From the NCBI GenBank assembly GCA_902540595.1, contig CACBNI010000002.1, forward strand, positions 62,001-126,000: a stretch of DNA of 64,000 nt. The letters are read 5' to 3'. Below the pieces are notes generated by a model. The model did no database searches. It had not been told where the DNA came from and saw only the letters and a list, made by a program, of their open reading frames with translations. Position numbers and translations under genes: made by a program. How positions within the stretch are numbered: position 1 is the first letter of the stretch; the number at the start of each line of letters is the position of its first letter. This DNA is from an uncultured Pelagibacteraceae bacterium (lineage in GTDB: Bacteria; Pseudomonadota; Alphaproteobacteria; Pelagibacterales; Pelagibacteraceae). This document shows, one piece after another, positions 1 to 64,000 of the stretch.

Positions 1-47
1 TTGTTGCTTTAAGAGTAGTTAAAAAATATAGAGAAAAATATGAATAA
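1..47 (+). CDS. pstC: Phosphate ABC transporter permease PstC, C-terminal end only
   Basis: Reading frame 3 is open from the window edge and ends with residues [14 protein letters not shown] and a stop at 45-47, overlapping the next start by 8 bases. A basic C-terminal tail directly upstream of pstA fits the inner-membrane permease PstC, which pairs with PstA. Only about 15 residues are visible, so the identification rests on position. Confidence 0.6.
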   Translation, partial: VALRVVKKYREKYE

Positions 48-1308
48 AAATAAAGAAAAACTGTTAGCAAAAAGATATTCCTCAGAAAAAAGATTTCAGT
101 TTTTAGGTAAAAGTGCAATTTTTATGGCACTTTTGTTTTTGGCAATTTTTATATTTAAAATTTTTTCAACCGGTTATACCGCTTTTCAAAAAACTTGGTT
201 GATAGTGCCTGTCAATTTTGATGCTGAAACTATGTATTTAGATGCTAATCCGTCCAAAGAGGATTTGGAAGACGCTGATTATTTTGAAATATCACTCCAG
301 TCAATGTTTAACTTAGATAAAAATGCAAATGAGAAACAACAAAATGAATTAAAAAAAATGGTTTCTTATTTCTTTGAAAGAGAAATTAAACAAGAATTGA
401 TTAATGATCCAAGTTTACTGGGAAAAACAAAAGATGTTTATATCACTGCATCAGATGATTTGGACCAGGTATTTAAAGGAAATTACCCAAGAGACCTACC
501 TGAAAACCAAAGAAGAGTTACCGATTATCAATTAAAAATTTTTGATCAACTTGTAGAACAAGGAAAAGTAGAGAGTAAATTTAATTTAAGTTTTTTTACT
601 TATCCAGACTCTCGTGAAGCTGAGTTAGCTGGTATTGCAAGTTCGTTTATGGGATCAATATTTTCAATTTTAGTTTGTTTAGCTATTGCTTTTCCTGTGG
701 CTGTTTTAGCAGCAATATACTTAGAAGAATTTGCCCCTAAAAATAGATTTACAGATTTTATCGAGGTAAATATTAATAATTTAGCAGCAGTACCATCTAT
801 TGTATTTGGTCTTTTAGGTTTGGGAATTTTATTAGCAGTGTTTCAATTACCAAGGTCAACTCCTTTAGTTGGAGGAATAACCTTATCTTTGATGACTTTG
901 CCAACGATTATTATTGCTTGTAGAGCGTCTTTAAAAGCAGTGCCACCAAGCATAAGAGAAGCAGCTCTAGCGATGGGAGCTAGTCGTATGCAAACCACAA
1001 TGCATCATACTGTACCTCTGTCAATGCCAGGTACGCTGTCTGGGACCATTATTGGATTAGCTCAAGCATTGGGTGAAACAGCACCATTAATATTAATTGG
1101 TATGGTCGCTTTTGTAAACACTATCCCTGGCTCACCAATGGACCCTGCTGCAAGTCTACCTGTTCAAATTTATATTTGGGCTGAAAGTGCTGAGAGGGGA
1201 TTTGTTGAAAAAGTTTCAGCTTGTATAATGGTTTTACTTGGTTTTTTAATAGTTATGAATTTGTTCGCACAAATAATAAGACATAAATTTGAAAAAAAAT
1301 GGAGTTAA
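40..1308 (+). CDS. pstA: Phosphate ABC transporter permease PstA
   Basis: Inner-membrane permease of the high-affinity phosphate importer PstSCAB. The 422-residue protein has one N-terminal membrane helix (about residues 25-45) and a long periplasmic segment (about 50-195). A permease core of several helices follows, with the cytoplasmic EAA-type loop around the [12 protein letters not shown] motif that docks onto the ATPase. The long periplasmic insert makes it larger than E. coli PstA (about 300 residues), as in other alphaproteobacteria. It overlaps pstC by 8 bases and is followed 1 base later by pstB, so it is an operon member. It is expected to be phosphate-starvation induced, but its promoter lies outside the window. 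Confidence 0.95.
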
Positions 1309-1309
1309 T

Positions 1310-2065
1310 ATGATTAAGATTAGTGCAAAAAATGTTGATGTTTTTTATGGAAAAAAACAAGCTTTGTTTAATATAAATTTAGAAATAGAGGAAAATCAGG
1401 TGACAGCCTTAATTGGACCATCGGGATGTGGTAAATCTACTTTTTTAAGATGCTTAAATAGAATGAATGATGTAATCGATATATGTAAGGTTCAAGGAGA
1501 GATAGTTATAAATGATTTTAATATAAACGATAAAGGGTGTGACGTAGTAAGATTGCGAGAAAAAATTGGAATGGTTTTTCAAAAACCAAATCCATTTCCA
1601 AAAACATTATACGAAAATATTTCTTATGGTCCTACAATCCATGGTATGGCTCAATCAAAACAAGAAATGGACGAAATAGTTGAGACAAGTTTAAAAAAAG
1701 CTGCGCTCTGGGAAGAAGTAAAAGATAGACTTCATGAACCTGGAACAGGTTTGTCAGGTGGCCAGCAACAACGGTTATGTATAGCAAGAGCTATTTCGGT
1801 ACAACCGGAGGTAATCTTAATGGACGAGCCTTGCTCAGCATTAGACCCAATTGCAACAGCTCAAATTGAGGAGTTAATTGATGAATTAAAGAAAGAACAT
1901 ACAATAATTATAGTTACTCACTCTATGGCTCAAGCAGCAAGAGTATCTCAAAATACTGGTTTCTTTCACTTAGGAGAATTGATAGAACATGGATCAACAG
2001 ATAAGATATTTAAGAATCCAGAAAATAATAAAACGCAAGATTATATTACAGGGAGGTTCGGATAA
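1310..2065 (+). CDS. pstB: Phosphate ABC transporter ATP-binding protein PstB
   Basis: ATPase subunit that powers phosphate import by PstSCAB and takes part in PhoU-dependent signalling. It shows Walker A (GPSGCGKST), the signature LSGGQQQR and Walker B (VILMDEP). The Phe-Gln-Lys-Pro-Asn-Pro-Phe-Pro Q-loop segment is typical of PstB. I chose the ATG at 1310, giving 251 residues, over an in-frame TTG at 1289 inside pstA. The ATG product starts MIKISAKN, leads straight into the ABC fold, and sits one base after the pstA stop. Its stop overlaps the phoU ATG by one base (TAATG). Confidence 0.96.
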
Positions 2066-2772
2066 TGTCGGAAGCAACGCATACAGTAAAATCTTACGAA
2101 GAAGAATTACAAAATTTAAATAAAAATATCATAAAAATGGGTGTTTCATGCGAAGAGGCATTAGGAAAAGCAATTATTGCAATAACTACTCGTGATAGCG
2201 AAAATGCAGAAACAGTAATAAAAAACGATGAAAAAATTGATAAATTTGAAACCTTAATAGAACAGCAAGTTGTAAACCTTATTGCTTTAAGACAACCAAT
2301 GGCTATAGATTTGAGAGAAACAGTTACAGCACTAAAAATATCCTCTGATTTAGAGAGAATTGGTGATTTAGCCAAAAACATTTCGAAAAGAACTCTGTTA
2401 TTAAATGAAAATTTACCAAAAAATCTAGTTGACGCTTTAGTGAGAGTTTCCATAGATGTACAAAAACAATTAAAATCTGTTTTAGACGCTTATCTGGATA
2501 GATCTTCATCGATGGCTATGAACGTCTGGGAGAATGATGAGCAAATAGATGAGTTAACTAATCTTTGTATGCAAGAAGTAATTAAATATCTTAAAGAACA
2601 TGAAAGCAATTTGGATGATGGAACTCACTTATTGTTTGTTACAAAAAATATAGAGAGAATTGGTGATCACTCAACAAACATTGCAGAACAAATATATTAT
2701 TTAGTTGAAGGTGAGTATTTAGAAGGTGATAGACCAAAAGGCACAGAGCCAATAGTAACTGGAGAAAAGTAA
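2065..2772 (+). CDS. phoU: Phosphate signalling regulator PhoU
   Basis: PhoU links the Pst transporter to the PhoR/PhoB two-component system and restrains phosphate-starvation signalling when phosphate is plentiful. The 235-residue protein has two tandem three-helix PhoU domains. Each holds the family's metal-binding pattern: DLRETVTALKISSDLERIGDLAKN around residues 85-108, and a degenerate second copy ending NIERIGDHSTNIAE near 193-206. It is coupled to pstB by TAATG and followed 2 bases later by phoB, matching the usual pstSCAB-phoU-phoB order. No phoR is visible in the window. Confidence 0.96.
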   Translation: MSEATHTVKSYEEELQNLNKNIIKMGVSCEEALGKAIIAITTRDSENAETVIKNDEKIDKFETLIEQQVVNLIALRQPMAIDLRETVTALKISSDLERIGDLAKNISKRTLLLNENLPKNLVDALVRVSIDVQKQLKSVLDAYLDRSSSMAMNVWENDEQIDELTNLCMQEVIKYLKEHESNLDDGTHLLFVTKNIERIGDHSTNIAEQIYYLVEGEYLEGDRPKGTEPIVTGEK

Positions 2773-2774
2773 TA

Positions 2775-3458
2775 ATGTCAGCACACGTTTTTATTGCTGA
2801 AGATGAAACACCAATAGTAACTTTATTAAAATACAACTTAGAAAAAGAGGGCCATAAGGTAAGTTTTTCTGAAAATGGAGAGGAAGCACTTAAATTAATT
2901 AAAGATAAGCAACCTGATTTAATACTTTTGGATTGGATGCTGCCAGATCTTTCTGGAGTGGATCTTTGTAAAAATTTAAAGAAGGATAAAAAATTTAGTG
3001 ATATACCAATAATAATGCTAACTGCTAAAGGCGAGGAAGCAGATAAAATTAAAGCATTTGACACAGGTGCAGACGATTATGTGACAAAACCGTTTAGTCA
3101 AAAAGAACTTAATGCTAGAATAAAATCTCTCCTAAGAAGGTCTAAACCTCAATCTTCAGTGGACGTTGTGGAATTTACTGATTTAAAAATAGATAGAGTA
3201 ACAAAACGTGTCTACAGAAATAATAAAGAAATATCCTTAGGACCAACTGAATTTAAATTATTAGATTTTTTTATTAAAAACCCTAAAAGAGTTTATTCAC
3301 GAGAACAACTTTTAAATAATGTTTGGGGTGAAAATATTTATGTAGAGTCTCGAACGGTTGATGTTCATATAAGAAGATTGAGACAAGCTATAAATATAGA
3401 AAAAACTAAACCATTAATAAGAACTGTTAGATCGGCAGGTTATTCTTTAGAGTCCTGA
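2775..3458 (+). CDS. phoB: Phosphate regulon response regulator PhoB
   Basis: OmpR/PhoB-type transcription activator of the phosphate-starvation regulon. The receiver domain (about residues 4-118) contains the acidic pair E9/D10, the phosphoacceptor Asp53 in LLDWMLPDLSG, and the conserved Thr and Lys in LTAKGEE and VTKPF. A winged-helix DNA-binding domain follows (about 130-225), with the recognition-helix motif SRTVDVHIRRLRQAI. Its likely targets lie in this same window: repeats with 11-bp period precede phnX, phnZ, the small secreted protein at 12749 and phnC. The C-terminal end overlaps the convergent sixA gene by 19 bases. Confidence 0.95.
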   Translation: MSAHVFIAEDETPIVTLLKYNLEKEGHKVSFSENGEEALKLIKDKQPDLILLDWMLPDLSGVDLCKNLKKDKKFSDIPIIMLTAKGEEADKIKAFDTGADDYVTKPFSQKELNARIKSLLRRSKPQSSVDVVEFTDLKIDRVTKRVYRNNKEISLGPTEFKLLDFFIKNPKRVYSREQLLNNVWGENIYVESRTVDVHIRRLRQAINIEKTKPLIRTVRSAGYSLES

Positions 3459-3964
3459 AGATCTTTTGGTCTAATAAACTCTTTAATTAATCCATTATTT
3501 TTTATTTCTTTCCATTCAATTAAATCAAAATTAATTTTGGCAAAGGCAGAGGTTGGAAATTTATAATTTAGTAATTTGAAATGATTATTATTTTGGTTCT
3601 TTGTTAAGGCTTTTACTAAATTTCTTACTGTAGGTTCATGGTTAATTAACAAAATAGATTTATATTTTTTTGGAATTGTTTTAATTAACTCAATAATTCT
3701 ATCTTCATTTGCTAAATAAAGTTTCTTCGATGAAAAAATTTTTCTTGGTGCAGTGATTTTTTTTAAAAGTATATTTAAAGTTTTTTTTGTTCTATTTGCA
3801 CTAGAAACTAACACATAATCAAACCTGTAATTTTTTTTAATAAAAAATTCACAAATTAATTTAGCATTGTTTTTACCCCTTTTACTTAAAGGTCTGTCAA
3901 AATCATCTAGACTGGGATCACTCCAACTGGATTTTGAGTGACGCATGACATATAAATGTAACAT
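3440..3964 (-). CDS. sixA: SixA-type histidine phosphatase (phosphoglycerate-mutase fold)
   Basis: The 174-residue protein starts MLHLYVMRHSKSSW; the RH pair is the catalytic motif of the histidine phosphatase superfamily. The region RPLSKRGKNNAK and a later INHEPTVRNLVKAL (second catalytic His) complete the active site. The short length and lack of a large insert match SixA, which removes phosphate from phosphohistidine on signalling or phosphotransfer proteins. It is convergent with phoB (19-base overlap) and divergent from ppk with only 13 bases between start codons. Its substrate here is unknown; the phosphate/polyphosphate context is suggestive only. Confidence 0.8.
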   Translation of the reverse strand: MLHLYVMRHSKSSWSDPSLDDFDRPLSKRGKNNAKLICEFFIKKNYRFDYVLVSSANRTKKTLNILLKKITAPRKIFSSKKLYLANEDRIIELIKTIPKKYKSILLINHEPTVRNLVKALTKNQNNNHFKLLNYKFPTSAFAKINFDLIEWKEIKNNGLIKEFIRPKDLQDSKE

Positions 3965-3977
3965 TATTTACAGTTAT

Positions 3978-6137
3978 ATGACCCCGTTAAAAAAACAACA
4001 GAAACAAGAGTTAAAATCTAAATATATCAACAGAGAATTATCTTGGCTTAAATTTAATGATAGGGTGTTACTTGAAGCTCAAAATATAGATAATCCACTA
4101 TATGAAAGAGTAAAATTTCTGTCCATAGCTGGATCTAATTTAGATGAGTTTTTTATGGTTCGTGTTGCTGGTTTATATAGCCAGATAAAACAAGAGGTAG
4201 AGTCGTTAAGTTCGGATGGATTAAATCCAGAAGAACAAATGAGTGAAGTTGTTCAAGAAACTAAAAATCTTCTTGTTAAACAGAACTTAATTTATAAAAA
4301 TCTAATTTCACAACTAAAGAAAAATTATATTACTTTAGTTAAACCACAAGATCTTAGCAAAAACGAAAAAATCAAATTAAAAAATATTTTTTATGAGGAA
4401 ATATATCCTTTACTGACACCTTCAGCTATTGATCCTGCACATCCATTTCCGTTCATAGTAAATCAAGGCAGAGCAGTGGTTATGAAACTTAAAAAAAAAA
4501 ATAAAAAAAGATTATTAAATTCAATCATCGTAATTCCCAAAGTTTTATCAAGATTTATAGAAATAGATGGAGGAAAAAATTACAAAAAATACGTTATTCT
4601 TGATGATATAATTAGTTTTTTTTCCTCTGAAATATTTCCAGATCACAATCTAGAGAGTAAAATGATATTTAGGGTTATAAGAGATAGTGACGTCGAAATA
4701 CAAGAGGAAGCTGAAGATCTGGTAAGATCATTTGAATTAGCACTCAAGAGAAGAAGAATTGGAGATATAGTTCGTTTAGAAGTAATTAAAAACAGCAATA
4801 AAGATTTAATAAAATTTATTACTAATAAACTAGAAGTAAACCCAGATTATATATACGAAACAGAAGGACTTGTAGGTATTGAAGATATAGATCAAATATG
4901 TAAGTTAAAAAACTCTAAACTCAGATTTAAAAATTTTAATCCTCGAGAAGTAGAAAGATTAAAAGAATTTAATAACAATTTTTTTGATACTATAAAACAA
5001 AAAGATTTAGTTGTTCATCACCCTTTTGAAACATTTGATGCCGTAATTGAATTTTTAAATCAAGCCGCTTATGATAAAAAAGTTATTGCAATAAAACAAA
5101 CCCTTTATAGAACAACTTTAGACTCACCCATAGTTAAAGCGCTTATCTCAGCTGCGGAAAATGGAAAAACGGTCACAGCTCTTATTGAAATTAAAGCAAG
5201 ATTTGATGAAGAGGCCAATATTCAATTAGCTAGAAGTTTAGAAAAAGCTGGGGTTCAAATTGTTTACGGTTTTGCAAAGTACAAGACACACGCTAAGTCT
5301 TCTTTAGTGCTTAGACGAGAACTAGGTAAAATACAAACCTATGTTCATTTAGGTACTGGAAATTATCACCCTGTAAATGCAAAAATTTACACAGACTTAT
5401 CTTTATTCAGCTCCAATAAAAAAATTGCTGGTGATGTAGAAAAATTTTTTAATTACGTTACAGGTTATTCAAAACCTAGAAATTTAAATAAAATATCAAT
5501 TTCACCAATTAATCTAAGAATTACTCTTAACAAATGTATAGATATAGAAATTTCAAACGCTAAAAAAGGAAAAAAAGCTGAAATATGGGCAAAAATGAAC
5601 TCTCTGGTTGATCCAATCATCATTGATAAATTTTATGAGGCTTCAAACGCAGGTGTTAAAATTTATCTTTTTGTGAGAGGAGTCTGCTGTTTGAGACCGG
5701 GTGTAAAAGATAAATCTGAAAATATAGTGGTCAAAAGTATGATAGGAAGATTTCTTGAACACTCAAGAATATATTGTTTTGCAAATGGAAAAGAGATGCC
5801 TAACAGAAATGCAAAAGTTTTTATTTCTTCAGCTGATTTAATGCCTAGAAATTTGAATAGAAGAGTTGAACTTCTAGTACCAATTGAAAATTCAACAGTT
5901 CATGAACAAATATTAGATCAAATAATGTTAGCAAATTATTTAGACAACAAGCAAAGTTGGCAATTAGATCCAACTGGAAATTATAAAAAAATTAAATATA
6001 GTAAGGATGATTCTTTTTCAGCCCATGAATATTTTATGAATAATCCAAGTTTGTCAGGTAGAGGTAAAGCAAAATTAAAAATTCGTCCAAAAAAACTTAA
6101 TTTGAGATTAATTAAAAATGACACTCAAAGTTCTTAA
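3978..6137 (+). CDS. ppk: Polyphosphate kinase PPK1
   Basis: Makes inorganic polyphosphate from ATP. The 719-residue length is normal for PPK1. The N-terminal domain opens with YINRELSWLKFNDRVL and LDEFFMVRVAGL, typical of the family. Catalytic histidines are seen in KTHAKSSLVLRRE (autophosphorylated position), HLGTGNYHPVNAKIYTDLS and FLEHSRIYCFANG. I chose the ATG at 3978 because the TTG-like start at 3945 would read back into the divergent sixA start. The last 20 bases overlap ppx, giving a ppk-ppx pair that would set polyphosphate levels, next to the Pst/PhoB genes. Confidence 0.96.
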   Translation: MTPLKKQQKQELKSKYINRELSWLKFNDRVLLEAQNIDNPLYERVKFLSIAGSNLDEFFMVRVAGLYSQIKQEVESLSSDGLNPEEQMSEVVQETKNLLVKQNLIYKNLISQLKKNYITLVKPQDLSKNEKIKLKNIFYEEIYPLLTPSAIDPAHPFPFIVNQGRAVVMKLKKKNKKRLLNSIIVIPKVLSRFIEIDGGKNYKKYVILDDIISFFSSEIFPDHNLESKMIFRVIRDSDVEIQEEAEDLVRSFELALKRRRIGDIVRLEVIKNSNKDLIKFITNKLEVNPDYIYETEGLVGIEDIDQICKLKNSKLRFKNFNPREVERLKEFNNNFFDTIKQKDLVVHHPFETFDAVIEFLNQAAYDKKVIAIKQTLYRTTLDSPIVKALISAAENGKTVTALIEIKARFDEEANIQLARSLEKAGVQIVYGFAKYKTHAKSSLVLRRELGKIQTYVHLGTGNYHPVNAKIYTDLSLFSSNKKIAGDVEKFFNYVTGYSKPRNLNKISISPINLRITLNKCIDIEISNAKKGKKAEIWAKMNSLVDPIIIDKFYEASNAGVKIYLFVRGVCCLRPGVKDKSENIVVKSMIGRFLEHSRIYCFANGKEMPNRNAKVFISSADLMPRNLNRRVELLVPIENSTVHEQILDQIMLANYLDNKQSWQLDPTGNYKKIKYSKDDSFSAHEYFMNNPSLSGRGKAKLKIRPKKLNLRLIKNDTQSS

Positions 6138-7626
6138 AGCAAATCCAAATTTAATGTTAAAGCAAGCGAAACTTGCTATAATTGATATAGGTTCAAATTC
6201 AATTAGAATGCTAATTTATGATGATTTTACCTCGTCTAGAGTTCCTTTTTTTAACGAAAAAGCTGTATGTGAACTTGGTAAAAATTTAGATAAATCTAGA
6301 AAGTTGCACCATTCTGGAAAAATATATGCTCTTAAAGTACTTAAGAGATTTTCAGAAATTTTAAATGTATCACAAATTACAAATTTAAAAATCATAGCAA
6401 CTGCAGTTCTCAGAGAAGCTTCGGATGCCAGGCCTTTTACTGAAGAGGTTGAAAAATTATTTCAAAAAAAAATAGAAATTCTTAGTGGTGATCAAGAAGC
6501 GGAATGTGCAGCTGAAGGTGTAAAAATAGGTTTTGAAAATGTTGATGGTCTTGTTGCTGATTTAGGTGGAGGTAGTTTAGAATTGGCTAAAGTTGAAAAT
6601 AATGTAATCACTAATAAAACTTCCTTACCCCTTGGTGTTTTAAGATTAATTAATAATCCAATAGTTAAAAAAAGAAATTTATCAAAGTACATTAAAAATT
6701 TATTTGCTGATGAAAAATGGTTATCCAAGAAAAAATTTAAAAATTTATATTTAGTTGGTGGTACATGGAGAGCTTTATTTAAACTTCATTTATTCCAGAA
6801 TGACCACCCTGTTCATATAATTCATCAATATTCAATTGATAATGAAAGATTAAAAAAATTTTTAGATAAAATTTCATCATTCAGTAAGTCAAAATTAAAA
6901 ACAGTTGAATATATTTCTAAATCTAGAACTCAATATTTGCCATATAGTTCAATAATTTTAAATGAAATAATGAATTTCACTAATCCAAAAAAAATCCTAT
7001 GTTCTATAAGTGGTTTAAGAGAAGGGGCATTAGTTAAAGAACATTTTAAAGATTTAGAAAGTCCAGATATGTTTAATAAATCTCTTGAGCATATAGCAAA
7101 AAAAAGAGGTGATTTAGGATTAACATTTAAAAAATATTATGATTTTATTAAGCCTGTTTTTGAGGGTAATGAGCATTATAATAAAAAATTATTAAACCTA
7201 GCATGTGTTTTAAGCCATATGGACTGGGGACTTGGCGCTTTTCAAAAGGCAGAATTAGTTTTTCAAGAAACTCTTAATACACCTTTGCTTAAACTAACAC
7301 ATAAAGAAAGAATTCAAATAGCACTTTCATGTTACTGGAGATATTGCAGCATCAAATATAATCCTAAGATTGAATATTTAACTTTTCTGAACAATAATGA
7401 AATCTTTTCAAGTAAACAAGTAGGTTCAGCTTTAAGATTTGCACACGCATTAACATCAATATCAACAATTTTTTTAGAGGAATTTAAATTATATAAAAGA
7501 GGCAACTCTGTTTTTTTGAAAATACCGTCTCATCATCAAGAAATAATTTCCAAACAAGTTACAAAAAAGTTTAAAGCCCTAGCAAGAGAATTATTTTTAG
7601 AACCTAGAGTAATTTATTCAAATTAA
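6118..7626 (+). CDS. ppx: Exopolyphosphatase / guanosine pentaphosphate phosphatase (Ppx/GppA)
   Basis: Hydrolyses polyphosphate from its ends (and in some members pppGpp). The 502-residue protein has the ASKHA phosphate-binding loops: AIIDIGSNSIRMLIYDDF near residues 15-32 and DLGGGSLELAKVE near 145-157. A C-terminal HD-like helical domain follows. It overlaps ppk by 20 bases, so the two are very likely cotranscribed. An alternative internal ATG at 6154 would drop 12 residues and also precedes the conserved part. Whether the substrate is polyphosphate or pppGpp cannot be told from sequence alone, but the neighbour favours polyphosphate. Confidence 0.93.
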   Translation: MTLKVLKANPNLMLKQAKLAIIDIGSNSIRMLIYDDFTSSRVPFFNEKAVCELGKNLDKSRKLHHSGKIYALKVLKRFSEILNVSQITNLKIIATAVLREASDARPFTEEVEKLFQKKIEILSGDQEAECAAEGVKIGFENVDGLVADLGGGSLELAKVENNVITNKTSLPLGVLRLINNPIVKKRNLSKYIKNLFADEKWLSKKKFKNLYLVGGTWRALFKLHLFQNDHPVHIIHQYSIDNERLKKFLDKISSFSKSKLKTVEYISKSRTQYLPYSSIILNEIMNFTNPKKILCSISGLREGALVKEHFKDLESPDMFNKSLEHIAKKRGDLGLTFKKYYDFIKPVFEGNEHYNKKLLNLACVLSHMDWGLGAFQKAELVFQETLNTPLLKLTHKERIQIALSCYWRYCSIKYNPKIEYLTFLNNNEIFSSKQVGSALRFAHALTSISTIFLEEFKLYKRGNSVFLKIPSHHQEIISKQVTKKFKALARELFLEPRVIYSN

Positions 7627-7729
7627 TTTAAAATTTTTTTAAAATAAACTTAAGATTTTAATAATATAATTGAAACAATTTTTGACTAATATGTAGATGT
7701 TTAAATTTATTTTTCTATTGTGGGGGTGC

Positions 7730-8221
7730 TTACTTAGTAGGCGCCTCTATAACTTTAAGAAATGATGCTATATGAGAGGCATTACAAAATTTATTTTTAA
7801 GAATTAACTTATTAATTTTATCTTTAGATAGTAAATGTATCTTAATACCTTTCTCAGATTTTCTTTTTTTAATTATATTATTTGAATAATAACAGTAGAT
7901 TTTAGTTGTTAGTCTTCCTGGCTCACAATTTATTGTGAATATTTTTTTTGGTGTACCTGATATTTTATATCCTGTCTCCTCATAAAATTCTCTACAAGCT
8001 GCACTTAAAGGATTTTCTCCTTTATCAATTATACCAGATGGAAATTCATAGGTGACTTTACTAACTGGGACTCTTTTCTGACTTACTACAACAAATTTAT
8101 CTTTTTTAATTTCACATACTATCAACGATAAATTAGCTGTTTTTAAAAAATGATAATAACTTTTTTTTTTAAATGGTTTATTAATTAGTTTTATATTGTT
8201 TGTTAAATTAATATTTTTCAT
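7730..8221 (-). CDS. Nudix hydrolase, ADP-ribose pyrophosphatase-like
   Basis: The 163-residue protein contains a full Nudix box at about residues 83-105 (GIIDKGENPLSAACREFYEE then TGY), matching GX5EX7REUXEEXGU. Such enzymes cleave nucleoside diphosphates linked to another group. The preceding YEFPSG segment resembles ADP-sugar pyrophosphatases. The preferred substrate cannot be read from sequence. It is convergent with ppx across about 100 AT-rich bases. Its upstream neighbour on the same strand is the TPR gene, 59 bases away, so the two may share a transcript. Confidence 0.85.
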   Translation of the reverse strand: MKNINLTNNIKLINKPFKKKSYYHFLKTANLSLIVCEIKKDKFVVVSQKRVPVSKVTYEFPSGIIDKGENPLSAACREFYEETGYKISGTPKKIFTINCEPGRLTTKIYCYYSNNIIKKRKSEKGIKIHLLSKDKINKLILKNKFCNASHIASFLKVIEAPTK

Positions 8222-8280
8222 GCATCTATAACATATTTTTATTTGACTAATATTAAAGTTTTTTTTAATCCTGAAATGAA

Positions 8281-8832
8281 TTAAATTATTTTTTCTGAAA
8301 TTAATTTGGAAATTCTTGGTATTAGTTCCATAGTATTGCTGTTCATTGGATTAATATATGAAGATTCAAGAAAGCTATTATATGCTTTTTCGTACTCTTT
8401 CATTTCCATATATACTTGTCCTTTCCCGATTAAAGCACCAAAATGTCTTTTTTCGAGTTTTAATACAATATCAATATCCTTTAATGCATTTTTATGTTTG
8501 CCCATTAAATACAAAGTGGTTGCTCGTCTATTCCAAGCCTCTGCCCAATTAGGGTCTTTATCAATAATTTTACTAAAAATATTGTAAGCTTTTAAATAAT
8601 TTCTATTTTGGACGAGCCTAGATCCTTCTTTTAAGTCTATTGTTAATTGGAAGTTAGTTGGATGTGTCTCCCATAATCTCCATATCTTATTTTCAAGTAT
8701 TTTAGATTGTTTTTGCGAATTACATTCCTTTAACTGAATAAAAAGTTTATTTAATTTTGTATTTGTAGTCTCAGCATTTAAACTCAAAGTTGACAATATA
8801 ATTATAAATAAAACGTAATAGTATTTTTTCAT
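8281..8832 (-). CDS. Secreted TPR-repeat protein
   Basis: The 183-residue protein has an N-terminal signal peptide (MKKYYYVLFIIILSTLSLNA, cleavage expected after residue 20). Tetratricopeptide repeats lie at about residues 78-111 and 112-145, with the typical pattern of small residues and WAEAWNRRATTLYLMGKH. It is probably a periplasmic scaffold or binding protein, and the partner is unknown. It is transcribed away from phnX; the intergenic region carries three 11-bp-period Pho half-sites oriented toward phnX. Similar small TPR proteins are common in alphaproteobacteria, so the location in the phosphorus block may be incidental. Confidence 0.8.
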   Translation of the reverse strand: MKKYYYVLFIIILSTLSLNAETTNTKLNKLFIQLKECNSQKQSKILENKIWRLWETHPTNFQLTIDLKEGSRLVQNRNYLKAYNIFSKIIDKDPNWAEAWNRRATTLYLMGKHKNALKDIDIVLKLEKRHFGALIGKGQVYMEMKEYEKAYNSFLESSYINPMNSNTMELIPRISKLISEKII

Positions 8833-8844
8833 ATGTAATAAATT

Positions 8845-8873
8845 TGTAATATTTTTGTAACATTAATGAAACA
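8845..8873 (+). promoter_or_regulatory. Candidate triple Pho-box array upstream of phnX
   Basis: Three 7-bp elements recur with an exact 11-bp period: TGTAATA (8845-8851), TGTAACA (8856-8862) and TGAAACA (8867-8873). PhoB binds 7-bp direct repeats separated by 4 bp, which is this architecture. The array points toward phnX, whose ATG lies 104 bases downstream. The same TGTAACA/TGAAACA pair occurs before phnZ. Binding by PhoB is inferred. Confidence 0.65.
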
Positions 8874-8977
8874 ATAAGAAAAATTCTATAAAGACAATAA
8901 AATAAAGAATTTCTAACAAATAAAAGGTATAAGCAACATTTGTTCTCCAAAATTAACTAATTTGATTCGAAAATTAA

Positions 8978-9772
8978 ATGAAAAATACAAAAATAGAGGC
9001 AATTGTTTTTGATCTAGCTGGCACTCTAATAGATTTTGGAAGTCAAGCACCATCTAAAGTTCTTATTCATATTTTTAATGATAATGGAATACCAATAACT
9101 AGAAAAGAAGCTATTGGTCCTATGGGCATTGAAAAAAGAGCACATATAAGTCAATTAATCTATTCAAAGAAAATAAATCTACTGTGGAAAAAAAAGTATA
9201 AAAAAAAACCCAGTAAGAATGATATAGATAAATTATTTAAACTTTTTAATCCTGAGCTTAAAAAAATTATTAAAAAACACTCTAAATTAATTACAGGAAG
9301 TATAAAAACTATTGAATTTATAAAAAATAAAAAAATTAAAATAGCTACAAATACTGGATATTCTGATGATATTTTAAAAATTATATTGTCGGAATTAAAA
9401 AAACAAAAATTTACACCAGACATTTCATATGGTTCTTCATATGCAAAAATTGGAAGACCAACAGCGGAGGTAATATACAAAATTTTTTCTGACCTAAATA
9501 TAACAAAGGGATCAAGTTGTATAAAAGTAGACGATACTATTCCTGGACTATTAGAAGGAGTAAATGCTGGAATGTGGGCAGTAGGTGTCATATTTTCAGG
9601 TAATGAATTTGGTAAAACAGAGGACGAATTTAATAAACTATCTTACAAAGATAAATCTAAATTTAGAAAAATGATCAAGAATAAATTTAAAAAAGTTGGT
9701 GCTGACTATGTAATAGATACAATAAAAGATTTACCTAAAGTAATTAAATTAATTGAGAATAGAATTAAGTAA
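8978..9772 (+). CDS. phnX: Phosphonoacetaldehyde hydrolase (phosphonatase), HAD superfamily
   Basis: Cleaves the C-P bond of phosphonoacetaldehyde to acetaldehyde and phosphate. The 264-residue protein has HAD motif I, IVFDLAGTLIDFGS, with nucleophile Asp12. The cap-domain motif PMGIEKRAHI puts Lys at residue 53, the position of the Schiff-base lysine of the Bacillus cereus enzyme. Motif III/IV regions KIGRPTAEVIYK and CIKVDDTIPGLLEGVNAGMWAVGVI also match the family. The usual Trp after the nucleophile (DWAGT) is Leu here. The partner transaminase PhnW, which makes the substrate from 2-aminoethylphosphonate, is not in the window. Three Pho half-sites lie upstream. Confidence 0.87.
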   Translation: MKNTKIEAIVFDLAGTLIDFGSQAPSKVLIHIFNDNGIPITRKEAIGPMGIEKRAHISQLIYSKKINLLWKKKYKKKPSKNDIDKLFKLFNPELKKIIKKHSKLITGSIKTIEFIKNKKIKIATNTGYSDDILKIILSELKKQKFTPDISYGSSYAKIGRPTAEVIYKIFSDLNITKGSSCIKVDDTIPGLLEGVNAGMWAVGVIFSGNEFGKTEDEFNKLSYKDKSKFRKMIKNKFKKVGADYVIDTIKDLPKVIKLIENRIK

Positions 9773-9774
9773 AA

Positions 9775-10434
9775 TCACCTATTGAAAAGCATTTTTTTAA
9801 CCACAAATATTGCTAACATTGCACCTAGTAACTCTGCAATAATAAATAAAGGTGTATTTAAATAATTGATACCAGTAAATGTGTCTGTAAAGGTTCTAGC
9901 TATAGCAACGGCAGGATTTGCAAATGAGGTTGATGAAGTAAACCAGTATCCTGCGGTAATGTAGAATCCAACACACGCAGCGGTTACAACTTTTCCACTT
10001 TTCATTGATCCAAAAATTACTAAAATTAATCCAAACGTAGCTACTATTTCTGCAACAAATATATAAATACCATCTCTAGTTTTTGATGATAATTCATATA
10101 TAGGTAATTCAAAAAAAAAATTCGCTAATCCCACACCTACAAGGCAACCTGATATTTGTGAAAAAATATAAATATGAATTAATTTAAATTTTAGTTTTCC
10201 TGTAAAAACCATACTTAAACTCACAAATGGATTAAAATGAGCTCCTGATATATCAGAAAACACTGTTATAAGAACAAATAAACCTGCTCCTGTTGCAATT
10301 GTATTTGCCAATAACATAACTGCAAAATCGTCTGTAAGATTTTGAGCCATTATACCAGAACCAACAACTATCATCACTAGGAAGCAACTACCCAAGAATT
10401 CACTATAGATTATTTTTTTTTTGCTATTTTTCAT
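9775..10434 (-). CDS. aqpS: Aquaglyceroporin of the arsenic-linked AqpS type
   Basis: Six-helix MIP-family channel of about 219 residues. The first pore box is altered (SGAHFNPF instead of NPA) and the second is FANPAVAIARTFTDTFTGI. This pair is typical of the MIP channels found next to arsC in alphaproteobacteria such as Sinorhizobium AqpS, where the channel lets arsenite leave the cell after arsenate reduction. I favour the ATG at 10434, overlapping arsC by 11 bases; an in-frame ATG at 10452 is also possible. The overlap implies cotranscription and translational coupling with arsC. No ArsB/Acr3 pump is seen nearby. Confidence 0.87.
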   Translation of the reverse strand: MKNSKKKIIYSEFLGSCFLVMIVVGSGIMAQNLTDDFAVMLLANTIATGAGLFVLITVFSDISGAHFNPFVSLSMVFTGKLKFKLIHIYIFSQISGCLVGVGLANFFFELPIYELSSKTRDGIYIFVAEIVATFGLILVIFGSMKSGKVVTAACVGFYITAGYWFTSSTSFANPAVAIARTFTDTFTGINYLNTPLFIIAELLGAMLAIFVVKKMLFNR

Positions 10435-10879
10435 AATTTTTAATCCATTCATTAATTCTAGTTTCTAGGTTAGAATAAGTTTTATGTATTTCTAGTGAAA
10501 TTAGTTCTTCTTTATTTGTTTTTTCACTATTTTCTAATTCATTAATAATATGAACAGGATCTTCAATATCCCAATGTATTATTTTTTCTGGAGATGGCCA
10601 CACTGGACAAACTTCATTACTAGCATTGTTACATACAGTAAATACCTGGTCAAATTTTGTTTTTTCATCTAAAAATTTATTGAAGTTTTTTGATGATAGA
10701 TTTTTGGTTTCAAAATTATTTTCATTAAGATACTTGATGACATATTTATTAATTATTCCAGATGGTTTGCTACCTGCACTATAACCAGCGAATTTATCTT
10801 TGTGATATTTATTAACCACACTTTCAGCTAATATGCTTCTATGAGAATTTCCTGTACAAACAAATAAAAGTTTTTTCAT
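10424..10879 (-). CDS. arsC: Arsenate reductase ArsC, low-molecular-weight phosphatase (thioredoxin) type
   Basis: Reduces arsenate to arsenite. The 151-residue protein carries the P-loop CTGNSHR (Cys8-X5-Arg14) and the downstream pair Cys83 and Cys91 in VCNNASNEVCP. These form the disulfide cascade of thioredoxin-coupled ArsC enzymes. A conserved HWDIEDP segment holds the catalytic Asp. It is followed by the overlapping MIP channel gene, a pairing known for arsenate detoxification without an ATP-driven pump. It diverges from phnZ, and the 98-bp spacer contains a Pho-box-like repeat oriented toward phnZ. Its presence amid phosphate-uptake genes fits arsenate entering through Pst. Confidence 0.9.
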   Translation of the reverse strand: MKKLLFVCTGNSHRSILAESVVNKYHKDKFAGYSAGSKPSGIINKYVIKYLNENNFETKNLSSKNFNKFLDEKTKFDQVFTVCNNASNEVCPVWPSPEKIIHWDIEDPVHIINELENSEKTNKEELISLEIHKTYSNLETRINEWIKNYEK

Positions 10880-10938
10880 TATTAACTTTTATAAATATAA
10901 ATAATTTTTGCTAGAGTTATTGATCTTTAAATCAAAAT

Positions 10939-10956
10939 TGTAACAAAACTGAAACA
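10939..10956 (+). promoter_or_regulatory. Candidate Pho box upstream of phnZ
   Basis: TGTAACA (10939-10945) and TGAAACA (10950-10956) are separated by AAAC, giving the 11-bp period of a PhoB site. The ATG of phnZ is 21 bases further on. The AT-rich stretch TAATTTAATAAATT in between could hold a -10 element, which would leave almost no leader. The two half-sites are identical to the last two before phnX. Confidence 0.65.
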
Positions 10957-10977
10957 TTAGTAATTTAATAAATTATT

Positions 10978-11529
10978 ATGCATACGATTTCTAGCATTAA
11001 TAAATTATTTAAAATTATAGAAAATATTGGGTCTGATAAACAATATGGAAATGAAAAAGTTTCACAACTTGAACATGCAATTCAATGTGGATTATTGGCA
11101 AAAAAAAATAACGAGAGTGATTTTTTCATTACTGCTGCTTTATTTCATGATATTGGCCACTTAATCATCAATGATAAAGAGGCTATAAAAAAAGGAATAG
11201 ATAAAAAACATGAAAACTCTGGATCCCTTTTTCTATCTAAATTTTTCCCTGATGATGTTACAAAATTAATAAAAGGACATGTTCCGGCTAAAAGATATTT
11301 GGTTTATTGTGAAAAAGGTTATTATGAATCTTTATCTATTGCTTCAAAACGAAGTTTAGATGTACAAGGAGGAAGTTTTTCCAAAGAGGAAGCAAACGAA
11401 TTTATTAAACAACCTTTTATGCAAGATGCAGTTAGGTTAAGAAAATATGATGATCTTGCTAAAATTGAAAATTTAGAAATTCCAAATATAAATTATTTTT
11501 ACAAACACGTAGAGAGTAGCTTTAAATAA
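10978..11529 (+). CDS. phnZ: PhnZ-type HD-domain mixed-valence diiron oxygenase
   Basis: PhnZ cleaves the C-P bond of an alpha-hydroxy phosphonate with O2, releasing phosphate. The 183-residue protein keeps the family's metal ligands: His33, His57/Asp58 (HDIGH, His61), His78, His101 in GHVPAKRYL with Lys105, and a late Asp in LRKYDD (about 158). It also keeps the Tyr23-X2-Glu26 pair, equivalent to the Tyr24/Glu27 induced-fit pair described for PhnZ. The segment SLSIASKRSLDVQGG is also PhnZ-like. The partner hydroxylase PhnY, normally adjacent, is absent from the window. It overlaps the convergent MFS gene by 8 bases. A Pho-box-like repeat sits 21 bases upstream. Confidence 0.85.
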   Translation: MHTISSINKLFKIIENIGSDKQYGNEKVSQLEHAIQCGLLAKKNNESDFFITAALFHDIGHLIINDKEAIKKGIDKKHENSGSLFLSKFFPDDVTKLIKGHVPAKRYLVYCEKGYYESLSIASKRSLDVQGGSFSKEEANEFIKQPFMQDAVRLRKYDDLAKIENLEIPNINYFYKHVESSFK

Positions 11530-12694
11530 ACTTTTTTTTGTTTAAAAAAATTGCTGTTACGTTACCAAATATTGCTAAAACAAAAAATACAAATATTAAC
11601 AAATCATATCCTCCTACATTCCATACCAACGAACCAATCCATGGACCAGCAATACTGCCAATCATATATTGTAAAGCTAAAATACCATGAATATTGCCAA
11701 AGTTTTTTTGGCCAAAAGTATCATTTTGAACCAGAGGTTTTAAAATAGCCATACTGCCATATGCTGAACTATTAAATAAAACAAATAAAAATGCTAAGTA
11801 ATGATTAATATTTATAAAGTATAAAAATATCATTCCAACTACCATCGAGTAAAAACAAATTACAAATAATTTTAAATTTGACTTATCACTTCCATATATC
11901 ATAACTAAAATTCTACCTATTACTTGTCCTGGTCCAAACAGAGATGCTGTTAATACAGCTTGGGATAGGCTCATGCCTTTTTCCTGCAACATTGGAATTA
12001 CATGAGTTGTAATAGCACCAATATTAAATCCAATAACAAACAATGAAAAACTAAATAACCAAAATCTAAAATCTTTAAGTATTATTTTAATCTTTGAATT
12101 TTGATCTGTTTTCTTTTCAATTTTTTTAAATTCTTTTAGAATTATATTTTTGAAACCAAAATAATTAGCTGGTGAACTAATCAATATATTTAATATTCCA
12201 AAAATAAATACAGTAAATCTCCAGTCATATTGTTCTGTTAAATAAGTAGCAGTAGGAAATGTGTATGTGCTTGCAAATCCAGCAAATAAAGTAATTATTG
12301 CAATAGATGTTTTAGCCTTTGATTTTAAATTAATAGTAATGACACTAAAAAGCATCGTATAAAGACAGCCACCCGAGGTTGCACTTACAAGTATCCAGGC
12401 AACTAAAAATTCAGTGTATGTGTTTGCTAAGGATAGATAGATTACACTTAATCCCAGCAATATTGGACTTACCCACATCATAGGAAAACTAAGATTTTTA
12501 TCAACAAACTTACCAAGAATGGGTAATAATAAACTATGTACAACCAAGCCTAGAGAATAAATAAAGGTTAAATTATTCCTTGAAATACTAAGTTCATTTT
12601 CCCAAGTCAGCAACAACGCTGAGAACAGATACATACAACTGCTGTAACAAAAGGTAACTGATATACCTATTAAAAATGCAGACAAATATTTCAC
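11522..12694 (-). CDS. Major facilitator superfamily transporter
   Basis: The 390-residue polytopic protein has about 12 membrane helices and the MFS inter-helix basic motif GKFVDKN after helix 2 and a GRILV segment near helix 8. The early GISVTFCYSSCMYLFSALLL segment and overall pattern resemble the oxalate/formate or monocarboxylate (OFA/MCT-like) MFS groups. The substrate is unknown. It is convergent with phnZ (8-base overlap) and diverges from the small secreted protein gene across 54 bases that include a Pho-box-like repeat. Location suggests import or export of an organic acid or phosphonate-related compound, which is inference only. Confidence 0.8.
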   Translation of the reverse strand: MKYLSAFLIGISVTFCYSSCMYLFSALLLTWENELSISRNNLTFIYSLGLVVHSLLLPILGKFVDKNLSFPMMWVSPILLGLSVIYLSLANTYTEFLVAWILVSATSGGCLYTMLFSVITINLKSKAKTSIAIITLFAGFASTYTFPTATYLTEQYDWRFTVFIFGILNILISSPANYFGFKNIILKEFKKIEKKTDQNSKIKIILKDFRFWLFSFSLFVIGFNIGAITTHVIPMLQEKGMSLSQAVLTASLFGPGQVIGRILVMIYGSDKSNLKLFVICFYSMVVGMIFLYFININHYLAFLFVLFNSSAYGSMAILKPLVQNDTFGQKNFGNIHGILALQYMIGSIAGPWIGSLVWNVGGYDLLIFVFFVLAIFGNVTAIFLNKKKFI

Positions 12695-12709
12695 AAAATT
12701 TTTTATTTC

Positions 12710-12727
12710 TTTAACATTTTTTTAACA
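12710..12727 (+). promoter_or_regulatory. Candidate Pho box upstream of the small secreted protein gene
   Basis: TTTAACA occurs twice (12710-12716 and 12721-12727) separated by TTTT, exactly 11 bp apart. It ends 21 bases before the ATG at 12749, the same distance seen for phnZ. The elements are A/T-rich, so chance similarity is more likely here than for the TGTAACA/TGAAACA pairs. Confidence 0.5.
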
Positions 12728-12748
12728 AAAGTAAGTTAATAGATTATT

Positions 12749-13171
12749 ATGAATAAAATACTTATCTCATTTATATTAACTTTATCCACAATTTCTATTA
12801 CTCAAGCTGACAATCATGCTAAAATAACAGAACAACAAGCCGGCAGTAGTTATTCACAAAATACTGAGGATACATTTAAAAATGAAATAGGGAATTGTGA
12901 AGACCCAGGCGTACTTATGTTAAGAGCCACTGTTAAAAATGATATTTCAAGATCTAGTCCCGAAAAAGCATCTGAGGCAGAAGCATTAATGAAAGAGGGC
13001 ATGAAATTGTGTAATGAAAATAGAGTTTTTGAGGCAAAACTAAAATTAGAAGACGCTAAAACAACTGCCCGTGCAGGATTGGTAGACGGAGAAGATCCAT
13101 CCGTAACTAAAATTGTTGCTGAAAATAATGAAACACCAAAGGAAGCAAAACCATGGTGGAAATTTTGGTAA
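12749..13171 (+). CDS. Small secreted protein of unknown function
   Basis: I do not recognise this 140-residue protein. It has a clear signal peptide (MNKILISFILTLSTISITQA, cleavage expected after residue 20). The mature part is acidic and helical, with two cysteines (in GNCEDP and KLCNEN) that could form a disulfide in the periplasm. The middle region (SPEKASEAEALMKEGMKLC) resembles a single TPR-like helical hairpin. It ends with the aromatic tail PWWKFW. It lies between the MFS gene and the phosphonate transporter and has a TTTAACA repeat with 11-bp spacing upstream, suggesting phosphate control. A role in phosphorus scavenging is possible but unproven. Confidence 0.8.
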   Translation: MNKILISFILTLSTISITQADNHAKITEQQAGSSYSQNTEDTFKNEIGNCEDPGVLMLRATVKNDISRSSPEKASEAEALMKEGMKLCNENRVFEAKLKLEDAKTTARAGLVDGEDPSVTKIVAENNETPKEAKPWWKFW

Positions 13172-13190
13172 AATAATTTCTAATTTTTTT

Positions 13191-14591
13191 TTATCTTACA
13201 ATTAATTGATCTGTTCCAATTAGTATTCTTCTAAGCCAAGCAGATAATCTATCCATAAATATCACAACAGCCAAAACTAATATTGCCATGTAGGCGACAT
13301 TTTCAAAATCATTTCCAGTACCTAGTGCACCTAAAAATTGTAAACCAATTCCTCCTGCGCCCATTGCACCTATTATTACGGCTCCTCTAGTATTTGACTC
13401 TAAATAGTATAAGGATTGAGATACAAAAATTGGAAGTATTTGAGGAATTATACCAAATCTATGTTGTAGAAATTTGCTAGCCCCTGTAGATTGAACTCCT
13501 TCTTGTTGTTTCTTCTCAGTATTTTCAATTGCTTCAGAATACAATTTCCCTAACGTACCTGTATCGGTAAAACCAATCGCAAAAATACCAGTGAAGGGTC
13601 CTGGACCAAAAGCTCTTAAAAATATTAAACTCCAAATTAAAAAGTCTATTCCTCTTAAAGTATCAAATAATCTTCTCAACGTAAATCTTAGAGCTTTAAT
13701 AGGTGTAACGTTGTATGCAGCAAGGAATGACAATGGCAGAGCCATTACCGTAGCAAACATTGTCCCAAGTACAGCCATAACTATTGTTTCGAGCATTGCC
13801 CACCAAACTCTACCGTGCATAAATGCTTCATTATCCTTAATCTCTGTTAAGAAAAGTTTTAAATTAGACATTTCAGGAACAACTCTTTCTTTAGAAAAAG
13901 TCAAACCTAATGCTTCGAAAAAGCTATATGGTTCTAACGGACTTGAGAAATCAAACCAAAAATATTTCCATCCAATGCTGTAACGATGAATTTCTACTTT
14001 TTTAGGATATACCTGAACTCTCTCATGTAAAGTTGGTCTAAATTCAACTCTGTTTTCTGTAATTCTAAAACCTTTTAAGTCATCTTTAGCTAAGTCTTCC
14101 GAACCTACTACGTAAGGTTTACCATTTGTGTTTAATCTTATGGTAAAATCTCTTTCGTATTTAGGGAAATTTACAATCTCAACCCTATCTTTGTATAATA
14201 TTGCTTTACCTTCATTATTAAATTCAATGACATTTCCAATATTATCAGAATTTTTATAAAACCATTCTGGAATTGATTTATCAAGATTGTCTCTTCCATA
14301 AACACTTCTATAGTTACCCTCAAAAGCTATTTTAATATCGTCAGGATTTTCCCATTTCATAGTAACATGATCTTTGTGAGCGTATGTGTCTAATACAAAC
14401 ATCGCCGCATTTTGTGGCTTCCATTTTTTTGGAATATCCACAACATCTAAAGTAAAAAAACCTATTATTAAATATATTAAAATGAGAAAGAAAACTATTT
14501 GACCTTTTATTCTACTTTTTCTAGCTTGATTGAATGTGTCAGGAAATAATTTTCGAATATTATCTCTCTCAATTGCTAAACTAGAACTCAT
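13191..14591 (-). CDS. phnE2: Phosphonate ABC transporter permease PhnE2 (long form)
   Basis: Second permease of the phosphonate importer. At 466 residues it is much longer than ordinary PhnE (about 280). A first membrane helix (about residues 27-47) is followed by a periplasmic insert of about 200 residues (50-255). The permease core then carries TMATVMALPLSFLAAYN and an EAA-like loop near GVQSTGASKFLQHRFGIIPQILP. Its start overlaps the phnE1 stop (ATGA), so it is translationally coupled and last in phnC-D-E1-E2. Long PhnE2 proteins beside a short PhnE occur in other marine alphaproteobacteria. The insert's function is unknown. Confidence 0.9.
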   Translation of the reverse strand: MSSSLAIERDNIRKLFPDTFNQARKSRIKGQIVFFLILIYLIIGFFTLDVVDIPKKWKPQNAAMFVLDTYAHKDHVTMKWENPDDIKIAFEGNYRSVYGRDNLDKSIPEWFYKNSDNIGNVIEFNNEGKAILYKDRVEIVNFPKYERDFTIRLNTNGKPYVVGSEDLAKDDLKGFRITENRVEFRPTLHERVQVYPKKVEIHRYSIGWKYFWFDFSSPLEPYSFFEALGLTFSKERVVPEMSNLKLFLTEIKDNEAFMHGRVWWAMLETIVMAVLGTMFATVMALPLSFLAAYNVTPIKALRFTLRRLFDTLRGIDFLIWSLIFLRAFGPGPFTGIFAIGFTDTGTLGKLYSEAIENTEKKQQEGVQSTGASKFLQHRFGIIPQILPIFVSQSLYYLESNTRGAVIIGAMGAGGIGLQFLGALGTGNDFENVAYMAILVLAVVIFMDRLSAWLRRILIGTDQLIVR

Positions 14592-15442
14592 TGTTTTACT
14601 CCAATTAAATTATGTCTCCAATATGCCGACAAATAATCCAATGCAATTATCGTACCAACCAACAAGAACATACATGCCAAAACATCAGCACCATAATTCC
14701 ATTGTATTAAAGCTGCTAACATTTCTCCAATTCCACCCGCACCAACAAAACCTAATATTGTAGATTCTCTAACATTAATTTCTAATCTTAAAATTCCATA
14801 ACTTAGAAAAAGAGGAAGCACTTGTGGCAGAACTGAGAACCTTATTTTTTGTGTCCAAGTCGCACCAACAGAACTTAAACCCTCAATAGGTTTTCCATCA
14901 CAATTTTCTATAGCTTCCGTGAATAATTTACCAAGTGCTCCTGCAGTATGTATTGTTATGGCAATCACTGCTGGTAAAGATGATTTACCCATCAAATATA
15001 AAAACACCATTGCTATTATTAATGTTGGAAATGATCTTGTCACATCCATAAAAAATTTTGTAAATTGAATAACTCTTTTATTTCTTATTAAATTTCTACT
15101 AGAGAAGATTGCAAAAATAACTGCCAAAACAAATCCGATCGAAGTTGAAAATAATGCAATATTTAATGTAGTAATTAATTCAGGTATGTATTTTACAACT
15201 CTTGGCCAATATTTCCATCCCATCTCAAATGTATCAATAAATAAATCTCTTGGATAATTAAAAAAATTAGCTATACCTCTACCAAAAGATCCTGCGTTTG
15301 CCTCTAACGATACCAGGGTACCACTAAAAAAAACTAATATTAAAATTGCAATACCTAATAGTGAGGATCTAGTTCTCTGGTTTGTTAATTTTTTTAAATT
15401 AACTTCAATTTGTTCTAAATTTGCTGGTAATGCTTTTGACAT
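14588..15442 (-). CDS. phnE: Phosphonate ABC transporter permease PhnE1
   Basis: Inner-membrane permease for phosphonate (or phosphate-ester/phosphite) uptake. I chose the ATG at 15442 (product starts MSKALPANLEQIEV, 284 residues) because a start at 15472 would fall inside the hairpin downstream of phnD. The core contains the BPD-type loop GLSSVGATWTQKIRFSVLPQVLPLFLSYGILRLE, nearly the same pattern as in PhnE2. Two related permeases probably form a heterodimer. It lies between phnD and phnE2, with the phnE2 start overlapping its stop. Confidence 0.92.
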   Translation of the reverse strand: MSKALPANLEQIEVNLKKLTNQRTRSSLLGIAILILVFFSGTLVSLEANAGSFGRGIANFFNYPRDLFIDTFEMGWKYWPRVVKYIPELITTLNIALFSTSIGFVLAVIFAIFSSRNLIRNKRVIQFTKFFMDVTRSFPTLIIAMVFLYLMGKSSLPAVIAITIHTAGALGKLFTEAIENCDGKPIEGLSSVGATWTQKIRFSVLPQVLPLFLSYGILRLEINVRESTILGFVGAGGIGEMLAALIQWNYGADVLACMFLLVGTIIALDYLSAYWRHNLIGVKQ

Positions 15443-15462
15443 AATATTAAAAACCAAAAAAA

Positions 15463-15495
15463 TTAGAGGCAAAGATTTTAAGTCTTTGCCTCTAA
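15463..15495 (-). terminator. Intra-operon hairpin with T-run between phnD and phnE1
   Basis: A perfect 13-bp inverted repeat has arms at 15463-15475 and 15483-15495 (TTAGAGGCAAAGA and its complement) around a 7-base loop. On the coding (minus) strand it is followed at once by a TTTTTTT run. It starts 13 bases after the phnD stop and ends 20 bases before the phnE1 ATG. This is the form of a rho-independent terminator. Inside an operon it would attenuate the permease genes or protect the phnD mRNA end, giving excess binding protein. Confidence 0.85.
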
Positions 15496-15508
15496 ATGGG
15501 GTACTTAA

Positions 15509-16459
15509 TTAATTATTTTTTTGTGCTTCAATTTTAGCTTTTCTAGCAGCTACAACCGACTCATAAAAAGAATGATCTACCGGAACCCATTTTTTAACAA
15601 TACCGTTTGCAACGTTTTCGCTGCACTTCGGATCGTTTTCGTGTATCCATTGTTTCATTCCAATCATTACTTGATGTGCTCTAACAGGTAAAAAAGTAGG
15701 CATCACAATTGGACCATTAGGAATTAGTTTTGAAGACCAAATTTGAACAATGTCGTCCATATTTAAAATCCCTTTATCAACCATTTTTCTTAAATTCCCT
15801 GACGAATATCCTTCTTCCCAGCTACCAACACCAGATACCCATGTTACACCAGCATCAACATCACCATTCATTACCGCTAATACATTGTTTTCATGCCCAC
15901 CAGAAAATTGTGTTTTTGAAAAATATGTATCTGGGTCCATACCCATAGCCTTTAATTCAATTGACGGAATTAAAAAACCTGATGTAGAGTTAGGGTCAGC
16001 CCAACCAAAGGATTTACCTTTAAGGTCTGCCATTGATTTAATTCCAGATGATTTAGTTGCTACTGCAACAGAGTAGTAACCCATATCACCAGTTGGCTGC
16101 ATTCTTGTTAGTACTGGTACTACTGCAGTTGGATCTTTTAAATACATACCTGCGTATCCTGAAGAACCGAACCAAGTGTAATCTAGATTACCACCTAGCA
16201 TCGACTCCATTGTTCCAGCGTAGTCTTTAAAAGTAAAAAATTTAGCTGGTACACCATAAGCGGCTTCTATATACGGCATGAAACATTCATTTCTAGCTAT
16301 AATATCTTGTGCTGCTTCGTCACCTAAAAAACCAACTCTAAACTCTGGTTGGTATTTACTTAAGTCCATTTTTGGGCCCGTGTAAGTTACCGCATTAGCT
16401 TGAGCTGAAAAAAACACCATAGCTAAAAGTGCAATAACTCTTGTTAGTTTATTAAACAT
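15509..16459 (-). CDS. phnD: Phosphonate ABC transporter substrate-binding protein PhnD
   Basis: Periplasmic binding protein that delivers phosphonates to PhnE/PhnC. The 316-residue protein has a signal peptide (about residues 1-23, ending AQANA). A type-II binding-protein fold of the PhnD/SsuA group follows, with FRVGFLGDEAAQDI, DYTWFGSSGYAGMYL and the phosphonate-site-like segment GWADPNSTSGFLIPS. A good ribosome site (AAGGAGA) precedes the ATG. It follows phnC by 66 bases and is followed by a strong hairpin. The exact ligand (methylphosphonate, 2-aminoethylphosphonate or other) cannot be read from sequence. Confidence 0.94.
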   Translation of the reverse strand: MFNKLTRVIALLAMVFFSAQANAVTYTGPKMDLSKYQPEFRVGFLGDEAAQDIIARNECFMPYIEAAYGVPAKFFTFKDYAGTMESMLGGNLDYTWFGSSGYAGMYLKDPTAVVPVLTRMQPTGDMGYYSVAVATKSSGIKSMADLKGKSFGWADPNSTSGFLIPSIELKAMGMDPDTYFSKTQFSGGHENNVLAVMNGDVDAGVTWVSGVGSWEEGYSSGNLRKMVDKGILNMDDIVQIWSSKLIPNGPIVMPTFLPVRAHQVMIGMKQWIHENDPKCSENVANGIVKKWVPVDHSFYESVVAARKAKIEAQKNN

Positions 16460-16525
16460 AATTGTCTCCTTTTTATAATTTTAGTCTCTCGACTTATTTG
16501 TATTTGTAACGATGAGTTATTGATC

Positions 16526-17350
16526 TCATGCAGTTGCAAATTCTTTCTCAACATCTCCATTTATCTTTTTTTTTGTTTTAAGCTCAGTGGATGTTACTTG
16601 TGGTTCAAAAGCTTCATCAGCTTCTGCACCATAAATTTCTCTTGCAAGTATGTCTGACAATTTTTCTGGCAAATCATCAAAGACAATTGCGCCATCTTTC
16701 ATTCCAATAATACGGTCACAATAGGTTTTTGCTGTATCTAGGGTATGAAGATTTGAAATGACCGTTAAATTTTTTTCATCATGAATTTTTCTTAATGACT
16801 CCATTACCATTCTTGCATTCATTGGGTCTAAAGATGCTATAGGTTCATCTGCCAAAATCATTTTAGGATTTTGCATTAATGCTCTGCATATAGCTACACG
16901 TTGTTGTTGACCACCAGATAAAGTTTCTGCTCTTTGAAGTGCAGTATTGGCCATACCAAGGGTGTTAAGCAAAATTAAAGCATCAGCTCTCTCATCTCGA
17001 GAAAACATTTTTAATGATGCTCTAAATGATCCTTGGTAATTTAATCTACCTAAAATGACATTTGTTAATACATCAAGTCTCGGTACTAAGTTAAATTGCT
17101 GAAAAATCATTGCACAATTTCTCTGCCATGATCTTTTTTCTTTGCTTTTTAGTTGTAATATATTTTGACCATTGATTTCTACTTCTCCATCTGTTGCATC
17201 AGTGAGTCGATTTATGATCCTGAGAAGAGTGGATTTACCTGCACCTGATCTTCCAATAATTCCTATCATTTGAGGTTTATTGACCTCAAAAGAAACATTT
17301 TTAACAGCGTGATTATTACCAAAGAATTTATTTAGTTTGCTTATTCGCAT
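16526..17350 (-). CDS. phnC: Phosphonate ABC transporter ATP-binding protein PhnC
   Basis: ATPase of the phosphonate importer. The 274-residue protein shows Walker A (GRSGAGKST), the signature motif LSGGQQQR, Walker B (MILADEP) and the PhnC-type stretch [23 protein letters not shown]. It is the first gene of phnC-D-E1-E2 on the minus strand, 119 bases downstream of the phnF stop. That gap holds an array of Pho-box-like half-sites, suggesting direct phosphate-starvation control independent of phnF. Confidence 0.95.
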
Positions 17351-17381
17351 ACCTGTTTATGCACCTCATTTTTTGAGAAAA

Positions 17382-17432
17382 TGTTAAAATTTTGTTAATA
17401 AAATTTATAAGTTTTGTTTAGTAAATGTTAAA
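17382..17432 (-). promoter_or_regulatory. Candidate Pho-box array upstream of phnC
   Basis: On the plus strand the elements TGTTAAA (17382-17388), TGTTAAT (17393-17399), TTTATAA (17404-17410, weak), TGTTTAG (17415-17421) and TGTTAAA (17426-17432) lie in strict 11-bp phase. Read toward phnC the two nearest are ATTAACA and TTTAACA, ending 31 bases before the phnC ATG. Tandem 11-bp repeats are the PhoB binding pattern. The AT-richness of the genome weakens the statistical case for the middle element. Confidence 0.55.
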
Positions 17433-17469
17433 ATAAAACCTCAAGTAGAAAGTCTAATTTTTAATCAAT

Positions 17470-18180
17470 CTAAACTTTAACAAGTATCTGAATTTTAGAC
17501 CCGTCAAAATAACTTTCACTAAGCTCTATTGGTTTTTTGTTGAAGTCAACATTAATGGATGTTGTTTTAATTAAAGGTTTTCCAACATCAATATTTAAAA
17601 AATTTGATTTTATTTTGTCTGAAATTTCTGCGTTTATTAACGTTTTAGATCTTATTATTTTTTTAACATTTAATAAATTAAATGTTTTAGTTACAGACTG
17701 TTTTTTAACAAAATGATTAATAAATTTTGGAAATCTTTTATGTGGTATAGATCTAAATGTTATCACTGAAGGAGAGTTATTTATATAACCAATACTATTT
17801 ATTCTAGTTACTTTTTCATTTTTTTTTAAATCCAACTCTTTTTTTTCAAATAAATTGCATTCTGCAATATCAAAACTCTTAATTTCAATTCGTGCTGATT
17901 TGTTTTCTTCAAGAATATTTTCAGTAAAACGAACATTTTTACTTATTGAATAACTAATTTTTGATGATTTAACAAAAACACCCAAACCTCTTTTTGAATA
18001 TATTAAATTATCATTTTTAAGTTCTTTAAAAGCTCTTCTTATCGTGTGTCTATTTACATTAAATTGTTTTGCATAGTCACCTTCGGAGTCTAATTTTTTA
18101 TTAATTTTGTACTTGTTTAAAACAATTTCTCTTTTGATTGAATTGTATATTTCTTTCCAAAGCAAATCTTTTGTTGTCAT
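17470..18180 (-). CDS. phnF: GntR-family phosphonate regulator PhnF
   Basis: The 236-residue protein has an N-terminal GntR winged helix (about residues 5-72, with YAKQFNVNRHTIRRAFKELKNDNLIYSKRGLGVFV). A UTRA ligand-binding domain of the HutC/PhnF subfamily follows (about 90-236, ending ELSESYFDGSKIQILV). Such proteins usually repress phosphonate operons until a ligand is present. It is divergent from phnG with 66 bases between the start codons and precedes phnC on its own strand. A pair of TTGTNTAG repeats next to the phnG start is a possible operator. Confidence 0.87.
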   Translation of the reverse strand: MTTKDLLWKEIYNSIKREIVLNKYKINKKLDSEGDYAKQFNVNRHTIRRAFKELKNDNLIYSKRGLGVFVKSSKISYSISKNVRFTENILEENKSARIEIKSFDIAECNLFEKKELDLKKNEKVTRINSIGYINNSPSVITFRSIPHKRFPKFINHFVKKQSVTKTFNLLNVKKIIRSKTLINAEISDKIKSNFLNIDVGKPLIKTTSINVDFNKKPIELSESYFDGSKIQILVKV

Positions 18181-18227
18181 AAAATTTTAATAAATAATTT
18201 ATTGAAATTTTTTTTAATTTTGTTACT

Positions 18228-18243
18228 TGTCTAGTTGTATAGT
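18228..18243 (+). promoter_or_regulatory. Candidate PhnF operator / phnG promoter element
   Basis: Two 8-bp direct repeats, TTGTCTAG (18228-18235) and TTGTATAG (18236-18243), abut each other 3 bases before the phnG ATG at 18247. HutC-subfamily GntR regulators recognise TTGTATA-like half-sites, and phnF is divergently encoded. TATAGT within the second repeat could also act as a -10 box, leaving almost no leader. This is a pattern-based guess. Confidence 0.35.
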
Positions 18244-18246
18244 ATT

Positions 18247-18690
18247 ATGCAATATGAATCAAGAGAACAATGGTTAAGTTATTTAGCAACAGCAGATGAA
18301 AATTATCTCATTTCGCTTTGGGACAATTTAAATATGAAAATAGAATATAATTGGTTAAGAGAACCTGAGATTGGCAGTATTATGGTTCAAGGAAAAGCAG
18401 GCGCCACAGGTGATAATTTTAATGTTGGAGAAGTAACTATAACGAGATGTTCATTAAATTTAGATAAAAAAATTCAAGGACATGGTTATGTTCAAGGTAG
18501 AAATAAATATAAATCCAAAATTGCAGCTTTGTGTGATGCATTGATGCAAACTGAAAAAAAAAAAATAATTAAAAGAAATATAATAGATAAATTAATTAAA
18601 TATAAAAATAACAAAAGAAATGAAATATTATCTAAAACAGAAGCTACTAAGGTTGATTTTTTTACCTTGGTAAGAGGTGAGGATAAATAA
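18247..18690 (+). CDS. phnG: C-P lyase core subunit PhnG
   Basis: Component of the PhnGHIJ C-P lyase core complex, acting with PhnI to form the ribose-1-alkylphosphonate triphosphate intermediate. The 147-residue protein contains the family patterns ESREQWLSYLATA, NWLREPEIGSIMVQGKAGATG and FNVGEVTITRCSLNL, then GHGYVQGRNKYKSKIAALCDALMQ. The ATG at 18247 is preferred over a TTG at 18235, because it matches the usual PhnG length and the TTG lies in the putative operator. It is the first gene of the operon; phnH follows 3 bases later. Confidence 0.94.
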   Translation: MQYESREQWLSYLATADENYLISLWDNLNMKIEYNWLREPEIGSIMVQGKAGATGDNFNVGEVTITRCSLNLDKKIQGHGYVQGRNKYKSKIAALCDALMQTEKKKIIKRNIIDKLIKYKNNKRNEILSKTEATKVDFFTLVRGEDK

Positions 18691-18693
18691 GTT

Positions 18694-19248
18694 ATGGAAG
18701 TTGTTTCTAAAAAAAATAATTCTCAAACAAGTGCTGATTATTTTAGAAGTATTTTGTTTGCAACTTCATATCCTGGTTCGATCGAAACATTAGACAATAT
18801 AAATTCGCCTTTAAACATGTTTTCAGCCAGTTGCTCTATTATAAAAACTTTTTGTGACAGTTATTCAAATATTTTTTTAGGTCGTAATATTAATAATCCA
18901 GAAACTATTGATTGGATTAAATTTAATACAGGTGCAAACATTACATATAAAAAAAATGCAAATTTTGCAATTGGTGCTTGGGATGATCTTTTACCACTAG
19001 GTGAATTTAAAAAGGGGGACGAGCAAAATCCTGATCAATCGTGTACTATTATTTGTCAGTCTCAATTTGAAAAACCAAATGCCATAATTACTGGTCCTGG
19101 TATTAAAAGTTCTAAAAGTATATTTTTACCTGATAGTGAGATTATAAAAAAAAATAACCAGCAATTTCCATTAGGACTTGATTTTTATTTTGTTGATAAT
19201 GAAAAATTCTATTCAATACCAAGATCATTAAAAATAGGAGAGCTATAA
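18694..19248 (+). CDS. phnH: C-P lyase core subunit PhnH
   Basis: Structural subunit of the C-P lyase core complex. The 184-residue protein has the PhnH hallmark segment near its start, ADYFRSILFATSYPGSIETL (residues 14-33). It also has the central TGANITYKKNANFAIGA stretch and the late GPGIKSSKSIFLP region. It is placed between phnG and phnI with almost no spacing (3 bases before, 1 base after). Only complete GHIJ sets are known to function, and all four are present here. Confidence 0.92.
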   Translation: MEVVSKKNNSQTSADYFRSILFATSYPGSIETLDNINSPLNMFSASCSIIKTFCDSYSNIFLGRNINNPETIDWIKFNTGANITYKKNANFAIGAWDDLLPLGEFKKGDEQNPDQSCTIICQSQFEKPNAIITGPGIKSSKSIFLPDSEIIKKNNQQFPLGLDFYFVDNEKFYSIPRSLKIGEL

Positions 19249-19249
19249 A

Positions 19250-20329
19250 ATGTATGTATCTGTAAAAGGCGGAGAAAAGGCAATCAATAATGCACATTCT
19301 TGGTTATCTGAAATAAGAAGAGGTGATGTAAATATAGCAGAACTAAATATTAAACAAATTAGTGAACAACTAACTTTAAGTGTTGATAGAGTTATGTCAG
19401 AAGGATCTTTATATGACAAAGATTTGTCTGCTCTTGCAATCAAACAGTCTAGAGGTGACTTGATTGAAGCAATTTTTTTAATGAGAGCCTATAGAACTAC
19501 TTTACCTAGAATCGGTTCAAGCAAACCTATTGAAACTAGCAAAATGTTATGTCTAAGAAGAATATCTGCAACATTTAAAGATATACCAGGTAAACAAAAG
19601 TTAGGTCCAACATTTGACTACACACACCGTTTACTTGACTTCAAACTTCTTGCTGATGGTGAGTATGAAAAAGCTAAGATCGAAAAATATGATGATAAAG
19701 AAATCCCCCATGTTTTAAGCTTTTTAAATAAAGAAGGATTAATTCAGAAAGAAATACCTAGTGGCAAAACATCTAAAGATATTACAAGAAACCCAATTAA
19801 TTTTCCTTTAACAAGATCGGAACGACTGCAATCTCTTTCAAGAGGCGATGAAGGTTTTCTTCTTGGTTTAGCTTACTCAACACAGAGAGGGTATGCTAGA
19901 AACCATGCATTTGTTGGTGAATTAAGAACTGGTTACGTTGAAGTTCAATTTGAAATTCCAGAATTAGGTATAGAAATAAATATTGCTGATGTCATGTTTA
20001 CTGAGTGTGAGTCAGTAAACCAATTTAAAGGTAGTAAAAAAATACCTGCTCAATTTACTCGTGGATATGGTTTAGTTTTTGGTCAATTAGAGAGAAAAGC
20101 AATTTCAATGGCTTTGGTTGATAGATCAATGAGATGGAAAGAATTTGGTGAGGAGTACTTGGGTGTTGCTGCTCAAGATGAAGAATTTGTTATATCACAT
20201 TGTGATAATATTCAAGCTACTGGTTTTTTAGAACATATCAAATTACCTCATTATGTAGATTTTCAGTCGGAATTGGATTTAGTAAGAAAAATTAGAGAAG
20301 AATATAATAAAAATGAACAACGTACTTAA
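19250..20329 (+). CDS. phnI: C-P lyase core subunit PhnI
   Basis: PhnI displaces adenine from ATP, with PhnG, PhnH and PhnL, to attach the phosphonate to ribose. The 359-residue protein starts MYVSVKGGEKAI and includes the family segments LSVDRVMSEGSLYDKDLSALAIKQ, HVLSFLNKEGLI, and LSRGDEGFLLGLAYSTQRGYARNHAFVGELRTG. The last of these is highly conserved in PhnI. The length agrees with E. coli PhnI (354). Its final 17 bases overlap phnJ, suggesting translational coupling that would help subunit stoichiometry. Confidence 0.95.
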   Translation: MYVSVKGGEKAINNAHSWLSEIRRGDVNIAELNIKQISEQLTLSVDRVMSEGSLYDKDLSALAIKQSRGDLIEAIFLMRAYRTTLPRIGSSKPIETSKMLCLRRISATFKDIPGKQKLGPTFDYTHRLLDFKLLADGEYEKAKIEKYDDKEIPHVLSFLNKEGLIQKEIPSGKTSKDITRNPINFPLTRSERLQSLSRGDEGFLLGLAYSTQRGYARNHAFVGELRTGYVEVQFEIPELGIEINIADVMFTECESVNQFKGSKKIPAQFTRGYGLVFGQLERKAISMALVDRSMRWKEFGEEYLGVAAQDEEFVISHCDNIQATGFLEHIKLPHYVDFQSELDLVRKIREEYNKNEQRT

Positions 20330-21194
20330 ATTTAAAAATAAAAAAGCTAATGTTGCAGCTCAAGATGAAATTTATAATTTTGCTTATTTAGACGAAAATA
20401 CAAAAAGAATGATAAGAAGAGCTTTAATCAAAGCTCTTTGTATACCAGGTTATCAGGTCCCATTTTCATCCAGAGAAATGCCAATGCCTTACGGATGGGG
20501 TACAGGCGGTGTGCAAGTAACTTCATCTTGTTTAACAACAGACGATGTCCTTAAAGTTATTGATCAGGGAGCAGACGATACTACTAATGCAGTTTCAATA
20601 AGAAATTTTTTTAAAAAAACAGCAAATATTGAGACTACTGAAACAACTGGAGATGCTTCAATAATACAAACAAGACATAGAATACCAGAGAAACAATTAA
20701 ATGAAAAACAGATACTTGTTTATCAAGTTCCAATTCCGGAGCCACTTGCTTTTCTAGAACCTAGATATCAAGAGACAAAAAAAATGCACGCTTTATCAGA
20801 ATACGGAATTATGCATGTTAAGCTTTATGAAGATATCACTAAAAATGGACATATAGAAACCGCATATGCGTATCCAGTGAAAACAAATGATAGATACATA
20901 ATGGATCCATCGCCTATACCAAAGTTTGATAATCCAAAGATGAATAACAATCCTGCTATACAATTGTTTGGTGCCGGTAGAGAACAAAGAATTTATGCAA
21001 TACCACCATATACTGAAGTAACGAGTCTTGATTTTGAAGATTATCCATTTGATCCTTCAAAAGCACCACATAAATGTTCTATTTGTGGATCAAATGATAG
21101 TTTTTTAGATGAAATAATTACTGACGATGATGGTAATAGATCGTTCATATGTTCAGATACAAATTACTGCAATCAAAGAATGAAAGATAAGTAA
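20313..21194 (+). CDS. phnJ: C-P lyase catalytic subunit PhnJ (radical SAM)
   Basis: Radical-SAM enzyme that breaks the C-P bond of ribose-1-phosphonate-5-phosphate, giving alkane (methane if the substrate is methylphosphonate) and the 1,2-cyclic phosphate. The 293-residue protein ends with CSICG, then 21 residues after the second cysteine, then CSDTNYC. This is exactly the Cys-X2-Cys-X21-Cys-X5-Cys arrangement that holds the 4Fe-4S cluster in E. coli PhnJ. The MPMPYGWGTGGVQVTSS segment is also diagnostic. The enzyme therefore looks intact. Confidence 0.96.
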   Translation: MNNVLKFKNKKANVAAQDEIYNFAYLDENTKRMIRRALIKALCIPGYQVPFSSREMPMPYGWGTGGVQVTSSCLTTDDVLKVIDQGADDTTNAVSIRNFFKKTANIETTETTGDASIIQTRHRIPEKQLNEKQILVYQVPIPEPLAFLEPRYQETKKMHALSEYGIMHVKLYEDITKNGHIETAYAYPVKTNDRYIMDPSPIPKFDNPKMNNNPAIQLFGAGREQRIYAIPPYTEVTSLDFEDYPFDPSKAPHKCSICGSNDSFLDEIITDDDGNRSFICSDTNYCNQRMKDK

Positions 21195-21962
21195 ATGGAA
21201 CCAATTTTATCTGTTCAAAATCTAAATAAATATTATGGCGATCAAGTTGGATGTAAAAATATGAATATGACGTTGTATCCAGGTGAAGTCGTAGGAGTAG
21301 TAGGAGAGTCTGGCTCAGGAAAAACAACTTTTATAAATTCAATATCGGGAAATCTGAACCCTGACAGTGGAAAAATCCTAATTAATAAAGATAATGAAAT
21401 TATTAATTTCTTAGAAATATCAGAGTCATTGAAAAGATTATTGATAAGAACTGAATTAGCTTTTGTTCACCAAAATCCTAGAGATGGTTTAAGATTGGAC
21501 ATAAGTGCTGGTGGAAATATTAGTGAAAGATTAATGTCTATTGGACACAGAAATTATGGAAACATTAGGCAAACTATTTTTAAATGGTTAGATAAAGTGG
21601 AAATCGACAAAAGTAGGGTAGATGATTTTCCAAGAACATTTTCTGGTGGAATGTTACAGAGATTACAAATAGCAAAAAACTTGGTTACGAGTCCTAAAAT
21701 AATTTTCATGGATGAACCAACAGGAGGACTTGATGTTTCTGTTCAAGCAAAAATTTTAGATTTGTTAAGAAAATTAGTTAGAGAATTAAATTTATCAGTT
21801 GTCATTGTTTCTCACGATCTTGCAGTTATTAGATTGTTAGCTGATAAAATTATTGTGATGAAAAATGGTGAGGCTGTTGAGTCGGGACTTTGCGATCAGG
21901 TATTAGATGATCCACAACATTCTTATACTCAGTTATTAGTCAGCTCAGTACTTCAGGTTTAA
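21195..21962 (+). CDS. phnK: C-P lyase accessory ABC ATPase PhnK
   Basis: ABC-type ATPase that docks on the PhnGHIJ core rather than driving transport. The 255-residue protein has Walker A (GESGSGKTT), the signature-region FSGGMLQRLQIAKNL, Walker B (IIFMDEPTGGLDVSVQAKIL) and the switch His in VSHDLAV. It closely resembles dipeptide-type ATPases, as PhnK does elsewhere. It starts directly after the phnJ stop, with phnL 1 base downstream. Confidence 0.94.
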   Translation: MEPILSVQNLNKYYGDQVGCKNMNMTLYPGEVVGVVGESGSGKTTFINSISGNLNPDSGKILINKDNEIINFLEISESLKRLLIRTELAFVHQNPRDGLRLDISAGGNISERLMSIGHRNYGNIRQTIFKWLDKVEIDKSRVDDFPRTFSGGMLQRLQIAKNLVTSPKIIFMDEPTGGLDVSVQAKILDLLRKLVRELNLSVVIVSHDLAVIRLLADKIIVMKNGEAVESGLCDQVLDDPQHSYTQLLVSSVLQV

Positions 21963-21963
21963 A

Positions 21964-22641
21964 ATGATTGAACTTAATAATATTACAAAAAAATTTACAC
22001 TTCATAATCAAGGAAGAACAAACATATCAGTTTTTAAAAATTTGAATTTGAAAATTAATCCTGGAGAAATTGTAGCTTTGACAGGACCATCGGGTGTTGG
22101 AAAATCTAGTATTTTAAAAATGATTTATGGAAATTATGTTTTTCAATCAGGAGAAATTAAAATTAATAATTACAAAATAGATTATAAATATCCTAGAAAT
22201 ATTATTGAACTTAGAAAAAATACAATAGGATATGTTAGTCAATTTCTAAGAGTGATACCTCGTGTTCCTACAATTGAAATTGTTATGGAGCCATTATTAG
22301 AAATAAATTTTGATCAAGAAGAAGTTCGTGAAAGAGCTGAAAAAATTTTACTAGATCTTAATATCGATAAGAATTTATGGAATTTATCGCCACTTACTTT
22401 TTCAGGAGGTGAGCAACAGAGAGTAAATGTTGCTAGGGGATTGATTAGAAATTATCAATGCTTGCTACTAGATGAACCAACTGCTAGCTTAGACAATGTT
22501 AACAAAGATATTGTTTTGAATTTGATTAATGAAAAAAAAGATAAAGGATCTTCAATAATTGGTATTTTTCATGATGAATCTTCACGTAAATATTTAAATG
22601 CTAGAGAAATAGATATTGCAAAAATATCACATGGAAACTAA
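21964..22641 (+). CDS. phnL: C-P lyase accessory ABC ATPase PhnL
   Basis: Second non-transport ABC ATPase of the C-P lyase pathway, required for intermediate formation and able to bind the core with PhnK. The 225-residue protein shows Walker A (GPSGVGKSS), SGGEQQRVNVARGLI and LLLDEPTASLD, and a PhnL-like IGYVSQFLRVIPRVPTIEIVMEPL stretch. It overlaps phnN by 11 bases. Confidence 0.93.
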   Translation: MIELNNITKKFTLHNQGRTNISVFKNLNLKINPGEIVALTGPSGVGKSSILKMIYGNYVFQSGEIKINNYKIDYKYPRNIIELRKNTIGYVSQFLRVIPRVPTIEIVMEPLLEINFDQEEVRERAEKILLDLNIDKNLWNLSPLTFSGGEQQRVNVARGLIRNYQCLLLDEPTASLDNVNKDIVLNLINEKKDKGSSIIGIFHDESSRKYLNAREIDIAKISHGN

Positions 22642-23167
22642 CGGTCAGCTTTTTGTAGTCGTTGGACCATCCGGCTCAGGAAAAGATACATTATTAAAAA
22701 AAGTAATAAATAAAATTCCCAATTCCATTTTGATTAAAAGGTACATTACCAGAAAAAAAGATATTAAAAATGAAGATCATTACAGTATATCAATTAAAAA
22801 TTTTGAAGATAAAATTTCAAAAAAATTTTTCTTCATCTACTGGAAAGCTCATGGTTTTTCATACGGTATTCCGTTCAAAGAAATAAAGAAAATAGAGCAA
22901 GGTAAAAAAGTAATTTTTAATGGTTCTAGAAAAATACTTTTTAAAATAAAAAAAAAGGTTAATAACGTAAAAATAATAAACATTACTGCTTCATCAACAA
23001 TTATAAAAAGGAGACTCGTAAATCGAGCAAGAGAAGACAAAAAATCAATTATTAAAAGGATAAAAAGAAAAATTAATTTACTTCCAAAAAATACAATTAC
23101 AATAATCAATAATAAATCAATATCTATAGGTACAAATAAATTAAAAAAAATAATTTTAGCTGAGTGA
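22631..23167 (+). CDS. phnN: Ribose 1,5-bisphosphate phosphokinase PhnN
   Basis: Phosphorylates ribose 1,5-bisphosphate to PRPP, the last step that recycles ribose from C-P lyase. The 178-residue protein is guanylate-kinase-like with a P-loop GPSGSGKDTLL near its start and RYITRKKD, where the kinase motif RxxT lies. I chose the ATG at 22631 (METNGQLFVVV); an upstream TTG at 22616 is less likely. The gene is unusually lysine/asparagine-rich. It overlaps the opposite-strand DUF1045 gene by 12 bases at its end. Confidence 0.88.
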   Translation: METNGQLFVVVGPSGSGKDTLLKKVINKIPNSILIKRYITRKKDIKNEDHYSISIKNFEDKISKKFFFIYWKAHGFSYGIPFKEIKKIEQGKKVIFNGSRKILFKIKKKVNNVKIINITASSTIIKRRLVNRAREDKKSIIKRIKRKINLLPKNTITIINNKSISIGTNKLKKIILAE

Positions 23168-23869
23168 AAAATTTTCTAAATTCTCAAACATTCCTTTTTG
23201 GTTTTCACCAAATATATATATTTTATCAAAATCATTTGTTTCATTTAAGATAATTTCTTTGTTTTTTTCGATTTTTTTTAATTCAAAGTACAATTTGTTT
23301 CCTGATACCTCAGATGCAAGGGTCATGTGAAAATTAAATTCTGACATTAAATAAGGATATCCCCATTTATATAAAATACTTAATTGTAATTTACTTAGTT
23401 TAGAGGGATTTCTTCTATCAATTTCTTTTTTTGTAAGAGGCGACCTAAATTTAAATATTTCTCTAACAAGTCTATTTGATAACTTATTAATGTTATTATT
23501 TTTTTTAGATTGTACAAAAGCATAAAAATTATCAATTTTTTTTAATTTAAATTTATAAAAATTAAATTTTTTATATTTTTTAGCTACGACCTCAATTTTT
23601 TTAAATAATTTTTTTCTATTATAATTATTGTTTAGTTTAAAAGGAGGTATAAGTGTCCCATGAAATCCATATTTTTTTGCAATTAAAATATTATTATCTA
23701 TGCTTTTTAAGTTTTTTATTCCAAATCTGTTTAGATAATTAATTCTTTGCTTCTTATTTATAAATTTTGCGTTAAGTGGATCCCAACCAAACCAATATTT
23801 ACCAAATTCTTCAAGACCACTTCCTTTTGGAGGGGCGTAATAAATTGCAAATCTAGAATATTTTTTCAT
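23156..23869 (-). CDS. DUF1045-family 2H phosphoesterase of phosphonate operons
   Basis: The 237-residue protein has two HxT motifs, GFHGTLIPPF (about residue 69-78) and FNFHMTLAS (about 181-189), which define the 2H phosphoesterase fold. The N-terminal RFAIYYAPPKGSGLEEFGKYWFGWDP segment is typical of the DUF1045 family annotated as a phosphonate-metabolism protein. 2H enzymes usually open cyclic phosphates. No PhnP lies in this operon, so it might open the ribosyl 1,2-cyclic phosphate; this is inference. It sits on the opposite strand between phnN and phnM, overlapping phnN by 12 bases. Confidence 0.85.
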   Translation of the reverse strand: MKKYSRFAIYYAPPKGSGLEEFGKYWFGWDPLNAKFINKKQRINYLNRFGIKNLKSIDNNILIAKKYGFHGTLIPPFKLNNNYNRKKLFKKIEVVAKKYKKFNFYKFKLKKIDNFYAFVQSKKNNNINKLSNRLVREIFKFRSPLTKKEIDRRNPSKLSKLQLSILYKWGYPYLMSEFNFHMTLASEVSGNKLYFELKKIEKNKEIILNETNDFDKIYIFGENQKGMFENLENFSLS

Positions 23870-23905
23870 AATTCAACTTATAATACTTATATAAATTTTC
23901 TCTAA

Positions 23906-23923
23906 TTTAAAATATTTGTAACA
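23906..23923 (+). promoter_or_regulatory. Weak candidate Pho box upstream of phnM
   Basis: TGTAACA (23917-23923) is preceded 11 bp upstream by the imperfect element TTTAAAA (23906-23912). It ends 21 bases before the phnM ATG, the same spacing as for phnZ and the gene at 12749. The first half is poor, so confidence is low. phnM needs its own promoter because the gene before it is on the other strand. Confidence 0.35.
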
Positions 23924-23944
23924 ATTCATGTGTAATAAAAGTTG

Positions 23945-25081
23945 ATGCATGAATATATTTTAAATAATGCCATGATAATTAAAAAGGATGAGATTATTCA
24001 TGGTCATATAAGGATAAAAGATAACAAGATTATCGATATAAGTAGTGGATTAACTAATAACAAAACTTCAATAGACTGCGAAAAAGATTACATCTCTCCA
24101 GGATTGGTTGAATTACATACTGACAATCTTGAAAGACACATGACACCAAGACCTAAAGTTTCATTTCCAGTAGAAAATGCAATTTTATCTCATGATAGAG
24201 AATTAGCATCTGTTGGAATAACTACAGTTTTTGACGCATTGAGAGTTGGCTCTATTGAAAAAACAGGAAAATATAAAAAATATGCAAAAAACTGTTCAGA
24301 TATAATTTCAAATTTTAAAAAGGATAATATTCTCAAGATTGATCATAAAATACATTTAAGAGCCGAAACATGTTCAGAGAATTTGATTGATGAATTAGAT
24401 GAATACAATGAAACTCACGATGTAAAACTGATTAGTATTATGGATCATACACCAGGTCAGCGGCAATTTAGAGTTATAGATAAGTATAAAGAATACCTAT
24501 CAATTAAACATGGTATGACAGAAAATGAAATGGAAATTCATTTTGATCACTTAAAAAATCTCCAAAAAAAAAATAGCAAGAAACACATAGATAGAATTCT
24601 AGAATTTAAATCCTCATATGATTGTATTTTAGCTAGTCATGACGATACTACAAAAAATGACGTACATAACTCAAATAAATATGGTGTAAAGTTAGCTGAA
24701 TTTCCAACAACATTAGAAGCAGCCAAGACTTCAAAGGAATATGATATTAAAATTATGATGGGTTCTCCTAATTTAATGCGAGGTGGCTCACACTCTGGTA
24801 ACATATCAGCAAAAGAGCTTTTAGAAAATGATTGTCTAGATATTTTAAGCTCAGATTATATTCCATCCTCATTAATTATTTCTGTTATTAAATGGGGTTT
24901 AGAAATTGATAATCTTCCGAAAGCATTTGCAGCAGCTAGTCACGCTCCATCTTTAGCTACAAATTTAAATGATAGAGGTTTAATTGACAATAACAAAAGA
25001 GCAGATTTAGTAAGGTTTAAAATTTACCAAAATTTACCTGTTGTAAAAAATGTTTGGTCAAATGGATACCAAGTAAGCTAA
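23945..25081 (+). CDS. phnM: Ribosyl phosphonate triphosphate diphosphatase PhnM
   Basis: Amidohydrolase-fold enzyme that removes pyrophosphate from alpha-D-ribose 1-alkylphosphonate 5-triphosphate, making the PhnJ substrate. The 378-residue protein contains YISPGLVELHTDNLERHMTPRPK (the first metal-binding region, with HTD in place of HxH, as usual in PhnM). It also has LISIMDHTPGQRQFR, CILASHDDTTKN and IMMGSPNLMRGGSHSGN. The ATG at 23945 is preferred over a TTG at 23942. It completes the C-P lyase set, is separated from phnN by the reverse-strand DUF1045 gene, and ends overlapping the small membrane protein stop. Confidence 0.95.
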   Translation: MHEYILNNAMIIKKDEIIHGHIRIKDNKIIDISSGLTNNKTSIDCEKDYISPGLVELHTDNLERHMTPRPKVSFPVENAILSHDRELASVGITTVFDALRVGSIEKTGKYKKYAKNCSDIISNFKKDNILKIDHKIHLRAETCSENLIDELDEYNETHDVKLISIMDHTPGQRQFRVIDKYKEYLSIKHGMTENEMEIHFDHLKNLQKKNSKKHIDRILEFKSSYDCILASHDDTTKNDVHNSNKYGVKLAEFPTTLEAAKTSKEYDIKIMMGSPNLMRGGSHSGNISAKELLENDCLDILSSDYIPSSLIISVIKWGLEIDNLPKAFAAASHAPSLATNLNDRGLIDNNKRADLVRFKIYQNLPVVKNVWSNGYQVS

Positions 25082-25317
25082 AATATTCCTGTTGTATAAG
25101 AGTATTTAATTATACCTGCTATCATTATTGGTATTTGTAAAGAAAAATTTGTTAATAATGGCTTATCTTTTGTAATAGTGCCAACAATTGTCCAACCAAT
25201 TATACCTAAGCTGTGTGGTATCATGCTGTAAGGATAGTAATCTAAATAAAAAGTTAATATACCTAAAAGTGTTAATACTGTACTTGTCCATTTTAATACT
25301 CTGATATTTGTAGTCAT
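25078..25317 (-). CDS. Small membrane protein of unknown function
   Basis: The 79-residue protein has two to three hydrophobic segments (about residues 11-26, 33-48 and 58-75) separated by a YYPYSMIPHSLGIIGW turn and a TITKDKPLL loop. A strong ribosome site (TTAAGGAGAAAA) precedes the ATG, which supports expression. I do not recognise the family. It is convergent with phnM and lies downstream of znuA on the same strand, 108 bases from the znuA stop, so it may have its own promoter in that AT-rich gap. Confidence 0.75.
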   Translation of the reverse strand: MTTNIRVLKWTSTVLTLLGILTFYLDYYPYSMIPHSLGIIGWTIVGTITKDKPLLTNFSLQIPIMIAGIIKYSYTTGIF

Positions 25318-25425
25318 TTTTCTCCTTAATATTTTTTAAGTCTATTATCGTTTTAATAAACAGTAATATCATATTAAAGATTTGTTAAAATTAATTTTAA
25401 TTAATGCTTTGAATAAACTAACAAA

Positions 25426-26478
25426 TTAGCAACCTTTAAATGATGCTGACATATTTTTAATCAAAGAAAAATATAAATCTTTACCTGGATTTAATGTTGC
25501 TCCTAATGGATCAATTACACCAGTTTTTATATTCATATCTTTTGCTACAGCTTTAATTATATCAGGATTAAATTGTGGTTCTGAAAATACACATGCAACT
25601 TTATCGTGTTCGATTATTTCTCTAATTTCCGCTAATTGCTCAGCTCCAGGCATTACATCAGTATTAACTGTAAAAGCACCTAAAATATTTACGTTAAATC
25701 TCTTTTCAAAATATTGATAAGCATCATGAAATACGATCGAGGAAACACTGTTACTTAATTCAGTCATTACATCAATTGTAAGCTTATCTATATCCTTTAA
25801 AGCTTTATCTAAATTACTTTTATATTTAGCCTCATTTTTTGGATCATTTTTAATTAAATGCTCAACCATTTCATTTAATATTACCTTTGCATTAATTGGA
25901 TCTAACCAAATGTGTGGATCAAAATCACCATGTGCATGTCCATCATGATCATCATGACCATCTTTTTTAGCATGTGAGTCGTGTTCGTGATCATCGTGAT
26001 CTTCTTTTTTACCGTGATCATCATGACCATCTTTTTTAGCATGTGTGTCGTGGCCGTCATGATCTTCCTTTTTATCATGATCATCATGTCCATGATCATT
26101 GTGATCATCAAAAACATTTCTTTCTCTAAACTTTAAAACTTGAAGTCCCTTTATTTGCATTAATTCAATTTTTTCTGCTTTTTTAGCAATTGATCCTAAT
26201 GGCTTTTCTAGAAAATTTTCCACATCTTCACCAACCCAAAAAATTAAATCAGCATTTTGTAACATCTTTGCATGAGATGGCTTCATCGCAAATCCGTGTG
26301 GAGATGCATATCCATCTACGATTAAGTCAGGTTTAGCCACTCCGTTCATAAGGTAACTAGCTAACGAATGTATTGGTTTAATTGAGGCAACTACTTTAAT
26401 ATCAGCATTAGCTGGTACAAAAAAAGTAAATAAAGATAAAATGGATATGATTATTGGGTGTTTGTTTAAAATTTTCAT
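25426..26478 (-). CDS. znuA: Zinc ABC transporter substrate-binding protein ZnuA
   Basis: Periplasmic zinc-binding protein. The 350-residue protein has a signal peptide (about 1-25, ending VPANA). Zn-site histidines lie in SPHGFAMKPSH, GDFDPHIWLDP and FHDAYQYFEKRFN. Between them (about residues 122-187) runs a His/Asp/Lys-rich loop with about 25 histidines, encoded partly by a 69-bp imperfect tandem repeat. Such loops are typical of zinc-specific (not manganese) members. It diverges from znuC across two Zur-box-like palindromes, so zinc-repressed expression is expected. Confidence 0.95.
   Translation of the reverse strand: MKILNKHPIIISILSLFTFFVPANADIKVVASIKPIHSLASYLMNGVAKPDLIVDGYASPHGFAMKPSHAKMLQNADLIFWVGEDVENFLEKPLGSIAKKAEKIELMQIKGLQVLKFRERNVFDDHNDHGHDDHDKKEDHDGHDTHAKKDGHDDHGKKEDHDDHEHDSHAKKDGHDDHDGHAHGDFDPHIWLDPINAKVILNEMVEHLIKNDPKNEAKYKSNLDKALKDIDKLTIDVMTELSNSVSSIVFHDAYQYFEKRFNVNILGAFTVNTDVMPGAEQLAEIREIIEHDKVACVFSEPQFNPDIIKAVAKDMNIKTGVIDPLGATLNPGKDLYFSLIKNMSASFKGC
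25930..26110. repeat. Tandem repeat encoding the His-rich loop of ZnuA
   Basis: A unit starting GATCATCATGACC and continuing through CTTTTTTAGCATGTG occurs at 25947 and again at 26016, a period of 69 bp. A decayed third copy lies near 26075. The units encode Lys-Lys-(Asp/Glu) spacers joined to HDDH clusters on the minus strand. Repeat copy number is likely to vary between strains by slippage or unequal recombination, changing loop length in steps of 23 residues. Confidence 0.8.
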
Positions 26479-26497
26479 AAATACACTATTAATTGGT

Positions 26498-26512
26498 TGT
26501 TATAATATAACA
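26498..26512. promoter_or_regulatory. Candidate Zur box 1
   Basis: TGTTATAATATAACA is a perfect 15-bp palindrome (7-1-7) in the znuA-znuC divergent spacer. It matches the core of Zur boxes known in alphaproteobacteria, where Fur-family Zur represses zinc uptake. It lies 20 bases from the znuA start codon. Confidence 0.8.
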
Positions 26513-26515
26513 CCA

Positions 26516-26530
26516 TGTAATAATATAACA
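26516..26530. promoter_or_regulatory. Candidate Zur box 2
   Basis: TGTAATAATATAACA is the same 7-1-7 palindrome with one mismatch, centred 18 bp from the first box and 20 bases before the znuC ATG. Two adjacent sites could serve the two divergent promoters or bind Zur cooperatively. Confidence 0.65.
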
Positions 26531-26549
26531 TTTGTAAGTCAAGGGTTAA

Positions 26550-27296
26550 ATGAATTCTAATAATAATATTTTAGTTAAATTAAATAATGCTGGTTTTCGT
26601 CAAGGCGAAAAATGGTTAGTGGAAGGTGTTTCTCTTACGGTTGAAAAAGGTAAAATTGTAACTCTCATCGGACCAAATGGTTCTGGTAAAAGTACCACTG
26701 CTAAAATTGCTTTAGGAATTTATAAAAATATTGAGGGGACAGTTGAAAAATATACAACCAAAGTTAGTTATGTTCCCCAAAAAATTTCAATTGATTGGAC
26801 TTTACCTATTAGAGTTTATGATTTTATGCTTTTAACAGAAACTATAGAAGATAGTGCTATTGATGAAGCATTATCATTAACAGGCGTAATTCATCTTAAA
26901 AACAAAAATTTAGGTAGTTTATCTGGTGGAGAATTTCAAAGAGTTTTAATTGCAAGAGCGATTTCTAAGAAACCAGAATTATTAGTGTTAGATGAACCAG
27001 TGCAGGGAGTTGATTATACAGGTGAGATTGCTTTGTATGAATTAATTAAAAAAATATCTGATACTTTAAATTGTGGAATATTATTAATCTCTCATGATCT
27101 GCATATGGTGATGAAAGCAACTGATCACGTAGTTTGTTTAAATGGTCATGTTTGTTGTTCAGGCTCACCAATAGATGTAGCAAAAAATAATGAATATAAA
27201 GCTTTGTTTGGTGAAAAAGCTTCTCAAATTTTAACAACATACGAACATAAGCATGACCATGTTCATTCTGATGAAGGGGAAATCAAGAAAAATTAA
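26550..27296 (+). CDS. znuC: Zinc ABC transporter ATP-binding protein ZnuC
   Basis: ATPase of the ZnuABC zinc importer. The 248-residue protein has Walker A (GPNGSGKST), LSGGEFQRVLIARAI, Walker B (LLVLDEPVQGVD) and ISHDLHMVM. The C-terminal tail is His-rich (HKHDHVHSDE), as in ZnuC of other bacteria, and may sense or buffer zinc. It overlaps znuB by one base and diverges from znuA across the two Zur-box candidates. Confidence 0.95.
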   Translation: MNSNNNILVKLNNAGFRQGEKWLVEGVSLTVEKGKIVTLIGPNGSGKSTTAKIALGIYKNIEGTVEKYTTKVSYVPQKISIDWTLPIRVYDFMLLTETIEDSAIDEALSLTGVIHLKNKNLGSLSGGEFQRVLIARAISKKPELLVLDEPVQGVDYTGEIALYELIKKISDTLNCGILLISHDLHMVMKATDHVVCLNGHVCCSGSPIDVAKNNEYKALFGEKASQILTTYEHKHDHVHSDEGEIKKN

Positions 27297-28099
27297 TGTT
27301 TGATGATTTTTTTATAAGAGCACTAGTTGCAGGTATTGGAATAGCATTTGTAACTGGTCCACTTGGATGTTTTGTTGTGTGGAGAAGATTGTCTTATTTT
27401 GGAGATACGCTTTCTCACTCAGCTCTTCTTGGAGTTACAATGGCTTACACATTTGATTTAAACATCGCTATTTCAGTATTTTTAATTTCATCAGTTATTG
27501 CACTAATATTAATTCAGCTTCAGAAAAAAACTAATCTACCAGGTGATGCATTGCTAGGTCTTTTAGCTCATTCATCATTAGCCGTTGGATTAGTAGTTAT
27601 TGGTTTCTTAACATTTATAAGATTTGATATTATGGGTTTATTATTTGGTGATATTTTAGCGGTAACGACCAATGATTTACTTGTAATTTGGACAGGCGGA
27701 GCATTAATTTTAATTGTACTTAAATTAATTTGGAAACCTTTGCTTGCATCAACAGTTAATTATGAATTAGCTGAGGCAGAGGGATTAAACCCTGATAGAG
27801 CAAAAGCTATTTTCACAATATTAATGGCAGCGGTAATTGCTATTTCTATCAAAATGGTAGGATTATTATTGATTACAGGAATGTTAATTATCCCTGCTGC
27901 AATGGCTAGAAATATCTCTGATAGTCCTCAGAAAATGGTTCTATTTTCTATAATTGGGGGCTTATTATCTGTTATCTTAGGACTATATTCTTCATTAGAA
28001 TTTAATACATCTTCTGGACCTTCAATTATTGCAGCAGCTTTGATATTGTTCATATTATCTTTGTTTAAAATTAAACAATCGATTAAATTAAAAAACTAA
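27296..28099 (+). CDS. znuB: Zinc ABC transporter permease ZnuB
   Basis: Integral membrane subunit of the zinc importer, 267 residues with about eight to nine helices. The N-terminal stretch ALVAGIGIAFVTGPLGCFVVWRRLSYFGDTLSHSALLG is diagnostic of the metal-type ABC-3 permeases. The AEAEGLN and KMVGLLLITGMLIIPAAMARN segments follow the same family. It is coupled to znuC (1-base overlap) and followed 13 bases later by zur. Confidence 0.94.
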   Translation: MFDDFFIRALVAGIGIAFVTGPLGCFVVWRRLSYFGDTLSHSALLGVTMAYTFDLNIAISVFLISSVIALILIQLQKKTNLPGDALLGLLAHSSLAVGLVVIGFLTFIRFDIMGLLFGDILAVTTNDLLVIWTGGALILIVLKLIWKPLLASTVNYELAEAEGLNPDRAKAIFTILMAAVIAISIKMVGLLLITGMLIIPAAMARNISDSPQKMVLFSIIGGLLSVILGLYSSLEFNTSSGPSIIAAALILFILSLFKIKQSIKLKN

Positions 28100-28112
28100 G
28101 TAGAAATTTAAA

Positions 28113-28511
28113 ATGGAAAAACAACATAATCTTTCAAAAAACCAAAAAATTATTTTTGATTTAATTGATAAATCTCATGAGCCGTTAAAAGCATATTCAA
28201 TTCTTTTTAATGTTCAGAAAAAAGGTATCAATGCGCCTCTACAAGTTTATAGAGCATTAGATAAATTAGTTGAAATAGGTAAAATCCACAAAATTGAAAG
28301 TAGAAATGCTTTCATCGCATGTCAGAATTCTAGTTGCCAAATTTCTAAGGCTACAGCTTTTTCAATATGTGAAAGTTGTGAAAAAGTTTCTGAAATAAAT
28401 AATTCTAAACTATCAAAATATTTATCAAACTTTGTTGATGAAACAGGCATGAAATACAGTAAATACAATTTAGAATTTTTTGGTTTATGTAAGAAATGTA
28501 AATCAAAATAA
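28113..28511 (+). CDS. zur: Fur-family zinc uptake regulator Zur
   Basis: The 132-residue protein has a Fur-type winged helix (about residues 8-75, with APLQVYRALDKLVEIGKIHKIES) and a dimerisation/metal domain. The domain shows paired cysteines CESCEK and CKKCK for structural zinc. The placement after znuCB and the Zur-like palindromes upstream identify it as Zur rather than ferric Fur. It would repress its own operon when zinc is sufficient. Its stop overlaps the next ATG (TAATG). Confidence 0.9.
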   Translation: MEKQHNLSKNQKIIFDLIDKSHEPLKAYSILFNVQKKGINAPLQVYRALDKLVEIGKIHKIESRNAFIACQNSSCQISKATAFSICESCEKVSEINNSKLSKYLSNFVDETGMKYSKYNLEFFGLCKKCKSK

Positions 28512-29509
28512 TGAAAACTGCTTCATTAACTCTAGACGAAATTAATAATTTAGCAAAAAAAACTCTCTTAGCAAATGGATGTGATGATGATACAGCATCA
28601 ATTCTCTCAGAATTAATTACAAATGCAGAAAGAGATGGATCACTTTCTCATGGTTTATTTAGATTACCAGCTTATGTTTCAGGATTAAAAAGTGGAAAAA
28701 TAAACGGTAAAGGAAGACCTGAGATTAAAAAAATTTCACCATCTGTAATTAAAGTTTCAGGAAATAATTGTTTAGCTCCATTGGTATTAAATAAAAGTTT
28801 ACCAGAATTAAGTAAAGCTGCTAAAGAAAACGGTGTTGCTGTCTTAGCAATAAATAATTCACATCATATGGCTGCTATGTGGCCAGAAACCGAAAAATTA
28901 GCTGAAGATGGTTTAGTTGCTTTTGCATGTACTTCTTATAAGCCTGCTGTTGCACCTGCTGGTGCAATTAAACCTCTTTTTGGAACAAACCCAATTTCAT
29001 TTGCATGGCCTAGACCTGGAAAGACACCTGTAGTTTATGATATGGCAACTGCTTCAATGGCTATGGGGGAAGTACAAGTTGCTAAAAGAGAAGGGCACAA
29101 AGTTCCATTAGGAACAGGACTTACGAAAGATGGCAAAGAAACTACTGATCCAGGACAAATAGCTGATGGTGGAGTGTTGCTTCCTTTTGGAGGTTACAAA
29201 GGTTCTGCAATTGCTATGATGGTAGAATTATTAGCTGGTGCTCTCGTCGGTGATAATTTTAGTTTTGAAACAGCTGCTAAAGATAACAATGATGGTGGTC
29301 CTCCAAGTGGGGGTGAATTTATTTTAGCAATTAGTCCAGATAAAACATCAGGAACAGATTGGCAAAAACATGCAGACAAATTTTTTGATAAAATGAAGTC
29401 AATGGGTGAAGTAAGACTTCCAGGTGAGAGAAGACATAAAAACAGATTAGACAAAGGACCAAGAAATATTAACGAGGAATTGGTTAATAAAATTAAATCT
29501 TTAAGTTAA
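28511..29509 (+). CDS. Malate/L-lactate dehydrogenase-family reductase, DpkA-like
   Basis: NAD(P)-dependent enzyme of the LDH2/MDH2 family, 332 residues. The catalytic His lies in GSLSHGLFRLPAYV. The motif NSHHMAAMWPETE resembles the delta1-piperideine-2-carboxylate / delta1-pyrroline-2-carboxylate reductase DpkA, where true malate dehydrogenases have NSNHFG-like sequences. DpkA reduces cyclic imines from D-lysine, D-proline or hydroxyproline breakdown. It is translationally coupled to zur (TAATG), so it may be in the zinc-controlled transcript. The substrate is a family-based guess. Confidence 0.8.
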   Translation: MKTASLTLDEINNLAKKTLLANGCDDDTASILSELITNAERDGSLSHGLFRLPAYVSGLKSGKINGKGRPEIKKISPSVIKVSGNNCLAPLVLNKSLPELSKAAKENGVAVLAINNSHHMAAMWPETEKLAEDGLVAFACTSYKPAVAPAGAIKPLFGTNPISFAWPRPGKTPVVYDMATASMAMGEVQVAKREGHKVPLGTGLTKDGKETTDPGQIADGGVLLPFGGYKGSAIAMMVELLAGALVGDNFSFETAAKDNNDGGPPSGGEFILAISPDKTSGTDWQKHADKFFDKMKSMGEVRLPGERRHKNRLDKGPRNINEELVNKIKSLS

Positions 29510-30277
29510 GTTAATCTCAATTGGAGTGTGATCCGAAGGTTTTTCTCTTCCACGAGGATCTTTATTTATATTAATACCTTTAATATTATCAATTATTGAG
29601 CTCGATACTAAAAAGTGATCAATTCTCATCCCATTATTTTTTTGCCATGCACCTCTCATATAATCCCAAAAGGTATAGCCTTCTTTATCTTCATTAAAAT
29701 GTCGATAAACATCACTAAATCCAAGATTTAACATTTCTCTAAATTTTTTTCTTATTTCAAGTCGATACAAAGCATCATCTTCAAAACTTTTCACATTATA
29801 AACATCCTCTGCAGCAGGAATAACATTAAAATCTCCAGCAAGTATTATGTTAGAATTTTTCTTTAATAAGGATTTTAATTGTTTAATTAATTGATCCATC
29901 CAATTTTTTTTATAATCATATTTTTCTGAATCAACCGGATTTCCATTTGGAGTATAAATGTTTATTAATTGAATAGCTTTTTTTTTATATTCAACTTCAG
30001 CAGAAATAATTCTCGATTGTTTTAATTTATCCTTAATTAAATCTGTTCTAATATTAGTTAGTTTTTTTTTTGAAATAATTGCTACACCGTTATAGCTTTT
30101 TTGACCAAACACATGACTTTCATAGTCCATTGATGAAAAGTCATCATAAGGGAAATTTATATTTTCGGTTTTTATCTCCTGCATCATTAAAATATCTGGT
30201 TTATATTTTAGTAGATAGCTTTTGATATTTTCTATTCTTGCTCTAACAGAATTAACATTCCACGATGAGATGAGCAT
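29501..30277 (-). CDS. xth: Exodeoxyribonuclease III (AP endonuclease)
   Basis: DNA-repair enzyme of the EEP nuclease fold that cuts at abasic sites. With the ATG at 30277 the product is 258 residues and starts MLISSWNVNSVRARIENI, the normal XthA start; a longer reading from 30307 would run into erpA. Active-site patterns are MMQEIKTEN (metal-binding Glu), ILAGDFNVIPAAEDV, MRIDHFLVS and SDHTPIEI at the end. It is joined to erpA upstream by a TAATG overlap and converges with the DpkA-like gene (9-base overlap). Confidence 0.95.
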   Translation of the reverse strand: MLISSWNVNSVRARIENIKSYLLKYKPDILMMQEIKTENINFPYDDFSSMDYESHVFGQKSYNGVAIISKKKLTNIRTDLIKDKLKQSRIISAEVEYKKKAIQLINIYTPNGNPVDSEKYDYKKNWMDQLIKQLKSLLKKNSNIILAGDFNVIPAAEDVYNVKSFEDDALYRLEIRKKFREMLNLGFSDVYRHFNEDKEGYTFWDYMRGAWQKNNGMRIDHFLVSSSIIDNIKGININKDPRGREKPSDHTPIEINLT

Positions 30278-30594
30278 TAAAGAGAGAATGAAACTCCACA
30301 CCCACAAGAAGATTTTGTTTGAGGGTTGGAAATTTTAAAAGACTCACCAATTAATTCAGATACATAATCAACTTCAGATCCTTTTAATAAGTCAGCAGAT
30401 GCCTTATCAATTAAAATATTTTGATAATTAAGATCGTCAGCTTGTTTCGATTGATCAAAAGTAAATTCATATTGAAAACCAGAACAACCACCACCTTTAA
30501 TAGCGATTCTAAAAAAAGAACCTTCGTCTTTTTTAGACAATAAATTTTCTATTTGTTTTAAAGCTTTATCCGTAAATTTAATTTCTTTAATCAT
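30277..30594 (-). CDS. erpA: Iron-sulfur cluster insertion protein, ErpA/IscA (A-type carrier)
   Basis: The 105-residue protein contains the three conserved cysteines of A-type Fe-S carriers: one in IKGGGCSGFQYEFTFD (residue 37) and two in the C-terminal SSCGCGVSFSL. It delivers iron-sulfur clusters to client enzymes. The PhnJ and radical-SAM clients in this window are possible users. It is cotranscribed with xth (TAATG) and divergent from dgt across 50 bases. Confidence 0.92.
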   Translation of the reverse strand: MIKEIKFTDKALKQIENLLSKKDEGSFFRIAIKGGGCSGFQYEFTFDQSKQADDLNYQNILIDKASADLLKGSEVDYVSELIGESFKISNPQTKSSCGCGVSFSL

Positions 30595-30644
30595 GACTGA
30601 ACACTGATATTACTAATATAATACTTAATTATTTAAATTAAAGG

Positions 30645-31763
30645 ATGAAAAAAGACACTTTGTTGGGCGTATTTAAAAGTAAAGGCAGACTTAATAAAGA
30701 AGCTAACTCTAAGTATCGATCACCTTTTCAAAGAGATAGAGATAGAATCATTCACAGTGCGTCGTTTCGAAGACTAAAACATAAGACTCAAGTTTTTGTA
30801 AACACTGAAGGTGATCATTTTAGAACCAGAATAACTCATTCAATTGAAGTGGCCCAAATAGCAAGATCGATCTCAAAATATTTAAACCTAAATGAAGATT
30901 TGGCTGAGACCTTAAGCTTAGCTCATGACTTAGGCCATACACCATTTGGACATGCTGGAGAGGACGCTTTACATGAATGTATGGATAATCACGGTGGTTT
31001 TGATCACAATCTACAAACTTTGAGAATTGTTATGTTTTTAGAAAATAAATATTTAAAATTTAAAGGATTAAATCTTACTATTGAAACCTTAGAGGGACTT
31101 TTAAAACATAATGGACCAATTAATGAATTAACCACAATCAATAAACTTATTGGATCAAAAGTTTTTAAAAAAAAAATTAAATTTAATACTTTTCCATCAT
31201 TAGAAGCACAAATTTCAGCTATTTCAGACGATATAGCCTATAATAATCATGATATTCAAGATGGAATTAAAGCTAATCTTTTTAAGCTAGAAGAGCTATG
31301 TGAGATTAATTTTCTTAAAAACATTTACATAAATTATAAAAAAAAGATTAATAAAAAAAATTATAAAATAGCAATTAATCAAATAGTAAGAGACTCAATT
31401 GATATAATGATTAAAGACTTAATCACCAACACACAAAAAAATTTAAAGAGATTTAAAATTAAATCTCATAAAGATATTGCAAAATCAAATGAGTTAATAG
31501 TTTGCTTCTCTAAAAATATTCAAAGTTCAGAAAAAGAAATTAAATTATTTTTAAGATCTAATATGTATGATAATAAATCTGTTTTAAGAAAAAATCTAAG
31601 AGGCAAAAAAATTATAAAAAAATTATTTAAGATAATTCAATCTTCCCCTAGAAAGTTTCTTACAAAAGAACAATTGACTAAAGATAAATATAGAGCTATC
31701 TCAGACTTTATTTCTGGCATGACTGATCGTTATGCAATAAACCTTTATAATGCAAATAAATGA
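30645..31763 (+). CDS. dgt: dGTP triphosphohydrolase-like protein
   Basis: HD-domain dNTP triphosphohydrolase of 372 residues. It shows RDRDRIIHSASFRRLKHKTQVF near the N-terminus, the metal-binding HSIEVAQIARSI and AHDLGHTPFGHAGEDAL (HD pair), and the late MTDRYAINLY motif. These are all diagnostic of the dGTPase-like family found upstream of argS in alphaproteobacteria. It regulates dNTP pools or sanitises nucleotides. It overlaps argS by 4 bases (ATGA). Confidence 0.93.
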   Translation: MKKDTLLGVFKSKGRLNKEANSKYRSPFQRDRDRIIHSASFRRLKHKTQVFVNTEGDHFRTRITHSIEVAQIARSISKYLNLNEDLAETLSLAHDLGHTPFGHAGEDALHECMDNHGGFDHNLQTLRIVMFLENKYLKFKGLNLTIETLEGLLKHNGPINELTTINKLIGSKVFKKKIKFNTFPSLEAQISAISDDIAYNNHDIQDGIKANLFKLEELCEINFLKNIYINYKKKINKKNYKIAINQIVRDSIDIMIKDLITNTQKNLKRFKIKSHKDIAKSNELIVCFSKNIQSSEKEIKLFLRSNMYDNKSVLRKNLRGKKIIKKLFKIIQSSPRKFLTKEQLTKDKYRAISDFISGMTDRYAINLYNANK

Positions 31764-33490
31764 ATATATTTGAAATTTATCTAGAAAAAATAAAATCAAT
31801 ACTTAGTGAACTTCAAAAAGATAATAAAATAATTGTACCTGATAATTTTAATGGAATAAATGCTGAAATACCCCCGCAAAAATTTAATTGTGACATCTCA
31901 ACAAATGTTGCAATGGTTTTATCTAAAATTAATAATAAACCACCTATTGAACTAGCAGAGCAACTTGCACCTATATTAAAAGATAAAGATAAATTAATTG
32001 AAACAGTAACTATTGCAAAGCCTGGTTTTATTAATATCAAGTTTAAGAAATCATTCTGGGCAATTTTTACAAAAGAAATCAGTGAAAATTCTAAAACTTT
32101 TGGAATAAATCAAAAAGAAAAAAAAAATAATTATCTTGTGGAATTTGTTTCTGCAAATCCAACAGGACCATTACATGTTGGACATTGTCGTGGCGCAATA
32201 CTTGGGGATGTTATTTCAAATATATTAACCTTCAACAATCATAAAGTTACTAAAGAATACTATGTAAATGACTATGGCAATCAAATCATTAATTTTGCAA
32301 AATCAGTATATTTTCGAATACGTGAAATAACTTATAAAGAAACTTTTCCATCTGATAATGCTGATCTATATCCCGGTGATTATTTAATAGATTTTGCAAA
32401 AAATATATCCTCCAACTCTAATTTGAATTTTGATAATTATGATGAAATTAGTGAGGAATTAACTGAACTATCAATTGAACAGGCATTACTGCTAATTAAA
32501 AAAAATCTTAAAAGCCTTGGTATAAATCATGACAATTTTGTAAGTGAAAAAAAAATCGTTTTAGACAAAGAAGTTCAAAATGTTGTTCAATTTTTAAAAA
32601 AAAATAAATTTGTTTATAAAGGTAAAATCAAAGCACCAGAAGGTGAGGACAATAATAATTGGGTAGAACGTGAGCAATTACTGTTTAAATCTACAGATTT
32701 TGGTGATGATAAAGACCGTGCTCTCCAAAAATCAGATGGATCATGGACATATTTTGCAAGCGATGTTGCTTATCATAAAAATAAAGTTGATAGGAAATTT
32801 GATTATTTGATTAATATACTAGGTGCAGATCATGCTGGTTACATAAAAAGAATTTCATCATCAGTTGAAGCCCTCTCTGGAAAAAAAGATAAATTAATTT
32901 GTAAAATAAGTCAGTTAGTAAAACTTATAAAAGACAATAAACCTTTTAAAATGTCTAAAAGAAAAGGAGACTATATTACTGTTGATGATCTTATAGATGA
33001 AGTTGGCAAAGATGCTACTCGATTTATTATGTTGAATAGAAGCAGTGACGCAGAACTCGATTTTGATTTTGATACAGTAAAAGAAAAGTCAAAAGATAAT
33101 CCATTGTATTATGTACAATATTGCTATGCACGAATTTCATCTGTATTCAGACATATTAATAAAGATTTAAATAAAAAAATTGAAACTAATAATTTTAATT
33201 TTGAATATTCTGAAGAAGAAATTAAAATTTTAAAAAAATTATCTGAGTGGCCAAAGTGTATTGATATATCAAGTACAAAACTTGAACCACATAGAATTCC
33301 TGTTTATCTATATGAGTTAGCCTCAGAATTTCACTCATATTGGAACCTTGGAAAACAAAAACCAGAAAAACGATTTATAAATGAACAAAAAGAAGTTCCA
33401 TTAGATAAGTTGGTATTTTTAAAAGTTATTTCTAATGTAATAAAATCTGGTATGGATATTGTTGGTGTTGATACTCCATCCAAAATGTAA
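31760..33490 (+). CDS. argS: Arginyl-tRNA synthetase
   Basis: Class I synthetase of 576 residues charging tRNA-Arg. The HIGH-type motif appears as SANPTGPLHVGHCRGA and the second signature as FKMSKRKGDYITVDDL. A C-terminal anticodon-binding DALR domain (about residues 460-576) includes YYVQYCYARISSVFRH. The N-terminal Add-1 domain (about 1-100) is present. It is joined to dgt and to the next small gene by overlaps. Confidence 0.96.
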   Translation: MNIFEIYLEKIKSILSELQKDNKIIVPDNFNGINAEIPPQKFNCDISTNVAMVLSKINNKPPIELAEQLAPILKDKDKLIETVTIAKPGFINIKFKKSFWAIFTKEISENSKTFGINQKEKKNNYLVEFVSANPTGPLHVGHCRGAILGDVISNILTFNNHKVTKEYYVNDYGNQIINFAKSVYFRIREITYKETFPSDNADLYPGDYLIDFAKNISSNSNLNFDNYDEISEELTELSIEQALLLIKKNLKSLGINHDNFVSEKKIVLDKEVQNVVQFLKKNKFVYKGKIKAPEGEDNNNWVEREQLLFKSTDFGDDKDRALQKSDGSWTYFASDVAYHKNKVDRKFDYLINILGADHAGYIKRISSSVEALSGKKDKLICKISQLVKLIKDNKPFKMSKRKGDYITVDDLIDEVGKDATRFIMLNRSSDAELDFDFDTVKEKSKDNPLYYVQYCYARISSVFRHINKDLNKKIETNNFNFEYSEEEIKILKKLSEWPKCIDISSTKLEPHRIPVYLYELASEFHSYWNLGKQKPEKRFINEQKEVPLDKLVFLKVISNVIKSGMDIVGVDTPSKM

Positions 33491-33753
33491 TGTTAAAAGA
33501 AATCAAATATTTAATTTTTATAATTGTTATCTCAGTATTTATTTTTTTTACTGGCAGATACTATTTTTCCGATGAAAATTTAAAAAATTCTTATCGTTCC
33601 TATAAAAATAATGATGAAAAGATAAAACAGTATTCAGAAAACTTACCTATATTAGAAAATGACACCCAAGACATTATTGAGTATGTAAAACAAACAAATA
33701 AAGATAAGAAAAAAAAGTTTAATTTCTGGAAACTTTTAGAAAATGATAAGTAA
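33490..33753 (+). CDS. Small single-pass membrane protein in the SPOR-protein slot
   Basis: The 87-residue protein has one N-terminal membrane helix (about residues 6-22) and a charged, lysine/asparagine-rich tail ending KKKFNFWKLLENDK. I do not recognise a domain. In many alphaproteobacteria the gene between argS and nagZ encodes a larger membrane-anchored protein with a C-terminal SPOR peptidoglycan-binding domain. Here that domain is absent, so this may be a reduced relative or an unrelated replacement. It overlaps both neighbours, so it is part of the operon. Confidence 0.75.
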   Translation: MLKEIKYLIFIIVISVFIFFTGRYYFSDENLKNSYRSYKNNDEKIKQYSENLPILENDTQDIIEYVKQTNKDKKKKFNFWKLLENDK

Positions 33754-34693
33754 AAGAAAAGCCTTTATTACGGGTATTAAATCACTGAAATTAACAACTA
33801 GTGAAGTGAAATTTTTGAAAAAACAAAAACCTTGGGGAATAATATTGTTTTCAAGAAATATTAAATCTGTAAACCAGACCAAACTATTAACAGATAGCAT
33901 CAGGAAGCTATTTAAAGATCCACACTATCCTATTTTGATTGACCAAGAAGGAGGCAGAGTGAATAGGTTAAAAAATATTATTACTTTTGATAATTTGACA
34001 GGTGAATATTTTGGAAAATTATATGTCCAAGATAAAAGAAAATTTAATATTATTTATAAATTATTTATTGATAAATCTTCATATCTTCTAAAACAAATAG
34101 GTGTAAATATTAATACACTACCGGTACTGGATCTTAGAATTAAAGGAGCGAGTAATATTATTGGTGATAGATCGTTCTCAGAAAATAAGAAAATTGTTTC
34201 AAAGGTAGGTGATATTTGTATTGATTTATTCAATCAAAACTCAATAGCTACTGTAATTAAGCATATTCCAGGACACGGTCTTGCTAAAGTTGATAGCCAT
34301 AATTTTACACCAGTTGTTGATAAAACCATTAATTACCTTATTAAAAATGATTTTTTTCCTTTTAAAAATAAAGATAGTTTATTCGCAATGACAGCCCACA
34401 TTATTTATAAAAAAATTGATCCACTTAACACTGCAACACATTCCAAAAAAATTATAAATATTATTCGTAAAAAAATAGGGTTTAAAAATGTTTTAATTTC
34501 TGATGATTTATCAATGAAGAGTTTAAAATACGATTTAATTACTAATACAATTAAAAGTTTTAAAGCAGGATGCAACCTAGCCTTACATTGCAATGGTAAT
34601 TACAATGAAATGAGGGTTGTCGCTGAAAATTCACCACTAGTAAATAATTTTATTATCAAAAAAACATCACTATTTTATAAAAATTTAAGTTAA
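33743..34693 (+). CDS. nagZ: Beta-N-acetylhexosaminidase NagZ
   Basis: Glycoside hydrolase family 3 enzyme of peptidoglycan recycling, 316 residues. Visible motifs are LIDQEGGRVNRLK, IATVIKHIPGHGLAKVDSH (the NagZ catalytic loop with KH...GHG..DSH) and VLISDDLSMKSLK (catalytic Asp region). The product is cytosolic, since no signal peptide is seen. It sits between the small membrane protein and scpA, as in other alphaproteobacteria. Confidence 0.94.
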   Translation: MISKRKAFITGIKSLKLTTSEVKFLKKQKPWGIILFSRNIKSVNQTKLLTDSIRKLFKDPHYPILIDQEGGRVNRLKNIITFDNLTGEYFGKLYVQDKRKFNIIYKLFIDKSSYLLKQIGVNINTLPVLDLRIKGASNIIGDRSFSENKKIVSKVGDICIDLFNQNSIATVIKHIPGHGLAKVDSHNFTPVVDKTINYLIKNDFFPFKNKDSLFAMTAHIIYKKIDPLNTATHSKKIINIIRKKIGFKNVLISDDLSMKSLKYDLITNTIKSFKAGCNLALHCNGNYNEMRVVAENSPLVNNFIIKKTSLFYKNLS

Positions 34694-34702
34694 TATCTTA
34701 AT

Positions 34703-35446
34703 ATGTCCGAGACTGATTCTGCTTTGTTTAATGTCGATATAAATAACTATAACGGTCCATTAGATGTTCTTTTAGATTTAGCTAAAGCGCAAAAAGTTGA
34801 TCTTGAAGAAATATCAATAACAAAGCTAGCAGATCAATTTCATGAATATATTACAAAAGAAAAAGATTTAAATTTAGAAATAGCCTCGGAGTATTTATTA
34901 ATGGCAACATGGCTTGCTTATTTAAAGTCTAAGTTATTATTACCAGGAACCCCTGAGGAAGAATTTAAAGTTCAAGAAGTAGCAGAGAAATTAAAGTTAC
35001 AACTCAAAAAATTAGAACTTATTCGTTTACTTTCAGAACAAATGCTTAAGAGAAAAAGGCTAGGTCGTGAAATAAGAACAAGAGGAATGAAAGGAAATAT
35101 CAGATCTATTTACAGCACTGAATATAATTTAAGTTTATTTGAACTTTTAAAAACCTATTCAACGATTATTATGACTAAAGATTTTCAAATAATGAATATT
35201 CCAAAATTACCAGTATTTACTACTGAAGATGGAATTAAAGCTATAAAAGATTTTTTTGGCAAACTAGGTGACTGGAAAAAACTTGATGAATTAATCCCTT
35301 CAAATTTTAAATCTGGTTCTAGATATAAACGAACTGGCAAAGCAGGAATTTTTGCTGGTTCTCTTGAGCTTGCTAAAGAGGGTAATCTTTCTATTAAACA
35401 GGAAAAACTATTTGATGATATCTATGTAAAGGAAGTAAGTGATTAA
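34703..35446 (+). CDS. scpA: Segregation and condensation protein A
   Basis: Kleisin subunit that bridges the SMC heads for chromosome condensation. The 247-residue protein has the ScpA N-terminal pattern NNYNGPLDVLLDLAKAQKVDLEEISI and EYLLMATWLAYLKSKLLLP. The C-terminal winged-helix portion is near residues 170-240. It overlaps scpB by 8 bases. Confidence 0.94.
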   Translation: MSETDSALFNVDINNYNGPLDVLLDLAKAQKVDLEEISITKLADQFHEYITKEKDLNLEIASEYLLMATWLAYLKSKLLLPGTPEEEFKVQEVAEKLKLQLKKLELIRLLSEQMLKRKRLGREIRTRGMKGNIRSIYSTEYNLSLFELLKTYSTIIMTKDFQIMNIPKLPVFTTEDGIKAIKDFFGKLGDWKKLDELIPSNFKSGSRYKRTGKAGIFAGSLELAKEGNLSIKQEKLFDDIYVKEVSD

Positions 35447-36140
35447 AAAACAAAAAATAAATAAAGATAATGTAGTCAAATTCCCCTCAAAACTGACTGA
35501 AATTGAAAAAGAAATAGAGGGTGTAATTTTTGCTGCTGCCGAACCACTTGATATCGACACCATTGAGAGTAAACTTTCAAAAAAGTTAAACATTAAAAAA
35601 TCATTAGAGAAATTACAGCAAGAGTACTCAAATCGAGGAATAAATTTAGTTTGTATAAAAGATAAATGGTCTTTTAGAACATCCCCTAAATTAGCTAATC
35701 TTATGTCTCAGGAAAAGACTGTTGAAAAAAAATTATCAAGAGCTGCAGTCGAAACTTTAGCTATAATTGTTTATCATCAGCCAGTAACAAGAGCTGAAAT
35801 TGAGGAAATAAGAGGTGTAGCTTTTGGAACAAATACACTTGATATCTTAATGGAGCTAAACTGGGTTAAACCTGGAGGAAGAAAAGATGTACCTGGAAGA
35901 CCTATTCAATATGTAACCACAGATGATTTTTTAAGTCATTTTAATATTCAAAAACTATCAGATCTTCCAAATATTGACGAATTAGGTGCTGCTGGAATGA
36001 TTGATAGCTCAAGTGTTGATAGTGCTATCTTTGGAACTGGAAAATTTTATAAAGAAAAGCAAGAAGAAAAAAAGGAAGATATTTATTCTAATATTGATGA
36101 GATGCTGAGTAGTACTCTTGATAGTGTAGAAAAAGAATAA
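35439..36140 (+). CDS. scpB: Segregation and condensation protein B
   Basis: Partner of ScpA in the SMC complex, 233 residues, starting from a GTG that overlaps scpA. Two winged-helix domains are recognisable: IEGVIFAAAEPLDIDTIESKL near the start, and VETLAIIVYHQPVTRAEIEEIRGV then LNWVKPGGRKDVPGRPIQYVTT, the strongly conserved second domain. A charged linker forms the C-terminus. tatA follows 46 bases later. Confidence 0.93.
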   Translation: MIKKQKINKDNVVKFPSKLTEIEKEIEGVIFAAAEPLDIDTIESKLSKKLNIKKSLEKLQQEYSNRGINLVCIKDKWSFRTSPKLANLMSQEKTVEKKLSRAAVETLAIIVYHQPVTRAEIEEIRGVAFGTNTLDILMELNWVKPGGRKDVPGRPIQYVTTDDFLSHFNIQKLSDLPNIDELGAAGMIDSSSVDSAIFGTGKFYKEKQEEKKEDIYSNIDEMLSSTLDSVEKE

Positions 36141-36186
36141 CGAAAAAGTAACTTTTAAATTAATCATAAAAAGGTTATAAGTTTCT

Positions 36187-36387
36187 ATGAGCATAGGAAT
36201 TTGGCAAATAGCAGTTGTTGTAATATTGGTAGTCTTATTATTTGGACGAGGTAAAATCTCTAGTTTGATGGGAGATGTTGCCAAAGGTATTAAAAGCTTT
36301 AAAAAAGGTATGGCGTCAGATGTAACTGACGATACGGAGCCAAAAAATATTTCCGACGAAAATAAAGACTCCAACAATAAAGAATAA
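36187..36387 (+). CDS. tatA: Twin-arginine translocase subunit TatA
   Basis: Pore-forming subunit for export of folded proteins. The 66-residue protein has an N-terminal membrane helix (about residues 5-20), an FGRGKIS hinge and an amphipathic helix [15 protein letters not shown], then an acidic tail. It is followed 5 bases later by tatB. A likely client within the window is the M48 protease at 50404, which has an RR signal. Confidence 0.93.
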
Positions 36388-36392
36388 CTCAC

Positions 36393-36611
36393 ATGCCTAC
36401 TATTGGTTGGTTTGAGATATTGATAGTTGTTGCTATCGCCATTGTTGTTCTTGGCCCTAAAGATTTTCCAGTTATGTTAAAAAAAGCAGGTTCATGGATT
36501 GGCACTGCAAAAAGATATGTCAGCAATATCCAAAACGAGGTTTCTAATTTGGAAATTGATGATGAAAAAATTAATGAAAATGTAAAAAAAGAAACAAAAA
36601 AAGATGAATAA
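36393..36611 (+). CDS. tatB: Twin-arginine translocase subunit TatB
   Basis: Receptor-complex subunit with TatC. The 72-residue protein has the IGWFEILIVVAIAIVVLGPKDFPVMLKKAG pattern, where the Glu within the helix and the GP hinge mark TatB rather than TatA. It is much shorter than typical TatB (often 130-180), having lost most of the cytoplasmic tail, consistent with a streamlined genome. It overlaps tatC by 8 bases. Confidence 0.9.
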   Translation: MPTIGWFEILIVVAIAIVVLGPKDFPVMLKKAGSWIGTAKRYVSNIQNEVSNLEIDDEKINENVKKETKKDE

Positions 36612-37374
36612 TGATGATAAAGAAAGTGGCTTTGTTAGTCATTTAACTGAATTAAGAAAAAGACTGATACATAGTTTTATTTTTTTATTTATATTTTTCA
36701 TTGGTTGCTATTTCTTTGCTGAATATATTTATGGTTTTTTGGTTGATCCATTTGCTAAAGCTGTAAAAGATGATGGCTCAGATAGAAGATTAATCTTTAC
36801 AGCACTTCAAGAAACTTTTCTTACATATTTAAAAGTGTCTTTTTTTACTGCTTTTTTTGTAACCTGCCCATTTATTTTAATGCAAATATGGAAATTCATT
36901 GCACCAGGTTTATATAAGCACGAAAAAATAGCAATTTTACCTTACTTAATACTTACACCAATTCTTTTCTTTCTTGGAGGTATGTTGGTTTATTATTTGA
37001 TCATGCCTTTAGCAATCAAGTTTTTTTTATCATTTGAGAGTACTGGTTTATCAACAAGTTTGCCAATACAACTAGAAGCAAAAGTAAATGAATACTTGTC
37101 ATTGGTTATGAAATTAATTTTTGCTTTTGGAATTAGTTTTCAATTACCTGTTGTGTTAAGTCTTCTAGCAAGAATAGGCGTTGTAGATAGCCAGTTTTTA
37201 AAAGACAGAAGAAAGTATGTTGTGGTTATAATTTTTGCTGCTGCTGCTTTGTTAACCCCACCAGATCCAATTACACAAATAGGATTAGCGATACCATTGT
37301 TAATTTTATATGAATTATCAATATTTTCAGTAAAATTTATAGAAAACAAAAATTTAGAAAAAACTGATGCATAA
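36604..37374 (+). CDS. tatC: Twin-arginine translocase subunit TatC
   Basis: Six-helix membrane protein of 256 residues that recognises RR signal peptides. Conserved segments are FVSHLTELRKRLIHS at the N-terminus, FVTCPFILMQIWKFIAPGLYKHEK in the first loop region and AFGISFQLPVVLSLLARIG. It overlaps the serS start by 8 bases. Confidence 0.95.
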   Translation: MNNDDKESGFVSHLTELRKRLIHSFIFLFIFFIGCYFFAEYIYGFLVDPFAKAVKDDGSDRRLIFTALQETFLTYLKVSFFTAFFVTCPFILMQIWKFIAPGLYKHEKIAILPYLILTPILFFLGGMLVYYLIMPLAIKFFLSFESTGLSTSLPIQLEAKVNEYLSLVMKLIFAFGISFQLPVVLSLLARIGVVDSQFLKDRRKYVVVIIFAAAALLTPPDPITQIGLAIPLLILYELSIFSVKFIENKNLEKTDA

Positions 37375-38626
37375 TTTAAAGGAAATTAGAAAAGATTTCC
37401 CTGGTTTTGAAAAAGCTTTAGAAAAAAGATCTTTAAAAATTGATTTTAAAAAATTACAAAAATTAGATGAAGAAAATAGAAATTTAATTCAAAAAAAAGA
37501 GGCTATTGAAAAAGAAAAAAAAGATATTTCAAAATCTAAAGACGAAACATTATTTAAAAAATCTAAAGAACTCACATTTGAATTAGATAAATTAACCGAT
37601 TCACAAAAAAAAATAAAAACAGAGTTAGACAGTTTACTATCTAATATACCCAATATTCCCCATGAAGATGTTCCAAATGGAAAAGATGAAAATGATAATG
37701 TAGAGGTATTAAAAACAGGAAACATACCAAAATTTGATTTTAAACCTAAATCTCATTATGAGCTTGGTGAAAACCTTGGAATGCTGGATTTTGATCTAGC
37801 AACTAAAACTACAGGATCTCGATTTGTTTTTGTAAAAAACCACTTAGCTTTACTAGAGCGAGCCTTATCTAATTTTATGTTGGATACTCATATTAATAAA
37901 AATGGATATCAAGAAATATCACCTCCTTTGATTGCTTCAGATAATACAATGTATGGAACCGGTCAGTTACCTAAGTTTGAAAACGATCAGTTTGAAATCA
38001 AATTTGATGAAGGATCAGATCGAAAATTTTTAATTCCTACAGCTGAAGTAATTTTAACAAATATTGTCAAAGATAAAATAGTTGATCAAAGTCATCTTCC
38101 GATGAGATTTGTAGCATCAACACCTTGTTTTAGAAAAGAAGCAGGAAGTTATGGCAAGGATACTAAAGGAATGATTAGACAACATCAATTTTATAAAGTT
38201 GAACTAGTAAGCATTGTTGAAAAAGAAAATTGTTTGGAAGAGTTAGAAAGAATGACAAATTGTGCAACTGATATTCTTGATAAACTAGAACTACCTTACA
38301 GAAAAGTTATTTTATGTTCTGGGGATATGGGTTTTAGTGCTGAAAAAACATATGATATTGAAGTTTGGTTACCATCAGAAAATAAGTATCGTGAAATTTC
38401 ATCATGTTCATCTTGTTCTACATTCCAGGCTCAAAGAATGAAAACTAGATACAAAAACACAAATAAAGAAACTGTCTTTGTTGGTACTTTAAATGGAAGT
38501 GGGCTTGCAGTCGGTAGGACTTTAATAGCAGTATTGGAAAATTATCAGCAAAAAGATGGATCGATTGTTGTTCCTAAAGTTCTTAGAGAATATATGAATA
38601 ATTTAGAATTAATTTCACAGAAATAA
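37367..38626 (+). CDS. serS: Seryl-tRNA synthetase
   Basis: Class II synthetase of 419 residues charging tRNA-Ser. The N-terminal coiled-coil arm covers about residues 30-100. Catalytic motif 2 is seen in PCFRKEAGSYGKDTKGMIRQHQFYKVEL and motif 3 in LNGSGLAVGRTLIAVLENYQ. It ends the scpAB-tatABC-serS run. A tRNA-Ser gene lies at 54292-54381. Confidence 0.96.
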   Translation: MHNLKEIRKDFPGFEKALEKRSLKIDFKKLQKLDEENRNLIQKKEAIEKEKKDISKSKDETLFKKSKELTFELDKLTDSQKKIKTELDSLLSNIPNIPHEDVPNGKDENDNVEVLKTGNIPKFDFKPKSHYELGENLGMLDFDLATKTTGSRFVFVKNHLALLERALSNFMLDTHINKNGYQEISPPLIASDNTMYGTGQLPKFENDQFEIKFDEGSDRKFLIPTAEVILTNIVKDKIVDQSHLPMRFVASTPCFRKEAGSYGKDTKGMIRQHQFYKVELVSIVEKENCLEELERMTNCATDILDKLELPYRKVILCSGDMGFSAEKTYDIEVWLPSENKYREISSCSSCSTFQAQRMKTRYKNTNKETVFVGTLNGSGLAVGRTLIAVLENYQQKDGSIVVPKVLREYMNNLELISQK

Positions 38627-38628
38627 AG

Positions 38629-38669
38629 TTGTTTTAGAGATATAGATAGTATAAATATGCACCATATTT
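38629..38669 (+). promoter_or_regulatory. Possible promoter and small hairpin before yajC
   Basis: TTGTTT (38629-38634) and TATAAA (38650-38655), 15 bases apart, could be a short-spaced promoter. They are followed by a palindrome AAATATG-CAC-CATATTT (38653-38669) that ends just before the AAAAGGAG ribosome site of yajC. The hairpin would lie at the mRNA 5' end. The evidence is pattern only. Confidence 0.3.
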
Positions 38670-38681
38670 AAAAGGAGAATT

Positions 38682-38969
38682 ATGGAAGGTTCAGGAATAG
38701 GACAATTTATACCGTTAATTTTAATATTTGTTATTTTTTATTTTTTCTTAATTAGACCTCAACAAAAAAAAGTAAAAGAGCATAAAGCTATGGTTGAAAA
38801 CCTTAAAAGAGGTGACAAAGTTATTACTTCAGGGGGTATCACGGGCACAGTTGAGAGACTAATAGATAACGACAAAGTAGAGGTAGAAATAGCTGAAAAT
38901 ATTAAAGTTGAAGTTGTAAAAGCTACAGGTATTCAAAGTCTTCAAAATACCCAAGAAGTTAAAAAATAA
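38682..38969 (+). CDS. yajC: Preprotein translocase accessory subunit YajC
   Basis: Small single-pass partner of SecDF, 95 residues. The N-terminal helix with FYFFLIRPQQKKVKEHKAMVENLKRGDKVITSGGITGTV is the YajC signature. It has a clear AAAAGGAG ribosome site and starts the yajC-secD-secF cluster. Confidence 0.95.
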   Translation: MEGSGIGQFIPLILIFVIFYFFLIRPQQKKVKEHKAMVENLKRGDKVITSGGITGTVERLIDNDKVEVEIAENIKVEVVKATGIQSLQNTQEVKK

Positions 38970-38983
38970 TTAATTTTAGATAA

Positions 38984-40537
38984 GTGCTTTATTTTTCAAA
39001 GTTACGAATTGTATTTATAACTATTTTTTCTTTATTGTTTATTTTAATAGCATCCTCAAATTTATTTAAGTTTGATGATGGTTTTTTTAATAAAAAAATT
39101 AATCTAGGTCTAGATCTTCAAGGTGGTTCGTACTTGTTACTCGAAATTGATAACGAACCAGTAATTGAGCAAAAACTTCAAAATCTTACAACTACCTTTA
39201 GAAATTACTTTAAAGACAAAGACATTAAAATTAATAATATAAAGATAGATGATAAATATATTTTCTTTAATGTTTCAGATGAAAATAAGCAAAAAGTTAT
39301 AGATATTTTTCAAGATGAGAATAGTGAAATAAATCCTTACTATCCAAGATTTAAATCGCATCAATTAGAAATCGAAGATACTGGTTTTAATTTAAAAGTT
39401 AATTTTTCTCGTCAAGGCCTTATAACCCTTAAAACTTCTTCGCAAGATCAAGCTATTGAAATTGTTCGTAGAAGAGTTGACGAGGTTGGTACGAATGAAC
39501 CCAATATTTTAAAAAGAGGTAACAATAGAATTTTAGTAGAACTTCCTGGTTTAGACGATCCTATGAGGATCAAATCCCTTCTTGGTAAAACTGCCAACCT
39601 TACGTTTAGGTTTGTAACCCAAAATGATGATGACAGATTTGGAGTTGAAAAATTAGAATTTGAAGACGGAACTCAAGAGGCTAATGTAAGTAAAAGAATT
39701 ATAATTAGTGGCGAAAATCTTTTAGATGCTCAGCCTAAAATGGATACACAAAATAACCAAACAATTGTATCTTTTACTTTAGACAGAGTAGGGGCTAAAA
39801 GATTTGGTAAAGCAACCTCAACTGGTATAGGAAAACAGTTAGCTATTGTTTTAGACGGTAAAATTATAAGCGCACCTGTCGTAAGAGATACCATAGCAAG
39901 TGGATCTGGCCAAATTAGTGGAGGATTTACATTTCAATCTGCAACAGATTTGGCATTATTACTAAGATCAGGAGCCTTACCTGCTCCGTTAAATATCATA
40001 GAAGAGAGAACAGTTGGACCTGATCTCGGACAAGACTCGATTAAAGCTGGAATGATAGCATTAGCAATTGGTTTTTTGTTAGTGATTATATTCATGTTTG
40101 TTAAGTATAGATTTTTTGGTCTAATAACTAACGCTACACTAATAATTAATTTGTTTATTCTTTTAGGTGTTTTAACTTTATTTGAAGCAACCTTAACATT
40201 ACCAGGAATAGCAGGAATAATTTTGACAGTGGGTATGGCTGTTGATGCAAATGTTTTAATTTTTGAGAGGATTAAAGAAGAATTAAAAGATGAGATTAAT
40301 AATATTTTAGCATTTGATGGAGGTTATACGAAGTCTAGAACTGCCATTATTGATGCTAACATAACAACTTTATTAGCAGCAGTAATTTTATTCTTTATGG
40401 GCTCTGGCCCTGTTAAAGGTTTTGCTGTAACGCTTGGTGTTGGAATATTTACAACATTGTTTTCTGTGTATTTTATAGCAAGGTTATTTACTAGTCTTTA
40501 TGTATCTAAAAACAAAAATAGTGGAAAATTAATCTAA
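38984..40537 (+). CDS. secD: Protein-export membrane protein SecD
   Basis: RND-type subunit that uses the proton gradient to help Sec export. The 517-residue protein starts at GTG. It has a first helix, the motif NLGLDLQGGSYLLLEID, and a large periplasmic P1 domain with EIVRRRVDEVGTNEPNI and SGGFTFQSATDLALLLRSGALPAPL. Five further helices contain MAVDANVLIFERIKEEL with its conserved Asp. It overlaps secF (TAATG). Confidence 0.95.
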   Translation: MLYFSKLRIVFITIFSLLFILIASSNLFKFDDGFFNKKINLGLDLQGGSYLLLEIDNEPVIEQKLQNLTTTFRNYFKDKDIKINNIKIDDKYIFFNVSDENKQKVIDIFQDENSEINPYYPRFKSHQLEIEDTGFNLKVNFSRQGLITLKTSSQDQAIEIVRRRVDEVGTNEPNILKRGNNRILVELPGLDDPMRIKSLLGKTANLTFRFVTQNDDDRFGVEKLEFEDGTQEANVSKRIIISGENLLDAQPKMDTQNNQTIVSFTLDRVGAKRFGKATSTGIGKQLAIVLDGKIISAPVVRDTIASGSGQISGGFTFQSATDLALLLRSGALPAPLNIIEERTVGPDLGQDSIKAGMIALAIGFLLVIIFMFVKYRFFGLITNATLIINLFILLGVLTLFEATLTLPGIAGIILTVGMAVDANVLIFERIKEELKDEINNILAFDGGYTKSRTAIIDANITTLLAAVILFFMGSGPVKGFAVTLGVGIFTTLFSVYFIARLFTSLYVSKNKNSGKLI

Positions 40538-41427
40538 TGATCGCTTTTAACAAATATTATAATCATTTTAACGTCTTATCTACCGTTCTAATTGTTGTTT
40601 CATTATTGTTATTAATTTTTAAAGGACTTAATTTTGGTATTGATTTTAAAGGCGGAACCTTGATTGAATTAAGATCTAACGATACCAAAATTAATGTTAG
40701 CACTCTTAGAGATAAATTTAGTCAAATGAATCTAGGTGATGTTTCAGTTAAAAAATTTGGTTCTGATAACGATTTTTTAATAAAATTTGAAAATAAAGAT
40801 AATAAGAAAAATATTATTGAAGAAATAAAGGTAAATCTCGATAAATCTTTTGGTAATAATTATGATTTTAGAAGAGTTGAGAATGTAGGGCCTAAAGTTA
40901 GTGCTGAATTATTAAAATCAGGTGTAATTGCAATATCATTATCACTTGCAATAATGCTTATTTACATTTGGATAAGGTTTGAGTGGCAATTTAGTCTTGG
41001 AGCAATTTTAGCATTATTTCATGACGTAATCGTCACCCTTGGAGTTTTTTCTCTATTTAGTTTAGAAATTAACTTATCAATCATTGCTGCTGTTTTAACT
41101 ATTGTTGGTTATTCAATGAATGACACAGTTGTAATATTTGATCGTGTCAGAGAAAACTTAAGAAAATATTCAGATATAAAAATTTTTGAGTTAACCAATA
41201 TTTCAATAAACGAAACTTTATCTAGAACAATAATTACTTCCGCAACAACTTTACTTGCATTGCTTGCTATTTACTTCTTTGGTGGTGAAATCTTAAAAGG
41301 ATTTTCACTAGCAATGATTTTAGGAGTTATTTTTGGAACCTATTCATCAATTTATATAGCCAATACAGTATTGGTTAGATTAAGAGTTTCTCAAAAAACT
41401 GTCTTAAGAGAAGACGATAGTAAATAA
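40537..41427 (+). CDS. secF: Protein-export membrane protein SecF
   Basis: Partner of SecD, 296 residues with six helices. Conserved features are NFGIDFKGGTLIELR near the start, VGPKVSAELLKSG, and VGYSMNDTVVIFDRVRENLRK with the functional Asp. It is coupled to secD by a one-base overlap. It converges with the PuuD-like gene after 5 bases. Confidence 0.95.
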   Translation: MIAFNKYYNHFNVLSTVLIVVSLLLLIFKGLNFGIDFKGGTLIELRSNDTKINVSTLRDKFSQMNLGDVSVKKFGSDNDFLIKFENKDNKKNIIEEIKVNLDKSFGNNYDFRRVENVGPKVSAELLKSGVIAISLSLAIMLIYIWIRFEWQFSLGAILALFHDVIVTLGVFSLFSLEINLSIIAAVLTIVGYSMNDTVVIFDRVRENLRKYSDIKIFELTNISINETLSRTIITSATTLLALLAIYFFGGEILKGFSLAMILGVIFGTYSSIYIANTVLVRLRVSQKTVLREDDSK

Positions 41428-41432
41428 AAATT

Positions 41433-42035
41433 TTAGTAAATATTTTGTGCGGCTACCATTGTAAGTAACATCGGTAGAGATAGAAGTGTATTTGTTCTAG
41501 AAAATAACATTGCTGTTTTAGCAGACTTTGCTTTTGTTTCAGGATCAGTTTCAACAATTCCTAATGCTCTTTTTTGATTTGGCCAAATTACAAACCAAAC
41601 GTTAAAAGCCATTATAATACCCAACCACATTCCAATCCCTATTGCAGTATGTTTTGGAATGCCAGAACCAATACTAAAAGTCATTGCATCATGTAGATAA
41701 CCATTTAGCCAAGCTAATATTAAACCAGATAGGACAGTAAATGCTGCAGCCCATCTAAAATAAAATAAAGCTGCTGGAGCTATCACTTTTCCAATAGCAG
41801 GCTTTTGTTCATCTGGAATTTTAGCCATGTTTGGAATTTGAACAAAATTGAAATACCAAAGTAGTCCAATCCACATTATTGCAACAAGAACATGGATATA
41901 TCTAAATAACCAACTCCAAAATAATGTGTCAAAGGCAATACCTTCATTTTGAAAAAACATTCCAACAAACAAAATTATAGCTAAAGCCAATGATGCGTGA
42001 ACTGTTTTTGATAATGAAGATAAAAAATTACTCAT
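41433..42035 (-). CDS. PuuD-like (urate oxidase N-terminal domain) membrane protein without cytochrome domain
   Basis: The 200-residue protein has about five membrane helices. Its middle part, FRYIHVLVAIMWIGLLWYFNFVQIP, IAPAALFYFRWAAAFTVLSGL and FNVWFVIWPNQKRALG, resembles the membrane domain of the urate hydroxylase PuuD. The fused cytochrome c domain of PuuD is missing, and no CxxCH motif is present. Histidines within the helices could bind haem or metal. The function is therefore open, and urate oxidation should not be assumed. It is a single gene between secF and uvrA. Confidence 0.7.
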   Translation of the reverse strand: MSNFLSSLSKTVHASLALAIILFVGMFFQNEGIAFDTLFWSWLFRYIHVLVAIMWIGLLWYFNFVQIPNMAKIPDEQKPAIGKVIAPAALFYFRWAAAFTVLSGLILAWLNGYLHDAMTFSIGSGIPKHTAIGIGMWLGIIMAFNVWFVIWPNQKRALGIVETDPETKAKSAKTAMLFSRTNTLLSLPMLLTMVAAQNIY

Positions 42036-42083
42036 GATTCACAAACTATACACTAAATTTTGACTATTTTTAAGTTTTTATAT

Positions 42084-44936
42084 TTAATTTAATAAGGGTT
42101 TTAAAAACTGACCAGTGTAACTGTCTTTAATTTTTGTAACTTCTTCCGGTTTACCTTCTGCGATAATTTTACCACCCTTAACACCACCTTCAGGACCCAT
42201 ATCAACAATATAATCTGCTGTTTTAATAACATCCAAATTATGCTCAATTACAACAACAGTGTTACCTAGTTTTACAAAAGTATGAAGAATTTCTAAAAGT
42301 TTTTTAATATCATGCTGATGCAAACCAGTTGTGGGCTCATCTAATATATACATTGTTCTACCTGTGGATCTTTTAGACAACTCTTTAGCAAGCTTAATTC
42401 TTTGAGCCTCACCACCTGAAAGGGTTGTTGCTTGTTGACCTATTTTTATGTAACCCAAACCAACTTTTTTTAAAGTTAATAATTTTGTTTTAATATTTGA
42501 TATATTTTCAAAATACTCGCAACCTTCGTCAACTGACATATCTAAAACATCTGCAATACTTTTACCCTTAAATTTTATTTCTAATGTTTCTCTATTATAT
42601 CTTGTACCCTTACACTCATCACACTGAATATAGACATCTGGTAAAAAGTGCATTTCATACGTAATTACTCCATCCCCTTCACAGGCTTCACATCTTCCAC
42701 CTTTAACATTAAATGAAAATCTACCAGGCTTATAGCCTCTTGTTTTAGACTCGGGTAAACTTGTAAACCAATCTCTTATTGGCCCAAAAGCACCGGTATA
42801 GGTTGCAGGATTTGATCTAGGTGTTCTTCCAATCGGAGACTGATCTATATCAATAATTTTATCGATTAATTCAACACCTTTATATCCTTTAAAGGCTTTA
42901 GGCGCTTTTTTAGCTTTATTGTTAAGAGTTAAATTTAAGGCATGAAAAAGTGTTTGTAATATTAATGTTGATTTTCCACTACCAGATACGCCAGTTACAC
43001 AGGTAAATGTTCCTGTTGGAATTTTAAGATTTACATTATTTAAATTATTTCCCGTTGCTCCATTGATTTCAACAAATCTCCCATTTTTAGCTATTCGTCT
43101 AGATTTAGGAATTTCAATTTTCTTTTTGTTTGCAAGGTATTGACCTGTAATACTATTTTTATCTTTCTTAATTTCATCATAAGTGCCTTGCGATGTTACT
43201 TGACCACCATTAGTTCCAGCTTCAGGTCCAAGATCTATAATATGATCTGCATTTTCCATAGTTTCTGTGTCATGTTCTACAACTATCACTGTGTTGCCAA
43301 GATCTCTTAATCTTTTTAAAGCATTAATAAGTTTAACATTATCTTTTTGGTGTAATCCAATTGATGGTTCGTCTAGTACATAAAGTACACCAGTTAAACC
43401 TGAACCTATTTGAGAGGCTAATCTTATTCTCTGAGCTTCTCCACCAGATAATGTGCCAGACTCTCTTGATAGAGTTAAGTAATCTAATCCCACATTAAGT
43501 AAAAAATTTAATCTTTCGTTAATTTCTTTAAGTACATGTTCTGCAATTTTAAATTGTCTTTTATCTATATGATTTACTAAATCTTTGAACCATTCAGCAG
43601 AGTCAGATATTGATTTTTTCGTTACTTCACTAATATTAAGACCATTAATTTTAACACATAATGCTTCTTCTTTAAGACGGTCACCGTTACAAGCCTCACA
43701 CGCAGTATCTGACTGATATTCTGCTATAGCCTCTCTTTTCCATTCGCTATCAGATTCTAAAAATCTTCGCTCAAGATTATTGATAACCCCTTCAAATGTT
43801 TTTTTATAAGAATATTTTTCATAACCATCGTCATAATTAAATTTTATTTCATCTTCATCCGATCCATAAAGAACAATATCTTTAATTTTTTTAGGTAGTT
43901 TTTTCCATTTTTCATCTAAAGAAAATCCATAATGTTTTGCTAAAGATGATAAAGTTTGTGCATAATATAAGGTTGTTGATTTTGCCCAAGGTTCAATTGC
44001 ACCGTCGGCTAAACTTTTCCTTTCATCAGGTACAACAAGGTTTGGATCAACATTTAATTTCATACCAATACCTTCACATTCTTCACAAGCACCGTAAGGA
44101 CTGTTAAATGAAAATAATCTTGGCTCTATTTCCTCGATAGTAAATCCACTTTCAGGACATGCAAACTTTGTTGAGTAAATTAATTTTTCAACTTTTCGAT
44201 GTTTTTGAGGTAATGTTTCATCTTCATACTCAACAAAAACTAGCCCGTTTGCAAGATTTACAGCCGTTTCAACACTTTCAGCCAGTCTATTTCCCAACTT
44301 CGAATTTAAAACAATTCTATCAACTAAAACTGAAATATCATGTTTAAGTTTTTTGTCTAAGTTAGGAGATTTATCAATATCATATAAAATATTATCAATT
44401 TTAATTTTTCTAAAACCTCTTCGCTTATAACTTAAAATATCTTTTCTATATTCACCTTTACGTCCTCTAACAACAGGTGCATATATATAAATTGTAGATT
44501 TTTTTGGAAGTTTTTTAATTAAATCCACTATTTGAGTTATGGTTTGTGATGTTATTGGTTTACCAGTAAATGGAGAGTAGGGAATACCTGCTCTTGCATA
44601 GAGTACACGCATATAGTCATAAATCTCAGTAACAGTAGCAACTGTAGATCTTGGATTTTTTGAAGTATTTTTTTGTTCAATGGCAATTGCAGGACTTAAT
44701 CCTTCGATAAGATCAACATTTGGTTTTTTCATTTTGTCCAAAAATTGTCTTGCATATGCTGATAAACTTTCCACGTATCTTCTTTGGCCCTCAGCATAGA
44801 TAGTATCAAATGCTAAAGAAGATTTTCCTGACCCAGAGAGACCTGTAATTACAACAAATTTATCTTTTGGAATCTCAACAGAAACATTCTTCAAATTATG
44901 TTCTTTAGCACCCTTAATAACTATCTTTTTCATCAT
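42084..44936 (-). CDS. uvrA: Excinuclease ABC subunit A
   Basis: Damage-recognition ATPase of nucleotide excision repair, 950 residues. It has two ABC modules: Walker [15 protein letters not shown] near residue 32 and [11 protein letters not shown] near 650, with signatures [16 protein letters not shown] and [15 protein letters not shown]. Zinc-binding cysteine clusters are visible ([24 protein letters not shown] with CDECKG). It diverges from ssb, a standard arrangement in alphaproteobacteria. I see no clear SOS (LexA) box in the 89-base spacer. Confidence 0.96.
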
Positions 44937-45025
44937 AATTTTTGTTGCTTTGACTTAATAAAATTAATATTCAGAAGAATTGTGGTATAAATCTATTTAA
45001 TTAAATAAACAAATATTAAAATATT

Positions 45026-45478
45026 ATGGCTGGAAGTTTAAATAAAGTGTTATTAATTGGTCGTTTGGGCGCAGACCCTGAAATCAAACAAATGGTAAAT
45101 GGCAAGAGTGTAGCGAGATTAAGTCTTGCAACTAGTCAGTCTTGGAAAGATAAAAATACAGGTGAGAAAAAGGAAAAAACGGAATGGCACCGTATAGTTG
45201 TATTTAATGAAGGTCTTGTTAATGTTGTTCAGCAGTATCTAAAAAAAGGTGCACAAATTTATGTAGAGGGTCAAATTACAACAAGGAAATGGAAGGATGA
45301 ACAATCTGGTCAGGATAAATACTCTACTGAAATTGTTATCCAAGGATACAATTCTTCATTAACAATGTTAGGTGGTGGCAATAGCGGTGGAGGTATTCAA
45401 AACGATCCTAATCCACAAAATAATATGGAAGACTCTTCTCAAGTCCCTAACGACATGGATGACGAAATTCCATTTTAG
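45026..45478 (+). CDS. ssb: Single-stranded DNA-binding protein
   Basis: The 150-residue protein has an OB fold (about residues 4-110, beginning [16 protein letters not shown] and including [12 protein letters not shown]). A flexible Gly/Asn linker leads to the acidic tail DMDDEIPF that recruits partner proteins. It diverges from uvrA and is joined to gyrA. Confidence 0.96.
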
Positions 45479-45483
45479 TGTCT

Positions 45484-48063
45484 ATGCAAAAATCTCAAGA
45501 AACAAAAGATAACAATATTAAATTAATCTCAATGCATGATGAGATGAGTTCATCATATCTTTCATACGCTATGAGTGTAATTGTAAGTCGTGCTCTTCCA
45601 GATATCAGAGACGGACTTAAACCTGTTCATCGAAGAATTTTATACGCAATGTATAAAGGTGGTTATGATTGGTCAAAACAATTTAGAAAATCTGCAAGAA
45701 TAGTTGGTGATGTAATTGGTAAATATCACCCACATGGTGATCAATCTGTTTATGATGCTCTTGTTAGAATGGTACAAGATTTTTCAATGAGCCTGCCATT
45801 AGTGCAAGGTCAAGGAAACTTCGGTTCAATTGATGGAGATCCAGCTGCTGCTATGAGATATACTGAAACACGTTTATCAAAAGTTTCACAATTTTTAATT
45901 GATGATATTGAGAAAAATACTGTTTATTATAAAAGTAATTATGATGAAACTGAAAAAGAACCAAGCGTCTTACCAGCTCAATTTCCAAATTTATTAGTAA
46001 ATGGCGCTGGTGGTATTGCAGTTGGTATGGCAACTAGTATTCCTCCACATAATTTAGGTGAAATAATCGATGGAACTTTGGCACTTATCGCTGACAAAGA
46101 CATTAAAATTAAAGAGTTAATGAAACATATTCCTGGACCAGATTTTCCAACAGGAGGTGTGATAATTGGTAAAGATATTATTAAACAAGGTTATAACAAC
46201 GGAAGAGGCTCTTTTAAAATTAGAGGTGAAGTCTCAATAGAACAGCAAAAAAATGGTCGTGAAAGACTAGTGATTACCTCCATACCATATCAGGTAAATA
46301 AATCAGTTTTAAATGAAAGAATTGCTCAGCTCGTTAGAGAAAAAAAAATTGAAGGAATAAAAGATATCAGAGACGAGTCAAATAGAGAGGGAATTAGAGT
46401 TGCTATTGATCTAAGAAATGGTGTTGAACCAGAAACTATTAAAAGACAACTATACAAGAATACTCAAATTGAGAGCTCTTTTGGATTTAACACTCTAGCT
46501 ATTGTTGAGGGTAAACCTAAAACGTGCACACTTAAAGATTTTTTAGCAAACTTTTTATCTTTCAGAGAAGATGTTGTAATTAAAAAAACAAAATTTGATT
46601 TACAAAAAGCAGAAGAGCGAGCACATATCTTAATAGGGCTATCAGTTTCTGTGGAAAATTTAGATAAAATTATAAAAATAATTCGATCCTCAAAAACACC
46701 TGATGATGCTAAAGGATCTATATTAAAAACTAAGTGGAAAATTAATAAATCTCAAAAATTAATCTCCTTGGTTGAAGGCAAAAAAGGCAAAAACTTATAT
46801 TCTTTATCTGAGCCCCAGGTTCTAGCTATTCTAGAATTAAGATTACAAAAATTAACTGCACTTGGAATAAATGAAATTGAAGTTGAAATAAAAAAACTAG
46901 CAGAGCTGATTGCAAAGTTTAAAAAAATCATATCATCCAAAAAAGAATTATTAAAAGTGATAGGTGAAGAGCTTAGAAATATAAAAGAAAAATTTGCAGT
47001 ACCAAGAAGAACTAAAATAATCGATGCAGTTTTAAATTACGATATTGAAGAAACAATTCAAAAACAATCTGTAATTATTACAGTGACACTTCAAGGATAT
47101 ATTAAAAGAGGTTCATTGGACGGTGTTAAAAAACAAAAAAGAGGTGGTAAAGGTAAATCAGGAATAACAACTAGAGACCAAGACTCTGTAATACAAACCT
47201 TATCTGTAAATACACATACTTCAGTCTTGTTTTTTTCTACAGAAGGGTTGGTTTACAAGGTTAAAGCTTGGAAAATACCCGAAGGATCATCTACATCAAA
47301 GGGTAAATCCTTATTTAATATTTTACCTTTGAAGAGCCATCAAGCAATTAGCTCAATTATGCCAATGCCTGAAGATGAAACAGAATCTAAAAATTATCAG
47401 ATAATCTTTGCTACAGCTCTCGGTAAAGTTAGAAAAAATAGTTTAGATGATTTTTCATCTATTAATGCCTCTGGGAAAATTGCGATGAAACTAGATAATA
47501 ACGACAAGATAGTAGGGGTTAAAATTTGCAAAGATGATCAAGACGTAATTTTAAGTACAAAATTTGGTAAATGTATACGATTTGAAGCAAAAAAATTAAG
47601 AGTTTTTAAAGGAAGATCTTCAAAAGGTATTAAGGGAATTGAATTAGCACCAAATGATCAAATAGTTTCTTTATCAGTTATTGATAGTGACAAAATCAAA
47701 AAAAATGGAAAAAAAACTAAAGATGAAAAATCTGAATTAAATGCAAAAGAAAAGTTTGTTTTATCAATAAGTGAAAATGGATTTGGTAAAAAAACCTCTC
47801 ATTTTGACTACAGAGTAACAAACAGGGGAGGTAAAGGTATAATTGGAATTGTTAATTCACCAAGAAATGGAAACATTACATCCTCATTCCCTGTTAATGA
47901 GGGTGACGAAATTTTGATATCAACTAACAAAGGTAGAGTTATAAGAGTTGCTGTTAAAGAAATCAGAACTGCTGGTAGAAATACACAAGGTGTAAGGATT
48001 ATTAAATTATCTGGTGAGGAAAAAGTTGTGTCTGCTATTAAAATAGATGATAACTTGATTTAA
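45484..48063 (+). CDS. gyrA: DNA gyrase subunit A
   Basis: Type IIA topoisomerase subunit that cleaves and rejoins DNA during supercoiling. The 859-residue protein (ATG at 45484; a GTG at 45478 overlapping the ssb stop is also possible) contains the catalytic Tyr in [10 protein letters not shown]. The quinolone-region segment is [17 protein letters not shown], and the GyrA-box is [11 protein letters not shown] at the start of the C-terminal beta-pinwheel. The presence of the GyrA-box argues for gyrase rather than ParC. Confidence 0.96.
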
Positions 48064-48067
48064 TTTA

Positions 48068-48562
48068 ATGAGCAAAATAGCAATATACCCAGGCACATTT
48101 GATCCAATCACCTATGGTCACATAGATGTTATAAAAAAAGCCTTAAAATTATTTGATAAGATTGTTGTTGGTGTATCTGATGTTAGCAGTAAAAATTATC
48201 TTTTTAGTTCTGAGGAGAGAATTGAGATACTAAACAAAGCTCTATTTAAGGATTTAAAACTTAATAAAAAAAAAATTATAGTTGTATCTTTTAGCTCATT
48301 AACCACCGATTTGTGCAAAAAATATAAATCAAATATTATCTTAAGGGGATTAAGAGCTGTGTCGGATTTTGAGTACGAATTCCAATTAGCTGGAATGAAT
48401 AGAAAATTAAATCAGAATATCGAAACTATTTTTTTAATGTCAGATGTTGAAAATCAAATAATCTCTTCTAGATTTGTTAAAGAGATTGTAAAATTAAATG
48501 GTGATATTAAGAAATTTACTACTAAAAGTACTATCAAATCTTTAAAAGAAAAATATGAATAA
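48068..48562 (+). CDS. coaD: Phosphopantetheine adenylyltransferase
   Basis: Penultimate enzyme of coenzyme A synthesis, 164 residues. The nucleotidyl-transferase motif is YPGTFDPITYGHIDVI (TxGH-type). LRGLRAVSDFEYEFQLAGMNRKL and the late ISSRFVKEIVKLNGD complete the family pattern. It overlaps the cyclophilin gene by 8 bases. Confidence 0.96.
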   Translation: MSKIAIYPGTFDPITYGHIDVIKKALKLFDKIVVGVSDVSSKNYLFSSEERIEILNKALFKDLKLNKKKIIVVSFSSLTTDLCKKYKSNIILRGLRAVSDFEYEFQLAGMNRKLNQNIETIFLMSDVENQIISSRFVKEIVKLNGDIKKFTTKSTIKSLKEKYE

Positions 48563-49115
48563 AATTTTAATTAATCTATTTATTTTATTTTTTTTTATTA
48601 CCAATCAATCAATAGCTGAGGAGAATATAATGATTTTAAAATTAAAAGATGGAGATGTAAAAATAGAGTTATTTGAAGATGTGGCTCCAAATCATGTCAA
48701 AAGAATTAAAGAATTAGCAAACGATGGCAAATACGATAACGTTGTTTTTCACAGAGTTATTGACGGATTTATGGCTCAAACTGGTGACGTTAAGTTTGGT
48801 AATTCAGAGTCTAAAGATTTTGATTTAAGAAGAGCTGGAATGGGGGGATCTGATTTACCAGATTTGAAGCAAGAATTTAGTAGTTTACCCCATGATAGAG
48901 GAACTTTATCAATGGCTAGATCTTCGGATCCAAATAGTGCAAATAGTCAATTTTTTATATGTTTTAAACCAGCACCTTTTTTAGACAGACAATACACTGT
49001 TTTTGGTAAAGTAATTGAAGGAATGGATTTAGTAGATAAAATTAAAAGAGGTGATGAAAGCAATAATGGATCTGTATCAGATCCAGATAAGATCATAAGC
49101 TTTAAATCACAATAA
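48555..49115 (+). CDS. ppi: Secreted peptidyl-prolyl cis-trans isomerase (cyclophilin)
   Basis: The 186-residue protein has an N-terminal signal peptide (about residues 1-21, ending SIAEE). The cyclophilin core shows VVFHRVIDGFMAQTGD (catalytic Arg), GTLSMARSSDPNSANSQFFIC and the LDRQYTVFGKVIEGMD segment. It should act in periplasmic protein folding. It lies between coaD and tgt as in other alphaproteobacteria, although queA, often found here too, is absent. Confidence 0.93.
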   Translation: MNKILINLFILFFFITNQSIAEENIMILKLKDGDVKIELFEDVAPNHVKRIKELANDGKYDNVVFHRVIDGFMAQTGDVKFGNSESKDFDLRRAGMGGSDLPDLKQEFSSLPHDRGTLSMARSSDPNSANSQFFICFKPAPFLDRQYTVFGKVIEGMDLVDKIKRGDESNNGSVSDPDKIISFKSQ

Positions 49116-49123
49116 TCTATTGG

Positions 49124-50236
49124 ATGGCATTAAAAAATTTTGCCTTTAAAGTTCTAAAAAAAGATAAGTTTGCAAGATCAGGTGTTATAGAAACTTATCG
49201 TGGTAGTATAAACACACCAGCCTTTATGCCTGTTGGCACACAAGCAACCGTAAAAGCTTGTACAATTGATGACATAAAAAAAACAGGTTCTCAAATAATT
49301 TTGTCTAACACTTATCATTTAATGATTAGACCAGGTGTTGAACGAATTAAATCTGCTGGTGGCCTTCATAAATTTATGAATTGTGATTTACCAATTTTAA
49401 CAGACTCTGGTGGTTTTCAAGTAATGTCTCTTTCGAAATTAAATAAAATTGATCGTGAAAAAGGAGCCATCTTTAATTCACATGTAGATGGTAAAAAGTT
49501 TTATTTAAGCCCTGAAGAAAGTATAAAAGTTCAACTGGGATTAAATTCAGATATTGTTATGATTATGGATGAATGTCCAAAAAAAACTATCGATTATGAT
49601 TTAATAAAAAAATCTATGGATCTATCTTTGTATTGGGCAGAAAGATCAAAAAAGGCATTTGGTATAAATCGACATAAAGGTCTATTTGGTATTGTACAAG
49701 GAGGGTTATTTAAGGATTTACGAATAAAGTCATTAAATGAATTAATGAATATAGGTTTTGATGGCTATGCATTAGGAGGACTTGCTGTTGGTGAAACTCA
49801 ACAAGAAATGTTTTCAGTTTTAGATGATGTAAAAGAATATCTACCAGATGATAAACCCCATTATTTAATGGGTGTTGGTACGCCGTCTGATATTCTTGGA
49901 GCTGTGAAACGTGGTATTGATATGTTCGATTGTGTTCTACCTACTAGATCTGGAAGAACTGGACTTGCTTTTACTTGGGAAGGAAGAATAAATATTAAAA
50001 ATAACAAATATCAAAATGATAATACACCTTTAGATTCTAATTGTGATAATTTAAATCTTAATAAATATTCTAAAAATTACCTAAACCATCTTTTTAATAC
50101 AAATGAAATACTGGCATCAATGCTATTAACGCTTCACAATATCAATTTTTATCAAGAATTAATGTCTTCTATTAGAGATAATATAGAGACAGGTACGTTC
50201 GATAAATTTCATGATAAATACATAGATAAGTTGTAG
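49124..50236 (+). CDS. tgt: tRNA-guanine transglycosylase with altered zinc site
   Basis: Exchanges guanine-34 for preQ1 (or queuine) in certain tRNAs. The 370-residue protein has PAFMPVGTQATVKA, the catalytic LTDSGGFQVMSLSKL and the nucleophile region MFDCVLPTRSGRTG. At the zinc site the family pattern CxCxxC is replaced: the segment reads PLDSNCDNLNLNKYS, so only the first of three cysteines remains, while the later His (LLTLHN) is kept. The rest of the fold looks intact, which argues against a sequencing error or pseudogene. The queA gene is not adjacent. Confidence 0.92.
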   Translation: MALKNFAFKVLKKDKFARSGVIETYRGSINTPAFMPVGTQATVKACTIDDIKKTGSQIILSNTYHLMIRPGVERIKSAGGLHKFMNCDLPILTDSGGFQVMSLSKLNKIDREKGAIFNSHVDGKKFYLSPEESIKVQLGLNSDIVMIMDECPKKTIDYDLIKKSMDLSLYWAERSKKAFGINRHKGLFGIVQGGLFKDLRIKSLNELMNIGFDGYALGGLAVGETQQEMFSVLDDVKEYLPDDKPHYLMGVGTPSDILGAVKRGIDMFDCVLPTRSGRTGLAFTWEGRINIKNNKYQNDNTPLDSNCDNLNLNKYSKNYLNHLFNTNEILASMLLTLHNINFYQELMSSIRDNIETGTFDKFHDKYIDKL

Positions 50237-50265
50237 TAGAATTAAATATTTGCCTAAATTGACAT

Positions 50266-50293
50266 TTGAAAAAATAAAATAAATCTGTATATA
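50266..50293 (+). promoter_or_regulatory. Possible promoter of tRNA-Lys
   Basis: TTGAAA (50266-50271) and TATATA (50288-50293) are spaced 16 bases apart in the tgt-tRNA gap and would start transcription about 20 bases before the mature tRNA. A TTGACA at 50259-50264 lies too far for a standard spacer. Pattern only. Confidence 0.35.
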
Positions 50294-50319
50294 ACAATCA
50301 TTCAGTTTGAATAAATTGT

Positions 50320-50395
<76 letters not shown>

Positions 50396-50403
50396 TAATT
50401 CAT

Positions 50404-51231
50404 CTAAACTGACTTAATTGGTGGATAATCTAAAATCACCTCGTTCATTTTTTCATTTAAATCTTTAATTCTATTATCAGAAGAAGGGTGGGTGCTCATA
50501 AATTCAGGTGGTTCTTTTCCTTTATTAAGTTTTTTCATTCTTTCCCAAATTTTAACTGTCTCTCTAATGTCATAACCAGATAGAGATGAAAATATCATAC
50601 CTAAATAGTCTGCTTCACTTTCTTGTTTTCTATTAAAAGGATTTAAAATTCCCAATTGAGCCAATAAACCAACAGTGTTCATACCTGTTGTCCTATTGAT
50701 ATCTGAAAGTACACCACCAGAGGCAATATCAATTATTCTTGTTCCCACATTTAGTAAAGTTCCTCTGCTAGCTCTTTCAACCGAATGTTTTGCAACAGCA
50801 TGGGCAATCTCATGACCCATAACAGCAGCTAAACCATCGGTATTTTTTGTTGCTTCAAGAATACCTGTGTATACAGCAATTTTTCCACCAGGCATACACC
50901 AGGCATTTCTAACTTTTTTTTTATCTATTAAAATATATTCCCAATCAAAATTAGCAGTAGGATCGTTTAAACCTTCTCGATCAAAATATTGAGATATGGA
51001 ATTTTCCATTTTACTTCCGATTTGTTTGATTTCATTAAGAGTTTTTTTATCGTCACTCATGTTTTCTTTTTCTTTAATTTTTTCATAAATTTGAGCTGCT
51101 TGAGCATTTAGCTTAGCTTCAGAAACTATTTTTAATTGCTTTCTCTCAGTAATCGGTGCGGTAGTACAAGAGGGCAAGAAATATCCACAACAACTGCAAC
51201 CAACATAAGATAAAAATTTTCTTCTATTCAT
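50404..51231 (-). CDS. M48-family metalloprotease, likely Tat-exported lipoprotein
   Basis: Periplasmic zinc protease of 275 residues, LoiP/BepA-like. The catalytic helix is VMGHEIAHAVAKHS (HEXXH, about residue 139) with the third ligand in QESEADYLGM. The N-terminus NRRKFLSYVG followed by a short hydrophobic stretch and LPSC looks like a twin-arginine signal with a lipobox (Cys22), so it may be a Tat-exported, lipid-anchored enzyme. A role in outer-membrane protein quality control is plausible from the family. It is convergent with the tRNA-Lys gene and diverges from the microprotein at 51263. Confidence 0.88.
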   Translation of the reverse strand: MNRRKFLSYVGCSCCGYFLPSCTTAPITERKQLKIVSEAKLNAQAAQIYEKIKEKENMSDDKKTLNEIKQIGSKMENSISQYFDREGLNDPTANFDWEYILIDKKKVRNAWCMPGGKIAVYTGILEATKNTDGLAAVMGHEIAHAVAKHSVERASRGTLLNVGTRIIDIASGGVLSDINRTTGMNTVGLLAQLGILNPFNRKQESEADYLGMIFSSLSGYDIRETVKIWERMKKLNKGKEPPEFMSTHPSSDNRIKDLNEKMNEVILDYPPIKSV

Positions 51232-51262
51232 AACTCTATAAAATTGATAATATTACAATATA

Positions 51263-51340
51263 ATGAATCTTAATAATAAAATTTTAATTGTTTTATTTAT
51301 CATTGCAATTATTTTTGTTATTTACGCAAGTTATAATTAG
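51263..51340 (+). CDS. Candidate 25-residue membrane microprotein
   Basis: An ATG at 51263 opens 25 codons: a short polar start (MNLNNK) then a hydrophobic helix of about 16 residues (ILIVLFIIAIIFVIYA), ending SYN. It stops 4 bases before the DUF502 ATG at 51345, in a different frame, an operon-like arrangement. No clear Shine-Dalgarno sequence is seen. AT-rich DNA readily encodes such hydrophobic stretches by chance, so confidence is low. Confidence 0.3.
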   Translation: MNLNNKILIVLFIIAIIFVIYASYN

Positions 51341-51344
51341 ATAT

Positions 51345-51959
51345 ATGGCAAAAAAAAATTCAAAAAAATCATTATCTCTAACATTAAGAAACTATTTTAT
51401 AGCTGGTGTAGTTGTTTTAATACCAATTGGTTTTACCTTATATCTTAGTAAAATTCTTATTGGTGTTTCATCAAATTTAATACCAGCAAATATTAATCCT
51501 AATAGTTATTTACCGTTTAATATACCTGGTGTTGAAATAGTTATTTCAATTATATTTATTACTTTTGTTGGTGGTTTGTCACTTTCTTTTTTTGGAAGAA
51601 GAATTTTAAAATTAATTGACGATCTATTTAAAAGAATTCCTTTTTTAAGAACTGTTTATTCAGCAATAGTTCAAATGACTGAAACATTTTCAAAAAAAGA
51701 CAACGGCCAAAAGAGTGTCGTATTAATTGAATATCCTAGAAAGGGAGTTTGGGCTGTTGGTTTTGCAACTAAAGAAAATACTGGAGAGATGGCTCAGAAA
51801 ACTAATAAGAAACTAATTAATGTTTTTGTTCCCACAACTCCAAATCCTACAAGTGGTTTTTTATTAATGTTTCCAGTTGAAGATGTTATTTATTTAAATA
51901 TGTCATTTGAAGAGGCCTCTAAATTTATAGTATCTGCGGGTACTTCAACAAAGTCTTAA
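51345..51959 (+). CDS. DUF502-family membrane protein
   Basis: The 204-residue protein (ATG at 51345 chosen, since the upstream TTG-type reading from 51288 has no conserved part) begins MAKKNSKKSLSLTLRNYFIAGVVVLIPIGFTLYL. It has two membrane helices (about 17-37 and 62-85). Conserved segments IPFLRTVYSAIVQMTETFS, VVLIEYPRKGVWAVGFAT and VFVPTTPNPTSGFLLMFP are characteristic of DUF502. The function of the family is not established. It converges with recG by a 4-base overlap. Confidence 0.88.
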   Translation: MAKKNSKKSLSLTLRNYFIAGVVVLIPIGFTLYLSKILIGVSSNLIPANINPNSYLPFNIPGVEIVISIIFITFVGGLSLSFFGRRILKLIDDLFKRIPFLRTVYSAIVQMTETFSKKDNGQKSVVLIEYPRKGVWAVGFATKENTGEMAQKTNKKLINVFVPTTPNPTSGFLLMFPVEDVIYLNMSFEEASKFIVSAGTSTKS

Positions 51960-54007
51960 GCAATATCATTGATAATATCTGCTCTATCGTAAAGCTTAAT
52001 CAGTGGCTTAAACTTGCTAATATCTTCGTTGGTTTGTTCAATTCTTTTAATTTCTTTTTCAGCAAGTAAAAAAAGATCACTATTATGAACAGGGTCAGCT
52101 AATTTAAAATTTTTAATACCACTTTGTTTAAAACCAAGTAGGTCTCCAAAACCTCTAATTTTCATATCTTCTTCAGATATAAAAAAACCATCATTACTTT
52201 GTTTTAAGATATTAATTCTTTTTTTTGCATTTTCAGATAAATTTGACTTAAACATTAATATACATGTTGAATCTTTATCTCCTCGACCAACACGACCTCT
52301 AAGCTGATGTAGCTGTGATAAACCAAATTTGTTTGCATTTTCAATAATGATTACGTTTGCATTCGGAAAGTCTATTCCAACTTCAATAATTGTTGTGGAA
52401 ACTAAAATTTGGAATTTATTTTTTTGAAAATTATTTAATATTTTCTCTTTTTCATTTATTTCAGTTTTGCCATGTAATAATAAAACCTGATTTGGAAATA
52501 ATTTATTTAAAAATTCAAATTTGTTTACAGCAGAAGTATGATCTAATTTTTTAGACTCTTCTATTAGAGGACATACCCAAAAAATTTGATTTCCTGAATT
52601 TATTTCTTTTTTAATAAATTTAAGAACATCATCAATTTTACTCTCTAATTTACTATATGTTTTAATTGGTTTTCTTGATTTAGGTTTTTCCTTTATTATT
52701 GATAAATCCATATCACCATACATTGTCATGGTTAATGTTCGTGGTATTGGTGTAGCTGTCATCAATAAAACATCACAATCATCACCACCTTTATCTGATA
52801 ACTTTTTTCTTTGATTAACTCCAAACTTGTGTTGTTCATCGATAATAATTAATCCGAGTTTTTTATAGCTAACTTTTTTTTGAAATATTGCGTGAGTTCC
52901 AAATATAATATCTATTTTATTATTTTTTAATTTCTCAAAAATTATTTTTTTATTTTTATAATCGGATTTTCCTGAAATTAATTCAATTTTTTTAATCCCA
53001 GGAAAAATTTCTTTTGCTAAATTATAATGCTGTCGAGCTAATATTTCTGTTGGAGCCATAAAAGCAACTTGGTAGCCAGAATTTATGGTATTGTAAGCTG
53101 ATAGAAGTGCAATAATTGTTTTACCACTTCCAACATCACCTTGTAAAAGTCTAAACATTTTAGTCGATGTACTTAGGTCTTTATTAATTTCTTTTAGGGA
53201 ATTTACTTGGTCATTTGTTAATGAAAAACTTAACTTATTTATTAAATTATTTTGTAAATTAAAATTTATTTTTTTTCTTTTTTTTTTAATTTTTTTAATT
53301 TTTTTCCTTATTTCAGAATTTACCAAAAAAGTTGAAAAAATTTCATCATAAGCAAGTCTCTGATAAAAGTTATCTTTATATTTCCCAATATTCTCTGGTT
53401 TATGAAGTTCTACAATGGAATTATTCCAACTTAAATTTCCAAATTTCTTAACAATTTGATTAGAATGCCACTCATCTAATTCAGGTAGTTCACTAATAAT
53501 TTGGGCAATAATTTTATTATAAACTTTTTCAGATATTCCTTCCGTTAAAGAGTACTGATTATGTACTTGTTTTATTAGAGAAGAGTCTTCAGATATATAT
53601 TTTGGGTTTGTTAATTGATATTTGTTTTTAAAATAACTTATTTTTCCACTTATAGTTATTTCCTTACCTAGTGGGAGAATTTTTTTTACATATCCCTCGT
53701 AACTATTAAAAAAAACACAGTCTAATTTTCCAGAGTCATCTGAACAAATTACTCTATTCGGTAAATTTCTTATTCTAGGAAATAAATATTTTTGAGGTGT
53801 AACCGTTACAGTTTGATTTTCACCAATTTTAAGATCTTTTATTTTTGATGACAAGCTTCTATCCGTATAAGATTTTGGAAGTTTCCACAAAAGATCAAAT
53901 AAATTATTAATATTTTTCTTTTTAAGTAAATTAGTTGTTTTAACTCCGACTCCTTTTAATGCTGTTAAATCTGATAATAAATATTTATAATTACTTTTAA
54001 TATTCAT
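51956..54007 (-). CDS. recG: ATP-dependent DNA helicase RecG
   Basis: Reverses stalled replication forks and remodels branched DNA. The 683-residue protein has an N-terminal wedge (OB) domain (about residues 60-150), then SF2 helicase motifs: LLQGDVGSGKTIIAL, IIIDEQHKFGVNQR (DEQH), MTATPIPRTL and QLRGRVGRGD. It diverges from sdhE with 22 bases between start codons, the standard alphaproteobacterial arrangement. Confidence 0.96.
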   Translation of the reverse strand: MNIKSNYKYLLSDLTALKGVGVKTTNLLKKKNINNLFDLLWKLPKSYTDRSLSSKIKDLKIGENQTVTVTPQKYLFPRIRNLPNRVICSDDSGKLDCVFFNSYEGYVKKILPLGKEITISGKISYFKNKYQLTNPKYISEDSSLIKQVHNQYSLTEGISEKVYNKIIAQIISELPELDEWHSNQIVKKFGNLSWNNSIVELHKPENIGKYKDNFYQRLAYDEIFSTFLVNSEIRKKIKKIKKKRKKINFNLQNNLINKLSFSLTNDQVNSLKEINKDLSTSTKMFRLLQGDVGSGKTIIALLSAYNTINSGYQVAFMAPTEILARQHYNLAKEIFPGIKKIELISGKSDYKNKKIIFEKLKNNKIDIIFGTHAIFQKKVSYKKLGLIIIDEQHKFGVNQRKKLSDKGGDDCDVLLMTATPIPRTLTMTMYGDMDLSIIKEKPKSRKPIKTYSKLESKIDDVLKFIKKEINSGNQIFWVCPLIEESKKLDHTSAVNKFEFLNKLFPNQVLLLHGKTEINEKEKILNNFQKNKFQILVSTTIIEVGIDFPNANVIIIENANKFGLSQLHQLRGRVGRGDKDSTCILMFKSNLSENAKKRINILKQSNDGFFISEEDMKIRGFGDLLGFKQSGIKNFKLADPVHNSDLFLLAEKEIKRIEQTNEDISKFKPLIKLYDRADIINDIA

Positions 54008-54029
54008 ATTAAGTTAATATATTCTAATA

Positions 54030-54287
54030 ATGACCATCAACATAGATGAATTAAAAAAAAAAATTATTTATAGATCTAATTATCGTGGCACGAAAGAAAT
54101 GGATAAACTTTTGGGCACATTTACTAAAAAAAATATTAATTATTTGAATTATGATGACTTAATTGATTTAGAAAAATTACTAAATATTGACGATACAAAT
54201 TTGTATAATTTTTATACCGGTGCTGAAACCGATTTTGAAATAGATGATAATAAAGTAAATTTACTTTTTAAAAATTTTAAATATTGA
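54030..54287 (+). CDS. sdhE: Succinate dehydrogenase flavinylation factor SdhE
   Basis: Small helical protein of 85 residues that helps attach FAD to succinate dehydrogenase. The family motif RGxxE is present as SNYRGTKEMDKLLGTF, followed by the five-helix pattern (LIDLEKLLNIDDTNLYNFYTG). It lies opposite recG as in other alphaproteobacteria and ends just before the reverse-strand tRNA-Ser. Confidence 0.9.
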   Translation: MTINIDELKKKIIYRSNYRGTKEMDKLLGTFTKKNINYLNYDDLIDLEKLLNIDDTNLYNFYTGAETDFEIDDNKVNLLFKNFKY

Positions 54288-54291
54288 AAAA

Positions 54292-54381
54292 TGGCGGAGA
54301 GACTGGGATTCGAACCCAGGAAAGAGTTGCCCCTTTGCCGGTTTTCAAGACCGGTGCTTTCAACCGCTCAGCCATCTCTCC
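54292..54381 (-). tRNA. tRNA-Ser (anticodon TGA)
   Basis: Read on the minus strand, GGAGAGA pairs with TCTCTCC as acceptor. The anticodon stem CCGGT/ACCGG encloses CTTGAAA with anticodon TGA. A long variable arm follows, as in class II tRNAs. The T arm is GGGTTCGAATCCC, ending with discriminator G and an encoded CCA. Total length is 90 bases. Confidence 0.97.
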
Positions 54382-54467
54382 GTTCGCAAGGTTTTATAAT
54401 TATAATTATTTAATTCAACCTTAAAATAGTCTATTAAAACTAATAACGACTAATTCCATTAAATCTT

Positions 54468-55346
54468 ATGAACAAAGAATTCAATAAGGGGTTACTACTA
54501 GCTGGTTCTGGCTCATTTTGGTGGGGATTTATCGGTGTTATTTATTTTAAATCTATCACTTATATTGGTCATATAGAACTTGTTGTTCATAGATGCCTTT
54601 GGTCGACTTTTACATTGATAATAACTACTTTTTTTTTTTCTAAATGGCATATTTTTTTTGAAATTATAAAAAATAAAAAAAATTTAATTTATCTTTTTTT
54701 TTCAGGTAACTTAATTTTTATTAATTGGGCAGCTTGGATTTATGCAATAGCAACCAATAGAATAATTGATGCTAGCTTTGGTTATTTTATAATGCCAATT
54801 CTAAGCGTAATGCTAGGGTATTTTTTTTTTAAAGAAGTTCTTAACAAGAAAAGAATTTTTTCAATTATATTAGTTATATTGTCTATTCTTTACTTAATTA
54901 TAATGAGTTATAATTCTTTACCTTGGTTAGGTTTAGTTGTGGCGTTTAGTTGGGCTTTTTATAATCTCTTTAGAAAAAAAATTGATGTTGATACTGATGT
55001 CGGCTTACTGATAGAGAGTTTATTTATATTGCCATTTGCTGTTGTCGCATTCTATTTAATATCAATTAATGGATTTAACGATTTTAAAATTGAAGACCCT
55101 CCAATGATGCTTTTCATTTTTTTGGCAGGACCAATGACTGTAATACCTCTTTTTTTATATGTAAGGGGTGTAGAGTTGTGTGGGCTGGGTCCAACAGGGA
55201 TGATTTTTTATATAACTCCAACTTTACAATTTTTACTTGGCTTTTTTTACTACGATGAGGTTTTTTCATTTAATAAATTAGTTAGTTTTATTTTTATTTG
55301 GATTGCTGTAATTGTATATCTGAAAGATTTACATGAAAATAACTAA
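54468..55346 (+). CDS. rarD: RarD/EamA-family drug/metabolite transporter
   Basis: The 292-residue protein has about ten membrane helices in two EamA repeats. The starting GLLLAGSGSFWWGFIGVIYFKSI and IELVVHRCLWSTF segments, IFINWAAWIYAI, and the late RGVELCGLGPTGMIFYITPTLQFLLG identify the RarD subgroup (named for chloramphenicol sensitivity in E. coli). The natural substrate is unknown. It overlaps the lytic transglycosylase gene by 14 bases. Confidence 0.9.
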   Translation: MNKEFNKGLLLAGSGSFWWGFIGVIYFKSITYIGHIELVVHRCLWSTFTLIITTFFFSKWHIFFEIIKNKKNLIYLFFSGNLIFINWAAWIYAIATNRIIDASFGYFIMPILSVMLGYFFFKEVLNKKRIFSIILVILSILYLIIMSYNSLPWLGLVVAFSWAFYNLFRKKIDVDTDVGLLIESLFILPFAVVAFYLISINGFNDFKIEDPPMMLFIFLAGPMTVIPLFLYVRGVELCGLGPTGMIFYITPTLQFLLGFFYYDEVFSFNKLVSFIFIWIAVIVYLKDLHENN

Positions 55347-56337
55347 CTATTTATTTATCATCCTGCTCACTTTTAACGTAAATGTTTATGCTGATATTAA
55401 TACAGAGTTTGAAAATTGGAAAAAAAATTTTAAAAAAAAAGCTCTTGCAAATAATATTTCTGAAAAAACTTTTGATAAAGTTATGTCTAATACGAAATTT
55501 CTTCCTAACGTAATTAAATATGATAGGTTTCAACCTGAATTTTATGAGGATACAAAAACTTATATTTCAAAAAGAACTTCTGACAAGAAAGTTTCTAAAG
55601 GATTATCATTTTATAAACTAAACTCAAATTTAGTTAAATCAGTAGAAAATAAATTCAATGTAGAACAAGAATTGCTATTATCACTAATGGGTATTGAAAC
55701 AAATTTTGGAACTTATGTTGGAAAAATGGATATTTTATCATCTCTTGCTACATTAAGTTTTGATCAAAGAAGGTCTGAGTTTTTCTCAAATGAACTATTA
55801 ATACTTCTCAATCTCATTGAAAAACAGCAAGTTAACTATGAAACACTCTTTGGATCTTGGGCAGGAGCATTTGGTTTTTTTCAATTTATGCCCTCTACGA
55901 TAAAAAACTATGCAATAGATTATGATAACAATGGTTCAATTGATTTAAAAGATAGCAAAGATGCATATGCGTCAGCTGGCAACTATTTAAATCAAATTGG
56001 TTGGAAAGTTGGTCAACCTTGTTTTAAGAGAGTTAATTTATCAAATGATATACCTAAAAAATATTTAAATGTTTCAGCTAAGAAACTGCACAACAAACAA
56101 AAATTAAAATCATTCAGCAAATTTATTACAAACATAGATGATATTGAAAATAAATACGAAAATCTTCAAGTAGCTATAATCACACCTGATAAAGATATAA
56201 TACCTGATGCTGACACATTAAATCCAGCCTTTATTGTTTTTGATAATTATGAAATTATATTACAATGGAACAGATCATTAAGATTTGCTTTAGCTGTTTG
56301 TACTTTAAAAGATAAATTTAAAAATGAACTTCAATAA
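55333..56337 (+). CDS. mltB: Lytic murein transglycosylase (MltB family)
   Basis: Peptidoglycan-cleaving enzyme of 334 residues with a signal peptide (about 1-20, ending NVYAD). The catalytic Glu lies in LLSLMGIETNFGTYVG. SLATLSFDQRRSEFFSNELL, GSWAGAFGFFQFMPSTIKNYAIDYDNNGSIDL and SAGNYLNQIGW are typical of MltB. The product should work in the periplasm together with the following rlpA and dacC products. Confidence 0.93.
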   Translation: MKITNYLFIILLTFNVNVYADINTEFENWKKNFKKKALANNISEKTFDKVMSNTKFLPNVIKYDRFQPEFYEDTKTYISKRTSDKKVSKGLSFYKLNSNLVKSVENKFNVEQELLLSLMGIETNFGTYVGKMDILSSLATLSFDQRRSEFFSNELLILLNLIEKQQVNYETLFGSWAGAFGFFQFMPSTIKNYAIDYDNNGSIDLKDSKDAYASAGNYLNQIGWKVGQPCFKRVNLSNDIPKKYLNVSAKKLHNKQKLKSFSKFITNIDDIENKYENLQVAIITPDKDIIPDADTLNPAFIVFDNYEIILQWNRSLRFALAVCTLKDKFKNELQ

Positions 56338-57085
56338 AATTTTAATCATATTTTTAATTTTATTTTTAACAGCATGTAAGCAAATTGATGATGATAAGAA
56401 AGTAATAAATTATTCTAATTATCTAAAATATAGTAATACAGGTTTTACGCTTGTTTATGACGTGCAGCTTAAAAAAGATAATAAAATATCAAAAAAAATT
56501 AATGATAGAGCTTTAGTTATTTTTCATAAAAAAATTAAAAAAAATTCTTTTGTAAAAATTACCAATCCAGTAAATAATAAATCTATTATTGCTAAAGTTA
56601 TTTCAAATAACGCTCAATTTTCTGACTTTTATAATTCTGTGATAACAACAAGAATTGCTAATGAGCTATCTATTGATTTAAACGAGCCTTATGTTGATCT
56701 TGTTCTAATTTCTGAAAATTCTACATTCATTGCAAAAAAAGCAAAAACATTTGATGAAGAAAAAAATGTTGCTGAAAAAGCACCTGTTGATGGCATTACT
56801 ATTGACAATTTGGGTACTGACTTAAATAAAAAAAACAAAGTAAAGAAACATAATTTTTTATATTCAATTAAGATCGCTGATTTTTATTATAAAGACTCAG
56901 CTGAAAATATGATCTTGAGAATTAAAAACGAGACAAATTTGAAAAATCCATTTATAAAAAAACTATCGAAGACTAAATATAGGGTATTATTAGGACCATT
57001 TAGTGATATAAAAAAACTTGAACAATCATTTGATGAAATAAAATTGTTAGATTTTGAAAACCTAGAAATATTAAAAGATGCTTAA
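56324..57085 (+). CDS. rlpA: RlpA-like lipoprotein with SPOR domain
   Basis: The 253-residue protein has a lipoprotein signal (ILIIFLILFLTAC, lipidated Cys18). A divergent double-psi beta-barrel of the RlpA kind covers about residues 55-130 (FVKITNPVNNKSIIAKVISNNAQFSDFYNSVITTRIANEL). A C-terminal SPOR domain lies at about 180-250 (FLYSIKIADFYYKDSAENM to YRVLLGPFSDIKKLEQSFDEI). It probably binds denuded peptidoglycan at the septum. It lies in an mltB-rlpA-dacC cluster; all junctions overlap. Confidence 0.85.
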   Translation: MNFNKILIIFLILFLTACKQIDDDKKVINYSNYLKYSNTGFTLVYDVQLKKDNKISKKINDRALVIFHKKIKKNSFVKITNPVNNKSIIAKVISNNAQFSDFYNSVITTRIANELSIDLNEPYVDLVLISENSTFIAKKAKTFDEEKNVAEKAPVDGITIDNLGTDLNKKNKVKKHNFLYSIKIADFYYKDSAENMILRIKNETNLKNPFIKKLSKTKYRVLLGPFSDIKKLEQSFDEIKLLDFENLEILKDA

Positions 57086-58229
57086 TAAAATATTAATTTA
57101 TATTTTTCTTAACTCATTTTTCTACTCAATTGCTCATGCTAATTTAGACATAAAAGCAAGAACCGCAATACTGCAGGATTATTATTCAGGAGAAATTTTG
57201 TATGAAAAAGAACCAGATAGATCTATTTATCCAGCTTCAATGACTAAAATCATGACCTCAATCATTGCTTTTGACTTAATTAAATCAGGTGATTTGAGTT
57301 TAGATGAAAAATTTATTATTTCAGAAAAGGCTTGGAGATTGTCTACAGCTGGTTATTCGTCTATGTTTATTATGGTAGGAGATCAAGTTTCAGTGGAAAA
57401 TTTGCTTAAAGGTATAATTGTTGCCTCAGGTAACGATGCTTGTATAGCTTTAGCAGAAGGAATAGCTGGCACAGAGGAGGAATTTGCTTTGTTAATGACA
57501 GCAAAAGCAAAAGAAATAGGTATGGAAAATACAAATTTTACAAATTCCTCAGGGATTAATGATCCAGATAACTATTCTACTGTCAGAGATATTATGATTA
57601 TGTCTAGATATTTAATAGAAAAACACCCTGAGTTTTATAAAATGTTTGCAGAAAAAGAATTTACCTGGGATCGTACCGGTGGTGATCCAATTACTCAAGG
57701 TAACAGAAATCCTCTACTATATAAAAATCTTGGAGCAGATGGGATTAAAACCGGATATCTTGCTGTTGAGAAATATTCCTTGGCCTCATCTATAGAGAGA
57801 AACGGTAGGCGACTTATTGCAGTGGGCAGTGGTTTTAATACAAAAAATGCAAGATCCAAAGAAAGTACGAAGCTTTTAACATATGGTTTTACTAATTATG
57901 ATTTAGTTGAAATAGCAAAATCAAATAAACCTTTTCAAAAAATTAATGTCTGGCTTGGTAAACAAGACACAGTAGATGCTTATACTGATCAAGATATTTA
58001 TAAAACTATCAAAAAAGCTAAAAAAAAATTACTGAAAGTTTCTGTCAAATATGAAGGACCAGTAGAAGCTCCAATTCAAAAAAACCAGAAAATAGCAACA
58101 ATAAGAGTAGTATACGACCAAGAATTAGTTGGTGAATATGATCTATTATCATCAAAAGAGGTTAAAAAAGTAAATTTTATATCCAGATTAATTAAATCAA
58201 TAAACTATTTAATCTGGGGTGATGTCTAA
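57078..58229 (+). CDS. dacC: D-alanyl-D-alanine carboxypeptidase (penicillin-binding protein 5/6 family)
   Basis: Trims peptidoglycan stem peptides. The 383-residue protein has a signal peptide (about 1-21, ending AHANL). The serine-active-site motifs are SMTKIMT (SxxK), SGNDAC (SxN) and KTGYL (KTG). A C-terminal PBP5-like beta domain and an amphipathic tail (VNFISRLIKSINYLIWG) suggest membrane association. It overlaps rlpA and tmk. Confidence 0.94.
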   Translation: MLNKILIYIFLNSFFYSIAHANLDIKARTAILQDYYSGEILYEKEPDRSIYPASMTKIMTSIIAFDLIKSGDLSLDEKFIISEKAWRLSTAGYSSMFIMVGDQVSVENLLKGIIVASGNDACIALAEGIAGTEEEFALLMTAKAKEIGMENTNFTNSSGINDPDNYSTVRDIMIMSRYLIEKHPEFYKMFAEKEFTWDRTGGDPITQGNRNPLLYKNLGADGIKTGYLAVEKYSLASSIERNGRRLIAVGSGFNTKNARSKESTKLLTYGFTNYDLVEIAKSNKPFQKINVWLGKQDTVDAYTDQDIYKTIKKAKKKLLKVSVKYEGPVEAPIQKNQKIATIRVVYDQELVGEYDLLSSKEVKKVNFISRLIKSINYLIWGDV

Positions 58230-58833
58230 AAAACCTATAATTGTATTTGAGGGAATTGAAGGGAGTGGAAAAAGTTCTCATTTAGCTTCAGTTGCAAGAT
58301 ATTTAAAACAAGAAAAAATCACTTTTATTAAAATACGAGAACCTGGCGGCAGTCATAATTCTGAGAAAATAAGAAAACTAATGTTAAATAATAAATCTAA
58401 TTTTAATAAAAATACGGATCTATTGTTATTTTTATCATCAAGAAGTGAGAATATAAGCTTAATTAAAAAAAATTATAATAAAAAAATTATTCTCATTGAT
58501 AGATTTACAGACTCAACTATTGCATACCAACATTATGGTATGGGTGTTAATTTGAAATTAATTAATTTATTAAATAAGTATTTGCTTAAAAATATCAAAA
58601 TAAATTTTACTTTCTTAAATATAGTAAATAATAAAAATTTATTTTTAAGACTTAAAAAAAGAAAATCTCTTAATAGGTATGATAAATTTAACTCAGCCTT
58701 TTATAATAAAGTGCAGAATGGTTTTATTAAATTAGCTAATTCAAAAAAAAATTCGTATATGATAATTAATTCAAATTTAGAAATTGAAAAAAACAAGAAA
58801 TTAATCTTAGATAAGATAAAAAAATTAATTTAA
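58222..58833 (+). CDS. tmk: Thymidylate kinase
   Basis: Makes dTDP from dTMP. The 203-residue protein (ATG at 58222, or GTG one codon earlier) starts MSKKPIIVFEGIEGSGKSS with the P-loop. It shows REPGGSHNSEKIRKLML (DR/EPGG motif) and IDRFTDSTIAYQHYGMG. It is followed 3 bases later by holB, the usual pairing. Confidence 0.94.
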   Translation: MSKKPIIVFEGIEGSGKSSHLASVARYLKQEKITFIKIREPGGSHNSEKIRKLMLNNKSNFNKNTDLLLFLSSRSENISLIKKNYNKKIILIDRFTDSTIAYQHYGMGVNLKLINLLNKYLLKNIKINFTFLNIVNNKNLFLRLKKRKSLNRYDKFNSAFYNKVQNGFIKLANSKKNSYMIINSNLEIEKNKKLILDKIKKLI

Positions 58834-58836
58834 TAT

Positions 58837-59760
58837 ATGGAATCTTCATTACAACAAAGTTTATTTGGACATTATGAAATTTTTAATACATTTAAAAATT
58901 TATATTTAAGCAAAAAGTTTCCAAATAAAATAATTTTGTCAGGTGAAAAGGGTATAGGCAAATGTACCTTGGCTTATCATTTAATCAATTATACTTTATC
59001 CTTAAATGAAGATTATAGTTATGATTTGAAAAATTATAAAATTAATAGTGAAAATAAATCTTTTAAATTAATTAAGAATAAATCTAATCCTAATTTTAAC
59101 CTCATTGATGTTGAGGAAGGAAAAAAAAATATTGATATTAATCAAATCAGAGATCTAATTTCTAATTTAAACATATCATCATTTAACGAAGACCCGAGGT
59201 TTGTTTTGATTGATAATATTAATTTACTTAACCTTAATTCTGTCAACGCGTTGCTCAAAGTAATTGAGGAGCCAAATGATAATATAAACTTTATTTTAAT
59301 AAATAGTAATAAACGAGTACTTCCTACCTTAAAATCGAGATGTATAAATTTTAAAATCTCTCTTTCTAAAAATCAGACTACTGAAATAGTTAATATGATT
59401 ATAAATCAGGATATTTACGACATATTTAATGAAGAATTTATTGATTATTATACCACACCTGGACAATTATTAAAAATTTTAAAAGTTTCAGAAGAGTTTG
59501 AAATAGATATAAAAAATTTATCATTAAAAGATTTTTTATTATTGATAATTAAAAATAAACTTTACAAAAAAGATAAAATATTAATTGAATTGACCTACGG
59601 ATTTATTGAAAATTACTTTAGGAGCAAAGTTAATATTAAAAATGTTGAAATATTAAATTATTATAACTTTTTTTTAAAAAAAATTATAAATACCAAAATT
59701 TATAATTTAGACGAAGAAACTCTTTTTATGGAATTTGAAGATCGAATATTAAATGGGTAA
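58837..59760 (+). CDS. holB: DNA polymerase III delta-prime subunit
   Basis: Clamp-loader subunit of 307 residues. The AAA+ features are ILSGEKGIGKCTLAYHLINY (P-loop), FVLIDNINLLNLNSVNALLKVIEEPNDNINFILI and LKSRCINFKI (SRC motif). The ends of the protein are divergent and rich in Asn and Lys. It overlaps metG by 8 bases. Confidence 0.88.
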   Translation: MESSLQQSLFGHYEIFNTFKNLYLSKKFPNKIILSGEKGIGKCTLAYHLINYTLSLNEDYSYDLKNYKINSENKSFKLIKNKSNPNFNLIDVEEGKKNIDINQIRDLISNLNISSFNEDPRFVLIDNINLLNLNSVNALLKVIEEPNDNINFILINSNKRVLPTLKSRCINFKISLSKNQTTEIVNMIINQDIYDIFNEEFIDYYTTPGQLLKILKVSEEFEIDIKNLSLKDFLLLIIKNKLYKKDKILIELTYGFIENYFRSKVNIKNVEILNYYNFFLKKIINTKIYNLDEETLFMEFEDRILNG

Positions 59761-61294
59761 AAATTTTTACATCACAACACCAATATACTACCCCTCTGCA
59801 AGGCCACACATGGGTCATGCTTATTCAAGTATTATTGCTGATTTTTTTTCACGATTTAAAACCATAGATGGTTACAAAGTTTATTTCCTAACTGGAACTG
59901 ATGAGCATGGACTTAAAATTCAAAGATCAGCAGAGAAAGAAGGTCTAGATCCTCTTAATTTCTGTGATCAAATTAGTAAAACTTTTAGAGATTTATCTAA
60001 AACTTTAAATTTATCCAATACAGATTTTATACGAACTACTGAAGAGCGACATAAGAAAACAGTTCAACATTTGTGGAAAGAACTAGAAAATAATGATGAT
60101 ATTTATCTTTCCAATTATTCGGGATGGTACTCTGTTTCAGATGAAGCTTTTTATAATGAAGATGAAATAGAAGAAGTAGAAGGTAAAAAAATTTCAATTA
60201 GTTCTAAGTCAACGGTTGAATGGATAGAGGAGGAGTCATATTTTTTTAGACTTTCCAAATGGGAAAAGCCCTTATTAGATTTTTATGAAAAAAACCCTAA
60301 TTTTATTTCACCTGCATCAAGAAAAAATGAGGTAATAAGTTTTGTTAAAAGTGGTCTTAAAGATCTTTCAGTAAGTAGAAAATCTTTTTCATGGGGAATT
60401 AAAGTCCCTGGGAATGATAAACATGTTATTTATGTTTGGCTTGATGCACTTACTAACTATATAAGTGCTTTAAATTACCCCAATAAAGAAGATGAATTGT
60501 TTAAAAAATTTTGGCCTGCCTCAATACATTTAATTGGTAAAGATATATTAAGATTTCATGCTGTATATTGGCCAGCTTTTTTATTAGCAGCTAACATAGA
60601 ATTACCAAAAAAAGTTTATGGTCACGGATGGATACTTTCGGGGGATGAGAAAATGTCTAAATCAAAAGGTAATATTTTAGATCCATTGAAAATTATTTAT
60701 GAATATGGTCTAGATCCATTAAGATATTATTTAATAAAAGAAGTCTCTTTCGGCAATGATGGAAATATATCCCAAGATAGATTAGAGGACTGTATAAATA
60801 ATGATTTAGCAAATAATTATGGAAATTTATGTCAACGTGTTACTGCTTTTGCAATAAAAAATTGTGATGGGAAAATACCAGAAAAAATAAAATTTGAAGA
60901 AGATGATTTAAATATTTTAAATAAATTTAGGGACAATTTAGAAAATATTAGATCTAAGATAGACCAACAAAATTTAAATTTTTATATTAACTATATAGTT
61001 AATTCACTTTTTGAGGCTAATAAATATTTTAACGACCAAGAGCCATGGAAAAAGAAAGACGATATTATTAGACTAAATACTATCGTATTTACTGCCTTGG
61101 AAATTATTAGAAAAATAAGTTTTTTACTCTATCCAATAATCCCAGGATCAGTATTAAAGGCTTTAAAAATATTTAATCTTGGTGAAAATGACATTAAATT
61201 AGAAGACATATCTAAAAATGAATTTTTAATTAAAGGAAATAGTATAAATAAAATAGACATACTTTTTAAAAAAATAGAAAAAGATAATGATTGA
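59753..61294 (+). CDS. metG: Methionyl-tRNA synthetase
   Basis: Class I synthetase of 513 residues. The signatures are YYPSARPHMGHAYSSII (HIGH-type) and KMSKSKGNILDP. It is of the short type without the C-terminal tRNA-binding domain. The zinc-knuckle cysteines seen in the E. coli-type enzyme are not visible in the insert, consistent with the alphaproteobacterial/organellar MetG1 form. It overlaps tatD by 8 bases. Confidence 0.95.
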   Translation: MGKNFYITTPIYYPSARPHMGHAYSSIIADFFSRFKTIDGYKVYFLTGTDEHGLKIQRSAEKEGLDPLNFCDQISKTFRDLSKTLNLSNTDFIRTTEERHKKTVQHLWKELENNDDIYLSNYSGWYSVSDEAFYNEDEIEEVEGKKISISSKSTVEWIEEESYFFRLSKWEKPLLDFYEKNPNFISPASRKNEVISFVKSGLKDLSVSRKSFSWGIKVPGNDKHVIYVWLDALTNYISALNYPNKEDELFKKFWPASIHLIGKDILRFHAVYWPAFLLAANIELPKKVYGHGWILSGDEKMSKSKGNILDPLKIIYEYGLDPLRYYLIKEVSFGNDGNISQDRLEDCINNDLANNYGNLCQRVTAFAIKNCDGKIPEKIKFEEDDLNILNKFRDNLENIRSKIDQQNLNFYINYIVNSLFEANKYFNDQEPWKKKDDIIRLNTIVFTALEIIRKISFLLYPIIPGSVLKALKIFNLGENDIKLEDISKNEFLIKGNSINKIDILFKKIEKDND

Positions 61295-62048
61295 TTCACA
61301 CTGTCATCTTGATCATGAGTCATTAATGAGTGATCTCAATAACGTAATACAAAGATCAAAAGACGTTGGCATTAAAAAATTGCTAACCATATCAACATCA
61401 ATAGATAGTTTTTCTAAAATTAAACAATTGATCCATAAAGATGACATTATTTATGGTACAGTTGGTATTCATCCACACGAAAGTGACAAAAATGTTTTAA
61501 CTTCCTCTCAATTAGTTCAAAACTTTAAAGCAAATGATAAAATTATTGGCATAGGTGAAACTGGACTAGATTTTTATTATAATAAAAGTGATCGTGACAA
61601 ACAAATATCGAGTTTTAAAGAACACATAGAAGCTTCAATTGAGACCAGGTCACCATTAATTGTTCATTCAAGAAATGCAGAAGATGAAACATATGAAATA
61701 CTTAATTCATATAAAAATAATGACCTTAAAATTTTAATGCATTGTTTTACAGGCTCTAAAGAATTTTCAAAAAAGCTTTTACTATTGAACTCGTATTTTT
61801 CAGCAAGTGGTATTATTACCTTTAAAAACTCCTTAGATTTGCAAGATATCTTTAAGTCCTTACCTTTAGAAAAAGTATTGATTGAAACCGACAGTCCATT
61901 TTTAGCACCAGTACCAAATAGGGGTAAAAAAAATGAACCATCATTTATTGATTTTACAGCTGTTAAACTTGCTGAAATTAAAGAAATACCAAAGTCAAAA
62001 CTCGTTGAAATAACTACAAATAATTTTAATCAACTGTTCTTTAAATAA
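61287..62048 (+). CDS. tatD: TatD-family metal-dependent deoxyribonuclease
   Basis: TIM-barrel hydrolase of 253 residues. Metal ligands lie in MIDSHCHLDHE, IGETGLDFYY, IVHSRNAEDE, MHCFTGSKEF and IETDSPFLAPVPNRG. The family acts as 3'-5' exonuclease or D-aminoacyl-tRNA/DNA quality-control enzyme. It lies between metG and the MBL-fold gene in the conserved tmk-holB-metG-tatD cluster. Confidence 0.93.
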   Translation: MIDSHCHLDHESLMSDLNNVIQRSKDVGIKKLLTISTSIDSFSKIKQLIHKDDIIYGTVGIHPHESDKNVLTSSQLVQNFKANDKIIGIGETGLDFYYNKSDRDKQISSFKEHIEASIETRSPLIVHSRNAEDETYEILNSYKNNDLKILMHCFTGSKEFSKKLLLLNSYFSASGIITFKNSLDLQDIFKSLPLEKVLIETDSPFLAPVPNRGKKNEPSFIDFTAVKLAEIKEIPKSKLVEITTNNFNQLFFK

Positions 62049-62053
62049 TAGTT

Positions 62054-62824
62054 ATGAAATTTATTATATTAGGTTGTGGTAGTTCAATGGGTGTACCAAG
62101 ACCGGATGGTTTTTTTGGTAATTGTGATCCAAATAATAAAAAAAACTATAGAACAAGATGCTCAGCATTGTTTCAAACTTCATATGAAAATATTTTGATA
62201 GATACTTCACCAGACCTTAGACAGCAACTATTGAGACATAAAATTAAAAAGATAAATAAAGTACTTTATTCACATATGCACGGTGATCAAACCCATGGTA
62301 TTAATGATTTAAGGTCATTCTTTATTAATAGCAGAAAACCAGTGGATGTTTACGCTGATAAATTCACATCTAATTATTTATTGAAAACTTTTTCTTATGT
62401 ATTTAAAAGTTATTCAAGAGAATATCCAGCAACTTTGAAACTAAATAAATTAAAAAATAATTTTTTCACATTAAATAATAACAGAAAAATAAAAATTAAA
62501 TCTATTGAAGTAGAACATGGCAAGGTTAGATCAAATTGCTTTATTTTGGATAAGAAATTAGCTTATATAAGTGATGTAAGTAAAATTTATAATAAAGATT
62601 ATAAATATTTTAAAAATCTAAAATATTTAGTTATCGACTGTTTATGGTATAATTTTCATCCATCACATTTTAATTTAGAAAACTCACTTTCAATGATTAA
62701 AAAATTCAAACCTAAACATGCTATTCTAACAAATTTATCACCAGTATTAGACTACAAAGTTTTAAAAAAGCTTTTACCTAAAAATGTAACCCCAGCTCAT
62801 GATGGATTAACAATAAAATTATAG
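62054..62824 (+). CDS. Metallo-beta-lactamase-fold phosphodiesterase, PhnP-like
   Basis: The 256-residue protein starts MKFIILGCGSSMGVPRPDG, with the metal motif SHMHGDQTHGINDLR (HxHxDxxH) and later VEHGKVRSNCF and PSHFNLENSLSM. This resembles the PhnP/phosphoribosyl cyclic phosphodiesterase branch of the MBL fold. The gene is conserved after tatD in alphaproteobacteria with or without C-P lyase, so its main role is probably general. It could nevertheless supply the cyclic phosphodiesterase step missing from the phn operon here. It overlaps the glutathione peroxidase gene by 6 bases. Confidence 0.85.
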   Translation: MKFIILGCGSSMGVPRPDGFFGNCDPNNKKNYRTRCSALFQTSYENILIDTSPDLRQQLLRHKIKKINKVLYSHMHGDQTHGINDLRSFFINSRKPVDVYADKFTSNYLLKTFSYVFKSYSREYPATLKLNKLKNNFFTLNNNRKIKIKSIEVEHGKVRSNCFILDKKLAYISDVSKIYNKDYKYFKNLKYLVIDCLWYNFHPSHFNLENSLSMIKKFKPKHAILTNLSPVLDYKVLKKLLPKNVTPAHDGLTIKL

Positions 62825-63364
62825 TATTGCTTCAATTTTTTTTATTAATTTACCTGACATAGGTTTAGTAAATGACGCGAATGTATCCTCAATTTTACCT
62901 TCTTTATTAATCAATATTTTATGAAAATTCCATTTTGGAACAGCAGATTTTCCATAGTTTTTTTTCGCCCATTTAAAAATTTCATGAGCACTATCACCTT
63001 TAACTTCAGTAATAGTTGTTAAAGGAAAATTTATATTAAAATTAATCTCACAAAATTCTTTTACTTCGTCGTTATTTTTTTTTTCTTGGTTAAATGAATT
63101 TGAAGGAACGCCAAGAACTACTAATCCTTTTGACTTATAATTATCCCATAATTCCTGAAGCTCTTCGTATTGATTTGTAAAACCACAATAACTAGCTGTA
63201 TTCACCACTAAAACAGCTTTATTTTTGTATTCCATAAAATCTATTAACTCTCCAGTTATGCTTTCGATGTTAAGATCGTAAAAAATTTTCTCATACTCAG
63301 CTTTAGCTGGATTATTAAAAAAAAACATTGTTATTGTTATAACTGTTAAAAAGTATTTTTTCAT
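62819..63364 (-). CDS. Secreted glutathione peroxidase-family protein
   Basis: The 181-residue protein has a signal peptide (about 1-22, ending PAKAE) and a thioredoxin-like fold. The peroxidatic Cys is in VVNTASYCGFTNQY and the Trp/Asn of the active site in PKWNFHKIL. The usual catalytic Gln segment (PCNQF) reads PSNSF, as in some bacterial relatives, so thiol specificity may differ and thioredoxin may be the real donor. It probably protects the periplasm from peroxides. It lies downstream of nhaA on the minus strand. Confidence 0.88.
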   Translation of the reverse strand: MKKYFLTVITITMFFFNNPAKAEYEKIFYDLNIESITGELIDFMEYKNKAVLVVNTASYCGFTNQYEELQELWDNYKSKGLVVLGVPSNSFNQEKKNNDEVKEFCEINFNINFPLTTITEVKGDSAHEIFKWAKKNYGKSAVPKWNFHKILINKEGKIEDTFASFTKPMSGKLIKKIEAIL

Positions 63365-63373
63365 ATAGTGAAA

Positions 63374-64000
63374 TTAACTTTTAGGTCTATTAGGTGTAAG
63401 TAATATCAAAAAGTATCCAAATAAAGTGGACAATAATGACCCAGTTAGCACACCTATTTTAACTCCATCCATATACTGTATATTTTCGGCAAAAGCTAAA
63501 TTTCCAACAAAAAGACTCATTGTGAAACCAATACCAGTTAGTACACCAACGCCATAAAAATTGTACCAGCTAGTATCATTAGGCATTTGTGCTATTTTAG
63601 CTTTAATAGATATATAAGAGAAAACAAAAACTCCTAGTTGTTTACCAACGAATAATCCTAATAAAATTCCTAATGGTACTTTGTTTAATAAAGAAGCAAA
63701 AGTTAAACCTTCTAGTGATACACCTGCATTAGCGAAAGCAAATAATGGCATTATACCAAAGGCAACATAAGGACTGATGGCATGTTCAATTTTTATTAAT
63801 AATGAAAAATCTTTTTCTTTTTTTCTATGAGGTATTGTCATAGCTAGTAAAACTCCAGCTATTGTAGCATGAATACCTGAATTATGAGTAAAATCCCAAA
63901 GAAACAATCCTACGATCAGGTAGGGTAAAAATTTTTTGATTTTAAATTTGTTGATCAATAACAAAATAATAAATGCTACCAGCATTAAGAGTAAATATTT
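63374..64000 (-). CDS. nhaA: Na+/H+ antiporter NhaA, C-terminal part (runs off the window)
   Basis: The frame stays open to the window edge, so at least 208 residues of the C-terminal half are visible. They contain about seven membrane helices, the motif DFTHNSGIHATIAGVLLAMTIPHRKK, and FGIMPLFAFANAGVSLEG, VGKQLGVFVFSYISIK and GVGVLTGIGFTMSLFVGNLAF, all typical of NhaA. It exchanges sodium for protons, useful in seawater. The N-terminal half with the catalytic Asp pair is outside the window. Confidence 0.93.
   Translation of the reverse strand, partial: KYLLLMLVAFIILLLINKFKIKKFLPYLIVGLFLWDFTHNSGIHATIAGVLLAMTIPHRKKEKDFSLLIKIEHAISPYVAFGIMPLFAFANAGVSLEGLTFASLLNKVPLGILLGLFVGKQLGVFVFSYISIKAKIAQMPNDTSWYNFYGVGVLTGIGFTMSLFVGNLAFAENIQYMDGVKIGVLTGSLLSTLFGYFLILLTPNRPKS

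What the first reader, a model, noticed from the sequence alone, without database searches (positions are those of the whole stretch)
8845..17432. A local PhoB regulon marked by repeats of exact 11-bp period at four promoters
TGTAACA/TGAAACA-type elements with 4-bp spacers occur before phnX (three in phase), phnZ (two), the secreted protein at 12749 (two) and phnC (up to five), all oriented toward the gene. The spacing to the ATG is 21, 21 and 31 bases at three of them. PhoB is known to bind 7-bp direct repeats separated by 4 bp, and phoB is in the same block. The SAR11-type half-site appears to be T(G/T)(T/A)AACA rather than the E. coli CTGTCAT; that consensus is inferred.
Basis: partly seen in the sequence, partly recalled or inferred. 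Interest (0 to 1): 0.75.

Follow-up and report, generated by a model that had tools for sequence, protein, structure and literature searches.

The report
SAR11 phosphate-starvation (PhoB) promoter elements
A cluster of phosphorus-scavenging genes in an ocean SAR11 bacterium carries matching, evolutionarily conserved DNA tags at several promoters, almost certainly the docking sites of the phosphate-starvation switch PhoB: a real, well-conserved but ordinary kind of gene control.

Summary
Confirmed and extended. The motif recurs at pstS, olsBA and plcP just outside the window. In related SAR11 single-cell genomes the boxes recur (phnZ 38/38, secreted protein 38/38, phnG 36/36, phnM 33/33, phnX 13/13; reversed controls 0), and half-site columns vary far less than flanks (12/113 vs 165/397). 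The half-site, T[G/T]T[A>C]A[C/T]A, is a drifted E. coli PhoB half-site: orthologous sites read TGTAATA in one genome, TGTCATA in another. PhoB's recognition helix equals E. coli's; no CtrA-level match was found. This is a Pho regulon with a lineage-specific Pho box: a new member of a known kind. Binding and induction were not tested.

The parts
8834..8873 (+). Pho box of phnX: four in-phase half-sites (three 18-bp pairs at 8834, 8845, 8856); 104 nt before the ATG
   Evidence: 13/13 named loci with phnX at >=60% identity; first three units show 0 variable columns in 12 distinct sequences
8978..9772 (+). phnX, phosphonoacetaldehyde hydrolase
   Evidence: TIGR01422 272.9 bits, cut-off 220
10939..10956 (+). 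Pho box of phnZ-like gene, two half-sites, 21 nt before the ATG
   Evidence: 38/38 named loci at >=60% identity, spacing 21 in 37 and 20 in 1
10978..11529 (+). phnZ-like HD-domain oxygenase
   Evidence: TIGR03276 200.1 bits, below its cut-off of 214.6; PF01966
12710..12727 (+). Pho box of the small secreted-protein gene, two half-sites, 21 nt before the ATG
   Evidence: 38/38 named loci at >=60% identity, spacing 21 in each
12749..13171 (+). small secreted protein (signal-peptide-like start by eye), companion of phnCDE; no family match; helical core predicted
   Evidence: no Pfam or NCBIfam hit; in 19 of 101 genomes searched, own included; AlphaFold2 mean pLDDT 65.6, residues 51-110 about 90
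17382..17432 (-). Pho box array of phnC: five registers of 11 bp, 31 nt before the ATG
   Evidence: 8/35 half-site columns variable vs 9/16 spacer and 37/68 flank in 23 distinct relatives
16526..17350 (-). phnC, phosphonate ABC transporter ATPase; phnD and two permease genes follow
   Evidence: TIGR02315 317.3 bits, cut-off 266.1; neighbours by Pfam
18175..18192 (+).
   Evidence: matrix 15.1; identical in 36/36 named loci at >=60% identity, and >=11 in 28 of 30 more distant ones
18247..18690 (+). phnG, first of the C-P lyase genes
   Evidence: PF06754, then PhnH, PhnI, PhnJ
23906..23923 (+).
   Evidence: matrix 12.1; identical in 33/33 named loci at >=60% identity; PhnM by TIGR02318 410.5 vs 390.55
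   Evidence: matrix 15.7, PF20189; box in only 16/32 relatives
2775..3458 (+). phoB, response regulator
   Evidence: TIGR02154 331.0 bits, cut-off 296.2; recognition helix RTVDVHIRRLR identical to E. coli PhoB 1gxp

Best explanation
These are PhoB operators (Pho boxes) of a SAR11 (Pelagibacteraceae) Pho regulon. When Pi is scarce, PhoR phosphorylates PhoB; PhoB dimers bind head-to-tail on the 7-bp half-sites spaced by 4 bp, in place of a -35 element, recruit RNA polymerase and switch on phosphonate uptake (phnCDE), phosphonate breakdown (phnX, phnZ, C-P lyase phnG..., phnM), a small secreted protein and, outside the window, pstS, olsBA and plcP. The half-site T[G/T]T[A>C]A[C/T]A is an A+T-shifted form of the E. 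coli half-site CTGTCAT(A). At phnZ and the secreted-protein gene the ATG lies where an E. coli-like PhoB promoter would start transcription, so those mRNAs may be leaderless. Shown: sequence, position, orientation, conservation, gene families, presence of PhoB. Inferred: PhoB binding, activation, -10 position, transcription starts.
For: Matrix from other genomes' pstS promoters puts six P-related starts on top of 76 scored ORF starts in the window (12.1 to 18.6; seventh is ppk at 11.2, then 8.9). Boxes at phnZ 38/38, secreted protein 38/38, phnG 36/36, phnM 33/33, phnX 13/13, phnC 59/74 of the named loci with >=60% identity, reversed sequence 0; in unnamed relatives pstS 28/28, plcP 29/29, phnC 18/18, secreted protein 19/19, own included, reversed 0. 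Half-site columns 12/113 variable vs flanks 165/397, Fisher p = 7e-11. Own-genome looser pattern: 13 of 30 located hits lie between genes within 130 nt of a same-strand start, vs 1 of 20 for the reversed pattern, that one inside the olsB array. TGTCATA and TGTAATA/TGTAACA interchange at orthologous sites (pstS: L055 vs L049/L052; phnC of the sister family: L100/L101 vs L099/L102). PhoB recognition helix same as E. coli and near-invariant in 30 PhoB sequences, own included. C-P lyase of HTCC7211 is reported as induced by P starvation (PMC6426599, passage).
Against: No binding or expression data for this genome. Loose patterns are not enriched. No -10 spacing stands out. DUF6552 has the box in only 16/32 relatives. 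The phnX box lies about 104 nt from the ATG with no obvious -10. The phnG half-site TGTCATA contains the phnF start codon, so its conservation there is partly for another reason. The loci share a nearly identical PhnD, so they are not independent events (9-15 distinct upstream sequences per promoter, 23 for phnC).
Confidence: 0.92

Rival explanations
1. The repeats are sites of another OmpR-family regulator, above all CtrA, whose alphaproteobacterial motif TTAA-N7-TTAA (recalled) has the same 11-bp period and is contained in TTTAACA-N4-TTTAACA.
For: The secreted-protein box and parts of the phnC array fit TTAA-N7-TTAA by reading.
Against: The genome has four OmpR-type DNA-binding domains; none reaches the cut-off of 350 of the one CtrA model that turned up (a Rhodobacter-type model): PhoB 136.9, two others 115.5 and 26.4, the fourth not among the 25 rows shown of 76, so under 94.2. 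phnX, phnZ and phnG boxes lack the TTAA pair; TGTCATA variants occupy orthologous positions; the strong targets are P-stress genes. Caveat: the genome is 87.75% complete.
Confidence: 0.04
2. The phosphonate genes are controlled mainly by the local GntR/PhnF-type repressor (17470-18180), and the repeats are secondary.
For: phnF lies between phnC and phnG (TIGR02325 145.3 bits, just under its cut-off of 156.8); an invariant stretch with a tandem TTGTCTAG-TTGTATAG (18227-18242) sits between the phnG box and its ATG.
Against: It does not explain the same boxes at pstS, olsB and plcP, or their conservation; GntR sites are usually inverted repeats (recalled). Dual control is possible.
Confidence: 0.15
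3. Chance repeats in A+T-rich intergenic DNA.
For: Loose patterns occur at background frequency (56 vs 52; 21 vs 23 at >=9).
Against: Strict matches exceed background, sit upstream of P genes in the right orientation and are conserved against diverging flanks.
Confidence: 0.01

Closest known systems
Escherichia coli Pho box / PhoB regulon
   Same: 7-bp half-sites plus 4-bp spacers, 11-nt direct-repeat units (PMC4415409, passages); pst and phn genes as targets; same PhoB recognition helix
   Different: Half-site T[G/T]T[A>C]A[C/T]A instead of CTGTCAT; regulon also covers plcP and olsBA; -10 spacing not established
Pho boxes predicted at plcP gene clusters of marine bacteria (PMC4796936; passages read)
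   Same: Predicted PhoB sites upstream of lipid-remodelling genes; the study includes SAR11 HTCC7211
   Different: The passages read show no SAR11 consensus and do not deal with phosphonate promoters; supplements could not be read here
PhoP boxes of Bacillus and Pho boxes of cyanobacteria (consensus recalled, not from a call)
   Same: TTAACA/TTTACA-like repeats with about 11-bp period
   Different: Different phyla and regulators; the resemblance is probably convergent A+T drift (inference)
CtrA box of alphaproteobacteria (recalled)
   Same: 11-bp period, TTAA cores
   Different: No protein at the CtrA cut-off in the genome; TGT(C/A)ATA forms do not fit

Membership tests
PhoB regulon / Pho box | Two or more 7-bp direct repeats separated by 4 bp (11-bp period) | tested here: met
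PhoB regulon / Pho box | Upstream of and pointing at Pi-starvation genes, including pstS | tested here: met
PhoB regulon / Pho box | A PhoB orthologue in the genome | tested here: met
   TIGR02154 331.0 vs 296.2; ABC-permease and ATPase genes and phoU beside it, histidine kinase and PstS-type protein upstream
PhoB regulon / Pho box | E. coli half-site CTGTCAT | tested here: not met
   In this window only the phnG box has TGTCATA, and there it holds the phnF start codon; elsewhere A at position 4 and C/T at position 6. Not taken as disqualifying: the consensus differs between species (PMC4415409, passage) and TGTCATA occurs at orthologous non-coding sites
PhoB regulon / Pho box | Box replaces the -35, with a -10 about 10 bp downstream (recalled) | tested here: inconclusive
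   No spacing gives a clear -10 over ten own-genome promoters
PhoB regulon / Pho box | PhoB~P binds the site | not testable with these tools
   needs gel shift or footprinting
PhoB regulon / Pho box | Genes induced by Pi starvation | not testable with these tools
   Published statements for HTCC7211 C-P lyase and ArsC (PMC6426599, passages); not for this genome
CtrA regulon | A CtrA orthologue | tested here: not met
   four OmpR-type domains, none at the CtrA model's cut-off; genome 87.75% complete
PhnF (GntR) operators | Inverted-repeat operators at the phn promoters (recalled) | not tested
   a conserved TTGTMTAG tandem at phnG was noted only

The most novel reading that the evidence does not exclude
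In SAR11 the PhoB operator and the start codon are locked together. At phnZ and the secreted-protein gene the ATG stays 21 nt from the last half-site (37/38 and 38/38 named loci), about where PhoB-dependent transcription should start, so Pi starvation would produce leaderless mRNAs. The half-site has also drifted to TGTAACA although PhoB's recognition helix is unchanged from E. coli, which would mean the readout has shifted towards DNA shape or a relaxed fourth base.
Probability: 0.4. Interest if true: 0.5.

Novelty: new member of a known kind. Interest (0 to 1): 0.36.

Why it matters
SAR11 is among the most abundant bacterial groups in the ocean and has few regulators. A Pho-box matrix that works across its genomes lets the phosphate regulon, including genes for phosphonate use and lipid replacement, be read from single-cell genomes and metagenomes, and nominates new members: the small secreted protein and, less surely, the DUF6552 ORF.

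Tried and rejected
Reader-type pattern with one mismatch: 56 hits vs 52 reversed, not informative. Matrix at >=9: 21 vs 23 reversed. Period scan: period 11 is not unique at >=11 (14, vs 12 at period 9), only at >=13. A fixed -10 spacing: not found. ppk as a further member: weak site (11.2); the near-ATG site scores 11.6 in this genome, and in the 14 relatives listed the best site is the farther one, 124 nt upstream (8.7 to 12.1), where the neighbouring gene lies in this genome; not claimed. Three exact-pattern hits upstream of other genes (pentapeptide repeat, GYD, DUF1800) were not followed. Strict hits inside genes (C4:24476, C2:52752, C3:91288, C17:14819) are read as chance.

Rows dropped before counts; loci under 60% identity were left out of the box counts (phnZ 20 of 58, secreted protein 34 of 72, phnG 30 of 66, phnM 13 of 46, phnX 19 of 32, DUF6552 1 of 33, phnC 0 of 74), as were loci with under 100 nt of upstream sequence. 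Scored afterwards, the dropped rows have a box >=11 in 0/20, 18/34, 28/30, 9/13, 0/19 and 0/1; rows under 70% (phnC under 90%) and duplicate upstream sequences were dropped; most of the first phnG half-site lies in phnF and was left out (8 of 14 columns used); 30 of the 31 hits had a locus to classify; the script called the plcP site 'coding' because of an upstream TTG start of the divergent DAGK-like ORF, and it is not counted among the 13. One search scored 33 gene starts that I had picked by hand (34 listed, 1 too near the window end); one search repeats it on 76 of the 78 ORFs of at least 80 aa (the 79-aa DUF6552 ORF falls under that limit; two ORFs lie too near the window ends). One search used ten own-genome promoters only.

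Literature: the searches showed, in their listings and in the passages that I read, no SAR11 Pho-box consensus; I did not read the listed papers whole, supplements could not be read, and the two Carini papers (2014, 2015) are known to me only as cited in PMC6426599 and from memory. Passages only were read of PMC4796936, PMC6852614, PMC4415409, PMC6426599, PMC12421899 and PMC3348028.
Full report
What was asked. The window is G000:C2:62001-126000 of a 1.207 Mb, 37-contig, 87.75% complete genome. PhnD from the window has matches at 100% identity (as rounded) in Pelagibacteraceae single-cell genomes, so this is SAR11.

The repeats are at 8834-8873 (phnX, four units), 10939-10956 (phnZ), 12710-12727 (secreted protein) and 17382-17432 minus (phnC, five registers), all pointing at the gene. 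Distances to the ATG are 104, 21, 21 and 31.

A test that avoids circularity. I took 30 half-sites from ten distinct pstS promoters of other genomes, own genome excluded. The matrix gives T(25/30) G/T(16/14) T(30) A(23; C 4, T 3) A(30) C/T(13/17) A(26). Among 76 scored ORF starts of at least 80 aa in the window the six best upstream scores (12.1 to 18.6) are phnX, secreted protein, phnG, phnZ, phnC and phnM; next are ppk at 11.2 and another at 8.9; reversed upstream sequence reaches 11 once. In a hand-picked set of 33 starts that includes the 79-aa DUF6552 ORF, that ORF scores 15.7 and the top seven are these. In the whole window, both strands, 8 pairs score >=13 against a mean of 1.27 and a maximum of 6 in 200 first-order Markov sequences, and 5 score >=15 against 0.30, maximum 3. 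At loose thresholds there is no excess; the claim rests on strict matches, position and conservation.

Genome-wide. The strict pattern TKTMAYANNNNTKTMAYA has 14 exact hits in the genome against 5 for the reversed pattern. Eight of the 14 are at plcP, pstS (2), phnX (2), secreted protein, phnG and DUF6552. Of the other six, one (C13:86) lies 48 nt before a DUF1800 gene; C4:24476, C2:52752, C3:91288 and C17:14819 lie inside ORFs, and C3:60038 where two ORFs overlap. With the looser TKWAAYA pattern there are 31 hits vs 20 reversed; 13 of the 30 with a locus lie between genes within 130 nt of a same-strand start, against 1 of 20 reversed hits, that one inside the olsB array. This scan adds olsBA (three units at C2:57546-57574 minus) and plcP (C2:54034); their products were assigned by Pfam and, for OlsB, by sub-cut-off NCBIfam rows, and the plcP name rests on the metallophosphoesterase-glycosyltransferase pair, as in PMC4796936.

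Conservation. In 78 named loci fetched with PhnD, the box scores >=11 at phnZ 38/38, secreted protein 38/38, phnG 36/36, phnM 33/33, phnX 13/13, phnC 59/74 and DUF6552 16/32 of the loci with at least 60% identity to the query; reversed upstream sequence gives 0 at each gene, and the opposite strand gives 2, both at phnX. In loci under 60% it is 28/30 at phnG, 18/34 at the secreted protein and 9/13 at phnM, but 0/20 at phnZ, 0/19 at phnX and 0/1 at DUF6552. In unnamed relatives, own included, it is 28/28 at pstS, 29/29 at plcP, 18/18 at phnC and 19/19 at the secreted protein, but 2/28 at phnZ and 4/20 at phnX, where most rows are distant homologues. Against the flanks, 12 of 113 half-site columns vary versus 165 of 397 (Fisher p = 7e-11). 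At phnC each of the five registers is constrained (8/35 columns variable in all) while the spacers between them are not (9/16). The loci are not independent (PhnD is 96-100% identical in the SAR11 group nearest the window); 9 to 15 distinct upstream sequences per promoter, 23 for phnC, carry the test. The box-to-ATG distance of 21 is kept at the secreted protein in 38/38 and at phnZ in 37/38. One caution: the TGTCATA half-site at phnG contains the complement of the phnF start codon (18178-18180), so its sequence is constrained twice.

Link to the E. coli box. At orthologous places the SAR11-type and E. coli-type half-sites interchange: pstS of L055 has TGTCATAAAAC where L049 and L052 have TGTAACAAAAC; phnC of L100 and L101 has CTGTCATAAAA where L099 and L102 have CTGTAATAAAA. 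The E. coli consensus CTGTCAT and the 11-nt unit definition are from PMC4415409 (passages). PhoB's recognition helix RTVDVHIRRLR is identical to that of E. coli PhoB 1gxp; in 30 PhoB sequences, own included, it is the same up to V/I, with one I-T-R variant and one sequence cut off by its contig end. So the shift in consensus is not explained by a changed helix.

Rivals. CtrA's recalled motif has the same period, but none of the four OmpR-type domains in the genome reaches the cut-off of the CtrA model seen, and the target set is P-stress genes. PhnF may add substrate control at phnC and phnG; an invariant tandem TTGTCTAG-TTGTATAG (18227-18242) lies between the phnG box and its ATG. Chance is excluded for the strong sites.

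Mechanism. Most likely PhoB~P dimers bind the repeats and recruit RNA polymerase in place of a -35 contact. The -10 could not be placed. At phnZ and the secreted-protein gene the ATG is 21 nt from the box, where an E. coli-like PhoB promoter would start (spacing recalled), so leaderless mRNAs are a prediction, not a result. Published support for Pi control of phn genes in SAR11 is a statement that HTCC7211 C-P lyase is induced by P starvation and that ArsC rises 2.3-fold (PMC6426599, passages). Pho boxes at plcP clusters of marine bacteria, in a study that includes SAR11, were predicted earlier (PMC4796936, passages).

Verdict.

Noticed in passing
9775-10879 and 11522-12694: An ArsC-type arsenate reductase with an adjacent aquaporin-type channel, the pair reported for SAR11 in PMC6426599, plus an MFS protein whose best NCBIfam row is the arsenite exporter ArsK (132.7 bits, cut-off 400), interleaved with the phosphonate genes.
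   Followed up: partly
18227-18242: A tandem TTGTCTAG-TTGTATAG between the phnG Pho box and its ATG is invariant in 11 distinct upstream sequences; possible PhnF operator.
   Followed up: no
L031 about 8072-8095 (plcP leader), 11514-11533 (olsB start), 13480 (pstS leader): The 8-mer AAAGATTC follows the Pho boxes of pstS, olsB and plcP; at olsB and plcP it belongs to an inverted repeat (GAATCTTT-TATC-AAAGATTC; GATTCTA-N7-TAGAATC). It also occurs at two other places in L031 and two in the window, none at a phn promoter. Unexplained.
   Followed up: partly
12749-13171: The small secreted protein has no family match, yet 18 of the 19 genomes that have it (own included) also have phnC, and it has faint homologues beside phnC in SAR116 loci (L303, L305, 27-28% identity); predicted helical core.
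   Followed up: partly
8281-8873: The phnX box begins 2 nt from the start codon of the divergent TPR gene (8281-8832 minus), so PhoB bound there may also affect that gene.
   Followed up: no
18175-18180: The first half-site of the phnG box overlaps the first two codons of phnF, so PhoB binding could also act on phnF.
   Followed up: no
3836-3963: Weak Pho-box-like pairs before ppk (scores 11.2 and 11.6); not convincingly conserved at the near position in relatives.
   Followed up: yes
G000:C13:86-103 (L196): An exact Pho-box pair 48 nt before a DUF1800 gene at a contig end; possible further regulon member.
   Followed up: no
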